A stretch of 64,000 nt of DNA, taken from Prorocentrum cordatum. Taxonomy: Eukaryota > Sar > Dinophyceae > Prorocentrales > Prorocentraceae. The position numbers and the translations under genes are program-made. Location of the stretch: positions 120,618 to 184,617 of the forward strand of contig CAUYUJ010016145.1 of the NCBI GenBank assembly GCA_963575745.1, read 5' to 3'. This document shows positions 1 to 64,000 of this stretch, piece after piece; positions within the stretch are counted from its first letter, which is position 1; each line of letters begins with the position of its first letter. The notes below the pieces were generated by a model. The model saw only the letters and a program-made list of their open reading frames with translations. It was not told the origin of the DNA and did not search any database.

Positions 1-60
1 GGCACCCTGGGTGGAGCTTCCTATGGGGCCACGACACGTGCGAGGGGTGTGCCGAAGCTG
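1..60. repeat. Edge of a 77-bp-family minisatellite unit
   Basis: The first 60 bases (GGTGGAGCTTCCTATGGGG and following) match the units of the large minisatellite at 54,600-56,290. As there, the unit runs straight into a GAT microsatellite, so the window opens inside another copy of the same compound repeat. Confidence 0.75.
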
Positions 61-245
61 ATGGCGATGATGGTGATGATGACGGCGATGGTGATGACGA
101 TGATGGTGATGATGACGGCAATGATGATGATGATGATGAGGATGATGATGATAATGTTGATGTTGATGATGCTGATGCTGATGATGACGACGACGATGAT
201 GGTGATGGTGATAAGAGCAGGAGGGATAGGGCAGCGAAAGGAGTG
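61..245. repeat. Imperfect GAT/GATGGT microsatellite
   Basis: Triplet repeat of ATG/GAT with GGT and GAC variants. Met-rich open frames here are products of the repeat, not genes. Confidence 0.9.
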
Positions 246-340
246 ACGCGGGGCAGTGTCTCTTCAAAACGAAGACACAACACCACAGGATGGTTGGGAA
301 AGATTCTGGGAGATAAAAAAAATCTGGTCCCCGAGGCACG
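246..340. repeat. Tag sequence following the GAT array, copy 1
   Basis: GGAGTGACGCGGGGCAGTGT leading to CACCACAGGATGGTTGGG is shared with 57,035-57,100, where it also directly follows a GAT array. It appears to be the downstream part of a compound dispersed repeat. Confidence 0.6.
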
Positions 341-359
341 ATCCGTGCGAGGGTTGAGC

Positions 360-780
360 CAAAATTGGTTGGTTCGTCGGTCGGTTGGTTGATTGATTGG
401 CAGGTTGGCTTATTGGTTCGCTGGTTGGTTGGTTGATTGGTTGGTTCCTTTGTTGGTTGGTTGGTTGGTCGGTGGCTCGTTTAGTAGGTTGGTTAGGGTG
501 TCGGTTGATTGGTTGGTTTGCGTTGGTTGGTTGGTTGGTTTGTTGCTCGGTTGGTCGGTTGGGTGGTTGGTTGTTGGTTGGTCGATGGGCCAGTTGGCCA
601 GTTGGCCGATGGGCCAGCTGGCTGGTTGGTAAAATTGGTTGGTTATGATTGCCTTGTTGGTTGGGTGGTTGGTTGGTTGATTGGTCGGTCGTTTGGTTGG
701 TTGGTTCTTCGGTCGGTCGGTTGGTTGGTTGATTGATTCGTTGGTTGGTTGATTGGTAGGTTGGTCGGCCGGGTTGCCCT
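360..780. repeat. GGTT/GGTC tetranucleotide repeat array
   Basis: Degenerate tandem array of GGTTGGTTGGTC units with GATT interruptions, about 420 bp. The Trp/Leu/Val/Gly-rich open frames (GWLVGWLV) in all plus frames are repeat artefacts. Confidence 0.9.
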
Positions 781-965
781 CCTGCCCAGGTGGTTCGTCG
801 GTGTTCGATGGGTTGGGCGAATTAACGGGTTGGAGAGTTGAGGTGGTGTTGGGTCGGAGGGTTGAGGAGGCCGTGGCGGGTTGACGCTCGAAAGTTTGAG
901 CGTCCTGGGTTTGACATCCCCTCTGTGTTGCTGAAGGCCTTCTGGGATGCGTCGGGCAGTGTGGC
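781..965. other. No recognised feature
   Basis: GC-rich single-copy-looking stretch between two microsatellites; I see no coding signature. Confidence 0.5.
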
Positions 966-1405
966 GGCGAGGATGATTACGACAATGATGAAAATATCAA
1001 TGATGATGGGCAGCTATGATGGTGATGGTGATGATGATGGTGGTGATTGAAAGCACTGTGCCAGATGGTGATTATGGTTGTAAGGATAATGACGACAATG
1101 GTGATGATGATGACGACGACGATGACGTTTATGATGACCACGATGATGATGGTGATGGCGATGATGATGACGATGATGATGATGATGGTACTGATGGTGA
1201 TGATGGTGATGGTGATGATGATGGTGATGGTGATTTTTGGCTATGGTGGCGATGGTGATGATGATGATGGTGATGATGGTGATGATGTCTATGACGATGA
1301 CGATGACGACGACGATGATAAGAATAATAATGATGATGATGATGAGAATGATGATGATGCTGATAGATGGTGGTGATGATGATGATAGTGACGATGATGA
1401 TGTTC

Positions 1406-1462
<57 letters not shown>

Positions 1463-1469
1463 GTGATGG

Positions 1470-1538
<69 letters not shown>

Positions 1539-1690
1539 GGGTGATGGTGATGGTGCTGGTGCTGGTGCTGGTGCTGGTGGTGGTCGTGGCGTTGGTAGTG
1601 GTGATGATGGTGGTGATGATGATGCTGCTGATGACGGTCATGATGGTTATGTGGTTGATGATGAGGATGAGGATGAGCATTAAGATCAGA
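966..1690. repeat. Long GAT microsatellite
   Basis: Over 700 bp of GAT repeats, nearly pure from about 1,400 to 1,535 and with GGTGCT and GAC variants elsewhere. Long poly-Asp/Met and poly-His/Ile frames on both strands come from the triplet. Confidence 0.95.
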
Positions 1691-1699
1691 ACGACGGGC

Positions 1700-2125
1700 G
1701 ATTCCGATTTCAACGACGATTACGACGACCACGACTTACACGGATGGTGGCGTGGACGAGGAGGAGGAACACCAGGGGAGACACACGCCCCAGCGGGGCT
1801 ACTGGTACAGCCACTGCGTATTGGTACGACCCCAGGGGCCGGGGCGTACTAGTAGGGCTAGTTTGGCCTATTCGTACGACCGGCGGAAAAGCCCCCGCTC
1901 TAGACATCCTCGAAAGTCTGCGCCAGCGGGACTACGAGTACGGCTGCTTTGACCTACTTGTACGGCTCTTTGGCCTATTCGTACGACCGGTGGAGAAAGT
2001 CACCGCTCGAGAAATCCTCGAAAGTCCGCGCCAGCGGGGCTACGAGTACGGCTACTTTGGCCTACTGGTGCGGCCCTTTGGAACCTGACCGGGGCGTACT
2101 AGTAGGGCTATTTTGGTCAGGCCCG
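1700..2125. repeat. Degenerate tandem repeat with CTACGAGTACGGCTACTTTG motif
   Basis: Repeated pieces such as GCCTATTCGTACGACCGG, GAAAGTC(T/C)GCGCCAGCGGG and GGCGTACTAGTAGGGCTA occur two or more times each at roughly 110-250 bp spacing. No gene seen. Confidence 0.65.
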
Positions 2126-2702
2126 GAAAATGTTCAACGCAATGCAACGCAATGCAACGCAACGCATCGCAGCGCAATGCAATTCAAGGCGACGCAGTGA
2201 AACGCCAGGCACTGTAACGCAATGCGCGCCTCGTCGCATTTCAGCGCTGCGGGCGCCCAAGAAAAAACCATCCCGTCACACTCGTCACATGGCAATGCCT
2301 GGGCGGGCGAAAAAATACTATTCCATTCTACCCGCCACGTGGCAGCGCCGCGGTGTCCGAAGACAAATACGATTCCACTCTACTCGCCGCGTACAGATAC
2401 AGGAGCACCTGATGGCACTCCATTTCGTCCCGTGAGACGCGGTGGCGGAGTATATCACGACGACGATGACGACGACGACGACGACGACGACCTCCCTCGT
2501 CACTCGTCCTTCCTCCCCTCCTGTCTACCTCCTTCTGTTTTCTTCCTTCCCTGTCTTCCCCTCCTCCCCCTCGCCCGCAACCCAGTGCAACGCAAAGTAT
2601 TACAAGCGCAACTGCAACGCAATGAAATGCAACACAATGCAAGGCAATGCGCTCCAACGCAATGCAATCCAACAGGATGCAACGCAGCACAGTAGTATCA
2701 GC
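2126..2702. repeat. AATGCAACGC-type repeat with a short GAC array
   Basis: Loose pentamer-like AATGC/AACGC repeats at 2,126-2,240 and 2,580-2,690, with a GAC microsatellite at 2,457-2,492 and pyrimidine-rich sequence between. Related repeats lie at 2,945-3,025, 46,140-46,380 and, on the other strand, 51,970-52,690. Confidence 0.75.
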
Positions 2703-2941
2703 CAGCGTTGACTCCAAATATAGTAGACGGTTCAAATCAAGGCATCAGAGGAAACAAGCACGTTTGGAATCCGCAATTCAGCAAGCAAGCGTGCAAGCAA
2801 GCGCGCAAGCAAGCAAGCAAGCAAACATAACCATAGGAATTACGGGGGGCATAGGAATTATGGGGGAGGGGCAACGGACCAACTGGTAAGGTTTGAGTTA
2901 GAACTCCGATACGGCAAGCCTATTTGGATAATATTCATCGC
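2703..2941 (+). repeat. Dispersed ~240-bp repeat, copy 1
   Basis: Starts CAGCGTTGACTCCAAAT, contains a GCAAGCAA array, then GGAATTA...GGGGG pieces, and ends near GTTTGAGTTAGAACTCCGAT. The same order of blocks is found at 62,762-63,080. It could be a non-autonomous mobile element or a compound satellite; the ends are not proven. Confidence 0.65.
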
Positions 2942-3040
2942 AGCACAATGCAAGGATCTGCAACGCAATGCCACGCAACGCAATGCAGCGCAATGAAACG
3001 CAATGCAATGCAATGCAATGCAATGCCTCCTCCCTTCTCC
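2942..3040. repeat. AATGC-type repeat
   Basis: Short array of CAATGCAACG and GCAATGCAAT units, ending in CTCCTCC. Confidence 0.7.
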
Positions 3041-3295
3041 CTCCTCCTCCTCCTCTTCCGGTGCTGGAGACATTTGTTGAACCCCCGCCGCTCAGGTCTA
3101 ACCTTCCCCCCTCCCTTCCCAGGACCAGAAAACATGTTCTTTAACCCCCAACGCGCGGGCCCCGAGACGGCGTCGATCGGCCAATGTGTTGCACACCCCT
3201 TACACGGATCGTGCCTCCACGGCTAGAAACAATGTGAAGCCTCAGACGTTAAAGATGTCGGAGCCATCCATTAAAGATGGCTTGATCCCCCAACC
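3041..3295. other. No recognised feature
   Basis: Mixed sequence between repeats; no coding or RNA signal recognised. Confidence 0.4.
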
Positions 3296-3460
3296 CGAGG
3301 AGGAGGAGGAGGAGGAGGAGGAGGTGAAGCAAGAGGAGGAGGAAGAGGAGGAGGAGGAGGAGGAGGAAGAGGGGGAGGAGGAAGAGGAGGAAGAGGAGGA
3401 GGCGAAGCAGGAGGAAAAGGAGGATGAAGAGGAGGAGCGGAGGGAGGGGAGGGGGAGAGG
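3296..3460. repeat. GAG/GGA purine microsatellite
   Basis: About 160 bp of GAG/GGA triplets with AAG interruptions. The poly-Glu frames are artefacts. Confidence 0.9.
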
Positions 3461-3640
3461 GGAGGCGCCCCCCATGCAGGGAGAGGGGAGGGCCCCTCCC
3501 TCGCCGGGGGCCGTGCGCGGCTCGCGCCTGCGCCGCGGAGCCCACCCGCTACCGTTTCGCCTCCCGCGGCCCCTTTTGCCGCCCGCAGGCCTCCCCGTTC
3601 TCTACAATGACGTGCATCGACGCCGAGGCCTGGCATCCAC
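3461..3640. other. GC-rich spacer
   Basis: GC-rich unique-looking sequence between a purine and a pyrimidine triplet array; nothing recognised. Confidence 0.4.
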
Positions 3641-3809
3641 CCCCACCTCCTCCAACTCCTCGGCCCCCGCCTCCGCCGCCGCAGCGCGTGCCCGCGCGTT
3701 CCCAGTTCCTCGCTGCGCGCCCCGCGCCTCCTCCTCCTCCTCCTCCTCCTCCTCCTCCTCCTCCTCCCCCCCTCCTCCTCCTCCTCCTCCTCCTCCTCCT
3801 CCTCCTCAT
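3641..3809. repeat. CTC/CCT pyrimidine microsatellite
   Basis: Pyrimidine triplet array, nearly pure from 3,728 to 3,807, ending immediately before the relict spliced leaders. Confidence 0.9.
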
Positions 3810-3845
3810 GCGTAGTCATTCTGGCTCAAGTCATTTTGGTTCAAG
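3810..3845 (+). other. Two relict spliced-leader sequences in tandem
   Basis: 3,810-3,830 reads GCGTAGTCATTCTGGCTCAA plus G, and 3,831-3,845 reads TCATTTTGGTTCAAG. The dinoflagellate spliced leader ends ...GTAGCCATTTTGGCTCAAG, so each copy has only a few changes and the second is truncated at its 5' side. Tandem eroded leaders are the known mark of a trans-spliced mRNA that was reverse transcribed, re-inserted, transcribed and trans-spliced again. The LINE-like coding remains begin just downstream. Confidence 0.75.
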
Positions 3846-3890
3846 ATCCCTTTCTACACCCACGGTCTGCTGCGAGCTCGCCCGAGCCCA

Positions 3891-5323
3891 GTGGGAAAAC
3901 TGACCGTCGGACGTCCAGCACCACTTCGCCACCATGGCAGCCACGGGGGGGGTTCTGGGGCCGACCGGTCATCTCCAGCACGGGCGGCGTCGGCGCCGCC
4001 TGCTCGGACGGTCTCGCGCATTCCTCCTCGTGGTGATCGGCGGGATCGCGAAGATCGGCGGGAGCGGGATGGTTCACCTTCGGGGTCCTCACGATCCGAT
4101 TCCCGTAGCCACACCCTCAATAGCGAACAACGTGGCGGCCGAGGAGCCCGCAATTGTGGCGACCGCCAGCGCCGCGATGCTCCCAAGCAGTCTCGTCAAG
4201 ATCATTTCCGTCAACGGACAGCCGACGTCGCCTTTGCCATGGAGCGCGACGGTGTGGAACTCGCCGACATGCCCACCTTCGAGTCCCAGGCCACGCGCGG
4301 GGCTACAGTTTCCGCTGGCCTGGCGGCACCACACGACCCGTGGGCGGCGAGTGCGGCGGCCCTGCGTTCCGCCAGACAGGGTGTTCATCCTGATCATGCT
4401 TCTTCGGCTGCAGCGGCGGCCATGGCTGCAGCGGCGGCCCCGGACGGAGGCCTTGTCGGCGCACGGAGAAGACGGAGGAAAAGCTCTTGTCCAGGACCTC
4501 CTCGCGAGCATGGAGATCCGCATACAGGACCGCCTCACGTTTTCAATCGCAAATGGATCACAGATCACGCAGCAGACCCAGGCTGCGTTTGCAACCAGTG
4601 TCGACAAGCGCTTCGCTGCCCTCGAACAGCGAATGGCCAAGCAGGGGCGTGACATGGGCAGCATGGCCGAGCTCCGACGTCAGCCGGGTGCCCTCAGGAG
4701 GGGAATGGGCGTGCTGGGGGCGGGCGCACCAGCGCCCCTCCCGTTGCTCCGGCGTGGGAGCGCCCCGTCGACCACAACGCTATCGTGGGTTACGTCAAAA
4801 AGACCGTGGCCAAGTCTGCAGTGCAGGGGGCGCTGACTGAGCTCATGTGAGACGCTGGCATCGGCCACGAGCTGCGCGACGTGGAGGGTGACGAGCTGCG
4901 CACGCGCTTCATGGTGCGCTGGAAGGGAGACACCACCTTGGCCTCGCGGCGTGTCAACTGGTTCCTCTCGTGCATGCAGCTGGCTGGCCGCTCTTGGCGA
5001 CGTCTTGCCGCCCAGCGACCGCACGGCCCACTAGTCCAGCTCTCGACTGGTCGGGACAGGCATCGGAAGCAGATCACGGGCGAAATCTTCCTCAAGCAAC
5101 TCCGCGGCGCCCTCCAGCCCCAATTCAACAGCAAGCTGCTCATCGAGCGGGAGCCGTGCTCCACCACTTGCCAGTGGAAGCCCGTTCCAAGGCCAGCCCC
5201 TCCGCGGGAGTGGAGATCCAGTGGAACCAGACCACGCTGCGCCAGCTCGGGTTGGATAAGTTGGCGCTGGCATCTGCCCTAACTCCTGTCTTGGAGCCCG
5301 AGGCCCAAGAGTGGTGGCTTTGA
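3891..5323 (+). pseudogene. LINE ORF1-like region, frameshifted
   Basis: The reading frame changes at least three times. 3,891-4,400 gives an Arg/Ser-rich basic N-terminal part. About 4,460-4,690 gives a helical stretch (QTQAAFATSVDKRFAALEQR) that looks like a coiled coil. About 4,750-5,200 gives a more compact domain with LRTRFMVRWKGDTTLASRR and GRDRHRKQITGEIFLKQL, ending through EIQWNQTTLRQLGLDKLA. From memory this order resembles the protein that precedes the endonuclease in dinoflagellate LINEs, probably an RNA-binding ORF1 or N-terminal extension. The stop at 4,847-4,849 and the frame changes show decay. Assignment rests on pattern recognition and the downstream EEP/RT, not on a database hit. 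Confidence 0.55.
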
Positions 5324-5389
5324 TCGAATTGCGCAGGCGCGGGGGCAGAGGTCGAAGAGAGTCCAGCCCGCCACGTGGAACTCGATGGT

Positions 5390-6110
5390 CCTATACCACC
5401 ATGAACCCGCGATGCCCCTGAAGAATATTTCTGACCTGCGTTAGGCCACCAACAAACCGATGATCCTTGCATTGCAGGAAACTCACGGCTCGATGCACCG
5501 CGTCGCTCTTATCCTCCAGAGATCAGTTTCGCGCCAGAACCCAGTTTATCCTGGTGAACATGAAGATTCAGGAGGGGTGGTGACGACTTCTCAAAAGCCG
5601 CACCCGGGCTATGCCATAGATTTTCACGACACTGGAGTGGCACGTGGTAGCGTGCCCCGAGCGCGCACCAAAGTTTTTGAAGTGCCGGGCCACTCCTGGC
5701 CCCGTCGACAATGACCAGCTCGTCAACCCAGAGGCGCCCAGGGTCGACTTCGCGATCTCTTTTCTCCGAGCCGCAGAGTTTTGTGACCCAGAGGGTTTCG
5801 CGCAGCGCCTGCCCCTCCTCGCCCCCGCCACGCGGCCCCTCAGGGCCACCTCGCGCCACTCTTTCTCATTGGAACATGCACAACAACAGGTTGACTTCCG
5901 AGCAACTGCGCCACGCGACCTCGACGATCAAGGCGGACCTCAAGTGAGCCGAGCCCAACGCGCCGGAGCGCCTGGCGGCCATCGCTGGCGACTTCAACGT
6001 TGGGGAGACCATGGGCCGCGAGGGCTTCATGGAAGCCCAGGCGGAGAACTCTGCAGTCTGGCGCCGCCTTTACGGAAAGACAATGGGCGGGCGCGCTGGC
6101 GTCTGCAATG
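5390..6110 (+). pseudogene. LINE EEP (AP-like) endonuclease domain, broken
   Basis: At 5,460 the frame reads ILALQETHG, the conserved glutamate box of exonuclease-endonuclease-phosphatase endonucleases that nick target DNA for LINE insertion. About 530 bp later, at 5,985-6,020, another frame reads LAAIAGDFNVGET, containing the GDFN box. Between them is a plausible domain body (SGGVVTT, VHVPMRK is only on the other strand and ignored). At least two frame changes and a stop near 5,945 separate the boxes, so no functional enzyme can be made. The spacing of the QETHG and GDFN boxes is normal for the family. Confidence 0.7.
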
Positions 6111-7185
6111 GAGCACGCCGCTGACCCCCAGACCAATTGGCAACGAAGCGTCACGTTTATCGACGAAGTAATCCAAGGCGCGCTGAAGTGGGCGCCGCGC
6201 TAGGGCCAGCAGTCGATCTTCACCCTATGAGAACTGAGCGATCACAGCCTGCCCGCGACTGCGCCAGCGAGTCGGCGGCCCACGCCGCGGGAGGCGGCTC
6301 GCCCTGCGCCGCTCGCGCCCGCGGTCTGCAAGCACGCGACATTCAAGGAATACTTCGAGTCCTACGTCAACACCCCCCCACTCCAGGACATGGCCCCCCC
6401 AGACCAGCACGCGACGCACACGGCTGCCACACTGGCGGCGGCGAAGGACACCCAGAATTTTCTCTTCCGCAACCACGGCCGCCCCCAAGAATCGTCGGCG
6501 ACGATATTCCGGCAGATGGGCCGCGCCGTCAGTCGCAACTGGGGCGGGCTGGCCTCCGCCTCGATGGCCAGCCACGCGCGGGCGAGGGAGTTCATCGCAG
6601 TTGCGGAGGGCCAGGTGGGCATCGTACGTAGACTACGCTAATTTGCAGATGGAGTTCGACATGGGCCAACGATGGGCCGGCGCGCGCCGCGGGCGCGCGC
6701 CGCCGTCGCGCCTTGGAGCGCGACGAGCCGGCCGAGACCCAGGCTGAGCTCCGGAAGCGGTCGCAGGACCAGCAGCGACCCTTTCGGCGCCGACCCGAGC
6801 TTTGGACCCCGCCCGGGCCCCGACAGCGCTGGATAGGGCAGGCGAAGGCGGACGAAGAGGTGGCGGGAACCCTTGAGACCCGCGGGGCCCCGGCGATTGC
6901 CTGGGGCCCAGCACCCCGCCCGTCGACCCCCCAGCTTGCGCGCGGCGTCAACGCGCAGTCGGCCCGGGCATTCGCAAGGCCCCCCTGGACTGGACGGGTC
7001 CAAAATTGTCCATGAGATCCGATTTCAACGATTCCATCGGCGCTCACCGTCCGGAGGGTGAGCGACCGACAGACAGGGAAGGCGCAGCGCGGGACGCAGG
7101 CAAGACTCGCTCACTGGACCTTCGCAATGCTGGCGCGCAGGCGTTCTCGGCGGCGATCAACTTCACACGTCAAGGAGGCGCGGCG
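6111..7185 (+). pseudogene. LINE segment between endonuclease and RT, eroded
   Basis: Coding-like fragments in changing frames, for example 6,137-6,200 (SVTFIDEVIQGALKWAPR) and 6,300-6,640 (FKEYFESYVNTPPLQDM, then an Ala-rich helix). This is where LINEs carry the linker before the RT. No catalytic motif is visible; the assignment depends on the flanking domains. Confidence 0.4.
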
Positions 7186-7620
7186 CGCTCTGTTGCGCGC
7201 CCCCACGAGGTTTCATCGTTGGCCAGGATTTCCTAAACAATGAAATCGAACTACATCGTCGTGCCCAGCTGGAGGGCGCGCTTCCTACCTCTCCCCCCCG
7301 TCCCCCTCTTCTCCTTGCCTTCGACCATGCGCGAGCTTTCCCGTCAGTCGAACACGCGCGTATGCGGGGCGTCTCGACGGCGCGGCGGGCCCCTTCAGGC
7401 GTGTCCGATGCCCCCCCAGCACTCGCACAGCGGCGCTCGCTCGCTCAGCTCAGACCCCCCCCCGCATCTCATCCTCTCGGGAGCTCTTCAGAGGGGTCCA
7501 GCCTCCGGCAGCCTCTCTGCTGCGGCGAGCCACTCACTCGCCGCTGACCTAGAGGCCTCGCTCGACCAGCGCTGGCGAGGATGCGCTCGCTGGTGCGCTG
7601 ATAATTATTGATATTTGGTG
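7185..7620 (+). pseudogene. LINE reverse transcriptase core, broken
   Basis: Starting near 7,200, one frame reads PRGFIVGQDFLNNEIELHRR, as in the finger region of LINE RTs, and continues to LLLAFDHARAFPSVEHAYM, which is RT motif A with its catalytic Asp. About 7,465-7,530 in another frame reads ILSGALQRGPASGSL, equivalent to motif B (LQGCPLSGSLF). About 7,590-7,605 reads RWCADNY, the catalytic YADD/CADD box with the second Asp changed to Asn, followed at once by a stop. Several frameshifts separate these motifs. It is a dead RT that would have copied LINE RNA at the nicked target. Confidence 0.7.
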
Positions 7621-8700
7621 GGCGGGGCGGTAGGTCCTCGGCAGCTCACCAAGGTGTTCCGCGCGTCGAAATGTCTCGCTGGCTAAGCACTGAGCCAAAA
7701 AAATGCGCCTCCGCACCGCTGTCTCAAGATTATTCCGGAACGCTGCAAGAAGCAGCCTGGCAGCTGTTGCAGCGCGTTGAGTCCTCGTGGGCATTGCTTC
7801 AAATAGCGCGCCAGCTCGTGCATCCAGGGGTGGAGCTGGGACCCAGCGCGACTCCAGCGGTCGAGGGTGCTCAACGAAACGAGGGCCCGGACCTGGGACA
7901 TAGCCGGGTCGGCCGCGGGCCAATCCACCGCGGCCAGCCTCCACCCCGAGCGCGCCACCAGCGCGTTAGAGCACAAGGTTCAACTCTTTCGACTCCTCTC
8001 TCCCTCCACTGCGACGGGCACCACGTACTCTCGCTCGATTCATGGCGCCAGGCAGCTGGCCCCCGCTCTGCGCTTTCTGGGACTCGCCGCAACTTGCCAG
8101 TCCTGCGAGGGCCCTTGGCGCCAAGCGTCGCGGCCCCAGCTGCCGCCTGCCGCGCCAGAGCAGCCACTGGTAAATTTACCCGCTGGCGGCGTGAAGTTCG
8201 CAAGCTTCTCGAGGCTGCGAGACGGCGCTTGCCGACTGCGAGGTTCATGGAGGCACGCGGCGCCGCTCCGCGGCCTGAGTTCTGGCAGTCGCTAGCGATT
8301 GCCTGGGAGCTTCGGGGCGCCGCTAGGAAGGCCTTTCGGCGGGTCAGACCTGGCACTTTTACGCTTGGTAGGGTTTGGCTCGAACGGTCCAGGACAGGGA
8401 GTCGGTCTGGCAGAAGTCTGCGGAGCTTGGCGCGGCACGCGCGCGCGGAGACCTTTTGCGGCAGAACATCGGCGTCGAGGCTGATCCTGAGCTACGATCC
8501 TGGCTCGTGACCCAACAAGGCAAGTACAATTCCACAGAAAATAGACACATTTGCTGCCACCACTACCCACTGGAACCCCCAAAACTGACATCACCAATGG
8601 CAGTTGCCAGGAGAATCGGGCACAACCGAGGGGAGCGCGAGAAAGGACTCAAGCCACTAGGGAGGTATACTTTTACGCGAAGGCCTAAATGACTATTTTC
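7621..8700 (+). pseudogene. LINE RT C-terminal region, eroded
   Basis: Fragments such as PKKCASAPLSQDYSGTLQEA (about 7,690-7,750) look like the thumb region after the catalytic box. 7,867-8,290 gives WDIAGSAAGQSTAASLHPE and an Ala/Leu/Arg-rich continuation. There is no clear zinc knuckle or poly-A tail. Frames remain partly open to about 8,510, but no further motif is recognisable. Confidence 0.4.
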
Positions 8701-8900
8701 ATCCAGTTACCTCCGGGCGCACGCGGAAAATTGTTGAAGTCCACGCACGGCATTCGGGGCGACGCCAGCAATCGGGAAGATTGCCGGAAGGATTCTGCAT
8801 GTGACATTGGTCCTGACAACGGGCAAGTTATACCGCGTGCGTTTCAACATACGACGCGGTGAATATGGCAAACAGTTCACGGCGACAAGGTTGCTCGTGG
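8701..8900. other. No recognised feature
   Basis: Short unique-looking stretch before the assembly gap. Confidence 0.4.
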
Positions 8901-9000
8901 NNNNNNNNNNNNNNNNNNNNNNNNNNNNNNNNNNNNNNNNNNNNNNNNNNNNNNNNNNNNNNNNNNNNNNNNNNNNNNNNNNNNNNNNNNNNNNNNNNNN
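8901..9000. other. Assembly gap (100 N)
   Basis: Exactly 100 N characters, typical of a scaffold gap of unknown length. Distances across this point are not reliable. Confidence 0.99.
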
Positions 9001-9276
9001 AGGAGAGAGCAGGGAAGGCGCCCCGGCGGCGGCGCTCGGCGGCCCGCCGCGGGCGCGCTGGCCGGCCGCGGGGGGGAGCGGGGCGGCAGCGGGCCGCGAG
9101 GGTGAGTCGCGCAGGGAGCCGGGTCGCCGCGGCGCGCTTCAGCCACGCGCAGAGGGGGGGTGAGGGGAGGGGGGAGGGCTTTAAAACGACGCGAAGATCG
9201 GGACAAAATCGGATGGGGATAACTCGAAATCTCTGAGAATCGGTGGGTTTGGAGGATGTATTGGGCACTGCGGCCG
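9001..9276. other. GC-rich sequence after the gap
   Basis: Very GC-rich up to about 9,180, then mixed. Open frames are composition-driven; no gene recognised. Confidence 0.4.
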
Positions 9277-9325
9277 CTCCAGAGCGTTCCGGAACGCTCT
9301 GAGAGCGCTCCGGAACGCTCTGGAG
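9277..9325. repeat. 49-bp near-perfect palindrome
   Basis: Two arms built from AGAGCGTTCCGGAACGCTCT, itself a perfect palindrome, flank a centre at 9,301. Over 24-bp arms there is one mismatched pair (A/C). The RNA or single strand could fold into a long hairpin or two nested ones. Confidence 0.85.
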
Positions 9326-9375
9326 CAATTTATCCCGATCCTAGCCCTGTTTTAGGCTTCTTAGGAGCACCCCTG

Positions 9376-9680
9376 CTTCTTAGAAGGCGCGGGCCTTCTC
9401 TATGGGCGTGAGGCCGGCGCCTTCTAAGAAGCAGCCTCCTTCTAAGAAGCCCTCCCCCCCCTTCCACCCACCTCGGCGTGCCGCCAAGAAGAGGCGGAGG
9501 TTGGAGGCGGCCGGGGCTCGCCTATAGCCCCACCGAAGAATGTTCTCAGAACCTTTTGTGTGGTTCCCACGAAATGCTCTTGGAACATATCCGGCTGGGA
9601 GTCTGTCTTGTTTTAACACATCGGGGTTCTGTTCTAAGAACATTGCTTTTGTGATTAGAACATTTGTGGGTTCTAAGAAC
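9376..9680. repeat. Cluster of TTCTNAGAA palindromes
   Basis: Six 11-bp near-palindromes of the form (C/G)TTCT(A/T/C)AGAA(G/C) at 9,376, 9,421, 9,439, 9,542, 9,631 and 9,670. Also present are two copies of AAGAGGCGGAGGTTGGAGG near 9,488 and 9,733. It may be a regulatory or mobile-element terminus, but no adjoining gene is visible. Confidence 0.6.
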
Positions 9681-10589
9681 ATTTCGTGGTAGGACTATAG
9701 AAATGCCGGGACGGTCTGTCCCTGCTCAAGAGAAGAGGCGGAGGTTGGAGGTGGCCAGGGTTCCGAGGCGGCCCAGCACTGGCTCTGGCCAGCTGGAAGG
9801 GAGGGCGAGGTTCGACGTTCTGGAGTCGACAAGGTTTGTGTTGATGCCCCTGTGGGCCTCTGGAAGCCGTTTTCAGGCCCCGGGACGGTCGAAAACGAAT
9901 CCGGGTGAGAAATAAGAGCAGGTGGACCCCGGGAGCGGTCTGGGGACCGATTTTGAATCTAGTTGTCCTCATCCCCCCCTCCTGGTCCACTTTCTCGGGA
10001 CCCATCCAGCTCAAACCCGCTGGCCGCATCCAAGGCTGAAGGGTCGGGCATCGACATAACGCCCCGCCAGACAAGTCGACTGAGGAAATCTGCACGGGCT
10101 CCTTCGGCATTGGCATTCGAGTGTACTGGTGCCGCCCACAATCGGCTTCGCTAATCGACGTGCGTTTCGCCGGATACATTCGATTGGTTTTGGACGTCGA
10201 TTAGCTGACCCTCCGGGGTGCACTCAGCATGCGGTGCCATGCGCACGTGGAGTGCCCCTGGCAGCTTTCAGTATTTCTGTCCAACCCCGAAAGGGGGAGG
10301 TTTCAAACCAGCCCCCACAGTGGCCCTGACAGTGTTACCAGGGGCGCCAAGGCAAAGCCGGGCCCTGAAGGCAACCTCCCAAGTGTTCGTTCGACCCGCA
10401 CCCAATTGGTTGTACCAGAGTTCGAGCCGGCAAGTGATCCAAAACGGCGACGGAGGAGGAGAAGGAAGATGAGAGACGATGGGAGAGGAGGAGGGAGGGG
10501 TCGCCTTCCACATAGCTGGAAGAGGAGTTCAACCTGAATGCAGTGCTGTGGCGAGAGCACGGCTTCGAAAAGACACCGCCCTCCCCCGA
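9681..10589. other. No gene recognised
   Basis: GC-rich sequence without protein motifs. Open frames on both strands are short and compositionally biased. Near 10,147-10,205 the pieces TTCGCTAATCGACGTGCGTT and ATTCGATTGG...CGTCGATTAGC give a loose inverted repeat. Confidence 0.4.
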
Positions 10590-12205
10590 ATGGCCCCAAA
10601 GCCCTCCACAAGGGCCCCACGAGGCCCCGAGGCACCCCAAGAGGCGCCCAGAGGGCACGAAGGGAGCCCAAAGAGCACCCCAAGAAGTCCCCATGACGAG
10701 CCCAACAGAGCTCCAAGACCATACGTGCAGCCGCTGGGAATGACAAAGCTCGGGGGCAGTGAAGCGCAGGAGGCCTCAGCCAGGAGATCGGCATCGAGAA
10801 CGGACTACCATCCACCCGTGCAGCTGCCGGGTGGCTCAAATTGCAGCTCCGGGAACGGAAGTCTCAGGCGACGACCTGATTTGAAAAACGACCCAACCGC
10901 CGTGTGCGCTCCGGGGATCCTCTTGGGGTTCGCTCGGGGGGGTCGCGTGGAGGCCTGCGGGCAGGGCCTGGCCCGGACATCCAACGTCGTGTACAGCAGG
11001 CACGCGATGAGACGTCGTGCTATGAGGGACATTGGGGCACATTCTTCGTCGAGATTTGAGCTCCGCGAGGTGCGCCAGGGATTCTGCGAGCCACTGGGGG
11101 ATAAGGAGCTTCTGTGGGGCACCTGCTGGCAGGCCGACTTATATCATATAACGGGGAACAAGGCCCCCAGGGCCGGCCGTCTTTTTCGAAATCTCCCCCC
11201 CCGGTCACCTTTTTAGTCCCGGTGGGGGGGGCCGACCCTTTTCGAGGCGTTTCGGGGCCAGGCCCGCCGCTATTGGGGAGCCGTAAATCGGCCCCCAGAG
11301 CGATCAGACAGCCGTCCTGGCGGCCCAAGACGGCCCCGAGCCATCCCGAAGACGGCCTCCAGGGGTCTCAGACGGCCCAAGAAGCTTTCCAAACGGACCA
11401 AGAGGCTCCGAAGACGGCCCAAGAAGGCTCCAAGAGAACCCCGCTGAGCGCCCCAAGAGGCTTAATATATAGATTGCCCTTAGGTTTCTGAAGGACCTGG
11501 GCGTTTGCACCGCTTCCACGTTGCTAGACGGCTCCAGAGGCGCCCTGGGCAGCCCCGAAACGGCCCGAGAAAGGCCCAAGAAAGTCCCAAGACAGCGTCA
11601 GAGACCACTCGAGAGCCCCAGGATGATTCGAGAGGGCCCCGAAACGGCCCAGGAGGCCCCCCAAGACAGCCCAAGAGCGGGGCCCAGAGCGGCCCCAGAG
11701 CGCCCCAAGAGGGGGGATACGAGCCCACGACTCCAGCTTTCCACCCCCCCACGCCCCCAGGAGGCCCAAAGAGGCCCCGACGAGGCGCCTCGAGGTTCCA
11801 AAGAGTCCCCCGAAGAGGCCCCCAAGAGGCCCCCAAGAGGCCCGAAAGAGGCCCCAAGGAGCCCCAAAACGGCCCCCAGGAGATTTCAGTCGCACTCGAC
11901 GAGGTTCTTCAGAGGTTCCCCACGAGGTACCAACGAACACCCAAGAGGCCTCTGACATACAGCCCAGGCACCATGGCGGGATGGTCCGACGGCCAATATC
12001 TATATTACATATATATAGGGGGGGGGGGGGGGGGCAGCTGCTGCCTCTGGTCGCCATGGCGGCCCCCCCAGGCCATTTTTTGGCACCCCTCACGAGGATC
12101 GTAGCCACCTCGCCGAAAATTCGAGCCCTCAAATTGCCCACAACAGGCCACGCGGGCCGTACAGATGGTCAAGAAAGCCTCAAGAGGCCCCGAAGACGCC
12201 CAAGA
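10590..12205 (+). repeat. CCAAGAGGCCCC-type degenerate repeat, plus orientation
   Basis: Dense run of short units such as GGCCCCAAGA, CGGCCCAAGAGG and CCCCAAGACAGCCC. The run breaks at 10,740-11,330, which is ordinary sequence without a recognised gene, and at a G-run near 12,018-12,034 next to TATATA. The same family is found at 18,880, 24,660, 38,815, 41,970 and 57,130, and inverted at 44,970 and 59,930. The long Pro/Arg/Lys frames are unlikely to be proteins. Confidence 0.75.
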
Positions 12206-13490
12206 GAGCCCCAAGAGGGCCCCTGAGGGCCCCAAGAGAGCCTTCAAGAGGCAAACATCGGCACATTTCTTTCGTAAAACGTACATATTCGGCATACTCG
12301 CTGGCTTCGTCTTCACAGTGCCCCAGACGCCCCCGCGGAGCCCCAAGACAGCCCAAGAGAGACCCAAGAGGGCCCCAGACGGCCCAAAAGGGTCGGCCTG
12401 TGGGGCTCACCGAACCCCCCGAGACGGCCCAAGAGGCCCCGAAGCCGGCCCAGGAGGCCCCCAAAACGGCCTCAGGGAGGCCCAAGAGGGCCTCGTTCGA
12501 AATCGTGTTCCCGGAAGCCTCTCCAGAACATGATTTCTGGGTTCCGAGGACGCCCAAGAGCCCACAAGACAGCCTCAGCGAGGCCCCAGAGGGCCCGAGA
12601 TTGCTTGAAGATGGCCGAAGGGGGCCCCGAGAGGGCCTTCAAGAGACAAACATCGGCCCATTTCCTTCGTAAAACGTACGTGTTCAGCATACTCGCTGGC
12701 TTCGTCTTCACAGTGCCCCAGACGCCCCCGCGGAGCCCCAAGACAGCCCAAGAGAGACCCAAGAGGGCCCCAGACGGCCCAAAAGGGTCGGCCCGTGGGG
12801 CTCACCGAAGCCCCCGAGACGGCCCAAGAGGCCCCGAAGCGGGCCCAGGAGGCCCCCAAGACGCCCTCAGGGAGGCCCAAGAGGGCCCCGTTCGAAATCG
12901 TGTTCCCGGAAGCCTCTCCGGGAACATAGTTTCCGGGCTCCCAGCGCTCCCTATAGACTGGGCCCCAGGACAGCTTCAGCGAAGCCCCAGAGGGCCCGAG
13001 ATGGATTGAAGATGGCCGAAGAGGGCCCCGAGAGGGCCTTCAAAAGGTGAAAATCGGCCCATTTCTTTTGAAAAACGTAATTACATGTTCAGTATACTCG
13101 CTGGCTTCGTCTTCACAGTGCCCCAGACGCCCCCGCGGAGCCCCAAGACAGCCCAAGAGAGACCCAAGAGGGCCCCAGACGGCCCAAAAGGGTCGGCCTG
13201 TGGGGCTCACCGAACCCCCCGAGACGGCCCAAGAGGCCCCGAAGAAGGGCCAGTAGGCCCCCAAGACGGCCTCAGGGAGGCCCAAGAGGGCCGTTCGAAA
13301 TCATGTTCCCGGAAGCCTCTCCGGGAACATGACTTCCGGGTTCCGAGGACGCCCTAGAGAAACCCAGGACAGCCTCAGCAAGGCCCAAGAGGGCCCGAGA
13401 TGGCTTCAAAATGGCCGAAGAGGGCCCTAAGAGGGCCTTCAAGATGCAAAAATCAGCCCGTCCCCGTAGTAAAACGTACGGACTCAGCGC
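12206..13490 (+). repeat. Tandem repeat of ~395-405 bp, three copies plus a partial fourth
   Basis: The block TTCGTCTTCACAGTGCCCCA begins at 12,306, 12,701 and 13,106, giving periods of 395 and 405 bp. Each unit holds GCATACTCGCTGGC, a CCCAAGAGGCCC stretch and a TTCCCGGAAGCCTCTCC motif. A fourth unit starts near 13,439 and diverges after AAAACGTACGGACTCAG. Confidence 0.9.
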
Positions 13491-13644
13491 GAGACAACTG
13501 GCGACCGCAGCTGCCGTCCCTTCGTGCTGGGCGAGTGCGAGCCTGGCGTTCAGTTTGGACGGAACGTGTCGGGTCTGTTGCCAATCGGGGCTGCGCCAGG
13601 TTAGGTCACCCCCAAAGTCAGGTTCGGGAATGGGTCGTAGCAAC

Positions 13645-13684
<40 letters not shown>

Positions 13685-13876
13685 CACGCCCCAACAGGCT
13701 CCCCAAGACGCCCCAAACCCATGCTCCCAGAAGGCCTTTTGGGAACCCGATTCATACAGCCTCCGCCCCCTTACACAACCATTTTCCTCGAAGGCCTTTC
13801 GGAATGCAGATTGGTATGCGTGGACTGTGGTCCACTACTTCAGTGGAGCAGTGAATTCGTCAAGGCCTGGGGCCTG
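13491..13876. other. Spacer with a short GAC array
   Basis: Ordinary sequence with a GAC microsatellite at about 13,649-13,682. No gene recognised. Confidence 0.45.
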
Positions 13877-13907
13877 CTATAACCTGAGCGCGCGCGAAGC
13901 GCGCGAT
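13877..13907. repeat. GC-alternating hairpin repeat, copy 1
   Basis: CTATAACCTGAGCGCGCGCG followed by AAGCGCGCGAT. The CGCGCGC-GAA-GCGCGCG stem-loop is shared with 38,041 and 42,587. This copy lacks the closing GGTTCTAGT arm. Confidence 0.7.
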
Positions 13908-13918
13908 GTTTGTTGTGT

Positions 13919-14021
13919 ATACATATACACACACATACATAGATACATTCATACAGACATACATACACATACATACAAACATACATACATACTACCATAC
14001 ATACTTTATATGTTTGTAATA
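13919..14021. repeat. ACATACAT microsatellite flanking a retroelement
   Basis: Degenerate TACA tetranucleotide array that abuts the A1 terminal repeat of the element at 14,022. Confidence 0.85.
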
Positions 14022-14085
14022 TGTTTGTATCTCCCCTGTGTCCTCGTGCTCTTGGCCGTCCGTTCCATAATCGTTCTGGCTCAAG
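14022..14085 (+). repeat. Split direct repeat A1 of the 14-18.7 kb element
   Basis: Contains TATCTCCCCTGTGTCCTCGT and ends TCGTTCTGGCTCAAG. It matches A2 at 18,397-18,460 with only a few differences. The last 15 bases resemble the end of the dinoflagellate spliced leader. Confidence 0.85.
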
Positions 14086-14099
14086 TTCAACAGGAGAAC

Positions 14100-14540
14100 G
14101 CCCCTTCTTTCTTTGAGCATCCTCAGCCTGCGGGCGAGGAAGAGGTGACTCGCGCCACGGCGATTCGGTGGTGCCTGTTGGCCTCGCTCTTCGATCTGGT
14201 GTTCAATGAGCGACCGCCCCGAGCCGACGAGGGCGGCGCTGAGAGGGACGCCGAGAGGGATAACTGGTCCGAGGAGAGACGGGATTTCCTTCCAGACGAG
14301 CTGCATGGAGACGATGGTGGTCATTTCGTGGAGGAGCTCTTCTGGGGCCTTGACATTGAGTCGGGCGCGACGGTCTGGAAGAAGTGGAGTCGGGTCTACT
14401 TCCAGACCGGTGACCAATCGGCCGTGATCCTGATGCTCGTGCACCAGGTGCCGGGCAACGTCGGGACCTGGACGGTCGTGGACGGGCTGAAGCGAGTGCA
14501 GGTTCACGACTTGCGCAAGTCGTGTCTTCCCGAAGCCTAA
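14100..14540 (+). CDS. Unidentified 5' ORF of the retroelement
   Basis: An open frame running from within or before A1 to a stop at 14,540. The sequence after the terminal repeat encodes about 145 residues with balanced, protein-like composition, for example AIRWCLLASLFDLVFNERPP, then an acidic middle and VWKKWSRVYFQTGDQSAVIL. No Met lies near the front of this part, so the start could be in the terminal repeat or lost. It occupies the position of the small 5' ORF of the 25.6-34.1 kb element but shows no CxxC pairs. I do not recognise the family. Its place directly inside the element suggests a retroelement protein. Confidence 0.4.
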   Translation, partial: APSFFEHPQPAGEEEVTRATAIRWCLLASLFDLVFNERPPRADEGGAERDAERDNWSEERRDFLPDELHGDDGGHFVEELFWGLDIESGATVWKKWSRVYFQTGDQSAVILMLVHQVPGNVGTWTVVDGLKRVQVHDLRKSCLPEA

Positions 14541-14667
14541 GTCGGAGTGGCAGTTGGAACCAGTTGAGGGGCTGGTTCGCGAGAAGAGGATAAGGCGGAG
14601 GCCGACTGGGTGAACCTGATTCGTAGGATTTCGGGTGACTCCTGATTCTCGGTCCCTGCTGGAAAAG

Positions 14668-16200
14668 ATGCCGGGCATGGAGGTCGGCAAGGGGGGTAAC
14701 TCGCAGAAGTCCAACTTCGCATGGTGGCTGATGCAGAGCATATTAACCCTAGGAGGCGCGGTGTACAGTTACAAGTTCGTCGGGACGGCGGGCCTGGGGG
14801 TCTTGTTGGCTTACAAGACCTGGAAGTTCTTCGGCGTCGGTGAGATGATCGAAGACGGCATGAATGTCCTGAAGTTTGCGAGCGAGACGGCCATTCGGAT
14901 CACGGACGCGCACGACCACGTGGTGGAGCGCTGGGAGGAGGGGGCCATGAGGGCCCCTTGCTCGCGGCGCTGGCTGTTTCATTCGTGTTGATGCTGATCT
15001 ACTCGCTGGGTGGCTGCGAGATGAAGCGTAAGAAGATGACGGTTGACGGCTTCGCGACGGACTCGGACAGCGAAATTTCGATTGAACAGGGCACGGCCGC
15101 CTCGGACACGGATGACGACGACGGTCTCATGAGGCATCCTGGGATGAGGCTCCTCCTCGAGCATCAGGCGGCGCTTCAGAGCCAACTGAGAAAGCTGGCC
15201 GCCGAGAAGGACAAGGGCACGCACACGGGCGACGAAGTTCGAGGATTGGACGCGGCTCAGGAGGATGAGTCAGCGCGCCGAGGGATCGACAACCTGACGG
15301 AGCGGCTCGTGGCCCACGAGCGGCAGGTCTCGGACGACCAGGGCCACGGGGGAGGCGCCGAGCGCGGGGCTTGGTGCCCCCCCATCAGCCTAGGAGGTCG
15401 TGCCGTGAAGGACCTTGCTGCGACGGGGGCGAGCGGGAAGCCGGTGGACCACTACATCCAGGAGCTGGAGCAGGAGGCCAAGGATCCGAGGGCGACCATG
15501 CTGAACCAGCTGAGGCAGCGCGAGAACGCGGACTGGAGCATGGGCCTTTTCGGGCTCGGATCGATCCGACGGCGCTGGCTCGGATGTACAAGCATGGGAC
15601 GTCGGCGAAAGCCCAGGTGCAGCAGTGCGCGAGGTCGAAGGAGCTGGAGACGCGCCACGCGGCGAGCGAGATGGCTCTCGCGGCCGCGATCCTGGACAGG
15701 ACGTTGAGTTCCGAACAGGACATGGTGAACAGTCATGCCGCGGAGGTTATCTGCCGTCGCCATTACGGCCTCTTCCGCGCGCCTGAGAACGCGAGGAAGC
15801 AGAGCGATTGGAAGCAGCCGCGCGGGGGGAACGGGACGAGGTGGAAGAGCAAGGCACGGTGGGAGCTGGCGGACGAGTACGACACGGTGGCCCTCGATAA
15901 TGACGACTGGGCCATCGCTGACGCTGATGGGCTGGCGCGCAAACGCTTGGAGCGGAAGCCTTTGTTCAATAAGTACCTTGACGAGGCTTTCCCCAAGCGC
16001 GCAAGGACTGCTCCGAGCAGGGGCGGCCTGCCTCTCCAGCGGCGGGAGGGGTGCAGACAGGCGCGTGCAGTCGCCGCTTCTGCATTGTGCTCGTCTGGCG
16101 CTTGGCGCAGATCGCGCGCGCGATCGAGTTCGTCGAGGGCTGCTTATGGACCCTCGGCGGCAGCCGTGCGCGCCACCAGTTTGTTCGGCCAGCTGAAGGA
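14668..16200 (+). pseudogene. Gag-like protein with two membrane helices, frameshifted
   Basis: From the ATG at 14,668 a hydrophobic stretch (WWLMQSILTLGGAVYSYKF, then GTAGLGVLLAYKTW) suggests one or two membrane helices. A frame change near 14,945-14,957 leads to a second helix (LLAALAVSFVLMLIYSLGG), an acidic linker rich in Asp/Ser and a helical region. Another frame change near 15,560 leads to LARMYKHGTSAKAQVQQCAR, EVICRRHYGLFRAPENARKQ and FNKYLDEAFPKRAR. From memory, similar membrane-plus-helical proteins precede RT in tyrosine-recombinase elements of Symbiodinium and relatives, where they act as gag or a structural protein. Two frameshifts make this copy non-functional. Confidence 0.6.
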
Positions 16201-16440
16201 GTAGGCCCTTGTCGCCAGGAGCGCATGCTTCGAGATGCCATTGGAGTCATCGCGTGGACTTGCTGGCGCGGAGGCTCGGACTCGAGACCCTCTGCGCAGA
16301 GTGCCCCGGGCGTCTTTCTGCGTCGAGGAGAACCCCGAGGGGGCGGAGGCCGCTGCGTTGGATCGACTGACTCTGAAGCGCGGCAACCGGTCCGTGAACG
16401 CTATCTCGCACATGCACCACGGCCTGCTGGACGGGGCGCG
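16201..16440 (+). other. Internal deletion zone where RT should lie
   Basis: Between the gag-like protein and the RNase H remnant there are only about 240 bp and no RT motif, whereas related elements carry some 1.5-2 kb of RT here. I infer a large internal deletion. Confidence 0.5.
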
Positions 16441-16840
16441 GAGCGAGTCGCTGGGACCTGGGACCGCGAGGAGCGTCAGAACGTGCTCGAGTGCAGGGCT
16501 GTGGCGATGGCGCTTCGGAGGCCGGCTCGCTGCCGGCGAAACTGGCATCAGAAGGCGGTGGTGGTCACCGACAGCTTCGCGACGATGGGCTGCTTGAGCA
16601 AGGGGCGCCCGTCGTCGCGGCCTCTCTTGAAGCAGGCGCGGGCCAGCGGGGTCATCCAGCTGGCGCTCGGGATCCGACCGAGGTCATGCTGGGTCAAATC
16701 CGAGCGGAACGCGGCAGACGGCCCCTCGCGCGGAGCGCCCGCGGGGCCCGACCCCGACACGCTCAAGAAGGGAAAGGCCCAGGCGCGAGGATTGCCCCAG
16801 GCGGCGAAGGCGAGGCTTCAGGTGTTTCCAGGGCATCGCC
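16441..16840 (+). pseudogene. RNase H C-terminal half of the retroelement polyprotein
   Basis: One frame reads EERQNVLECRAVAMALRR, then AVVVTDSFATMGCLSKGR and CWVKSERNAADGPSRGAPAG. These correspond to the NVLE box, the DS box and the N-x-AD-x-PSR box at the end of DIRS-type RNase H, and to HINVLECQ, LLDSTVNIGALSKHR and NPADAPSR in the intact element at 31,834-32,094. The first RNase H motif and the RT are absent. The domain would degrade RNA in the cDNA hybrid. Confidence 0.75.
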
Positions 16841-17029
16841 GACGTGGGCCTCAGCACTGGCGACGCTGCCGATGATGGCGAGGAGAGCGGAGGCAGGGCG
16901 AGAGGCTGCGACGGGAGTCCTTGAAGACCAGCGCGAGCAGGAGCGCGGGTTCACGACTCTCCCGAAGCCCTCCTTTTCCTTTGCGCCGTTGCGCAGGCGC
17001 GGGGCCAAGGCGCGGGAGCGTGGCAGCGA

Positions 17030-17950
17030 CTGCCCGTTCGAGGACTTCGGGCGCCCAGCCAACAAGTTGCCGGCGCACAAGGTGACGGACAGCATCAATA
17101 AGATCTACGCCAAGTGGGCACACGAGTTGCTGAAGGATGCGCGCCAACATGGGTCCCATTTGAGTCACATGACGAGCTCGACCGAGCTCTGGCAGTCTAT
17201 ATGTCGTACTTCTGCAACTCGAAGAGGCTCTCGCATATTCACGGTGGGCACTTGCTGTCGGGCTTCGTTCACATCTTCCCAGCGCATCGCCACGAATTGC
17301 CTCTTGCTTCTAGAGCTTCGTCGGCTTGCCAGATAACGCAGGAGGGCGGGAGCTTCTGCCGCGAGGTAGTGGGGCTTCTGGCGACTGACATGCTGGAGCG
17401 GGGCAAGCTAGCGGCCGCGTGCGCGGCCTTCTTCACGTTCGACACTTTCTGCCGAGCAAGATTGGGCGCCGCTTAGAGTGGAGAGCCTGGCCTTTGATGG
17501 AGAAGATCTGGCAGTGATTTGGGGGGGCCGACGCGAGGAGACGAGGTCAAGGCAGGGCCGAATCAGGGGCTCAACTTGGGGTCGCATACCACCGTAGCGC
17601 TGCTGAGGGGGCTCATCGACGCCCGCGACAGCGACGATGTCGTCTTCCCCTTGAGCGAGCGTCTCGGAGCACAGGCGCCACTGGATGATCAGCATGACGA
17701 GGCTCGGCCTGACGCACCTCGGCACGCCGCACAACACGAGGCAAACGGCGGCGGGCGAGTTCGTGGCCAGGGGCGGCACGCTGGAGAGCTGCCGCCGGCG
17801 CGGACGATGGGCGTCGCTGTTTTCGGTGCAGAGATATATCGAAATGCATATGATTGTCGTGGCCCGCGCCAGTTTGACCCCCAAGCAGTTAGAGCAAGGT
17901 CAAACTTTTTGGAAGGTTCCTCACGAGAGTTCCCTGAGACTCCTTGAGGG
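17030..17950 (+). pseudogene. Tyrosine recombinase of the retroelement, frameshifted
   Basis: N-terminal pieces appear in two frames (17,090-17,130 INKIYAKWAHELLKDAR; 17,180-17,290 RALAVYMSYF and HGGHLLSGFVHIFPAHRHEL). CAAFFTFDTFCRARLG near 17,425-17,470 carries the first catalytic Arg and is followed by a stop. The C-terminal catalytic part is in another frame: TPHNTRQTAAG with H at 17,730 and R at 17,739 (the HxxR box), RRRGRWASL with W at 17,808, and SVQRYIEMH with the nucleophile Tyr at 17,835. All catalytic residues can be found, but at least two frame breaks separate them. The enzyme would integrate circular cDNA. Confidence 0.8.
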
Positions 17951-18197
17951 CCCTGCTTGCTCCCGTCTCAATGTCGCCGCTGGGCTTCGAGAGCTGCTGG
18001 CGAAAGTGGCCCAGGGCTGCCACGGAGGCGATTGTGCCCATTTATCCCTCGGGAGCGGGGCCCAGGCGGCAGGTGCAGTAGCTCATGATTTTGCTCCCGT
18101 TCGAAAGAGGAGGCCGCGTTTAGTAATTTTCTTTGGTCCCTCCCGACCCACCCCAGAAAGACGGGGCTAGCGATGAACCAGAGTAGGAGGTGGTAGA
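17951..18197 (+). other. 3' untranslated part of the retroelement
   Basis: Sequence between the recombinase remains and B1, with no motif recognised. Confidence 0.4.
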
Positions 18198-18724
18198 TGG
18201 CAGCAGGACCCTACAGAGGTTGATCCTGCGCGGTCTGATGCTGTGGCCGCCCGCACTTCAAAGATGCATGGCCCCTCAGGGCCGTGGTCAAAACAGATGG
18301 CACGTCACATCGTCGGGGGCCCGTCGAGGTGGCAGGGGCCCGAGCATCTGGCCAGGAGTTGTTTCGGACCCAGGGTGATAACATATGCTGGTAAACTGTT
18401 TTTATCTCCCCTGTGACCTCGTGCTCCTGGCCGTCCGTTCCATGATCGTTCTTGCTCAAGCCCACCCGCCCAACCCACCCTTTTTTCAACTTGACTATCT
18501 TCCAGCCGCTTGCAGCGGACAGGTGACAGCAGTGAGGTGGCAGCAGGACCCAACAGAGCTTTATCCTGCGCGGTCTGATGCTGTGGCCGCCCACACTTCA
18601 AAGATGCATAACCCCTCAGGGCCGTGGTTAAAACAGATGGCACGTCACATCGTCGGGGGCCCGTCGAGGTGGAAGGGGCCTGAACATCAGGCCAGGAGTT
18701 TTGTCGGACCCAGGGTGATAAACA
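18198..18724 (+). repeat. Split direct repeats B1-A2-B2 of the 14-18.7 kb element
   Basis: B1 (18,198-18,384) and B2 (18,538-18,724) are offset by exactly 340 bp and share GCGGTCTGATGCTGTGGCCG and CACGTCACATCGTCGGGGGC. A2 (18,397-18,460) lies between them. About a dozen differences separate B1 from B2. Confidence 0.9.
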
Positions 18725-18799
18725 TACATGTATACATACAGACGTACGTACGTACGCACATACATACTTATCTACTTACACACAATCATACACACACAA

Positions 18800-18832
<33 letters not shown>

Positions 18833-18840
18833 TACACCGC
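18725..18840. repeat. TACA/CA microsatellite
   Basis: ACATACAGACGTACGTACG then CACACACA, directly against the right end of the retroelement. Confidence 0.85.
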
Positions 18841-19075
18841 GGGAGGCGAGGCCCCCTGGCCGCGCCCGGGGACCACAGCGGCGCATGGAGGGACTGGGGC
18901 CCCCGAAGGCCCTCACGAGGCCTCCAAGAAGCTTCCGGCCGTCCCAAGGACGCTTCCAAGAACCCCCCACAGGCTCCCAGACCAGGCAGGATCGATCCCT
19001 TCCAGAGGGCCCACGAAGCCGCGAAAACGTCTCAAGAGGGCTCCAGGATGGCTCCCAAAAGGGCCCCGGAAAGTT
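18841..19075 (+). repeat. CCAAGAGGCCCC-type repeat
   Basis: Short stretch of the same family as 10.6-12.2 kb (GGCCCCCGAAGGCCCTCACG and similar). Confidence 0.55.
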
Positions 19076-19440
19076 GACATCGCCCCATGAACGCACATTT
19101 CAAGTATCTACCCGTGGCGGGCCACCCCAGCGTGCACCACGACCCCAGACGCCGCCACGACCGCTCCCAAGTCCCTGGGTAGCTTGCCCGCACGCACGGG
19201 CTGTCGGCGGGCGCGCGCGCGACCGTGCCCGCGATGGAGCGGCGCCGGTCTTCGAGCGAGGCGGCCCCAGCGAGCCCGCTGGCGCTCGGGGGGCCGCACT
19301 GCCTGCCCTCGCAAGGGGTGGTCGGGCCGCCGGAGCCGGAGGCGCCCTGGGAGCCGGCGGCGAGCGGCCCAGAGGCCCAGCCGCCCGCGAGCCCTCCGCG
19401 GCCGGGGGCTGCGGAGGTGGCGCCTCGGCGCCTCGAGGGG
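19076..19440 (+). other. GC-rich sequence before the channel fragment
   Basis: An open frame with ATG at 19,225 or 19,234 runs into the channel fragment, but its Pro/Ala/Glu-rich product has no domain. It may be flanking DNA that happens to be open rather than a true N-terminus. Confidence 0.4.
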
Positions 19441-20215
19441 GAGCTCTGGCCCCAAAATTGCCCAGACTTGTGGATGCTGAGCTGCGGCATTATCCGATCG
19501 ACGGGTACAGTGTTGAGCGCTGTCCTCCTCATCATGATAACCCTGTATATGTTCGCGGTTGTCGGCGAGGAGGTAGTGAGTAAGCAGGTCTCCCTTAGGG
19601 GGGCCGACGGAACGGCAGATCTCGTCGCGCAGAAATTTGACTCCGTACCGGGCGTGCTGCTAACGCTCGTGCGGTTCACCAATGCGGATTCCCTAGCAGC
19701 ATTCTACGACCCGCTGATCCGCGGGCCTGGCCTGGCGCTATACTTCGGTTCTGTGTGGGTCGTGGTGACAATTATACTCATGAATGTCATCACCGCGACG
19801 ATCGTGCAGAATGGGGTTCACCTTGGGGTCAAGGAAGAAGAAACTCTTGTAAAGTTGAAGAGGATGAAAATTCAGAAGATGTTACCGCTGTTGATTGAGA
19901 TCTTCGACACGGCACACATTTCGAACGACGGCAGATTGCAGTTGAACGAGGTCGAGGAGCTTTGCCGGTTGCCCTTGCCGCCAGAGCTCGCAGAGTGCAT
20001 GTAGCCGGAGAGAAAGAAGCATCTTTTCTGGTGCTTGGACGAGGACGGATCCGGCGACATCAGCAAGGACGAGTTCTTGAACGGCGTTTGCCATATCACC
20101 TTGTCGGGATATCCATAGAAACGGCGCAGATGCTGTCGATGCTGTGGTCCCAGGGCAGGATCCTCGATCAACTGGAACTAAAGCTCAACGGGCGTCGTGT
20201 TTCTTCACGAGGGTC
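19225..20215 (+). pseudogene. Voltage-gated cation channel fragment (S5-pore-S6-EF hands), broken
   Basis: The frame encodes a hydrophobic S5-like helix (TVLSAVLLIMITLYMFAVVG, about 19,505-19,565), a pore-loop region (VLLTLVRFTNADSLAAFYDP), an S6 helix (FGSVWVVVTIILMNVITATI, about 19,745-19,805), then a degenerate EF hand (IFDTAHISNDGRLQLNEVEE). A TAG at 20,002-20,004 interrupts it. The same frame resumes with a good EF-hand loop (LDEDGSGDISKDEF), and a shift near 20,105 gives ISIETAQMLSMLW, which belongs to the C-terminal tail. S1-S4 and the voltage sensor are absent. This is the layout of one repeat of dinoflagellate Ca/Na-type channels. The stop, frameshift and truncation suggest a duplicated gene fragment; intron loss by retroposition is possible. 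Confidence 0.7.
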
Positions 20216-20476
20216 TGGCGTCGTGCAGCTTGTAGCATCGCTGCAAAGCACAAGGTCCAGGCCTTTTCTTATCGAGTAGTTTGCAGGCGGATGTGGCACG
20301 CGCCTGCAAGATTAATTCACCTCGGGCAGGCCCGAGCAGGATGCCGGGTGACGTCCCCTGTGTTCCCGCCAGATAGATGGGGTTCATTCCCTACCTAGGT
20401 TCTGCCTAGAAGGGTGCTTACCCTCTATCTTAAAGGGGCTGGGCAGTGTAACTCGCCCCGGGCGGTTCCCCCGGCA
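20216..20476. other. No recognised feature
   Basis: Unique-looking sequence between the channel remnant and satellite DNA. Confidence 0.4.
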
Positions 20477-21175
20477 TCCGCCCCGCGGTTCCCCCATTTA
20501 CGTCCCCTTAGCTTAGCGTTGCTTATCTCATCTTAGTTTAGCTTATTTCATCTTAGCTTAGCTTAGCTTCATCTTAGCTCAGGGTTATCTTAGCTTAGTT
20601 TACCTTCATCTTAGCTTCGCTGAGCTTTAGCATAGCAGAGCACAGCATAGCATAGCGTAGCATAGCATAGCGCAGCACAGCATATCATACCATAGCCCAG
20701 CATAGCATAGCATAGCGCAGCATAGCATAGCATAGCATAGCGCAGCACAGCACAGCACAGCACAGCGCAGCATAGCAGGTTCCCCCAGTATCCGCCCCGC
20801 GGTTCCCCCAGTTACGTCCCCTTAGCTTAGCGTTGCTTATCTCATCTTAGCTTAGCTTATTTCATCTTAGCTTAGCTTAGCTTCATCTTAGCTCAGGTTT
20901 ATCTTAACTTAGTGTACCTTCATCTTAGCTTCGCTGAGCTTTAGCATAGCAGAGCACAGCATAGCATAGCGTATCATAGCATAGCGCAGCACAGCATATC
21001 ATAGCATAGCAGCATAGCATAGCATAGCGCAGCACAGCACAGCGCAGCATAGCACAGCATAGCACAGCGCAGCATAGCATAGCATAGTTGTCTACCGAGG
21101 CGTGTTCTAGCTTTAGCTTAGCTGTTGCTTAGCTTTAGCTTAGCTTTAGCTTAGCTTCAGCTTAGCTTTACTGTT
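20477..21175. repeat. Two tandem ~314-bp units made of TTAGC and GCATA pentamers
   Basis: TCCGCCCCGCGGTTCCCCCA begins at 20,477 and 20,791, a period of 314 bp. Each unit goes from TTAGCTTAGC pentamers through CATCTTAG to GCATAGCATAGCGCAGCACA pentamers. The tail to 21,175 is again TTAGC pentamers. Confidence 0.9.
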
Positions 21176-21740
21176 TCTACTAATGCTGCTTTCCTGGGGG
21201 CTCCAACTCCTGTTTAGGGTCGCACTGGGATAATTATTGTTCTTTCTTAGCACCTTTGTCCTCCACCCTTTTAATCGTCCTCCGCCTCATTCTGCTCGTC
21301 GACCTGAACAGTTTGGTTTCCATTCAACGCTACATGGGCCTTCGCTGCTTCCCACCACGTGCGTGTCTACAGGCTGCCGCCTCTGCCGCCGACCACAAAG
21401 ATGGCCTTGGGGATTTGTTTGCGTTGTGCTCGGACGGTCTTCTTCGGGCGGCCTTGGAGGCTTCGCGGGCGGTTCTGGAGCGTCGGGAAGGCGAAACAGC
21501 AGGAAATCGAAAACCACGCAAGCTAATGTTTTTCACGTCTTTGGTGCGTTCTCCGCCGGGGACCCCTTTTCCTTCTCCATGCAACTAATCTTGCTTGAGC
21601 CTGAAGAAAAACCTCCCCTGAGACAGGCGCAGACTTACCGCCGATTCTTCTCGAAGAGGTTTTCGAAGGTTTTTTTGCGTTCGTGGGACTTCAGCGTGGG
21701 CCTTTAGTTATTGAGGCTCTGCGGGTTCGCGGCGACGTTG
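21176..21740. other. No gene recognised
   Basis: Open frames exist on the plus strand (for example 21,237-21,707) but show no domain, and composition is not clearly coding. A weak gene cannot be excluded. Confidence 0.35.
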
Positions 21741-22245
21741 CAGGTCTTATCGGGAGACGCGGCTTTGCCTAGTTTGCCCACGCGTGCCTGTACACGTGTC
21801 GTCAGTCAACGTTGTGCAGACATTGTAACACGAGTTCGGGAGTGCATGTTTTGCAGACGCGGTGTTGCCTTGTCTGGTGAGACACACCTATACGAGTGGA
21901 TCAGATTTTTCTGGGGACACATCGTGACGTAAGCCTACAGATGCAGCGTCTGCAGGCGTGGTTTTCTTCAGCGTGTCCTGGTACAGGTTCATGCGCAGGT
22001 CAGCCCACATCGTGTAGACATCGCGACATGAAGCACTACAAATATTCTTGCTGACGTCGATCAGCCCACTGCGCGTAGACATCACCGAATGAGGTTAGGA
22101 CTGAATCGTTTGCAGACGCGGCTTTCCTTATTTTGTCGTGACACCTGTATGTGTAGATGAGCATGTACATGCGCGCAAGTCGAGTGCGAGTGGGTATAGG
22201 CGTGCGTGTGAGTCAACGCTGTTGCGCATACTTCGTCATGAGTTG
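21741..22245. repeat. Diverged tandem repeat of ~100 bp
   Basis: Recurring GCAGACGCGG(C/T)(T/G)TT and AGTCAACG(T/C)TG or CAGCCCAC(A/T)(T/G)CG(T/C)GTAGACATC blocks indicate about five degenerate copies of a roughly 100-bp unit. Confidence 0.5.
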
Positions 22246-22294
22246 TTCGAGGGGTTGATGAAGTGGCCAATCGGGGAGGCCGTTATGGCACAGC

Positions 22295-24210
22295 TGCCGG
22301 GGCAGAGCTTCCGTGGGGCGGGGATGCCGAGGCCAGGAGGGGGGCGTCGGTGGGTTCCGGGCGAGAAATTGTGGGGTGGGGGGGCCCAAGAACAGAGTTG
22401 CCGTGGGTTGGGGGTGCCGAGGCCAGGAGGGGAGCGTCGGTGGGTTCCGGGCGAGAAATTGTAGGGCGCGGGGTCCCAAGAACAGAGCTGCCGTGGGTTG
22501 GGAGTGCCGGGACCAGGAGGGGGGCGTCGGTGAGTTCCAGGTGAAATTGCGGGGTGGGGGGGCCCAAGACCAGAGGTTCCGTGGGGTGGGGGGGGGCGTC
22601 GGTGGGCTCCGGGCGAGAAATTGTTGTCTGCGGGGTCCCAAGAACAGAGGTTCCGTGGGGCGGGGATGCCGAGGCCAGGAGGGGGGCGTCGGTGCGTTCT
22701 GGGCGAGAAATTGCGGGGGGTGGGGGGGCGTCGGCGGGCTCCGAGCGAGAAATTGTGGGATGGTGGGTCCCAAGAACAGAGGTTCCGTGGGGCGGGGATG
22801 CCGAGGCCAGGAGGGGGAGGTCGGCGGGTTCTGGGCGAGAAATTATTGGGTGGGGGGCCCCAAGAACAGAGGTTCCGTGGGGCGGGGATGCCGAGGCCAG
22901 AAGGGGGGCGTCGGTGGGTTCTGGGCGAGAAATTGTAGAGCGCGGGGTCACAAGAACAAAAGTTATGCGGGGTGGGGATGCCGAGACCATGAAAGAGCGT
23001 CGGTGGGTTCCGGGCGAGAAATTGTGGGGTGGGGGGGCACAAGAACAAAGCTACCGTGGGCCGCGGGTTGGGGGTGCCGAAGCCAGGAGGGGGGCGTCGG
23101 TGGGTTCCGGGCGAGAAATTGCGGGGTGGGGGGTGGGGGATCCGGGCGAGACATTGCGGGGGGGGCGCCCCGAGAACAGAGGTTCCGTGAGGTGCGGGAG
23201 TGCCGAGGCCAGGAGGGGGGCGTCGGTGTGCTCCAGGCGAGAATTTGTAGGGCGGGGGGGCCCAAGGGCAGAGCTGCCGTGGGTTGGGGGTGTCGAGGCC
23301 AGGAGGGGGGAGTCGGTGGGTTTCGGGTGAGAAATTGCGGGGTGGGGGGTCCCAAGAACGGATGTTCCGTGGAATGGAGATGCCGAGGCCTGGAGGGGGG
23401 CGTCGGTGGGTTCCGGGCGAGAAATTGCGGGGTGGGGGGTCCTAAGAAAAGAGCTGCGTGCCGTGAGGTGGGGATGCCGAGGCCAGGAAGGGGGGCGTCG
23501 GTGGGTTCCGGGGGAATGCCGAGGCCAGGAGGGGGGCGTCGATCGGAGGGTTACGGGCGAGAAATTGCAAGGCTGGGGGTCGCAGGACTAGAGCTGCCGT
23601 GTGTTGGGGGTGCCGAGGCCAGGAGGGGCGCCGGTGGGTTCCGGGCAAGAAGCTCAAGGCGGGGAGTCCCAAGAACAGAGGTTCCGCGGGGCGGGGATGC
23701 CGAGGCCAGGAGGGGAAATTCCGGGGTGGGGGGTCGCAAGAACAGAGTTGCCGTGTCTTGGGGGTGCCGAGACCAGGAGGGGGGCGTCGGTGGGAACCGG
23801 GCGAGACCTTGTGGGAGTGGGGGGCCCCAAGAACAGAGCTGCCGTGGGTTGGTTCCGGGCGAGAAATTGTAGGGTGGGGGGGCCCGAGAACAGAGCTGCC
23901 GTGGCGCCGAGGCCAGAAGGGGGGCGTCGGTGGGCTCCAGGTGAGAAATTTCGGGGTGGGGGATCCCAGGAACAGAACTGCCGCGAGGCGAAAGGGGGGC
24001 GTCGGTGGGTTCCGGGCGAGAAATTGTGGGGTGGGGGGTCCCAAGAACAGAGTTGCCGTGGGTTGGGGGTGCCGAGGCCAAAACGAGGGCGTCGGTGGGC
24101 TCCAGGTGAGAAATTGCGGGGGTGGGGGGTCCCAAGAACAAAGCTGCCGTGGGTTGGGGGGGCCGAGGCTAAGAGGGGGGCGTCGGTGGGTTCTGGAAGG
24201 GGGGGGCGGA
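22295..24210 (+). repeat. 93-bp minisatellite, about 20 copies
   Basis: Unit: GATGCCGAGGCCAGGAGGGG, then GCGTCGGTGGGTTCCGGGCG, AGAAATTG and GGGGTCCCAAGAACAGAG. The usual period of 93 bp equals 31 codons, so open frames run through in several frames on both strands and give a 31-residue peptide repeat (RGCRGQEGGVGGFRARNCG). I treat this as non-coding. Confidence 0.9.
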
Positions 24211-24413
24211 CAAATTTCGAATGAATATTGGCTGGGGCAGATGCACGTTTGTTGCCAAGGTCGTCCGCACACGCCTCTGGGGGTCGGCGGATTTCACCCG
24301 TCATCAGTCCAAGCACATATGATCACATTGAGTGGCCAATGCGCCATCTTGCGCGAGGTGATCAGTTCCAGTCCCCCCCTCTTGTGTTCAGCGTGTGTGT
24401 AAATATAAGCACA

Positions 24414-24417
<4 letters not shown>
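24211..24417. other. No recognised feature
   Basis: Unique-looking spacer before an AT microsatellite. Confidence 0.4.
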
Positions 24418-24458
<41 letters not shown>

Positions 24459-24552
24459 ATGTGTATGTATATATATATGTGTATATATATACATATATAT
24501 GTGTATATATGTATATATATACACAAATATAAATATATGTGTGTGTATATCG
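24418..24552. repeat. TA/TATG microsatellite
   Basis: TATATATA tract with GTGTATGT interruptions. Confidence 0.95.
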
Positions 24553-25220
24553 GAGTAGGCCGGGGGGGGTCGGGCTGGTGCCACCCTCCCCCATGGGTGC
24601 CCCCTGGGACTTTTAGGGGGTCACAGACCCCCCGGGACAACCCCGGGCCGCATCCAAATTGCCCACGACAGGCCACGCGAGCCGTACAGATGGTCCAGAA
24701 AGCCTCAAGAAGGCCCGAAGACGCCCAAGATGGCCCCAAGACAGTCCAAGAAGCCCCGAAGCCGCCTCAAGACGCTTCAAAGAAGCGTCCCGAGAGAGCC
24801 CCGAAAGGCCAAAATCGATGATTTGCCATTGTGTGTTTCGATGTTTTTGGTTTCGATCGCCTGTTCATTTTTTCGACGCTCCAACAAGGCCCAACAGGTC
24901 CTCAAGAGCGCCCCAAGACTGCCCTGGAGGCCCCCCACACGACCTGAAGACGCCCTGGACAGCCCCAAGACAGCCCAAGTGGCGCCCCCGAGGGCCCCAG
25001 AAAGCCCAAGACGGCCCCGAGAAGGTTTCCAGAGGGGTCCACGAGGGAAAAACTAAAAGTCAAAATTTTATTTCCCCGCCCTGAAAGCTTCCCAGGAGGC
25101 CCCGGGAGAGCCCCAAGACGCGCCAAGGAGGCCCCCAAGAGGACCCGAGGAGGTCCCCAAGAGGCCCCCCAAAAAAACCTAAGAGGCCCCAACACGAGCG
25201 CCGCGCTGCGCAGACGCCGT
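24553..25220 (+). repeat. CCAAGAGGCCCC-type repeat after an AT tract
   Basis: Starts AGGCCGGGGGGGGTCGGGCT beside the TA tract, as at 37,465, then runs through GCCCAAGACGGCCCC-type units. It includes GCCACGCGAGCCGTACAGATG, also found at 12,147, so the two loci share more than the short motif. Confidence 0.7.
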
Positions 25221-25504
25221 CGCGCAAACTTCTCGGGCCTAGGCGGTTCCAGGAGATGTTCCCGGAGGGACCTCCAGGGACATTTGCTTCGGGGGGGCGG
25301 TGATCCACGCCCTGCCCCTTGCCGTCGTCGTCGTTGTTATCGTGGGCGTCATCGTCGTCGGCTCTTTTTGAAACTGTTCGTAGGTTTTTGGTAGAGATTC
25401 GGGGCTCGGAGTTCGATAAGGTTTTTCGCAGTTTTCGGCCCCAAGGGGCCCGTTTTCGGGTCCCGGGAGTACAACATCAACCCCTGGACATGTTGTGGAT
25501 CTAT
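25221..25504. other. No recognised feature
   Basis: Unique-looking sequence before the microsatellite that flanks the large retroelement. Confidence 0.4.
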
Positions 25505-25641
25505 GTATATATATACACACACATACATACATACATACATACATACATACATACATACATACATACACACATACATACATACGTACGTACATACATACAT
25601 ACATACATACATGCATGCATGCATGCATGCATGCATGCATG
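25505..25641. repeat. ACAT/ATGC microsatellite flanking the large retroelement
   Basis: ACATACATACAT array changing to ATGCATGCATGC, which meets repeat A1 at 25,642. The right flank (34,075 on) has the same ACATACAT-then-ATGC order, consistent with insertion into one array. Confidence 0.9.
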
Positions 25642-25728
25642 CATGTATACGTTTACGGTAGATGTGTGGGCGTCAGGGGGGGTGCGTGTCACATCGGCCG
25701 CATTCGCTTGCATGGCAGCTGTTCTGGC
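25642..25728 (+). repeat. Split direct repeat A1
   Basis: CATGTATACGTTTACGGTAG through GGCAGCTGTTCTGGC, 87 bp. It matches A2 at 33,557-33,643, also 87 bp, with two visible differences. Confidence 0.95.
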
Positions 25729-25753
25729 TGGTTCTGCGCCCTCCAGGGAGGGC

Positions 25754-26062
25754 ATGGACGCCCCCGGGACCACCGTGCCGCGCCCTTCGCCCGTGCGATA
25801 CTGCGGGTGGTGCGCGGGACCCCTCGGGCGAGGGGAGTCGCTGGCCCTGGCCGAGGGCGGGTCCCTCCTGGAGGTCTGCGAGCTGTGCTACATCATCGGT
25901 CTGATTCGGCAGGCGGCGTGGCGCGCCCGCCTCAGCGTGGAGGAGAGGGCGGCGCTGCTCGACTCCGCCCGGCTCCTGGGCGCGCTGCTCTCCGCGCTCG
26001 CCGGCCTGGGGCTCGATGGCGCCGAAGGCGAAGGCCGTCGCCAAGGGCAAAGCCAAGGCTAA
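25754..26062 (+). CDS. Small CxxC protein (5' ORF of the retroelement)
   Basis: 102 residues from the ATG at 25,754. It carries two Cys pairs, CGWC (about residues 17-20) and CELC (about 42-45), 21 residues apart, which could bind one zinc ion, followed by a helical region (RARLSVEERAALLDSARLLG). It sits directly after A1 and overlaps the gag-like ORF start at 26,016 by 47 bp in another frame. Its function is unknown; a nucleic-acid-binding or regulatory role in the element is a guess. The reading frame extends upstream of this ATG through A1, but starting inside the terminal repeat is less likely. The intact Cys pairs in this position argue for a real gene. Confidence 0.6.
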   Translation: MDAPGTTVPRPSPVRYCGWCAGPLGRGESLALAEGGSLLEVCELCYIIGLIRQAAWRARLSVEERAALLDSARLLGALLSALAGLGLDGAEGEGRRQGQSQG

Positions 26063-27617
26063 GGCTAAGGCGAAGGCCTTGGGCCGAGGACGCGCCCGCG
26101 GCCGAGGGCGCGGCGCCGGCGGCCTCGGGCGAGGAGCCGCGGGGAGAGGCGGAGGTGCCGCCGCCTTCCCGCCTGTTGCCCCGGGCCTGGCGGCGGCCGC
26201 GGCGGTCGGCGGCGCCGCGGCGGCCGCGCCCGCGGGCGGCGGTGCCGGCGCGCCCGCGGTGCCTGGCCTAGCGGCGCTGCCCGGCCTGCCAGGCTTCGGA
26301 GGCGGCGGGGCTGCTGGGGCGCCCCCGGCGGGCGGCGCCGTGCCTGACGGCGGAGGTGCCCCCCCCAGCGGCGCGGGCGCCGCGCTGGTGGGCGCGCTCG
26401 CGGGCGGCGGCGGCGGCCCTCCTGGAGGCCCTCCTCCTGGCGCGGTGCCGGGGGCCCCGGCGATCCCTGGTGTGCCGATCGCGGTGGCTGGCGGTCCCAT
26501 CGCCCCAGCGGGCGGCGCGCAGCTGGGACCACTCGTGGACGGTCCGTGGCGTCAGGCCGTGACTCTGATTGGCGCCGACTGGCGCCGAGGGGTGAATCTC
26601 GAGCTCCCGACCTTCGACGCAGCTGGAGGCATCAGCGGGACGGCCCTCTTCGAGGTAGAGGAGATCGGCACCACGGGCCCCTCAGGGCAGTACCTGAGCG
26701 CCCAGTTCAGGGGGGCGTCGCTGGCGGCCGAGGCGATGCGGCTGGACGGCCTGTTCCCACCGCGCGGCACCGGGCCTGCGGGCCTCCTGCACTTGCGCGG
26801 GCAGGGACCGGCGCTGTGCGGGGAGCCCGCTGTGCCAGGCCGAGGAGTCCTGCATGTCGAGTGGCTGCGGCTGCGCTCGAACCGCGGGTTCGTGGAGCCG
26901 TGGGTGCGGCCGAGCGCCTTCGGTGGGCGCGGCGGCGGCGGCGCCTTGGCGGGGGGCGCCCCAGCCGGGGGCGCGGCCCCCGACCGCCTGGCGGCAGCTG
27001 CCGCGGCGCGCGCGCAGGCCGCTACGGCGACGCCTGGCCGCGCCGGTGGCGGTCGCGGCCGCCGCCGCCCCCGGAGCTCCTCGGCCTCGCGCAGCGACGA
27101 CGACGGTGAGTCGCGTTTTCGCGAGGCCCCCTCCCGCGGCGGCAGCGCACGGCTGCTGGCGGAGAAGCGCCCAGGCGCCCTGTACGACGAGGCGACGAAG
27201 AACATCGGGCGCGTCATGGGCCTGCGGGAGGGGGCGGACGGCTCAGAGGTTCGAGCGAAGGTCGTGGGCTACCTGCAGGCCGTGGTGTTCGGCCATCACC
27301 CTCCAGGGCAGATGCGGATCAACACTCAGCGGGAGCTGCAGACGCTGGCGACCGCGCTGGACCTGCTGGAGTGTGGGTGCCTGGCGGAGTTGAGCGACGT
27401 GTTGATGCAGCGCTTCAAGGCTCTGGAGCTGTCGCTGTCCGACGCGAGCTGGCAGGTGGCGAGCGAGCTGGAGATCGTGCCGGACGCGCGGCCCTCGCTG
27501 GCCTCGATGGGCGAGCAGGACCTGGCGCGGCGGGCGGCACTGCTGCGCAGGAGGCTGATGGACGCGAAGAGCCGCGGCGCCCTCGGCGGCAAGGGTCAGG
27601 GCGAGCGCCAAGCTTGA
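26016..27617 (+). CDS. Gag-like protein of the retroelement
   Basis: 533 residues. The N-terminus is a Lys/Ala tract (KAKAVAKGKAKAKAKAKALG) followed by Arg/Gly-rich and then long Ala/Gly/Pro low-complexity sequence, probably an RNA-binding disordered region. From about residue 180 a folded-looking part begins (LVDGPWRQAVTLIGADWRRG ... LFEVEEIGTTGPSGQYLSAQ). A second Gly/Arg-rich linker follows, then a helical C-terminal domain (LYDEATKNIGRVMGLREG ... LQTLATALDLLECGCLAELS ... LMQRFKALELSLSDASWQVA). From memory, the last domain resembles the protein preceding RT in other dinoflagellate tyrosine-recombinase elements, and gag function is inferred from order. It overlaps the upstream small ORF, and its end overlaps the open pol frame by 247 bp, so pol may be made by frameshifting. 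Confidence 0.7.
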   Translation: MAPKAKAVAKGKAKAKAKAKALGRGRARGRGRGAGGLGRGAAGRGGGAAAFPPVAPGLAAAAAVGGAAAAAPAGGGAGAPAVPGLAALPGLPGFGGGGAAGAPPAGGAVPDGGGAPPSGAGAALVGALAGGGGGPPGGPPPGAVPGAPAIPGVPIAVAGGPIAPAGGAQLGPLVDGPWRQAVTLIGADWRRGVNLELPTFDAAGGISGTALFEVEEIGTTGPSGQYLSAQFRGASLAAEAMRLDGLFPPRGTGPAGLLHLRGQGPALCGEPAVPGRGVLHVEWLRLRSNRGFVEPWVRPSAFGGRGGGGALAGGAPAGGAAPDRLAAAAAARAQAATATPGRAGGGRGRRRPRSSSASRSDDDGESRFREAPSRGGSARLLAEKRPGALYDEATKNIGRVMGLREGADGSEVRAKVVGYLQAVVFGHHPPGQMRINTQRELQTLATALDLLECGCLAELSDVLMQRFKALELSLSDASWQVASELEIVPDARPSLASMGEQDLARRAALLRRRLMDAKSRGALGGKGQGERQA

Positions 27618-30600
27618 CCCGAGGAGGCGAGGCGCGGGAGCGGCGGAGCCCACTCGCCCTCGCCGAGCCGCCAGCAGGGCCGCGGTCGCGGGAAGAGCCG
27701 CGGGCGCGGCCGAGGCCGCTTCTCCCCCCTGCCGGCGGGGAGCCCAGCACGGCCTTGGGCAGGGCCCGCAGCCGCAGCCCCGCCCGCGGGTCCGCCAGGC
27801 GCAGCGCGCTCAGGCAGCGCGGGCAGGTCACCGTCTCCGGGGGCGCTGAGGACGCCTCGAGGCGACAGCCCGCACCCGAGGGCGGCGGACGGGCCGAGGC
27901 GTGTCTCGCTGGCGACGAGCCCGGAGCGCCACGTCATCAGGCAGGACCAGCCCGCGGCTGCGGCGGCAGCGGGCCTGCAGCAAGGTCCGCCGCGAGGCCC
28001 GGCCCCCCCGAGCGGCCGCCGCCGTGGCGGCAGGAAGCACCGGGGCCGAGGCCGAGGCGGCCTTCCTGCGACGCTGGGGTGAGGCAGCGAGCTGATGGTG
28101 CCAGCGCTGATGATGCGCGTGCGAGTGCGACCGACTTTGGTGTGGTTGCCCGCTCGCGCAGACCGCCCTGGACTTCACCGTCGCGCTCGCCGCCTCCGAG
28201 ATTGGCTCCTGACCGTGGCGGCGCTGCCGCCTCTCGCCACCCAGCGCCCTCGTCGTGCCAGCCGGCCTGTGGTACGGATGCCGACTGTGACGGCGATCCG
28301 CTGGCAGAGTGGCGCGAGTGGGCTGGCGCGGCGAGCGATCTTCTACGAGAACCTTTCGACGTGGGCCCCGTGTTGTTGAACATAGTCCGCCAGTTCCCAG
28401 GCTCCTTCGGTCGCTTCACTAGATATTCCCTCGAGGTAAAGCCACGCGAGCATCCGGCCGACATGGGAGGTCGGCTTCAGCGAGATCTGTTGCCGTTACC
28501 ATACCCTTCGATCACCAGGTCCCAGATCGCCGAGCAGGGCGAGGACCCTTTGAGCGACAAGGAGTGGGAAGGACTACACTGCAGGCTGGTGGTCACTGTC
28601 CTGGCGCTAAACTGGGAGTCTGGGTTCCGCCCCCTGCAGCTGGCCAGGCCCTGCCGAGGTCGAGCCAACGCCGCGCAGCAGGCAGCCCTGGTCGCTCTCG
28701 GCCGCCGCCTCCTCTTGGCTACGCGGGCCGAGTCTGCTTCGCCGCCAGATCTTGACTGGAACGCGCGGCTGAAGGACCGCAAGATCGGCTACGGCGGGGA
28801 CGAGATCTCGGCCCCGCATCGGCTGACGCTGGAGCAGGTGCTGGACGGGCTGCCTCCGCCGGGCGTCGCGGCCCCCATCGAGGCGGCCGACCTCGCGACG
28901 GGGTTCGTGCGTGAGGCCCTCCTGGACCCGACGCTAGTGCTGCTGCCCGCTGCCCTGCGGCGGCCCGCGCCGACATCTGCGCGCGCGTGGGCCTCGCTCG
29001 AGGAGTGGCATCGGATTGTGCGGGCGCTCCACGAGCGCGGGATGGCGTCGGCGATCCCGAGCAGCGAGATTGCCTGTCGCGACGGAGCCCCGCTCCTGAA
29101 CGGGGCGCTCGGGGTGCCCAAGCCCCACGACGAGCCCATGGTCTGCAGCGACGGCGAGCGCAGGCCGGTCCTGAGGCCGATCACCAACCTCATCCCCTCG
29201 AACGCGTGCCAGGAGTGCATCGTGGGAGACACCCCTGAGATGCCGACCATGAGCCAGCTGAACGGCCTGGTGCTGACCGAGTCGGAGGATCTCCTGTGGA
29301 GCGGCGCGGACAGAAAGGCCTTCTTCTACGTCTTCCGCGCGCCGCCTGCGCGGTGGCCTTACATGGTGATAGGGCCGCCCGTCCCCTCGGAGTTGCTTGG
29401 CCTGAAGGACGGTGGGACCACGCACATCTGCCTGCGGGTGATCGGCATGGGCTGGATCAGTGCCGCGGGCGTGACGACCCACCTCCACCGGAACATGCTG
29501 CGGCGGAGCGCCTCTGTCCCTCGCGGCCTGCCGCCCAGCCAGGAGATTACTCGGCGCCGACGGCTGCCGTTCAGCGTGGAGAAGCCGTGCCCTCCGGCGT
29601 GGATGGTCTACATTGACAACCTGGAGGTCGCGGAGGTCGCGAGCAAGTCCGAGGCCACGACGCTGCGAGGGACGGTGCCCGAGCTCATCTCCGAGGCTCG
29701 CGCCTGCTATGCGGCTGCGGGCTCCCCGGGGTCGCCGGCCAAGGACATCCATCGAGTGCCGCGAGCGACGACCTTGGGGGAGCTCATCGACGGGGTCGAG
29801 GGCGTTCGGCGGCCCCCTGCGGGTTACCTTACCGAGATGGCCAGCCTCACGCTGTGGACGCTGAGCAAGAAGCGGGCCAGCATGCGGCTGGTGCGCATTC
29901 TGCTGGGCCGCTGGGTTCGTGTTCACTGCTTTCGGCGGCCACTGGCGGCCAGCTTTGCCTACACCTGGAAGTGGCTCGGGAACCCGCGCACTGGCGGCCG
30001 CTTCAGCGTGAGCGTGGTCGAGGACCTCTTGATGCGCCTTGCGCTGTCAGGGCTTTGCGTCGCTGACCTGCGCCTCGAAGTCGACCCCCTGGTGACCGCG
30101 TCGGATGCCTCGGAGGCCGCTGGCGCCGTGGTCTACGGCTACGCCCTCTCCGACCGCGGGCGCGCGCTGGCCGAGAGGCGGCAGCGGCCCGCGAACGCCG
30201 CCTGCGAGGAGGAGACCGCCCTCGTGACTGTCTTCGACGGCATCGGCGGCGGGCGCCGGGCTTTCGAGATCCTCGGACTGGTCCCTGCCGTGCACCTGTC
30301 ATTCGAGGTTGACCCCACGGCGGTGCGGGTGGCCCGGCGCAGCTACCCCAGCACGCAGCACCTGGGGGACGTGACGGAGGCGGACCCGGCGGCCCTGGCA
30401 GCCCTGCTGCGCGCCCGAGGCCAGGTGTCGCGTGTGCTGGTGGTGGGCGGCTTCCCGTGCCAGGTCTTCGCGGGCCTCAACGTTGCTCGGCAGGGTCTCG
30501 ACGACCCGCGCGCGGGCCTGTCTGACCACATGGTGCGGATCGTGGACGGGCTGCGGACGGCCATGCCGGAGGCGTCGATCGACTTCCTCGGGGAGAACGT

Positions 30601-31327
30601 CGCGTCGATGCCCGAGTGCAACGTGCTGCGCCTGAACCAGCTCTTCGGCCGCATCCCGCTGGAGATTGAGGCGGGGGATGTCGGCTGGGTCAGACGTCCG
30701 CGGCTCTACTGGGCTTCGTGGGACCTCCTGCCGTCCTTCGAGGCTGAGCCCGTCGTGGTGCGGGCCAAGACCCAGGACGTTCGGCGCGCCTGCAAGGTGG
30801 CGCTGAAGGCGGAGCGGCCGCCGCTCGAGGAGTGGCTCCCGCCCGGGGCTGTGTGTCCGGGTCCCGCTGCAGGGGAGCCGCTCCCGACCTTCGTGCGCTG
30901 GACGCCGCGCTCGCAGCCGCGCCCCAGGCCTGCGGGCATCGGGGAGTGCAGCGCTGCTGAGCTGGCGCGCTGGGAGGCGGCGGGCTTCGCTTCGCCGCCC
31001 TACCAGTTCCGTGACAAGTGGTGCATCCACCAGGCGGATGGCCGCGTGGAGCCGCCTCACGCGACCATACGAGAGAAGCTGATGGGCTTCCCGGAGGGCC
31101 ACACCGCGCCGTGCATGACGAGCAGCCAGGCGAAGGCCGAGCCCGCCAAGTACGAGTTCTTCGGCGGTCGCTCGTGGGCAACTCCTTCCAGTGCGAGGTC
31201 GTGGCCTGGATCATCAGCCACTGGGCCGTCGGAGCTGGGCTGCTGGTCTCGGTGCCCTCGCTGGGTGAGCTGCGCGAGAGTGCGCGAGCCTGGGCTGGTG
31301 GCAGGAAGCTGTGGGCCGGCGACGTGA
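27371..31327 (+). CDS. Retroelement polyprotein: RT, RNase H start, C5 DNA methyltransferase
   Basis: One open frame of about 3.9 kb; the true start is uncertain. The first in-frame ATG is at 28,463, but conserved-looking sequence begins earlier, and the frame overlaps gag, so -1 frameshifting is plausible. Order: RT with GALGVPKPHD (about 29,100), motif A GADRKAFFYVF (about 29,300-29,335) and catalytic YIDN at 29,609-29,620 (YxDD-type with Asn second); RNase H first motif VTASDASEAAG at 30,092-30,124; then from 30,220 a C5 methyltransferase with motif I VFDGIGGGRRAFEIL, motif IV GGFPCQ with catalytic Cys at 30,458-30,460, ENV at 30,593-30,601, and GFPEGHT near 31,085-31,105. The frame then leaves the domain through a frameshift near 31,160; residues after that are out of frame. 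The enzyme would copy element RNA and could methylate DNA at cytosine. Confidence 0.88.
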   Translation: MWVPGGVERRVDAALQGSGAVAVRRELAGGERAGDRAGRAALAGLDGRAGPGAAGGTAAQEADGREEPRRPRRQGSGRAPSLTRGGEARERRSPLALAEPPAGPRSREEPRARPRPLLPPAGGEPSTALGRARSRSPARGSARRSALRQRGQVTVSGGAEDASRRQPAPEGGGRAEACLAGDEPGAPRHQAGPARGCGGSGPAARSAARPGPPERPPPWRQEAPGPRPRRPSCDAGVRQRADGASADDARASATDFGVVARSRRPPWTSPSRSPPPRLAPDRGGAAASRHPAPSSCQPACGTDADCDGDPLAEWREWAGAASDLLREPFDVGPVLLNIVRQFPGSFGRFTRYSLEVKPREHPADMGGRLQRDLLPLPYPSITRSQIAEQGEDPLSDKEWEGLHCRLVVTVLALNWESGFRPLQLARPCRGRANAAQQAALVALGRRLLLATRAESASPPDLDWNARLKDRKIGYGGDEISAPHRLTLEQVLDGLPPPGVAAPIEAADLATGFVREALLDPTLVLLPAALRRPAPTSARAWASLEEWHRIVRALHERGMASAIPSSEIACRDGAPLLNGALGVPKPHDEPMVCSDGERRPVLRPITNLIPSNACQECIVGDTPEMPTMSQLNGLVLTESEDLLWSGADRKAFFYVFRAPPARWPYMVIGPPVPSELLGLKDGGTTHICLRVIGMGWISAAGVTTHLHRNMLRRSASVPRGLPPSQEITRRRRLPFSVEKPCPPAWMVYIDNLEVAEVASKSEATTLRGTVPELISEARACYAAAGSPGSPAKDIHRVPRATTLGELIDGVEGVRRPPAGYLTEMASLTLWTLSKKRASMRLVRILLGRWVRVHCFRRPLAASFAYTWKWLGNPRTGGRFSVSVVEDLLMRLALSGLCVADLRLEVDPLVTASDASEAAGAVVYGYALSDRGRALAERRQRPANAACEEETALVTVFDGIGGGRRAFEILGLVPAVHLSFEVDPTAVRVARRSYPSTQHLGDVTEADPAALAALLRARGQVSRVLVVGGFPCQVFAGLNVARQGLDDPRAGLSDHMVRIVDGLRTAMPEASIDFLGENVASMPECNVLRLNQLFGRIPLEIEAGDVGWVRRPRLYWASWDLLPSFEAEPVVVRAKTQDVRRACKVALKAERPPLEEWLPPGAVCPGPAAGEPLPTFVRWTPRSQPRPRPAGIGECSAAELARWEAAGFASPPYQFRDKWCIHQADGRVEPPHATIREKLMGFPEGHTAPCMTSSQAKAEPAKYEFFGGRSWATPSSARSWPGSSATGPSELGCWSRCPRWVSCARVREPGLVAGSCGPAT

Positions 31328-32109
31328 CGTCGCTGCGGTGCGGTCGCTCCGAGATCGACGAGGGCCTGCACGCCAAGCTGGACCAGGCTGGCGGGCCCAT
31401 CTACGTGGGTCGTGGGTCTCGCCGCTGGGGGCTGGCTGCCTCGCGGTGGGGCAACCCTTTCACGATCAGCCCCGAGCGGTCACGCGAGGACGCTGTTGCC
31501 CTGCTCGCTGGTTGGATCCGCACGCAGCCCACCTTCCTGCAGAGCTTGGAGACGCTGCGCGGGGCCCTACTGGTCTGTCACTGTGGGCCCGACCAGGCGT
31601 GCCATGCCGACATCCTCTTGGCGGAATTGGCGAAGCGTGACGTGGTGGAGCGGCGCGAGGTGGACGCGTCCAGACGCATCGCCATGGGGCTCGTCATGGC
31701 GTGCCACAACGACGGAGCAGACATCAGGACCGATGGCGCCTCGGAGGCGCTCGGCAAGATCTTCCCGCGGCAGGAGATCGACTCAGGCATTTGGCGGTGG
31801 CGCAAGGCAAGGCAGCTAGTGTGGGATGCAGCAGAGCACATCAACGTTCTTGAGTGCCAGGGCGCACTGATGATGATTCGATGGCGGGCGCGGTCGGTGC
31901 GCCGCCATCAGTGCGTCTTCCTGCACCTGCTCGACAGCACGGTCAACATCGGTGCGCTGTCCAAGCACCGTTCCAGCAGTCCTCAGCTCAACAAGGTGGC
32001 GCGGACCTTCTCGGCGTGGGAGCTTGCGATGGGCGCGCGGGCGGTCTTCGGCTTCACGTCGTCGGCTCGCAACCCCGCGGACGCCCCCTCGCGTCTCCGC
32101 GATGGGTAA
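31161..32109 (+). CDS. Continuation of the polyprotein: DNMT motif X, DUF4326-like domain, RNase H end
   Basis: In the frame one step back from the upstream polyprotein. RSLVGNSFQCEVVAWI (31,168-31,215) is motif X of the C5 methyltransferase, proving that both frames belong to one protein. Next, IYVGRGSRRWGLAASRWGNP (from about 31,399) and LLVCHCGPDQACHADILLAE (to about 31,630) match the start and end of DUF4326, with WGNPF and the Cys/His cluster present. Then HINVLECQGALMMIRW (31,834-31,880), LLDSTVNIGALSKHRSS and NPADAPSR (32,071-32,094) complete the RNase H. The stop TAA at 32,107-32,109 overlaps the recombinase ATG. DUF4326 has no established role that I know of here. The frameshift could be a mutation, a sequencing error or, less likely, programmed. 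Confidence 0.85.
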
Positions 32110-33046
32110 GAAGCGGAGTAGCCCTGCTGACCGCCGCGCCGCCAGAGCTGGACTGGGGAAGCTGAGAGACGCCAGGATAAAGGCCTCGACACTGGCCCGC
32201 TACCGTGGCGCCGCTCAGCGTTTTGTTGACTACCTTGCTGCCAATAACCTGCCGCTGCCTTTCACCTGGGACGATATTGATATCTGCCTGCAAGATTATC
32301 TTGAGCACTTGTGGGCCGAGGGCGCCACAAAAGGAGAAGCCAATGACACCCTCAGCAGCGTGCAGCACCTGCTGAGGATACGACGCCGCTATCCTGGCGC
32401 TTGGCAGCTGCTGACAGTCTGGGGCAGACTGGAGATCCCTCAGCGCGCGCCGCCGATGCCTGCCCAGGTGTGCACGGCGCTCGCCGGTTGGGCGCTCAGC
32501 CGCGGAGAGGTGGCCTTCGCGGCCGCGCTGCTCGTGGCCTTCCATCTCTGTCTCCGCACTGGCGAGGCTTTGGGGCTGAGTGGCGGCGTCATCTTTCTAA
32601 AGCCCTGTGGCCGAGGCGCGGTGTCGTTGCCCTGGACCAAGACCTCTTGCCAGAAGGGCGCGCGGGAGCAAGTCACGCTTGACGACCCGCTGGTTGGGGC
32701 AGTCGTCCATATGCAGCTCCAGCGTGACAGCCGGCTCTGGCCCGGCACGACGCGCGCCTTTCACGACTTGTTCCGTACTGGGCTCCAGCAGATCGGTCGC
32801 AGGCACCTCGCCCTGTCTCCTTACAGCCTGAGGCGCGGAGGTGCCACGCATGAGTTCCTGCTGTCGGGCGACTTGTCTAAGGTCATGCTGCGCGGGCGCT
32901 GGAGCTCGGCAAGAACGGCAAAGATATACATCCAAGACGGGGCTGCCATCATCGCAGAGATGAAGCTCCAGGATCGTACCCGTTCGGCGCTCCAGCAGTT
33001 CTCTAATACACTTTTCGCTCGAGTCCGAGCGTTTTGCAGCCCGTGA
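32102..33046 (+). CDS. Tyrosine recombinase of the retroelement
   Basis: 314 residues from the ATG at 32,102, which overlaps the polyprotein stop as ATGGGTAA. The frame is open further upstream, but this ATG gives the expected basic start (MGKKRSSPADRRAARAG). The N-terminal SAM-like core-binding domain (KASTLARYRGAAQRFVDYLA) is followed by the catalytic domain: first Arg in LCLRTGEALGL (codon 32,555), YSLRRGGATHEFL with Arg at 32,831 and Tyr where most relatives have His, GRWSS with Trp at 32,900, and the nucleophile Tyr in AKIYIQDG at 32,927. It would integrate circular cDNA by strand exchange without target duplication, as in DIRS and Ngaro elements. The gene looks intact. It ends 134 bp before B1. 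Confidence 0.92.
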   Translation: MGKKRSSPADRRAARAGLGKLRDARIKASTLARYRGAAQRFVDYLAANNLPLPFTWDDIDICLQDYLEHLWAEGATKGEANDTLSSVQHLLRIRRRYPGAWQLLTVWGRLEIPQRAPPMPAQVCTALAGWALSRGEVAFAAALLVAFHLCLRTGEALGLSGGVIFLKPCGRGAVSLPWTKTSCQKGAREQVTLDDPLVGAVVHMQLQRDSRLWPGTTRAFHDLFRTGLQQIGRRHLALSPYSLRRGGATHEFLLSGDLSKVMLRGRWSSARTAKIYIQDGAAIIAEMKLQDRTRSALQQFSNTLFARVRAFCSP

Positions 33047-33179
33047 CCTGCTGCAATAATTTGTGATGTCTGGTGCGAGCTGCTGCCCGCGCTGCCGTCG
33101 CCAGGCTTGACATTTCTTCGGCCTACGGCCAGAGGAAAAACACAGAATGGGGAGCTTGGTGTCTTTTTCGAGAGTTGGC

Positions 33180-34074
33180 GAGCTTCTTGGGCACGGTCCT
33201 GCTGGGCTCTCAGGGGGTTCTCTTTGCTGGGCCCCCCCAAGGCCGTCGAGCCTCCCCTGGCCCCCGAGGCCGTGGAGCGTTCTGGCCCCAGTCTCCCGTG
33301 ATGGTGGCCGACCCCAGTCTGCGGATGGTGGTCTGCGAATCCAGCTCTGGCCTCGGGGTGCGGTCTGTGCTCTGGCGTGGGGGGTCGGTCCGTGCAAAAG
33401 AGAGTAGACCTTTCGAGCTCCGTGCAGAGGCCTCTGCAAATATAAATATAGTGCCCATGGGAGTTTAAGCTCTGTCAACAGCTTTGGCCGATTGAAGAGG
33501 GCAAGACATTTCCCCTTAATTCGATGAGCTATCGCTCACCCCCCGCCTGCCCTACACATGTATACGTTTACGGTAGATGTGTGGGCGTCAGGGGGGGTGC
33601 GTGTCACATCGGCCGCACTCGCATGCATGGCAGCTGTTCTGGCCCACCCACGTACCGCCCTAAGTGGCGAATGCATTGAGTCTCGCGAGAGCTCGAGCTT
33701 CTTGGGCACGGTCCTGCTGGGCTCTCAGGGGGTTCTCTTTGCTGGGCCCCCCCAAGGCCGTCGAGCCTCCCCTGGCCCCCGAGGCCGTGGAGCGTTCTGG
33801 CCCCAGTCTCCCGTGATGGTGGCCGACCCCAGTCTTCGGATGGTGGTCTGCGAATCCAGCCCTGGCCTCGGGGCGCGGTCTGTGCTCTGGCGTGGGGGGT
33901 CGGTCCGTGCAAAAGAGAGTAGACCTTTCGAGCTCCGTGCAGAGGCCTCTGTAAATATAAATATAGTGTCCATGGGAGTTTAAGCTCTGTCAACAGCTTT
34001 GGCCGATTGAAGAGGGAAAGACATTTCTCCTTAATTCGATGAGCTATCGCTCACCCCCCGCCTGCCCCACACAT
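33180..34074 (+). repeat. Split direct repeats B1-A2-B2 of the large retroelement
   Basis: B1 (33,180-33,559) and B2 (33,695-34,074) are both 380 bp with a constant 515-bp offset and about eight differences. A2 (33,557-33,643) starts at the end of B1, overlapping it by about 3 bp. A 51-bp spacer separates A2 from B2. This is the A1-B1-A2-B2 arrangement expected of Ngaro/PAT-type elements. Confidence 0.95.
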
Positions 34075-34250
34075 ACATACATACATGCATGCATGCATGC
34101 ATGCATACATACATACACGCACACACACATACATACATACATACATACATGTATGCATACATACATACATACATACACACATACACACATACATGCATAC
34201 ATACATACATAAACAGATATATCGATATATATATATATATATATATATAG
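34075..34250. repeat. ACAT/ATGC and TA microsatellite
   Basis: ACATACAT with ATGCATGC blocks, ending in ATATATATATATATAG. It forms the right flank of the retroelement and the left flank of the candidate DDE transposon. Confidence 0.9.
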
Positions 34251-34274
34251 CTCGCCCCCTGGTATCATATCATT

Positions 34275-34879
34275 TTCCTTGTTCTCGATACTTCCCACTT
34301 CTGTCTTTGTCAGCCCCCCCCCTCGTATGCTGCCCACTCTCCGTCCGCATCGGCGTCGTTCCTTCCCGGCATTTCTTTCTATGATTCGTTCCTTCTCCTT
34401 TTGATGATGTTCGTTATCCTCCCGATCCCCCCTCCTCCCTCACCCCTCGTCCCTCCTCCTTCGTCCCACCCTTCTCCGTTGCAGGGCCTCGTCATATTCC
34501 ACCCCTTCGCAAGCTTCCTTACCGCCCTCGTTCCTTCTACTCTTTATTGCCCCTCCTACTCTTCATTATCATTGTCGTTCCTTCTACTCGTTTATCGCTG
34601 ATCCGACTTCTCTGCATATCCTCGTCGCTCCTTCTATTCTCCATCGATCTTGGGGGCCTCCCACGAAACTCCCACAAGACGAATCAATATGCGGAGGCCC
34701 CTCCACAAAAGAAATCCATATGCAGGACTCTACTACCAGTCATCCCCCCTCCCTCCTCCCCCCTCCTGCTGCTGGAGGCCCTGGGGGAGAGCGAATGGGC
34801 GGCGGGTGGAGGCCCTGGGGGAGAGGCCCTGGAGGCCCCCTGCGGGGGACAAGAGGAGGAGATGACGGGTCTCGCTCAA
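34275..34879. other. Pyrimidine-rich leader, no gene recognised
   Basis: Repeated TCGTTCCTTC(T/G)(A/C)CTC blocks and CCTCCCTCC runs, then GGAGGCCC(T/C) purine stretches. No coding signal. Confidence 0.45.
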
Positions 34880-35875
34880 ACTTTGACGACCAGTGCCACG
34901 CCTGCATCATCTGCCGCCGCGCGCCGGCGGCAGGCGATCGCGACGCGCGATCGGAAGCGCAAGGCTTCGTTCGAGCGGTGGATCAAAAAGCCGCGCAGCA
35001 GGCAGGAATTGCGGCAAGCAGGTGCGCCCCACCCACTGCCACCCAATCTTTGCTGAAGGCTGGGGGAAAGAAACCTCGACGCTGAGGACAAGGCCAGGGT
35101 GCTTTTCGGCATCCCCACGGGAATGGCGACCGCGCAGATTTACCTGCACTACGTCAAGAACCACAAGATGATCGAGGACATGACCCACAACCTCGACCTG
35201 GCTCGCAGGCAGTACGTGGAGAAGTACGAGAAGGACATCGTGTACGGCGACGGCAAGAAGTGGGTGGACGTGGAAGCTGACGAGTCAGTCTTTGCCACGG
35301 CGCTCACGGAGGACCAGCAGGCGAAGGAGTGGGAACAGTGGGCGGGGGTCGCGCAGCGGGGCAAGCCAGCCACGCTCGCGCTGTTCAAGACGGAGTCCGA
35401 CCGCACCGCCAAGAACGCACCCGGCCCAGGAGCAATCAAGAAGAGCAACTGGAAGCCGTTCCTCCTGGGCCGCCTCAAGGATCGCAAAGTGGCCTTGCAT
35501 TGAGACGGTGCAAGGAGCTACAAGATGAAGGCGCCAGGCTTGCTCCACGACGCAGCGATCCACCGCAAGAAGCGCGCGAAGCGGGGGGGGGAGCGGGCGC
35601 GGATCCAGCCCGTGTGCTCGAAGATCGCCAAGCACAAGCTCCCGAGCGGCAACGCGCTGAAGGTCAAGTCGGGCACGCTGATCATCGATAGGGCCTGGAA
35701 GCACGTCATGAACCACATTGGCCCTCGGGCGCACAAGCCGCACAGCAGAGCACTTGCCGCCCGCGTCCGCTCCGCCCAGTGGGAATACTGGCATCGCGGT
35801 CAGGATCTCTGGGCTGCCATGGGCGCAATGGTTTGCGATTTAACGAGGTGCGCCAGCGAGGGCGTAGTGACATGA
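34880..35875 (+). pseudogene. ISXO2/IS1595-like DDE transposase, broken
   Basis: An N-terminal piece carries a possible zinc motif (CHACIICRR) and, in a second frame, PTHCHPIFAEGWGKETS; a frame change near 35,090 leads to VLFGIPTGMATAQIYLHYVK and the catalytic part. From 35,099: DGKKWVDVEADESVFA with the likely first Asp at 35,279, KSNWKPFLLGRLKDRKVALH, a TGA at 35,501-35,503, then DGARSYK whose Asp (35,504) is the likely second catalytic residue, IIDRAWKHVMNHIG with a likely third Asp (35,687), and RSAQWEYWHRGQDLWAAMGA. From memory, this order matches transposases common in dinoflagellate genomes. The TGA replaces the residue just before the second Asp. The frameshift and stop make it a pseudogene unless TGA is read through. 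Confidence 0.75.
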
Positions 35876-36480
35876 GGGTTGAATTTGTTCTGCGTTATAC
35901 ATAGATACGCAACGTGCGCGTTCGTGGCGGGAGGCCGCCAGGAAAGCATGCCGCCTCGCACCGTGCGCGCGGCGGCTAGAATGTGTGATCGCACCGCGCA
36001 GAACAGCAACGCGCGCATCGCGAGGCCCGGCCATCCTGCTTCGCATGACATCGCGGCCGTTGCTGGCCGCCGCCGTAGCCAGCCAGCCAGAGGTAAAAGA
36101 TGCACCGGCGTTGCCATCGCCCCCTCTCGTCCCCAGACGCCCGCGCGCAGCGCCACGCGGCGGGCGCGCGCCACCTCGCAGGCATTTGGGGCAGACGTTG
36201 CGCTCTCCAGCCATCCTGCGCGGTCTTCTGCATCGCGCCCGTTTACACATCATGAGCGATGGCGGACAGCCACTCAGCCAGTATAGCGATGGCGGACAGC
36301 CACTCAGCCACCCACTCAGCGTTCGCGGCTGGAGGCCGCGCAGGTTGTCATAAGTTCGTTCGCGTTCGTTCTACCACGCCGTGCTGTTTAGTTGTCCAAT
36401 TGCGCTTGTTGTGCGACGAGTTCATCCCAGCATGCAGCTTACCATCGCAGAGGCAATTTAAAACCAACGCTCATCGTCTC
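35876..36480. other. No gene recognised; short tandem duplication
   Basis: Unique-looking sequence. AGCGATGGCGGACAGCCACT plus CAGCCA occurs twice in tandem at 36,254-36,280 and 36,284-36,310. Confidence 0.5.
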
Positions 36481-37168
36481 CTCCTCCCCCCACCCCGATG
36501 GGGAGCAACAAAACAAAAACTCAGCCTCCGAATGCGGGGAGGGGGCAACAAGAGGAACTCGCCTCCTCCTCCCCTTTCCCCAAAAAATGAGAAAACAAAA
36601 CAAAAAAATGCGTTCACATGGAGAGAGATGGAGAACAAACAAAAAAAAACAAAACAAAACAACAACAAAAAAAAAAAAAAAAAAAAAAAACGCCTCAGAG
36701 GGCGGGGAGGGGGAAAAAGGAAAAAACGCCCTGCCCTTGTTTGTTTTCCCCCATTTGGGGAGACGGGGGAGGAGAAGGGGGGAGAGGGGTAGGCGGAGGA
36801 GACGGAGGAGGGTGTTTTTTTTCCTTGCGTTCTTCCTCCCAGCTCTCGGAGGCGGAGTTGTTTTCCTTGTTTTCCTTGTGGAAACACAGGCTTTTCCTAT
36901 GTGTCATTTTTAAAAATGTGTTTCGCTCTCCCGTTCGGCCCCTCGGGGTATCCCCGCCGCCCCAGGGAGGGCCCGCGGGGGGGGGGGGAACAAAAAACAA
37001 CAAAAACTATATATATCTATATATATATAGATATAACACCAAAAATGTGCTTACACATGGAAAAAGGGGGAAAACTCCGCCTCCGAGGGCGGGGAAGGGG
37101 AACAAATAAAAAAAAACTCCCCTCCGTCTCCTCCGCCTACTCCTCTCCCCCCTACTCCTCTCCCCCGC
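36481..37168. repeat. Degenerate A-rich/GC repeat with CTCCGCCTCCGAGGGCGGGG motif
   Basis: The AACTC(A/C)GCCTCCGA motif recurs at about 36,519 and 37,070, a CGCCTCAGAGGGCGGGG variant at about 36,690, and an inverted copy at about 36,838. Long A runs (36,668-36,690) and a short TATATA tract (about 37,008-37,036) are included. Confidence 0.6.
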
Positions 37169-37236
37169 TCTCTGGTATCATACCACTCGCCGTTCGCAGT
37201 CGCCGTTCACAGAACGGCGAATGGTATGAGACCAGG
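37169..37236. repeat. Inverted repeat / hairpin at the right end of the transposon
   Basis: CTCTGGTATCATACCACTCG with CCGTTC at the left pairs with GAACGGCGAATGGTATGAGA with CCAGG at the right, about 22 of 25 positions, around a ~17-bp loop. The right arm is also the terminal repeat of the candidate DDE transposon. Confidence 0.75.
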
Positions 37237-37243
37237 GGGCGAC

Positions 37244-37292
37244 CATGTGTATATATATATATATATATATATGTGTATGTAGATATGGGTGT

Positions 37293-37369
<77 letters not shown>

Positions 37370-37465
37370 CGTACATATATACGTCTATATATATATGTGT
37401 CTACATACGTACATATATATATATATATAATATATATATTATATATATATATATATATATGTATA
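37244..37465. repeat. Long TA/TATG microsatellite
   Basis: TATATATA tracts with GTGTATGT and CATACGTACA interruptions, over 200 bp. Confidence 0.95.
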
Positions 37466-38040
37466 GGCCGGGGGGGGCAGAACTGCGACCTCTGGTTCGC
37501 ATGGGGGGCCAGGGGGCATTAAGGGCTGCAAGAAAGTTCAGAAGGGGCCCTGGGCACCCCCCAGAGGCTCCCAAGCTGGCCCAAGAGGCGCCCAAAGCGC
37601 CCCAGGCTCCCTGAGGCCCTCTTGGAGCCAGCTTGGGCCATCTTAGTCGCTCCGACATCTCGCGAAACCCCCATGTCCAGGTCCATGGGGAGGGGGGGGA
37701 GGGGTAAACCCCTCCCCGAAGGGGAGGAAGGAGGGGTGGAAGAGGAAACTCCCTAAGCCACCGACGCCCAGAGGGCTGGTGGGATTGTGTTTGTGACGCT
37801 TCGGGCCGCATTGGACCCGCATCTGATTTGATTGTATTCCAATGCATTGCACTGCGTTGCCGTTTTGGTCACCATTGCTGTCAATGGTGTGCATATCTTC
37901 GCATTGAATACCATGATGGACAGGTCCTTGTCGGCAATTCGTATCCGTTCTGCCCGCGTTATAGATGCGGTACCCCATGATCCACCTATGTATGGGTAAC
38001 TAATGTAGTGGCTATGTGAACTTGCCAAGGGCTGGGGCTG
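37466..38040. repeat. Degenerate repeat and spacer
   Basis: Begins AGGCCGGGGGGGGCAGAACT beside the TA tract, as at 24,555, then a CCAAGAGGCGCCC stretch to about 37,640, then unique-looking sequence. No gene. Confidence 0.5.
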
Positions 38041-38082
38041 ACTAGAACCTAAGCGCGCGCGAAGCGCGCGAGTGGTTCTAGT
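38041..38082. repeat. GC-alternating hairpin repeat, copy 2 (complete)
   Basis: 42 bp: outer arms ACTAGAACC and GGTTCTAGT are perfect inverted repeats, and the inner stem CGCGCGC-GAA-GCGCGCG is also perfect. A TATGTATATG microsatellite follows, as after copy 1. Confidence 0.9.
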
Positions 38083-38810
38083 ATGTATATGTGCATTTGT
38101 TTGTATGTAAGTATGTATATATTTTATTCGCAGTTGCGAGGGGCTTTCTACATGTTAGAGATGCGCACATTTCTTCTCGTTCTCGAGCAGTCACTCGGAT
38201 GACACTGCCATTTTGCTGTTTGGACCCTTCTGCCGTTGTTGATGATAGGACTGGGTTGTTCCGCGGCGATGCGGGTTCAATGAGCCGACGGTCGTCGAAG
38301 TGGCACATCGCTGTCCATGTCCTTCGCATCCTCCCTCCTCCATCTGGCCTCCTCTTCCTTCCCATCATCTGCCCTTCCTCTCCTGCTGCTGCCTCCTCTC
38401 GCCCGCTTGCTGCACGGCTGGCGTGCGCCTGCGCACCCGCTCTTCTTTCAAAAGTGCAGTTTGCCCCTGAGGGGAACCGAGAGACAAATCCTGCTTTTCG
38501 TCGCTGTCCTCCTCGTCGTCCACCACCTCCTGGTCCCCTTCCTCGTGTTTCATCCGTTCTGCCCCGATGGCATTGCCCAGGCATCTGTTCGGGCGCGTCG
38601 CCGGCACGCCGCCACCGTTGCTCAGCAGCACCAAGCTGATGCTGTAAGTTGCACGCGCGAACTGACGGCCCTCATTTACCAGTCACGCTGGCACGGTGGT
38701 ACGACTATTTCGACCACTACGACTACCACTACGTTGCTATGGCGACGGAAAAGTATGTTATACCGTTCTTCGCTCGTGCGCCCCCCAAAAAAACAAGCAA
38801 ACGAACAAAC
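38083..38810. other. Short TATG repeat, then no gene recognised
   Basis: A brief GTATGTATAT stretch to 38,120, then pyrimidine-biased sequence. Open frames on both strands lack domains. Confidence 0.4.
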
Positions 38811-39000
38811 TAAAACAGCCCAAGAAGCCCCCAAGAGAGCCCGAGGACTGCCCACGAGGGCCCCAAGAAGGCCCAAGACGGCCCAGGAAGGCCCCTGCAA
38901 GCCCCAGGGGAGTCCAAAGGAGGCCCCCAGACAGCCCAGACGCCGCCTACACCGCCCCAAAACAGCCCTAGAAGCCCCCAAGAGAGCCCGCCTGATCCCT
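38811..39000 (+). repeat. CCAAGAGGCCCC-type repeat
   Basis: GCCCAAGAAGCCCCCAAGAG and related units, same family as 10.6-12.2 kb. Confidence 0.7.
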
Positions 39001-39374
39001 TCCTTGCTCTTGGTTATCCTGCGTCTCGCGTTCCACGTCCTTCTCCTTCCTCTCTCCCTCCCCCTCCCCGCTACGTCTTCTTCCCTCTTCCATCCTCCCC
39101 GTTTATCCTTCACGCCTGGCTTTTCAATAATGCTAACCATTCGAAGGCTTCACCGGAGCTCTTGGGGGACTCTTGGAGGCCTATTGGGGCGATCTTGGAT
39201 GCTCTTGGGGGCCTCCAGCGCCGACTTGAAAAAAGGGAGTCCCCTCAGATCCTTTTTTTCAAGCTCGACCCCCCCAGCAGTTCCCTCCTGTCCCAGGCTT
39301 TGGCGTGCCCTGGAGTTCGTTTCCGTTTTCCCCAGCCCTCGTTGTCCGTTCTCTGTGTTCTCTTTTTTTGTTGT

Positions 39375-39415
<41 letters not shown>

Positions 39416-39424
39416 CGGAGGTGA
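39001..39424. repeat. Dispersed repeat with TTTCAAGCTCGACCCCCC block, copy 1
   Basis: AAAAAAGGGAGTCCCCTCAG, TTTTTTTCAAGCTCGACCCC and TTGTCCGTTCTCTGTG recur in the same order at 41,330-41,465 and partly at 41,690-41,800. It ends in CT and TA microsatellites (39,373-39,416). Confidence 0.7.
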
Positions 39425-39545
39425 GGGGGTGAGATCGAAGTGGAACGGAGAGCCCCCCTACCGGGAAATCGATTTCGGTTTCGTGTTCGTGCGTGCCGTG
39501 CGGGCGAGGCGAAGCTGCGTGGGCGGGCGAGAGAAAGTCTCCTGT
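39425..39545 (+). repeat. Dispersed GC-rich block also found near 43.8 kb
   Basis: GGAGGTGAGG...GATCGAAGTGGAACGGAG, then GTGCCGTGCGGGCGAGGCGA, matches 43,795-43,960 with changes. Confidence 0.5.
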
Positions 39546-39929
<384 letters not shown>

Positions 39930-40860
39930 TGTCCCGATGAAGATGATGATGTTGATGATGGTGTCGATGATGATGATAGTGTCCCGATGATGAGGATGAT
40001 GATGCTCATGATGATTATGTTGATGATGATGACGATGATGGTGTCCCGATGATGATGATGATGATGATGATGATCCGATGATGTTGGTGATGATGATGTT
40101 GATGGAAATGGTGTCCCGGCAATAATGATGTTGATGATGATGATGTTGATGATTATGGTGTCCCGATGATGATGATGATGTTCATGATGATGGTGATGAC
40201 GATGATGGTGCCCCGATGATGATGAGATGATGATGGTGATGATGAAGATGATGATGATGATGATAATGATGATGGTGTCCCGATGATGTTTATGATGATG
40301 ATGATGAGGTTGATGATGATGCTGTTGTTGATGATGATTGTGTTGGTGTCCCGATGATGATGATGTTGATGATGATGGTGATGACGATGATGGTGCCCCG
40401 ATGATGATGATGTTGATGATGAGCATGATGATGAGGTGATGATGCGGATTTCGATGAAGGCGGCCCGATGATGGTGATGATGAAGATGCTGATGTTGATG
40501 ATGATGATGGTGTCCCGATGATGATGGTGCTGATGGTGATAATGATGGTAACGATGATGATGGTGTCCCGATGATGATGATGTTGATGATGATGATGTTG
40601 CTGAGGATGATGACGGTGTCCTGGTGATGCTGATGGTGATGATGTTGTTCATGATTGTGATGATGAGATGATGATGCTGGTGGTGTTCCGATGATGATGA
40701 TGGTGTCCCGATGATGATGATGTTGCTGATGGTGGTGACGATGATGATGTCCCGATGATGATGATGGTGATGTGATGATGACGATGGTGTCCCGATGTCG
40801 ATGATGATGTTGATGACGTTGATGACGATGCTGTCGATGATGATAATGATGATGATGATG
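39930..40860. repeat. Compound GATGAT plus GGTGTCCC minisatellite
   Basis: Irregular units of GATGATGATG and GTTGATGATG punctuated by GGTGTCCCGATGATGATGAT, about every 30-70 bp. It looks like a merger of the two adjacent repeats. Confidence 0.9.
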
Positions 40861-41025
40861 GTGCTGACGTTGATTGTGAGATCGATTGTGATATCGATAG
40901 TGAGATCGATAGTGAGACCGAATGTGAGATTGATTGTGAGAGCGATAGTGGGATCGATCGTGGGATCGATTGTGAGGTCGATCGTGAGATCGATAGTGAG
41001 ATCGGTAGTGAGACCGATCGAGTGA
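40861..41025. repeat. 12-bp GTGAGATCGATA minisatellite
   Basis: About 13 degenerate copies of GTGAGATCGAT(A/T). GATC occurs in most units. Confidence 0.85.
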
Positions 41026-41803
41026 GACGTTGGTTCCTCCCCCCCGAACCTCCTTATCACCCGAAGGGTGGTCGTATAGGTATATATATATATATATATG
41101 TATGTATTGTTATTGCTCCTTCCCCGTCTCCAGTTCCACATCTTTCTCCGTCTTCTCCTCCTCCCTCCTCCCCGCTGCGGCCTCTTCCCGTCTCTCCTTC
41201 ACGCCTTCCTCGCTCCGCTTCCTTCATGCGCTTTCGTCTCCCACACATCCCTCAACCTCATCTCTCCTTCACTCCTTCCCTCCGCCTTCCTCACCCAGCA
41301 TCCTGCTCCACTATGTGGCGAGAGGCCCAGCTTTAAAAAAGGAAGTCCCTCAAATCAGTGTGTTTCAAGTTCTACCCCCTTCCGTTTCCTCCTTTCTCAG
41401 GTTTTGGCGTGCCCCTTAGTGCGATTCTGGTTTCCCCGTCCATCGTTGTCCGTTCTCTTTGATATCTCTGTCTTGTTCTTGATTATCCTCCGTCTCCCGT
41501 TCCACACCCCGACCTTTCCCTCCTCCTTCCTCCCCGCTGCCTCATGTTCCCTCCTCCCTCTTCCTCGTCTCTCCTTCACGCCTTCCTCTCGTCGCCTCCC
41601 TCATGCGTTTCCCTCTCCTCCACTCCTCGCTGTTCGTTATCCTGATCCCTTTCTTGCTCGTGGTTATCGTGCGTCTCCCGTTCCGTGTCCTTTTTTTTTC
41701 AAGCTCGACCCCCCACCCCTTATCCGTTCCCTCTTGTCCCAGGCGTTGGCTGCCCCAGAGTGCGTTTCAGTTTTTCCCATCCCTCGCTGTCCGTGCTCCC
41801 TGG

Positions 41804-41834
<31 letters not shown>

Positions 41835-41965
41835 TGCTCGTGGTTCTTCCCCGTCTCCTGTTCCGCATCCTTCTCTTTCCTCTCCTCCTCCCTCCTCCGC
41901 TGCCTCATTTTCCCTCTTCCCTCCGCGTCTATCCTTAACGCTTTCCTCTCTCCGCCTCCCTCATG
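41026..41965. repeat. Pyrimidine-rich degenerate repeat incl. copies 2-3 of the CAAGCTCGACCCCCC family
   Basis: TATATA at 41,080-41,100, then recurring TCTCCTTCACGCCTTCCTC and TCCTCCCTCCTCCCCGCTGC blocks. The 39.2-kb dispersed repeat recurs at 41,330-41,465 and 41,690-41,800. A CT microsatellite lies at 41,805-41,835. No gene recognised. Confidence 0.65.
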
Positions 41966-42345
41966 CTTTTTCGGCTCTCCAACGCTCCAAGACGGCCCAA
42001 GAGGTCCCCAAGACAGCGCCAAGACAGCCCAAGAGGTCTCCGCGACGACCTGGGTACGACCCAAGAGAGCGCCAAGACGGCCCGAGAGGCCGCCAATGAC
42101 GGCCCAAGAGGCTCTCACGACGGCCCCAAGACAAGTACGAGAGCGGGGATCCAAACCGACACCTCGAGCCCAGACGCAAAGAGCCCCAGGGACGCCCCCG
42201 AGGCGCCCCAGAAAAGTCCCGAGAGGTCACTTGGAGACCCCAATAAAAACTGGAGAGGCCCCAACCCCCCAGAAACCCCCCAAGTGCCCTCCAAGAAAGT
42301 CCCCCAGAGGCGTCCAAAGAGACTCCCAGCATTGTTTTGACAGGC
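41966..42345 (+). repeat. CCAAGAGGCCCC-type repeat
   Basis: GACGGCCCAAGAGGTCCCCA and related units, plus orientation. Confidence 0.75.
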
Positions 42346-42530
42346 TCTTAAGGGCTCTCGGGCATCCCTCCTTAGGCTGCCCTGGATCCTCCTCGTGTCT
42401 GCCTTGCGCGACTTCCTGGAGCCTTAATCAGCGACTCCTGAAGCGTCCATCCGGAAGTACGCTCCGATGTGGGGAACCTTGCTGGGCGATGCCCGTCCTC
42501 ATCCGATATCGTGAGGTTGGCTTGGACTGC
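42346..42530. other. No recognised feature
   Basis: Unique-looking spacer. Confidence 0.4.
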
Positions 42531-42628
42531 ACTAGAACCTAAGCGCACGATGTCGATGCCCGATGTCCGATGTCCAGGTCCGATGCACCAGAACCTAAGC
42601 GCGCGCGAAGCGCGCGCGTGGTTCTAGT
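42531..42628. repeat. GC-alternating hairpin repeat, half copy and copy 3
   Basis: 42,531-42,550 has only the left half (ACTAGAACCTAAGCGCACGA). 42,587-42,628 is a full 42-bp copy with the CGCGCGC-GAA-GCGCGCG stem and closing GGTTCTAGT. GATGTCGATGCCCGATGTCC repeats fill the gap. Confidence 0.85.
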
Positions 42629-42804
42629 CTCATGTGACGCGCCGACTGTGACATCACGACGCCGTGAAAGAAAATTACTGACTGGAGCTCCCGACCCGAT
42701 CTCTGTGCGGGATCTGTTCTCGGGGCGGATCGGCCCGTGAGGGGCCCCGGTGCCCGAGTCGAGGCGACAATGTACGTCGCATTTTTGTTAGCGACGCCCA
42801 GGGC
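42629..42804. other. No recognised feature
   Basis: Unique-looking spacer. Confidence 0.4.
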
Positions 42805-42938
42805 TGCCAGGGCATGGCGACGACCAGGGCGAGAACAAGCAGCAGGGCGACGACGACGGCGACGCAGACGACGTCGCAGACGACGGCGGCGGCGACGATG
42901 ACGACGGCGACGAGGACGACGAGGACGACGACGACGAG

Positions 42939-42983
<45 letters not shown>

Positions 42984-43018
42984 GACGACGACGACGACGA
43001 CGACGAGGACGACGACCA
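42805..43018. repeat. GAC/ACG microsatellite
   Basis: GACGACGACGAC array with GAG and GCG variants. Poly-Ser, poly-Val, poly-Arg and Thr-rich frames are artefacts. Confidence 0.95.
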
Positions 43019-44400
43019 CGCGCGGACCCGCGCGCTCTTTCGGCGGCCCAACCAGGCGCAGCTCCCCAGGGGCGCCGCCTCCGAGTCGGCATTTGGGCGC
43101 TGCGCGCCCAACGCCCTGCGCGCGCGCGCTGCGCGCGCTCTCTTGGGCGGCCCTCGAAGGCCATCGGCGGCCTTTGGCGGCCTCCAGTGGCCCAGGAAGC
43201 GGCGCGGGAGTTGTCGTTGTCGTCGATGTCGCTGCCGCCGTCTTCGTTCGTCCCTGCCGCCGTCGTCGTCGTCGGACGACGAGGAGGAGGAGGGGGAGAA
43301 GGAGGAAGAGCTCGTCAGCGTCGTCCTCCTCCCCCTCACCCTCCTCCTCGGCACGACGACGACGATGGCAACGACGTTTCCACGATGACGACGCCACGCT
43401 TCCTCACGCCACGATGACGAAGCCACGCTTCCTCACGCGCTATACCTCCGATGCCTCACCGTGAGCCGTCCGCACCAGCTGATCCCGCTGCCTGTGGCAA
43501 CTCGCGTCGAGGGGAGGGGAGGAGGCAGAGGCCAGAAGGTGGAGAAGAGGTGGAGGCGAGCGGCGAGAAGATGGAGGAGGCGGAGCTGTTGGATGCCCTC
43601 GGCGGCTCGGTGGCAGCTCAGATGCACTCAGCGTTTCGCTTCTGGGGAGCTCCGGGCGGGCGCCTGGGAGGACGAGGAGGAGAGCGGGCGTGCCGAGGGC
43701 GAGGCGGCCGGGGTGAAGGAGACCTCGGCCATCCCCCTTCACCCCTCTGCTCCTCGGCCCCTCCACAGGGCGAGGCGGAGAGCCGAACAGTGATCGGAGG
43801 TGTGGCGGCGAGGTCGAAGTGGAGCGGAGTGGTGGCGAGAGTCGGAGTGGATCGAAGTGCGAAGGTCGTATCGGTGTCGGTGTCGTGCCGTGTCGTGCGT
43901 TGGCGCGCGTGCGGGCGAGGCGAGGCTGTGCGAGGGCGAGAGAGGCCTGGGCCTTTCTCGGAGCAGGGTGTCGTCGTCTGTTGCTCCCTGTCGGTGGCGG
44001 TGGGAGGCGGGTCCCAGGTGGTCCCGCGGTTCCCCCCTGGTTGTTCTGTGCTTGCCACGATGGCTGTACAGGGATATCGTTGGATCGATGTCGAGATCGG
44101 TGTGCGTCTGTGTTAGCCGACTTGGACTCCAAACAGTGCGTTCTAGCATACTACGTGGTGCGATCTGCGTTGTGCAGTTCATTGTTGTGCGCAGCGAGTT
44201 GCCACTTCTACCGCTCGCGCAATCATCCCAGCCACTTGCTGGCGACTTGTTTTGCAAAACCCATGCGGTGGTGCTTGCCACGACTGCCTGGCGCTGGCTG
44301 GCAGATCGGTGCGGCCGCGCTAGCGCGCGCAAGCTCGCGCGCACAGCGGCCAGCTAGTCTGGCGCGACCGAAGCGGCCGCGGTGGCGCTGACCGCCAGGG
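43019..44400. other. GC-rich region, no gene accepted
   Basis: Several overlapping open frames on both strands at 43,140-44,390, all low-complexity. 43,795-43,960 repeats the block seen at 39,425-39,540. A short GTCGTCGTC stretch lies near 43,208-43,275. No domain recognised. Confidence 0.4.
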
Positions 44401-44969
44401 ACTTCCCAGTTCGTCTCGTGGGCCGCCGTCACGCGAGGGCATTTCAGGGCGAGTCGGTGACTCGGGCGAGCGCGGTCCCATGGCGACGCCGACAATGGCA
44501 GACACGATGATGATAGTAGCGATTCTGGTGACGACGATGACGATGACGACGGCGAGGCCAATGACGGCGCCGATGCTGATCACGCCAATGAAGATGAAGA
44601 TGCCCACGTGTCGGCGATGAAGGTTTCGGAATGATTTCGACTTGCGCGCGCGGCCGACGGGCCCGAATGGCCCGCATAGTATTATTTGGCAAGGACCGTG
44701 CCCAACCCCCCATTCCCCCCCGAGTACGCGCGCAAGGGCGGTCGAATGATGTCGACATGCGCGCGAGAGGCCTGTTTGGGGCTCATTTGATGGCAAGATT
44801 GAAACCTATGGTTTGTTTCAGAATTCGCAGGAACGCGCGCGCAGATTTTCTTTGAAAAACCATGTTGTCAAACCATGGTGTTGCGAAGGCCTTACGGCTG
44901 GTGCCGCCGACCCTGAAGGGGGACGTCGACGACGACGGCGACGGTGGCGGCGGCGACGACGACGACGCT
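44401..44969. other. No gene recognised; short GAC/GATGAC tracts
   Basis: GACGATGACGATGACGAC at about 44,531-44,552 and GACGACGAC at 44,929-44,967. Otherwise unique-looking sequence. Confidence 0.4.
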
Positions 44970-45530
44970 AAGGTGGGCCCGAGTCCTCAGGGATGCTTCT
45001 TGGGGTCTCGTGGGAAGGCTCTAGGTGGCCTCTGGGGAGGAATTGTGAGGTCTCCTGGGAGCCTCTTGGGGGCCCCTTCGGAGCCTTGTCGGGTGTCCTG
45101 GAGGCCTCTTGTGAGTTTCTTGGGGCCTCTTGGGAACTTCTTGGGGCCTCTAGGGAGCTTCTCGGGGCCGACGGCTCGAAATGTCCGTTCGGATTCCCCG
45201 TCAAGGCACGCTCTTGGAGGCGTCTAGGGGGCCTCTTGGGCCGTCTTGTAGGCATTTTGGGCTGTCTTGGGGTTCTCTTGGGATGTTTCGGAGGCTTTTG
45301 GAAGCCTCTTGGGCCGTGTTGGGGCGATTTGAGGGCCCCTTCGGCCGTCTTGGAAAAAAGAAGAGAGAAACAAAATAACAGAAAGCAAAGCAGCAATAAA
45401 AACAAACCAACAAAAAAAGCTTCGCCTCTTGGGGCCCTCTCGGGAGTGCCTGTGGAAGAGTCTTGGAAGTCCAGGGGCCTCTTGGAGGTCTCGTGAAGAA
45501 TTCCTGGGGACTTCTTTGGGCTTCCCGCAC
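44970..45530 (-). repeat. CCAAGAGGCCCC-type repeat, minus orientation
   Basis: CTCTTGGGGCCTCTTGGGAA units on the plus strand, the reverse complement of the 10.6-kb family. An A-rich insert lies at 45,355-45,420. Confidence 0.8.
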
Positions 45531-46130
45531 CGCGCGAGGGGTCCGGGACCGCGCGGGGACCGCGCGAGGGTTTCGGAATCGAGCGGGGGGAAAGCGTGTT
45601 TGGATGGCGACCCCCGCCCCCGACCCGCCCCCCCACCCCCTGGCGCGGGGAAGGAATCAAAAGGAAGACTTCCCTTCGATTCGGTTACGACATTACGAGA
45701 TTATTCTCTCGCTGACAGGCTTGAGGAGGGTGCTGGGAAAGAGGGCGACGCAGACGACGACTGACGGAGGCGACGACTCGAACAGGCAAACCCTTCGCAC
45801 ATGCAGACAGGGTCGGCGGATTATACCATGTGATTACATGTTGCCCGGGGCCTCGGCATTGAAATCTCTACGAAACCAAAGGTTCTGTAAGGCTTTCGGC
45901 ATGCGCGCACGACGACGCGCGCGTGTGCGCTTCGCTTAGTGGTTTCTTTTGCCAGGGATTATTGGAAACTGCTGAGTTGGATGAGGAAGGGTGTCACACC
46001 CAGCTTGACTGAGATAGTCCGAATTCAGATTCAGAGAGAACGATGGGGCAGCATAATTTGCACACCCCCAGGGGGTACCGATAATTCCTGAAGGGGAGGA
46101 AGAACTTCAACCTTTTTGTGAAAGGGGAAG
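45531..46130. other. No gene recognised
   Basis: GC-rich sequence with short GACCGCGCGGGG repeats at 45,548-45,570, then unique-looking sequence. Confidence 0.4.
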
Positions 46131-46470
46131 TATGCAGCGCAGCAATTTAAAAGCCGCGCCAAACAACGCCAAGCAATGCAAAGAAACGCAAAGCACTGCA
46201 GAGCAATGCAAAGCACGGTATAGCAATGCAAAGCATTGCAAATCGATTTAAAGCAGCACAGCGCAATGCGATTTCAAAGCGGTGCGATTAAATGCCATAG
46301 CGCAAAGCAACGTCAAGCACTGCAAAGCAATGCTAAGCAATGCCAAGAAATGCAAAGCGGGCGGCGACGAGGTGGCGGGCGGCGACGAGGCGGCGACGAT
46401 GGCGGCCAGAACGGCCCGCAGGCCCAGGCGACGGACGGCGACAAGGCGGCGACGGCTGCTACATGGCGTT
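46131..46470 (+). repeat. AATGCAAAGC repeat plus GGCGACGAGGCGGC block
   Basis: AATGCAAAGC units to about 46,355, then a GC-rich block with CAGGCCCAGGCGACGG. The same two parts, inverted, make up 51,845-52,690. Confidence 0.85.
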
Positions 46471-46779
46471 GCCCGCAGGACCACTTCGTCAGAAAAGAAG
46501 TAAGACCCCCTAGGTGCAAGCACTGTTTAAGGAATCTCGCTAGATAGATAGAGCGCGAACCCGATCCAACGGCAATCGCAAACCGAAAGCTGCACCCATC
46601 CCCGCCTCCTTCCTAAACCTCATTATCTTCCGAAGGTTGGTCAAATCGGTATCCTATACCAGTTCGTGTGCTGCCTCGTCCACGCCTTCAACAGGCACAC
46701 GACTTGGGGCTACAGCCTCCACGCCATGCCCAACGACGCACTAGCGTCTCCCCAGCGGAACGCGTGCGGCTCTGGGGTC
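46471..46779. other. No recognised feature
   Basis: Unique-looking spacer. Confidence 0.4.
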
Positions 46780-47345
46780 CGTTCGCTCCTTCGCTCCCAT
46801 CCCCCATTGCCCTCGCCCCCGCCCCCATCTCCTCCCTCATTCCTCCTCCGGGCGTGGCTCCCTCTCTTCCTCCTCGACCTCGGTTTTCCTGCTCCTCCTC
46901 CTCCTTCTCCTCCCCGTCCTCTCTGTCCCCCTCCTTCCCCCTCCACCGCCCCCTCGCGTCCCTGCTCCCACTCCTGCCCCCCTCGTCCTCCTCGACGCCC
47001 CCGCTGCCCACCCTCGCACCCCCCCCCCCCCAAGCTCCGTGCGCGACGCGCCCTCCCCCGCCCAGCCCGCGGGGGCGCCGCAGGCACTGGGAGCCCAAGG
47101 AGCCGCACCTCCGCCCGGTGCGAGGGTGGCTCCAGCCTTTGGCGGAAGTGGGAAGGGCAGGCCCACCTCCACCACCACCTCCTGACCCCCTCTCCTCCTC
47201 GTCTCCCTCCTCCTCCTCCTCCTCCTCCTCCTCCTCCTCCTCCTCCTGCTCCTCCTCCTCTACCTTCCCTTCCTCCCCCTCCTCCTCCTCCTCCTCCTCC
47301 ACCACCTCCACCTCCACCTCCACCTCCTTCTCCCCCTCCTGTGCC
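46780..47345. repeat. CCT/CTC-rich low-complexity region
   Basis: Pyrimidine triplets, dense at 46,870-47,000 and 47,185-47,340, with a GC-rich insert between. Pro/Ser/Leu and Glu/Arg/Gly frames are artefacts. Confidence 0.85.
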
Positions 47346-47599
47346 GTGAGTTCCTGACTGGGAGATTTGGCCATCCTCCACCCCCTCCTGCCCTTTCTCC
47401 TGTGCGCGAGCTCGCTGCTGTCGCCCAACCAGGACGGGTTCTTCTTATCTTGAGTATCCTCCCTTTGCCGGTTCCGATGCCGTCTGTTGCGGCTGGACGA
47501 GCCACAAGAAAGCTGGACGTGCCACAATAATCGGCGTTTTGCTTTAGGCGCTCCCCAAGATTGCCGCGAACTGATCGACAGGACGGGCGAAGCCACCGG
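47346..47599. other. No recognised feature
   Basis: Spacer before the minus-strand coding-like stretch. Confidence 0.35.
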
Positions 47600-48118
47600 C
47601 AAAACCAAAACCTTTGGTTATACGGCAAGGTGCTCGTCCCAGATCTCCTCCCTCGTCACCAGCTGGCCCTTCCTGTTGCGAGTTCTCTCGACGATCAACT
47701 TCTTCGATCCAGTCCGACCATGGACCCATGGCCCGAGCAAGATCCTTAGCAGAAGCGGCCGCCTCGAAGCTCACATCCGCACTGTACACGTCCGCGCCCG
47801 CGCCATCCAGCGCACACAGCCGCCACGGCACCACGATCGAGACGCGCGCCGGACTGGCGAACACACGAATGTGAAGAGTTGCCCGTTGTTTTCAAGCGCC
47901 GCGGCGTCCGCGACCAGCGGGGGGTCCATGGCCACGCCGATCTCTACAGAGCCATCGGCCACGGCGGGGGTTGCGCAACTGGCTGGATCCAGAAATGTGG
48001 CCCGCGCTGGAGTGGGAGCGCATATCTGAACGACGGGAGCAAAGCGCCGATCCTGGAATGTGGCCAAGGTTGCCGCGGGAGCATACGCTCGTAGGAACGA
48101 GACCGTTCTGATCGACAA
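47600..48118 (-). pseudogene. Unidentified eroded coding sequence, minus strand
   Basis: On the minus strand, one frame (48,118 down to about 47,850) gives ATLATFQDRRFAPVVQICAP, MDPPLVADAAALENNGQLF and TFVCSPVRRASRSW. A second frame (from about 47,850 down to 47,600) continues VSIVVPWRLCALDGAGADVY, SADVSFEAAASAKDLARAMG, PWSDWIEEVDRRENSQ and CRITKGFGFAGGF. Amino-acid composition is protein-like and the second piece picks up where the first ends, suggesting one gene split by a frameshift. I do not recognise a family. It could be part of a retroelement or a host gene. Flanked on both sides by triplet repeats. Confidence 0.35.
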
Positions 48119-48216
48119 AGCAGCATAATATACAATGTTTGAAATCTTGCGCGCGTGCCAAAAGCAAGCCTACGCGAGAGAGGTGGCCCCCCGCACCAGG
48201 TAGTCTGATTGTTGTT
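48119..48216. other. No recognised feature
   Basis: Short spacer. Confidence 0.4.
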
Positions 48217-48777
48217 GTGGAGGAGGAGGAGGAGGAGGAGGAGGAAGAGTAAGAAGAGGGATGGAAGAATGGAGGAACGGAGGGATGGAAGAACGAGAGG
48301 GGGATGGGGAGGGCGCGGAGGAAGGGTGTGTAGGATGTGAAGATCCCCTTGCCCTGGTGGAGGGTCCACGTCTGGGACGAGGTGGACGCCCTCTTCCGCG
48401 ATCCCCGCGCCCCACGCTGGGCGGCGATGGGCTGCATCGCGGTGACCCTGGGCAGCGCGGCGTGGGAGGAGGACAGAGGAGAAGGACGGAGGATGGAGGA
48501 GGGGGCGGCTAAAGAGAAGGAAGAGGAGGAGGACGAAGAGGAGGAGGAGGAGGAGGAGGAGGAGGAGGAGGAGGAGAAGGAGGAGGAGGAGGAGGAGGAG
48601 GAGGACGGAGGAGTCGAGAGGAGGCGGGAGCAGAGGGATGGCGGAGGAGGCGGGAGAAGGAAGGGGAGGGAGGAGGGGGAGGAGCAGGAGCAGAAGGGGG
48701 GAGGAGGGAGGAGAGGAGGAGGGAGGAGGAGGAGGAGGAGGAGGATGAGGAGGAAGAGGAGGAGGAGGGAAAGAGGG

Positions 48778-48808
<31 letters not shown>

Positions 48809-48835
48809 GAAGAGGAGGACGGAGGGAAAGAGCCG
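48217..48835. repeat. GGA/GAG purine low-complexity region
   Basis: Triplet array, purest at 48,530-48,605 and 48,715-48,830, with a mixed insert at 48,330-48,475. Confidence 0.9.
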
Positions 48836-49040
48836 GCGCGCGTGCAGCGCGCAGCCGGCAGCCAGTGGACCGCCGGGGATCTCTGCCCCATTCTCCCGCC
48901 CCCCCGAGCCCCTCCTGCGCCCCGGCCGTCCCCATCCCTCTGAGGTTCGAGGGGCCCCGGCTTCTCCTCCCTGTTCGGCCGGCGGCTTCCAGAGGAGGCC
49001 TTGGGCTGAGCAGAACACGCATCTCCTGAGGACTCGCCCA
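48836..49040. other. No recognised feature
   Basis: GC-rich spacer. Confidence 0.4.
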
Positions 49041-49083
49041 GGAGGAGGAGGAGGAGGAGGAGGAGGAGGAGGAGGAGGAGGAC
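49041..49083. repeat. GGA microsatellite
   Basis: Pure GGA array. Confidence 0.95.
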
Positions 49084-49800
49084 CTGGGCGAAAACGGACC
49101 ACTCGTCGCGCGGGTGGTGTCTGTACCCGTTGTAGCGCGCTGTAGCGCAAAGAGGTGGCAGGGTCAAGGGAGCTGAGCAGAGGGGGGGATGGGGGGGAGG
49201 CAGGAGTGGGGGGGGAGGTGCAGGCGGGAGGGCGAATCACAACAAAAAACGAAGATCAATCTTCGGAGGTCCGCGCGGATTCTTGGGTCGGCGCTGTGTC
49301 CCCCCTGGCGACCCTTCGGGCGCCGCCAGGGGCGCGCTCCTCGCGCTGGGGGTGGGGGAGGGGGGGGGGCACAGCGCCGACGCAAGAAAATCCGCGCGGA
49401 CTCCGGAAGTTTACGCTTACGCCGCTTTCTGCCCCTATAGTTTGGGATCGCTCGGCTTGTGAAGTAGGAGCTGGAGGAACAAGGGGAGCGTCGAGCCTCG
49501 TCGTCCTCGCTGTCTTGCTCCTGCTCTTCTCCTTCTCCCCCTACGCTGCTCTGTCAGTCGCAGTGCAGCTCCCCCCATGTCTTGAGAGCAAAAAGAGGGA
49601 GGGGGGAGCTCCCCGAGGATTTGCCTCCTTCCGCTTCCAGTACTGCCGTGTTCCCCAGCGGACCTCCCAGCCTTCCGTGTAGCGACGGCGTCGGGATCGC
49701 CGTCCTCCTGCCTGCTGCGCTGCGCTCACTTTTAAAACGCCCGTCTGCAACGACCAGTCGGCGCATCCCGGCGCCCCGTCGCGAGAGGGGGTCGGGGTGG
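49084..49800. other. No gene recognised; inverted pair around 49.3 kb
   Basis: AATC...TCCGCGCGGATTCTTG and GTCGGCGCTGTGTCCCCCCTGG at about 49,250-49,310 face an inverted copy (CACAGCGCCGAC, then CAAGAAAATCCGCGCGGA) at 49,370-49,400, giving a possible hairpin with a ~60-bp loop. No gene. Confidence 0.45.
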
Positions 49801-49892
49801 CGGCATCCCCCCACCATCCCCCACCTGCTTCTCCTCTTCCTCATCCTCCTCCTCCTCTTCCTCCGCCTCCTCCTCCTCCTCCTCCGTCGCCA
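49801..49892. repeat. CCT/CTC microsatellite
   Basis: Pyrimidine triplet array before the coding-like stretch. Confidence 0.85.
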
Positions 49893-49904
49893 TCCTTGTT
49901 GAAG

Positions 49905-50982
49905 ATGATGTCTTCCACATGGAACCAAGTGGAGACCTCTGTTCCGAGGCAGGCAAGGCTGTTCAGCCTGGCGTTCATTGTCGGCCTTCCCTGTGGGAAC
50001 TGGACCCCGCACCAACTTCTGTTGCTTGCCAGCTACAGGCCACACGCTCATACATTACAGCATGCGCTTCTAGATTCCAAGTTCCAGTTCCCGATTGCCA
50101 GAGTGGTCTCAGGTGGCGCAACGCTCACGGTGGTAGGCAGTAGGTCCAACATCGTGGCAATGAATTTGGCATGTCCGACAGCGATGATGTCGGCAGCCGC
50201 AGTGACAATCAGAGGAGGCGAGCACGCCGAGAAGCCGATTGATCTACCGCTGGAAGAGTTCGTCGGGATGAAGTATTGTATCTAGACCGCCGCGAAGATG
50301 GTGGACGCAGATGTGACACAGCTTCCAGATGTGACAGGGACAAACCTGGTGCACGCGAGGCACGGAGAGATGATGATGATCTGTTTGCTGTGCTGCGCTC
50401 GCGGGTATGACGATGTGTCGACCTTCCCTGATGATGAAATTCGCAGGCGCCCCAACGCTGCTGCACAGGGAGGCAACATTATGCATGACCCTGCTGGTCC
50501 TGGTGCTGGCTGCTGTCAGATGGAGGGAGTCACTAGTGCAGGCGATCCTGGCACACCTGTAGCTGGTCCCCCCATTCCTCGTGCTGATGAAGACCCTTTA
50601 CAAGCAGATGGCCCCTGGGCTCACAACCCCGAGATAGCGGTTATGGAGACACGGTTTCGCGAATCCTTGGGTGATTTTTTCTAAAGCATTCCGGCGGCTA
50701 TCAGTCAAGCGGTTGACACAGCTGCGGCTGCACAGTTTGACAAAGGTCCTACAGATTTTCGCAGACAGTTCAACACAGAGCAGGCTCATACTCCTCAGGG
50801 GATTGACAAACACACCCGTGAGCTTCATGACACTCGGCAAAGGCAAGATCGCGTTGAACAGGATACTACAAAGATGTGGAGCAGCACTCATGAGATGCAA
50901 TCGGCGCTGGCACACACAGAAGCGCAGACCCCGTTCAGCATGTCCGACCTTGCCAATTGTTGGGGGCCGTAGGTTCGACCCA
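49905..50982 (+). pseudogene. Unidentified decayed coding sequence with two in-frame stops
   Basis: A single plus-strand frame stays protein-like for over 1 kb with only two stops, TAG at 50,283 and TAA at 50,682. It reads SSTWNQVETSVPRQARLFSL, ARVVSGGATLTVVGSRSNIV, IDLPLEEFVGMKYCI, stop, MVDADVTQLPDVTGTNLVHA, FPDDEIRRRPNAAAQGGNIM, AVMETRFRESLGDFF, stop, then a polar helical part (FDKGPTDFRRQFNTEQAHTP ... ELHDTRQRQDRVEQDTTKMW). The shared frame across both stops supports one decayed gene. I do not recognise the family; a retroelement gag or host protein are both possible. Confidence 0.45.
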
Positions 50983-51069
50983 CACATGTTTTCATGGAGT
51001 TGGTTGAGCCGTGTGCTCCTGCTGTTGTGCACCGGCCTCTCGCAGGTTGGCTTCAAGACGCATAGATAA

Positions 51070-51660
51070 TTCCAGCTTAGATCGAGCTCATCGGAGACGC
51101 CGCCGCGCGCAAATTGTCATTGCAAGTCCTCGGGAGCAAGGTCGAGGCATCCACCAGCGTTATTCAACTGATTCGGTATCTTCGCGCTCCATCTGGATGG
51201 CGCGAACCCGAACGTGTGCCCACAGAGAGAGCACAGCGCAACATGGTCGCGTCGACCGACGAGATTGCAAGAATGCCCATAGGAGAAGACCAGGCGAAGA
51301 AACTACATCGAATCCTGGCCGCGAAGCACCAGCAGCACACGCGGCGCAGGCGACGTGCTCAGCTCAGTACTGGGTATCGTGCGACTCGGCGCCATGCTGC
51401 GAGGTCATCGCTGGTGCCCAAGACGAACCATTCAAAGTCAAATGGGATCTTGACCTTGTCGAGCGCACCGGCAGTCCGAAGCATGAGCTCCAGGCGCCTT
51501 TCCACGCCACGTTCGACCAGGCTCAGGCGCGGCGGCACCCCCGGCACCTGCCGGGTCCCGCAGGAGCCCGAGGATCGCGACGCGAGCGCGGGCCGTCGTC
51601 GCGTCACTTGCTGGAATGCCCGCAGCTCTCTTTGCTCAGGAGGGAAAAAAACACACAGAC
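51070..51660 (+). pseudogene. Possible downstream coding debris
   Basis: Open frames overlap here in two frames. Pieces such as AQYWVSCDSAPCCEVIAGAQ followed by DEPFKVKWDLDLVERTGSPK look protein-like. They may belong to the decayed gene just upstream. No motif recognised, so confidence is low. Confidence 0.25.
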
Positions 51661-51844
51661 ACAATTAATCGTCGACCCCCAGGAAAATATGGGAAAATAT
51701 AGGAAGTGGGGGGGAAGACAGAAACCCAGAAAATATGGGAAAATATGGAGAATCATTTTATTTGTGTGTATTTATTTGTGTGTCCTGGGGCACCTTCATT
51801 TGCCACAGTTGCAAACAACGGTCAACCAAGCTGCGTCCTCCGAG
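51661..51844. repeat. GGAAAATATGGG short repeats
   Basis: GGAAAATATGGGAAAATATA and close variants three times within about 70 bp, then spacer. Confidence 0.6.
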
Positions 51845-52690
51845 CGAGCAGTTGCGCCATCCGCCGCCTCGGCGCCGCCCGTCGCCTGGGCCTGCGCGCC
51901 GCTCTGGCCGCCACGTCGCCGCCATGTCGCCGCCTCGTCGCCGCCTCGTCGCCGCCCGTCGCCGCCCGCTTCGCATGGCTTCTCATTGCTTTGCATTGCC
52001 CTGCTTGGCTTAGCATTGGCTTGCATTGCCTTGCATTGTGCTTGATTTAGTTGCACTGAGTTGCGTTGTGTTGCATCTGTTGCGCTGCTCTGGACTGAAT
52101 GTCGTTGCTTTGCATTGCCTTGCCTGTTTCTGGTTTATATAGATTGCAGTGCGTTGGGTTGCTGTTTTCTTTGCACTGAGTTTCATTGCGTTGCATTGGT
52201 TTGCATTGCGTCCGTTTGCATTGCTTTGTGTTTTGTGCGTTGCGGTGCGAGTTGCGTTGCGTTGCGTTGTAGAGCTTTGTTGTTTTTGATTGCTGCGCAT
52301 CGGCGTGCATTTCTTTGCATCTCATTGCACGGGTTTGCGTTGCGTTGGTTGCACTGAGTTGCATTGTTTTGCGCTGCTGTGCATTGGATTGCATTGCATT
52401 GCATCGCATTGCATGTCTTTGCATGGCTTTGCATTCCTTATCATTCCTTGGCAGTACGTGGTGTTGCTTTCAATTGCTGTGCATGACATTGCATTGTTTT
52501 GCATTGGCCTGCATTGCGTTACATCGCTTTGCGTTGCGTTGCGTTGCATTGCATTGATTTGCAGTGATTCGCATTGCGTCGCAATCGCTGTGCAACGATT
52601 TGGTTTGGTTTACGATAGTGTGCGTTGCGGCGCGTTTCTGTGCAGTACGCTGCATTGGTTTGCGTTGCTTTGCACCGCGCATGCAGGTTG
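51845..52690 (-). repeat. GCTTTGCATTGC repeat plus GC-rich block, minus orientation
   Basis: CGTCGCCTGGGCCTGCG and CGCCGCCTCGTCGCCGCC at 51,845-51,975, then about 700 bp of GTTGCATTGC/TTTGCATTGC units. It is the inverted and longer counterpart of 46,131-46,470. Confidence 0.9.
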
Positions 52691-53075
52691 CACCGTATGG
52701 ATTGCACCACCTAGACTACGTACACCACCTAGTTTGCATCGCATGGACTGCGTGAAATCACGGTTTGGGGGCTCCACGCCGGCTAGCATATGCGAAATCT
52801 ACATGTTGGCGTTTGGCATGGACACTGCGTCGCCACGTTCGCAAGACGCGTCGCCGAAGCGGGACGGGCCCCACACCTTGCGCGAGAGGCCAGAATGTCG
52901 CTCTCGCCTCGGCGCCGCGCCCGTCTTTCCCAGAGAGTCGAGCTCTCGCGGAGGCGCGGCGCGCGCAGGCTTCGCGGCGCCACCTCGTCGACGCGCGAGC
53001 AGGAAGAGAGTGTCGCCCTCGCACTGGCGCCGCGCAGGGTTTCGCCCGAGAGTGGCGCTCGCGCCTCCTCCCTCC
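52691..53075. repeat. GC-rich degenerate repeat
   Basis: Recurring CTCGC(G/A)...GGCGCCGCGC pieces at about 60-bp spacing. Related pieces follow the triplet array at 53,740-53,960. No gene recognised. Confidence 0.45.
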
Positions 53076-53690
<615 letters not shown>

Positions 53691-54160
53691 TCCTCGCATG
53701 TTTGTCACTTCAATTCGGGAGGGGGGGCGCGAGCGGGAGACTTCTCGCCCAAGCTCCGTGCGCACGTCGTTCGGAAGTGGCGTTCCCGCGCGGGCGCGGC
53801 GCACGGTTCGTTCTCTGAGTCGCACGAGAGCAACAGCGGCAGCAGGGCCGCACAAGAGAGAGGTGGCGAAATGCCCACCTCCCCCAGGCGCCGCGCAGCT
53901 CGTGAGTGAATGTGGCACTGCTGTGTTGGCGCGGTGCATGCTTCGTCTTCGCCGCGCTCGTCAAAAGTTGTGCCAGTCCCGCCCCTGCTCGGCCCGCGCA
54001 GTTTTCCCTTCACAGACTCGTCGGCAGCGAGACCGCACGCGAGAGCCTTCCGTTCGCTAGGTGGCACCGCGTCTCAATTCCAATATCAGGTTGTAGATTG
54101 TGGGGGGATGGGTTGGAATAGGCGGGGCCCTCTGGTTCGCTCGACTTGGCGAACTTGATC
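53691..54160. other. No gene recognised
   Basis: GC-rich sequence related to 52.9-53.07 kb, then unique-looking sequence. Confidence 0.4.
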
Positions 54161-54280
54161 ATCCTCCTCCTACTCCTACTCGCCCTCCTCCTCCCTCCCC
54201 TCCTGTTCCTCCTCCTCCTCCTCCTCCTCCTCCTCCTGCTCCTCCTCTTTCTCATCCTCTTCCTCCTCCTTCCATCGCTC
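54161..54280. repeat. CCT/CTC microsatellite
   Basis: Pyrimidine triplets. Confidence 0.85.
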
Positions 54281-54599
54281 CATAGTTCACATCATTCACG
54301 TGATGGCGGCTCGCATTCCCAACCCGTGCTCCTGGGCTTACACGCAGTCCCATTTGGATTGGTGTGACAACCACAAGTTTGTCGATCGCGCGCGGCTCCC
54401 CAAAAAAATGACTCCCAAGATGGTCCGAGAGGCTTCCAAGATTCGCCCCCAGGCGGGCTCGAGGCGACCCGGGAACCTTCCTTGATGGCCCACCCCCCGA
54501 ACGTCCCCGCCCCCCCCCTTCAAAAGTTGTCCTGGCGAAGGGCCCATATGTAGTTGTGAGTAACGCGTTGTGGGTGCCGCTTCCGGTGGGCCACGCAAC
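54281..54599. other. No recognised feature
   Basis: Spacer before the 77-bp minisatellite; one TTCCAAGATTCGCCCCCAGG-like repeat remnant. Confidence 0.4.
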
Positions 54600-56290
54600 G
54601 CGTGATGGGGCGTGCCTTAATGGGTGGGGGAACGCATGCGGGCACCCCCATTGGGGCCTTCGGTGGAGCTCCTTATAGGGCCACGACGCGCTGTAGTGGA
54701 TTGTGGAGGCGCATGCGGGCGGTGCCACTGGGGCCTCCGGTGGAGCCCCCATATGGGGACACGAAACGCTGTACTGGGTGGGGGGGACGCATACCAGCGG
54801 TTCCACTGGGACCTTCGCTGGAGCTCCCTAGGGGGCCACGACGCGCTGTACTGGGTGTGGCGGACGCATGCAGGCAGTCCACCTGGAGCCTTCGGTGGAG
54901 CCCCCCATGGGTCCACGAAACGCTATACTGGTTGTGGCAGGCGCGCGCGGGCGGTCCCACCGGGACCTTCGGTGGAGCCAGTATGGGGGGCAACGAAACG
55001 CTGTATTGCGTGTGGCGGACGCATGTGGCCACCCTCACTGGGGCCTTAGGTGGAGCTCCATATGGGGCAACGAAACTCTGTGCTGGGCGTGGCGGACGCA
55101 TGTGGCCACCCCCATTGGGGCCTTACGTAGAGCTCCCTATAAGGCCACGGACCGCTGTGCTGGGCGTGGCGAACGCATGTGGCCACTCCCACTGGGTCCT
55201 TAGGTGGAGCTCCTTATGGGGGCACGGAACGCTGTACTGGGTGTGGCGGACGCATGTGGCCACCCCCACTGGAGCCATGGGTGGAGCTCCCTATGGGGCC
55301 ACGGAACGCTTTACTGGGTGTGGTGGACGCATGTGGCCACCCCCACTTGTGCCTTAGGTGGAGCTCCCTATAAGGCAAAGAAACGTGTGAGGGGTGTGCC
55401 CACATGGGTGTGGGGGACGCATGCGAGCACCCCCACTGGAGCCTTCGGTGGAGCTCCCTATGGGGCCACGAAACGCTGTACTGGGTGTGGCGGACGCATG
55501 CGGGCACCCCCACTGGGGCCTTCGGTGAAGCTCCCTATGGGGCCACGGAACGCTGTACTGAGTGCGGCGGACGCATGCGTACACCCCCACTGGGGCCTTC
55601 GGTGGAGCTCCCTATAAGGACACGGAACGCTGTGCTGGGCGTGGCGGACGCATGTGGCCATCCCCATTGGGGCCTTAAGTGGAGCTCCCTATGGGGCCAC
55701 GAAACGCTGTACTGGGTGTGCCGGACGCACGTGGCCATCCCTAGTGGGGCCTTGGGTGGAGCTCCCTATGGGACCACGGACCGCTGTACTGGGAGTGGCG
55801 GACGCATGCGGCCACCCCCATTGGGCTTTCGCTGGAGCAACTCCTGATGGGGCCACGAAACGCTGTACTGGGTGTGGCGGACGCATGTGGCCACCCCCAC
55901 TGGGGCCTTCGGTGGAGCTCCCTATGGGGCCACAACGCGCTATAGTGGATGTGGCGGACGCATGCGGACACCCCCACTGGGGCCGTCGGTGTAGCTCCCT
56001 ATGTGGCCACGGGACGCTGTACTGAGTGCTGCGGCGGACGCATGCGGACACCCCCACTGGGGCCTTCGGTGGAGCTCCCTATAAGGACACGGAACGCTGT
56101 GCTGGGCGTAGCGGACGCATGTGGCCACCCCCATTGGGGCCTCACGTGGAGCCCTTTGCGGGGCCACGAAACGCTGTACTGAGTGTGGCGGACGCATGTG
56201 GCCACCCCACTGGGGCCGCAGGTGGAGCTCCTTGTGGGACCACGAAACGCGTGCTGGGTTGTGCCGGACGCATGCGGGCACCCCCACTGA
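54600..56290 (+). repeat. 77-bp minisatellite, about 22 copies
   Basis: Unit: GGTGGAGCTCCCTATGGGGC, CACGAAACGCTGTACTGGG, TGTGGCGGACGCATG and (T/C)GGCCACCCCCACTGGGGCC. Period 77-78 bp. Open frames exist on both strands because most units differ by small phased changes. It runs directly into a GAT array at its right end, as at the start of the window. Confidence 0.95.
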
Positions 56291-56340
56291 TGATGGCGAT
56301 GTCGATGTCGATGGCGATGACGATGACGATGACAATGACA

Positions 56341-56439
<99 letters not shown>

Positions 56440-56470
56440 GTGGTTGCTGCTGATGATGATGAGTATGATT

Positions 56471-56525
<55 letters not shown>

Positions 56526-56528
56526 CGG

Positions 56529-56585
<57 letters not shown>

Positions 56586-56915
56586 CGGTGATGGTGGTCA
56601 TGATGATGATGATTATGATGATGATGGTGATGGTGATGATGGTGATGATGACGATGACGATGACGATGACGATGATGATGAGGAGGAGGAGGAGGAGGAT
56701 TCGGATGAGGATGACGAGGATGTTGAGGATAATGAGGATGATGATGGTGGTGGTGGTGGTGGTGATGATGGTGGTGATGATGGTGGTGATGATGATAATG
56801 ACGGTGATGATCATGATGATGATGATGATGATCATGATGATGATGATGGTGGTTGCTGCTGATGATGATGAGTATGATTATGATGATGATGATGATGATG
56901 GTGGTGGTGATGATA

Positions 56916-57005
<90 letters not shown>
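56291..57005. repeat. Long GAT microsatellite
   Basis: Over 700 bp of GAT triplets with GAC, GGT and GAG variants. It contains a duplicated block (GGTGGTTGCTGCTGATGATG at about 56,438 and 56,846). Confidence 0.97.
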
Positions 57006-57110
57006 TTGGAGGAGGGAGGAGGGGGAGGAGGAAGGAGTGAGGAACGCGGGACGCTGTCTCTCCAAAGCGACACCACAGGATGGTTGGGGAAAAGATAGCT
57101 CCTTGTTGCC
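57006..57110. repeat. Tag sequence following the GAT array, copy 2
   Basis: GGACGCTGTCTCTCCAAAGC then CACCACAGGATGGTTGGG, matching 246-340. Confidence 0.65.
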
Positions 57111-57879
57111 CCAAGTACCGCCCAGACGTCTCCAGGAGGCCTGAGAGGGCCCCATGGGAACCCCAGAAAAGGCCCCGAGAATGCCCCGAACTGGTTCTAG
57201 AACGGCCACATGCGCAACCCGCGAGGAGACCAAGAGCTCGGCCACGCGCGCGTCGAGGCAAGTGGGAGATTCATGTGGTCGTCGCTTTTCATCCCCACGC
57301 TTCTCCTCGCTCCTTTTTCTCGTGGCCCCTGGCACCTTCCGCACTGGCAGGGCTTCTCGCGGCCTCGGCGTGGCCCGACGCGCCTCGACGACGCCCCCCC
57401 GGACTATATGGCTTCAAGACGGCCCCGGGCAGCCGGCTGCAGCGAGCGGGCGAGCGATCACCGAAACTCCGGCGGTGCCAAGGGGGGTCACCACCAGGGG
57501 GGCGCCAGCTTCTCCTGGGAATCGAGGCTCCAGGATGGAGAGTCGAGGGGTCGAGGATGTTCTTGGACGTTCCTTTGCGTTTTCGGGGCTCTGGGGGGCC
57601 CAGTTCCTCGAGGAAGTCTCGAGGAAGTGGCGTTTCCTCGAGGAAGTGGCGACCCCCCTAGTGGTGACCCCCCTTTGCACTGCCCCAGAAACAAGGAATA
57701 AAGAAGTCTGGCGATCAGGCCAAGAGTTGCAGGCCACCAGGTCAGCAACTTCAGTGGAAGTATTGCAGGCAGGAGGTCGAGCAAGCAAGCAAGCAAGCCT
57801 CGCCCTTGCATGCGAACAGGCTTTCGTAGCCGCCGGGGAGATATCGAGTATAATCAGATCGTGCCGCTTGCCGTGGACG
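57111..57879. repeat. CCAAGAGGCCCC-like repeat and spacer
   Basis: AGAGGGCCCCATGGGAACCC units to about 57,195, then unique-looking sequence, TCGAGGAAGT(C/G) direct repeats at 57,605-57,650 (TTCCTCGAGGAAGT palindromes), and a GCAAGCAA stretch near 57,780. No gene. Confidence 0.45.
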
Positions 57880-59000
57880 CGGTCAACGGGTCAGCATTGG
57901 TCAGCTACGGCGCCGGGATCAGCGCGTGCGAGACAGGCGAGCAGCAGGCGATGTCGTTGCTCAGCGAGATACGGCAGGCGAAGTTATAGCCCAATGTTTT
58001 CAGCTACAGCACTGGGATCAGCGCATGCGAGAGCCACGAGCAGAGGCAGCGGGCTCTGCAGCTGGTCAGCAAGATGTGGGTGGTGAAGGAGCAGCCCAAT
58101 GCCGTCAGCTACAGCGTTGGGATCAGCGCGTGCGACAGAGGCGAGCAGTGGCAGCGGGTTCTGTAGCTGCTCAGGGAGATGCGGCAGGTGAATTTGGAGG
58201 CCGACTTCATCGGCTACAGTGCTGAGTTGGGATCAGCACGTGCGAGAAAGGCGAGTAGCCGCAGCACGACATGCGGCTGGTCGGCCAGACGTGGGCGGCG
58301 GAGTTGGAACCCGACGTCGCCGTATCTACATTGCCGCGAGTAGAGCATGTGAGAGAGGCAAGACATATTCGGCAGCAGGCGATGCTTCTGTCCAGTGTGA
58401 TTAAGCAGCAGAGGCTGGTCGAAATGACACCAGCTACAGCAGCGTAGCTAAAGGGCCATCTGAGCGTGTCGGGACGAGAAGAAGTGGCAGCATGCGGTAT
58501 ATGTGTTCTTGGAGTCGCCGCGGGCTGAGGTGGAGCACCGTCAGTCTCAGCACCAGTATGAGGGATCTCTCCCAGTCGGTTGTATTTCAGCCACTTCAGT
58601 AGTCAGTTGTGTTGTTAGGATCAGCGCGGGCAGAAGAGGCGGGCAGTAGCAGTCTGCCTGTTGCTGCTCAGCTGGATGAGGACCTTCCCTTTCAGCCCGC
58701 CGTCGGTAGCTACCACGCTGGGGTCCACGCGCGCTGGGAGCGGCAGCAGGCTCAGTCGCTGGCGTCGCAGGCTAAAGGAGATCCGCTGCTTGGCGAGACG
58801 CGGAAGGCTAAGGCGGAGCTACTCCTCAGTAGCTGCAGCGCTGGGATCAGCGCGGGTGCAGAAAGCAAGCAGTAAGTGGTAGTGGGTCCTCTGTGAAGCA
58901 GCGGCTGCAAACTGTGCCGCTGCTACGCGAGATCTGGGAAGCCAATTTGGGGCCCGGCGTCACGTATGTTGATAGTATTGCGAACCTTCTAGGAAACATA
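57880..59000 (+). pseudogene. Decayed pentatricopeptide-repeat (PPR) gene
   Basis: From 57,897 one frame reads VSYGAGISACETGEQQ, then LLSEIRQAKL, stop, PNVFSYSTGISACESHEQRQ, RALQLVSKMWVVKEQPNAVS, YSVGISACDRGEQWQRVL, stop, LLREMRQVNLEADFIGYSA. The ~35-residue period and the SYS-GISAC-GEQWQ-AL-LL-EM pattern are those of dinoflagellate PPR proteins, which bind organelle RNA. Stops at about 57,987 and 58,165 and loss of frame after 58,210 show decay. Fainter repeats (PAVGSYHAGVHARWERQQAQ near 58,697; SCSAGISAGAESKQ near 58,832) suggest the array extends to about 58,970. No organelle signal or start is identifiable. Confidence 0.75.
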
Positions 59001-59280
59001 CATTCTCAATCTCACGATTGGCACAGTTGTTTGCACGCAGCTGAAGCCGATTCAAAGATGAGGAGGTTGTCCGCGCAGTTGGAGTCCGAGGCGAAGTTTC
59101 TATATTGTAGTGGCCTTCGGCCAGTGCCGCCGATCCGGGTCGCTCGGGGTTATTCTCCAGACGCAGAAATTATGGGCGCACACTCAAACGCACACACACA
59201 GTCACACCACTTAACCTGCGCCGCAGACATGCGCACACAGCATCACCCACACACACATACTAGTTGGGAAACGCTCCTGT
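59001..59280. other. No recognised feature
   Basis: Spacer, ending in a CACA-rich stretch. Confidence 0.4.
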
Positions 59281-59328
59281 AGTACTAGTAGTAGTATTAG
59301 TAGTAGTAGTAGTAGTAGTAGTAGTAGC

Positions 59329-59360
<32 letters not shown>

Positions 59361-59412
59361 GTAGTAGTAGTAGTAGTAGTGGTTGTGGTAGTAGTGGTAG
59401 TAGTAGTAGAGG
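59281..59412. repeat. TAG/GTA microsatellite
   Basis: AGTAGTAGTAGT array, about 130 bp. Confidence 0.95.
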
Positions 59413-59479
59413 CCTCGTTCCGCGGCTTCTCTCGACTTCCCGCGGTCTCTCTCAAGTTTCGAGCACGCGGTGAGTTTCA

Positions 59480-59740
59480 CGATATATGTGTGTGTATGTA
59501 CGCGTGCATGCATGTATGCATGCATTGATCATGTGTGCCTGTGTGTAGGTACGTATGTATGTATGTATGCTTGTGCGCGTATGTATGTATTTAGTTTGTA
59601 TGTATGTTTGTATGTGTGTATGATAATATGTGTGTATGTGTGTGAATGTAAGTATGTATGTCTGGAAGATTGTTTTTCTATGTATGCAAATGTGTTTAAA
59701 TGTAGGTATGTATGCATGTGTGTATGGATGTGCGTTTGAA
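59480..59740. repeat. TATG/TGTA microsatellite
   Basis: GTATGTATGTATG array with many substitutions, ending GTGTATGGATGTGCG. Confidence 0.9.
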
Positions 59741-59929
59741 GAGCGAGGATGTTTCAAAGAAGAGGCACTCGGTGACGCGATCGTTGAGGGATAGGAGTGA
59801 GGTCGCAGAGGAGGAGGAGGAGAATGAGGAAGAGGCGATAACTTGAAGGAAAACGATGAGACGGAGGACATCCTGCCGGTGGCGCCCTGGGCGGTGCCGC
59901 GGAAGAAACCGGGGGCCTGCCGGAGGCAG
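59741..59929. other. Spacer
   Basis: No feature apart from a short GAGGAGGAGG run. Confidence 0.4.
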
Positions 59930-60480
59930 TCTGGAGGCCTCTGGGGAGCTGTTTTGGGGCCTCTTGGAACCTCTTTTGGGCCTCTTGTGGGCTTCTTGGG
60001 GCCCCTTGGGGGTCTCTTGGGGCCTCCTGGGGGCCTCTTGGGGCGGAAAGCTCGGTTCTTTCGGTTCGTGGTCCCCCTCTTGGGCCCCTCTTGGGGCTCT
60101 CTTGGGGCCTTCTTGGGCTGTCCAGAGGCCCTCTTGGGCCGTCTTGGGGCCCTCTTGGGCCGTCTTGGGGCTCTCTTGGGCCGTGTTGGAAGCATCGTGG
60201 GCCGTCTTGGGACGGACTTGGGGGCCTCTTGGGCCGTCTTCGAGCGTCGGACGCCCGAAAAGGCAAGAACGCTAAAAACCCTGAGAAAACCAATGAAAAT
60301 CAACGATTCTGGCCTCTTGGGGCCCTCTTGGGAGGCCTCTTGGAAGCTTCTTGGGGCGTCTTGGAGACACCTTGGGCCGTCTGGAGGCCATCTCGGGCGT
60401 CTTGGAGCGATTTTTCGGCGACTCGGGGCCCTCTTGGAACCCCTTGGGGGTCTCTTGGGCCCCCCCCCTCCTCCAAAGCG
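59930..60480 (-). repeat. CCAAGAGGCCCC-type repeat, minus orientation
   Basis: CTCTTGGGGCCTCTTGGGGC, GGGCCGTCTTGGGGC units. A short A-rich interruption occurs at 60,255-60,310, where CGAAAAGGCAAGAACGC interrupts the array. Confidence 0.85.
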
Positions 60481-61680
60481 CCGGAAAAAGCGGAGCATGG
60501 CGCCCCCCCCCCCCCTATCTTCCACTCCCCCGGAGCGGCCCCGGGGTTCGCCGGAAACTCGCACCCCCCCCCCCCCCCCCCACCCCCCCTTCCCCGGCAG
60601 AGCCACCCCGGCGACCCCCCCAGAGGCTGAAGCTCAGCCTCGAGGCTGTAGCTGAGACTCCTTGAAACTCACACGCCGGATCGGCGGATTCTCTGGTATT
60701 GGAGTGCGGTGGAATGGCTTCCGAACGTCGTCAGTTCATCTCGGCACGTTCTGCCCCTCTTCCTGGTTCCTCCCTCACGCCGATGGGGACCTGCAGTGCG
60801 CCGCAATGGGGACCTGCGGTGCGCCGCAGGCAGCCCTGCATCTTGGGAAACGATAAAGGTCCCTGCCTCCGTACTCTCCCCGCAGGGGCCGCTTCAAGTC
60901 ACCAGGCGTGGCCCAAGAGCCCCTGGCGCCGTGTCCTTGTCCTCCTCCTCCTCCTCCCCCCTCACCCTCCGCCTCTCTCCTGCAGCTGACCCTCTGAGCG
61001 CAGACCCAGCGGGAAGGTACTGACGTCAGGAACCGCCCTGGTGGCGGCCGTGTACTTCCTCTTCCTGCAGGAGGAGCCCCGCGTGCTCGCCGCCGCTTCT
61101 GCCGCCGCCGTCATCGTCATGGGAACTGGCCCCGCCGTCCCCGCCGCCGCCGCCGCTCGCCGCCGCCGCCGGCGTGGTCGCTGCCGTCGCCCCCTGCACC
61201 GGCCTGCCCCTGCCCGGCTCTTCCGCCGCACGCGGGGCCGAGTCGCCCACGGCTCGTTCCCGTTGGCCGCTCGCGGGCGCCGAGAGCACCTCGGCGCGGC
61301 GCGGGCCAGGAAGCCGAGAGGGCTTCCTTGGCCCTTCCTCCTCTCTCCCTGTCTCGGCCATGCGTCAGGGTGACCCTTCGCCCGAGTGGCCCTCGGCCCG
61401 AGCCCACTGGGGCCCCCCGATCGCTGATGCGCAAGCAGCGGCCGGCGCGCTTGAGGGGGTTTGGCCCCCCCCCCCACGCCCCCCTTCAGCCGCGCACCTC
61501 GTCTCGGTGCATTCTCGACATGAACCACTTTTCTGATGGCGGCGCGCTTCGGACTCCAGATCGTCGTCTGGATGAACAAGAGGCTGCGGCATTCACGCGC
61601 GCGAGCCGTACAGCGTGTCAGCCAGGCATCAAGAGGTTAAGGCCACGAGGGTCAAATTACCGAGGGGGGTAATCAACGCT
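60481..61680. other. No gene recognised; C-runs and CCG triplets
   Basis: C homopolymers at 60,505-60,585, then GC-rich sequence with CCGCCGCCGC at 61,130-61,175. Open frames on both strands are Ala/Arg/Pro-rich without domains. Confidence 0.4.
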
Positions 61681-62569
61681 GGGTTTTCTCACCCCGTCGC
61701 CACGCTCGTCCTCCCCTCCTGGGCGTGTCCCGCCTTGGAGCTGGCCCCACAAGTCAGCATCAGCGTGGCGCCGACGAGCAAGATAGACGTCTTCTGGCTC
61801 GGCAGCAGCCCATTCCTCCACCCACTCCCGCCCCTTCTTGAGCATCCGCCGAGTCGGATGGCAACCTCTGCCCGACACCGCGTTCGAGGCGACCCGTCAA
61901 GACGCGGGCTCCTCACCGCAGGCACGATTTGCTCGCTGGTCCCACTCTTTCCGCCCACCATTGGCGGTTCACCAGAACAAACATGCGCCCATGGCCACGT
62001 CGGCCCGTGCACCCATCTGGTCTGCACAGAGCCTTCGGTTTTTAGAGCTTGGTGTTGAGATTATTGCCGATACATAGCGAGCACCAGGTTGCTTGGCTCA
62101 GCTCCTACTGATTGTGGTAAGGTGCGGAGTCTGGATTTCTTGAGACTGGAAACACGCAGGGAAGATTTGCTCCCAGCAGCTCCAAAGAGGTCGCGTGGAA
62201 CGCGAAAGAATGTCTTTCGTCGTCATCCCCCGTTTCTTTTTCATTCTGCGTCTGGGTAGCAGTTGCGCTGAACTTCGCACTTGTGGCTCGTAGTGGCATG
62301 CGAAACTATCGACTACTCGCTGAGCTTACATCCCGACGATTCGGGTATTCGGCGACAGGCTACGAAGGAGTCTGTACAATGACACACTGATACACACCGC
62401 TTCGCGGGGGACACGCCAGGACAAGAGTTCCATCCGCTTATGTTTTCTCCTCTTCTCGTCGCGTTCCCACGTTACCCTCCTACTACTCCTATGTCCCTGT
62501 ATCCTCACATGCCCCATCGTCATCGTCCGCTTCCTCTTCCTTCAACCCTACGCTTCTCTCTAACCCTAC
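61681..62569. other. No gene recognised
   Basis: More balanced composition than neighbours; plus-strand frame 61,615-62,058 and minus-strand frame 61,689-62,027 are open, but neither shows a domain. Confidence 0.35.
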
Positions 62570-62594
62570 CTCTCTCTCTCGCCCTCTCGTCCTC

Positions 62595-62633
<39 letters not shown>

Positions 62634-62725
62634 CCTCTCTCTCTCTCTCTATCTCTCTTTGGTTCTCTCGCTCTCTGTCGCTCTCTCCCTCTCTCTCTCT
62701 ATCTCTCTCCCTCTCTCTGTATATA
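62570..62725. repeat. CT microsatellite
   Basis: CTCTCTCT array with TTT/GGT interruptions, about 155 bp. Confidence 0.95.
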
Positions 62726-62761
62726 CAGAACATGTATGTGTATAAATATGTAGATATCAAC

Positions 62762-62874
62762 CAGCGTTGACTCCAAATCGACTCAAATCAAGGAATCAGA
62801 GGAATCGAACATGCCTGGAATCCGCAACTCAACAGGCAAGCAAGCGCGCAAGCAAGCAAGCGCACAAGTGCGCT

Positions 62875-62905
<31 letters not shown>

Positions 62906-63080
62906 GCTTAGAGGTGGTGCATAGGCATAGGCATAGGCGAAGTCATAGGAGTTAGGGGGAGGCATGGGCATAGGCATAGCCATAGGAATTAGAGTGGGCA
63001 TAAAAATTAGGGGGGTCAACGGATCAGTTAGCAAGATTTGAGTTAGAACTCCTATAGGGCAAGCCTGATTGGAGAATACA
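62762..63080 (+). repeat. Dispersed ~240-320-bp repeat, copy 2
   Basis: CAGCGTTGACTCCAAAT, GCAAGCAA array, GGCATAGGCATAGG array, GGAATTAG blocks, TTTGAGTTAGAACTCCTAT. Same order as 2,703-2,941 with a longer internal GCATAG array. Confidence 0.7.
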
Positions 63081-63099
63081 CATATACGCATGTACCTAT

Positions 63100-63297
63100 G
63101 CATCTATATATAAACAACTAACTACATGCATATATGAATATATATATATATATACATATATATGTACATATATATAATCCCAGTATCTCTGTTTATGTGT
63201 GGTTTTTGCGTATCGACATATATATATAGAGAGAGATAGATAGTTCCCCCTCTATCTTTCTCTCTCACTCTCTCTCTCTCTCTCTCTCTCTCTGTCG
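63100..63297. repeat. TA and CT microsatellites
   Basis: ATATATATACATATATATG at 63,135-63,175 and CTCTCTCTCTCT at 63,260-63,293. Confidence 0.9.
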
Positions 63298-63339
63298 ATA
63301 CATTTCTCGAGGGTGGTTTGTGGCAGGGCCGCTCCACTT

Positions 63340-63650
63340 CTACCCTAATGAGGATAATGATGTTGGCGATGTCGCTGGTGATTATGATGATGACGACCGC
63401 GGTGATGATGACGATGATGGATAGTGACCATGAAGATAATCATAATGACGACAATGATAGTCATAGTTGTGACGATGTTGGTAATCATGATGATGATCCT
63501 GATCAGGACAGTGATGGCTTTTCGCTGGTAATAATAACGATAATGATGATGGTAATGACGAGGGTGATGATGACGTGGGTGGTGATGGCGATGATAATGG
63601 TGCTGATGACGGTTATGATGATGGTGATGATGAGGATGATGATGGAGCAC
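63340..63650. repeat. Degenerate GAT microsatellite
   Basis: GATGATGATGAC and GGTAATGACG variants, about 310 bp. Confidence 0.9.
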
Positions 63651-64000
63651 GAATTTTGACAACATAGGCTTTAGAGGTGTCCAGAGGGTCCAAATTGGAT
63701 GGGCACCATCAAAACTGAGACAGGGGTGATGAATCCTATCGCAATGCAGGGATCTGCGCGAGAACTCCAGCACGTCAAAATTGTTCCTGCCGACAGCGAA
63801 GAGCCACCCTTATGGAGTTGCCCACTTGAGAGGACGACAACCTGCGCTCAGCCCAAAGATCAGCCCCGCGGCAGAATGCGCGAATGCGCGATTGGTAACT
63901 GCGCACGCAGGGGCGCAGTTCCTTTTTCAATGATCAACGACTGCCATTTTAGCGAGCGCCTGTATTCTTGGGCAGCCCTGTTCAACCAGGGCCGGCGTTT
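63651..64000. other. No recognised feature
   Basis: Unique-looking sequence to the end of the window; no coding or RNA signal recognised. Confidence 0.4.

Follow-up and report, generated by a model that had tools for sequence, protein, structure and literature searches.

Dinoflagellate retrotransposons that carry a DNA methyltransferase have been described before. The closest of them, SymbioDIRS-Dnmt3 (de Mendoza et al. 2018, PMC5890265), has, according to the main text of that paper, a DNMT3-type domain in Pol, encoded in one ORF with the reverse transcriptase (RT), as well as a separate tyrosine recombinase (YR) ORF and A-coding-B-A-B repeats. The same text presents two SymbioDIRS structures that differ in domain order, reports that in yeast the isolated DNMT domains act as de novo CG methyltransferases, and proposes methylation of the cDNA upon reverse transcription. 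DIRS1-like elements, in the passages of PMC3266345 drawn on here, encode Gag, YR and a Pol with RT, RNase H and a methyltransferase; the latter is placed after RNase H, is called Dam-like in the main text of PMC5890265, and is accompanied by inverted terminal repeats. DUF4326 (PF14216) is known from phages and NCLDVs, where the relevant passages of PMC9503650 and PMC7824862 place it in small phage ORFs or in fusions with SLOG, Macro or NADAR domains and, in some viruses, with replication or restriction-modification components. PMC9503650 assigns it to the rhodanese-phosphatase superfamily and predicts that it processes the terminal phosphates of ADP-ribose or of products of ADP-ribose breakdown.

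The window, i.e., the whole analysed stretch of 64,000 nucleotides of the Prorocentrum cordatum genome, contains a tyrosine-recombinase retrotransposon of about 8.4 kb (25,642–34,074, plus strand, as are all its features), organised as A-ORFs-B-A-B. Its three closest protein relatives (97%–98% identity in the protein search) are labelled Prorocentrum cordatum. The split direct repeats, typical of the DIRS order, comprise A1 (25,642–25,728), which matches A2 (33,557–33,643) at 97.7%, and B1 (33,169–33,559), which matches B2 (33,686–34,074) at 97.2%. Among five fetched sister copies, the 3' B-A-B was present in all and the 5' A in four, repeat comparison revealing no 5' A in L029. The gag-like ORF (26,016–27,617, from the first ATG of the open frame 25,905–27,617) is named from its open frame and position and has no Pfam match. 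With E values of up to 1 allowed, neither Pfam RVT_1 nor RNase_H matched the window, and the RT and RNase H expected of the DIRS order were located with profiles of relatives instead; these (RH1, MT, DUF, RH2, RT and YR) were built partly from sequences later scanned with them. They place the RT, with its VYIDN box, at 28,814–29,917 (505 bits) and the putative YR ORF, whose ATG overlaps the Pol stop, at 32,102–33,046 (557 bits, with a profile built partly from near-identical copies). In Pfam the YR ORF gave only a sub-threshold Phage_int_SAM_1 match (E 0.11), and its relative P0024 barely exceeded the PF00589 cut-off (27.2 vs. 27.1 bits).

Between RT and YR, the first two strands of RNase H, with the catalytic SDAS (RH1, 30,086–30,178), are very probably parted from the remainder (RH2, 31,717–32,106) by a C5 DNA methyltransferase (MT, 30,179–31,362) followed by DUF4326 (31,351–31,650). 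A DNMT3-type domain in Pol with RT, as in SymbioDIRS-Dnmt3, is present in the window, in its copies and in the relative P0092. DUF4326 is additional; the main text of PMC5890265 nowhere uses the term 'DUF'. In the passages of that paper drawn on here the DNMT is not said to lie inside RNase H, and it may be drawn between RT and RNase_H in Fig. 1e. In contrast to DIRS1-like elements, the methyltransferase here is of the C5 type and inside RNase H, the repeats are split direct ones, and no Dam-type methyltransferase follows RNase H. An earlier note on this DNA had called DNMT capture by dinoflagellate retrotransposons established, and it is indeed published (PMC5890265). The same note knew of no description of DUF4326 beside the DNMT, or of both inserted within RNase H; among open-licence papers we likewise found no report of a DNMT inserted inside RNase H and no DUF4326 in any retroelement. 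Neither point comes up in passages of PMC6338049, PMC12344493, PMC10449503 and PMC9998398, which refer to or build on the study of de Mendoza et al. or give an overview of DNMTs in dinoflagellates. The nesting and the retroelement DUF4326 would be the new parts, DNMT3 capture by dinoflagellate DIRS-like elements being already known.

It is unusual for a catalytic domain of a retroelement to hold two further domains, and here this architecture is kept in many copies and shows constraint. Through the nesting, methylation of DNA would be physically coupled to the stripping of RNA as reverse transcription proceeds; the presence of DNA methyltransferases in retrotransposons thereby becomes a question that can be put to the test, and the phage-associated DUF4326 gains a eukaryotic polymerase context with two alternative positions for comparison. 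As a whole, including the mechanism outlined below, we give a probability of about 0.6 to the reading that this is a SymbioDIRS-Dnmt3-like retrotransposon with a discontinuous RNase H domain.

Distribution and possible function of DUF4326

PF14216 matches the window at about 31,393–31,620 (E 3.2e-16, 60.2 bits, cut-off 25) in the frame 31,015–32,109; the profile of relatives gives 126 bits, and the domain carries CxCx5CHAD and WGNPF. A PDB search with this piece returned just one chance match (E 0.23). An IMG/VR search with the DUF-RH2 protein found three loci, matching in DUF4326 at 33%–35% and with no reported RNase H match. The neighbours of DUF4326 at three phage loci are thymidylate synthase at one, DNA polymerase at another, and a helicase with PvuII at the third.

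For PF14216, the search of the 4.13-Gb host assembly, which places the window at contig C15296:120,618–184,617, gave at least 302 candidates, 150 of which were scored, all above cut-off. Judged by coordinates, DUF4326 stands directly before RH2 at 55 or more of these 150 places, the distance being exactly 76 nt at 46 of them, and directly before the C-terminal half of RT, thus inside RT, at no fewer than 71. No place was counted in both classes and 24 fall in neither, nine of these being among the loci read. Twenty loci were fetched at full length and eight as shorter pieces. The window arrangement, RT-RH1-MT-DUF-RH2-YR, recurs in L015, L021, L024, L025 and L029, where RT to RH2 forms one open frame of 3,294 bases in each. 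At 12 loci (L012, L013, L014, L016–L020, L022, L023, L028 and L030) DUF4326 lies inside RT and MT is nested in RNase H in every case; a single frame runs from RT to RH2 in ten of them, with frame changes inside MT in L028 and L030. In L014 and L030, read letter by letter, DUF4326 stands between MGW and VYIDN, presumably RT motifs B and C. The shorter loci L009 and L011 are of this in-RT type as well. Other contexts were also found: L026 and L027 have DUF4326 ahead of RT; L031 is another retroelement type; L004, L005 and L008 share one DUF4326 protein type, the frame of L005 running on into another RT (YYDD); and L006 and L010 look like host genes. The place of DUF4326 in Pol is apparently flexible; a sister family has it within RT, in the loop that separates motif B from motif C. 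The DNA identity of ten in-RT copies (95.7%–99.6%, median 97.5%) suggests that this family moved recently.

Pairwise dN/dS values (Nei-Gojobori, pairs with dS >0.05) are descriptive, as the pairs share branches, and for split domains refer to the best-scoring piece; in the in-RT family this is the N-terminal half of RT, and in copies with a broken MT frame it is one of the MT pieces. The medians for the six copies of the window family were 0.33 for RT, 0.42 for RH1, 0.30 for MT, 0.29 for DUF4326 and 0.28 for RH2 (5–9 of 15 pairs each); the 12 in-RT copies gave 0.17, 0.14, 0.17, 0.38 and 0.06, respectively (32–56 of 66 pairs), DUF4326 having the highest median of the five domains in this family, a point against the reading preferred here. 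The highest single-pair values were 0.75 (window-family MT) and 0.73 (in-RT DUF4326). Both MT and DUF4326 bear signs of constraint at the sequence level. In DUF4326, the three Cys, the His and the Asp of CxC..CHxD are invariant in all 28 retroelement rows, and the motif Cys and His in all 46 rows of a wider alignment.

Since sister elements carry DUF4326 inside RT, it is probably a working part of element copying, and we expect it to be catalytic rather than structural, with reasonable but not high confidence. The alternative with the greatest weight holds that DUF4326 is a non-enzymatic spacer, or a metal-binding brace (CxC..CH) that positions the Pol domains, and that function resides in MT alone. 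Its occurrence in linkers and loops at different places would suit such a part, as would its absence from the MT-only elements found with P0023 (precomputed PF14216 in none of 94 matches). We nevertheless consider a brace the less likely reading. The retroelement copies retain the positions that are invariant over the 46 aligned rows (bacterial rows and three partial viral ones among them), and 17 full-length elements of the two main arrangements, together with the window, have exactly one DUF4326 each, at one place or the other. Such a single occurrence is easier to reconcile with one required function than with a pair of unlike braces. In all 28 loci, as in the window, a single DUF4326 was counted.

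On the preferred reading, Pol would make the cDNA and RNase H would strip the RNA; MT, held on RNase H, would meet the new duplex and place CG methylation before the recombinase integrates the cDNA. Methylated cDNA would then resemble the DNA of the host; in Symbiodinium, host DNA carries heavy CG methylation. The idea of cDNA methylation draws support from the published activity of the related isolated domains, and the nesting in RNase H strengthens it because it ties MT to the nuclease that exposes the new strand; we lean, by a modest degree, towards methylation of the cDNA in cis by the embedded MT. DUF4326 at the same complex would be a small phosphate-handling enzyme of the rhodanese-phosphatase superfamily; the predicted phosphate processing, together with the replication-gene neighbours in phages, favours such a polymerase-side enzyme. 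Its likeliest action might be to take an ADP-ribose- or phosphate-type block off nucleotides or nucleic-acid ends, and as an exact substrate this choice is a doubtful one. A joint reading, which is speculative and rather improbable in its full extent, would see the Pol loops as docking sites for passenger enzymes and would make DUF4326, shared with the replication genes of phages, a counter-defence enzyme of general use beside the polymerase. Uptake or movement would have brought it to at least three Pol positions (within RNase H, within RT and upstream of RT) and into unrelated retroelements; it would clear a host ADP-ribose- or phosphate-type mark or block from the copying complex while the DNMT stamps the cDNA as self.

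The interrupted RNase H

The earlier note had proposed that one RNase H is split around the two domains. SDASE and NPADAPSR stand where it put them (30,101–30,115 and 32,071–32,094); HINVLECQ is present and starts at 31,837, not at 31,834 as given there, and the other quoted motifs were all found in the window. A profile made solely from 12 relatives with uninterrupted RNase H places RH1 and RH2 on either side of the insert and finds no complete RNase H on one side, the outcome that would have spoken against the proposal. RH2, from strand 3 to the last motif (HINVLE, LLDS, NPADAPSR), was recognised by it at 31,795–32,091 with 79.4 bits (E 1.3e-23; best of 20 shuffles 12.7 bits), and RH1 at the correct place with only 2.8 bits, which is not significant by itself. 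The identity of RH1 is accordingly drawn from relatives, conservation and structure. The RH1 profile gives 101 bits over 29,918–30,181, a span that takes in the RT end, and, seeded from nested elements, recognises all nine uninterrupted non-seed proteins (P0147–P0155, 18–41 bits). The four RNase H acidic residues are invariant in the non-gap rows (56, 55, 54 and 53) of the 60-row alignment A4, and D-E-D-D was found by pattern in 72 of 82 proteins, for which the SDAS and HINxLE patterns were themselves selection criteria. SDAS and HIN are 505 residues apart in 26 of 54 MT-only rows, as against 47–204 in 17 uninterrupted rows.

The confident predicted model of P0092, an MT-only relative without DUF4326, has the RNase H strand order broken after strand 2, with the SDAS strands at pLDDT of about 92. 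Motifs and the predicted structures of relatives agree with the strand-helix order and D-E-D-D of a type I RNase H. The 50 matches listed by Foldseek for P0092, and likewise those listed by VIA-align, were all methyltransferases, this one domain taking up every place, and the fold search did not confirm its RNase H among the matches listed; the VIA-align matches listed for the P0008 model were also all methyltransferases. Searching PDB sequences with the RNase H/RT alignment of the uninterrupted proteins returned only chance matches and a weak RT/RNase H chain (E 0.67). Judging from the predicted models, RH1 and RH2 form, in all likelihood, a single fold around the insert; by sequence comparison, MT occupies the loop between strands 2 and 3, with DUF4326 added in the linker behind it.

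A complete RNase H might instead follow the insert, with the GxDIRxD stretch before strand 3 (31,714–31,734 in the window) serving as strand 1 and the upstream SDAS being a remnant of the RT tether. The stretch is common among interrupted proteins, 51 of 86 having both Asp under the strict pattern. In the window its second Asp precedes the Glu of HINVLE by 40 residues, a plausible spacing, and the P0092 model has a two-residue strand within the stretch (748–749). None of the 17 uninterrupted relatives, however, shows the strict pattern; they carry A[ST]DAS or something close to it. Across A4, the SDAS/TDAS residue D285 of P0092 is unchanged in all 56 rows, whereas of 55 non-gap rows 50 retain D752, the second GxDIRxD Asp, and 38 retain the first, D748 (17 have Glu). 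P0022, P0039, P0107, P0124, P0141 and P0145 miss the second Asp and all have SDAS/TDAS (a motif that was part of the selection), and blocks 741–760 of the P0092 model, with the stretch, have mean pLDDT of 71 and 48, compared with the well-modelled SDAS strands. We therefore hold this alternative to be very improbable and retain the split RNase H. Elsewhere in the window, the frame 15,982–16,872 scores 52 bits with the uninterrupted-RNase H profile and belongs to a separate decayed element.

The methyltransferase, its frame break and the probable order of capture

PF00145 (DNA_methylase) matches the window in the frame 27,110–31,327 (E 7.8e-7, 29.3 bits, cut-off 22), so that both Pfam searches suggested in the note gave scores above the curated cut-offs. 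The best PDB matches of MT are DNMT3/DRM, and its sequence contains FDGIGGG, GGFPCQ, ENV, RRPRLYW and LVGNSF, which we take to be C5 methyltransferase motifs. The Pol of the window copy is not one open frame: at about 31,100–31,180, inside MT, the frame 27,110–31,327 gives way to 31,015–32,109, and motif X is in another frame than the PF00145 match. Because five sister copies are open throughout, we read the break as a lesion of the window copy. Programmed frameshifting was considered and rejected on account of the same five copies. The PC motif of MT is lost in P0039, L026 and L027, in which the insert, MT-like in the latter two, stays; this shows that methylation is not always needed, which counts against the preferred reading. 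That the arrangement is a single accident (a fortuitous fusion, a misassembly or a dead copy in decay) could be argued from the frame break and the 2.8% difference between the B repeats, but is refuted by five more copies with an intact frame of identical span; a DUF4326–RH2 junction at 54 or more genome places and the MT-DUF-RH2 order in the metagenome protein P0029 also speak against it.

Three protein searches retrieved 155 proteins, which were scored with the profiles for RH1 (with 60 residues of the RT end), MT, DUF4326 and RH2. MT lies between RH1 and RH2 in 74 of the 74 that have all three; the searches began from nested elements, and other domain orders may be under-sampled. The arrangements were RH1-MT-RH2 (61 proteins), RH1-MT (22), RH1-RH2 (20), RH1-MT-DUF-RH2 (13), DUF (10), RH1-MT-DUF (5), MT-RH2 (5), RH1 (4), DUF-RH2 (3), MT (3), MT-DUF-RH2 (2), MT-DUF (2) and RH2 (2), with three proteins having none. 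The sources are labelled Symbiodinium, Polarella, Durusdinium, Prorocentrum, EukProt entries (Symbiodiniaceae, we presume from their names) and metagenome or assembly records.

In a tree of 97 RH2 sequences, rooted on the uninterrupted proteins and with low deep supports (0.224, 0.595), all DUF4326-bearing copies, including that of the window, form one group (support 0.977). Its sister comprises the MT-only P0032, P0033, P0036 and P0037 (0.948), inside the MT-bearing set, and the uninterrupted proteins lie outside this set. Read most simply, this suggests that MT entered first, into the strand 2–3 loop, and that DUF4326 came later, into the linker that the alignment shows between MT motif X and strand 3. 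In the DUF4326 tree, the copies in RNase H, in RT and at the N-terminus are near each other with weak support; the positions may reflect one capture followed by movement, or several captures. Among the retrieved proteins, P0047, P0055 and P0059 have a common C-terminal part.

Possible uptake of DUF4326 by other retroelements

Among the DUF4326 loci of the host genome, one family carries the domain as an internal insert in the reverse transcriptase (RT) itself, as in L014:3567-8573, where it lies after RT motif B (MGW) and before motif C (YIDN), as read in L014. This family comprises 10 copies (L012, L013, L014, L016-L020, L022 and L023) with around 97.5% identity among them, and each forms one unbroken open frame of 1,667–1,669 amino acids, the frame of L023 being longer.

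In two further loci, L031 and L005, DUF4326 is placed upstream of an RT of a different type, and the DUF4326 protein type of L005 recurs, in shorter frames, in L004 and L008. The different RT type downstream, together with the DUF4326 type common to L004, L005 and L008, suggests that the domain has been taken up by unrelated retroelements (L031; L004, L005 and L008). Loci L006 and L010, which group weakly with bacterial copies in the DUF4326 tree, are probably host genes bearing this domain. The DUF4326 proteins P0047, P0055 and P0059, retrieved from ENA-source contigs, have a conserved C-terminal part common to all three.

Variation in and around the split RNase H

The methyltransferase-like insert has lost its PC motif in L026, L027 and P0039, all of which keep the usual order of the first RNase H part followed by the insert. 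In P0039, whose nearest relative by phylogeny is the fragment P0040, the PC-less insert is complete within RNase H. In L026 and L027, DUF4326 is placed ahead of the RT.

A conserved GxDIRxD-type motif precedes RNase H strand 3 (P0092, residues 746-752; window, 31714-31734); it occurs in interrupted elements and in none of the 17 uninterrupted ones.

Other features of the window

At 16447-16728 lies a further, decayed example of such a second RNase H part (52 bits), with a different region upstream. A repeat array with a unit of about 90 bp occupies 22225-24217. A CATA/CATG-type microsatellite, perhaps the target of the element, lies on either side of it (approximately 25456-25650 and 34018-34280).
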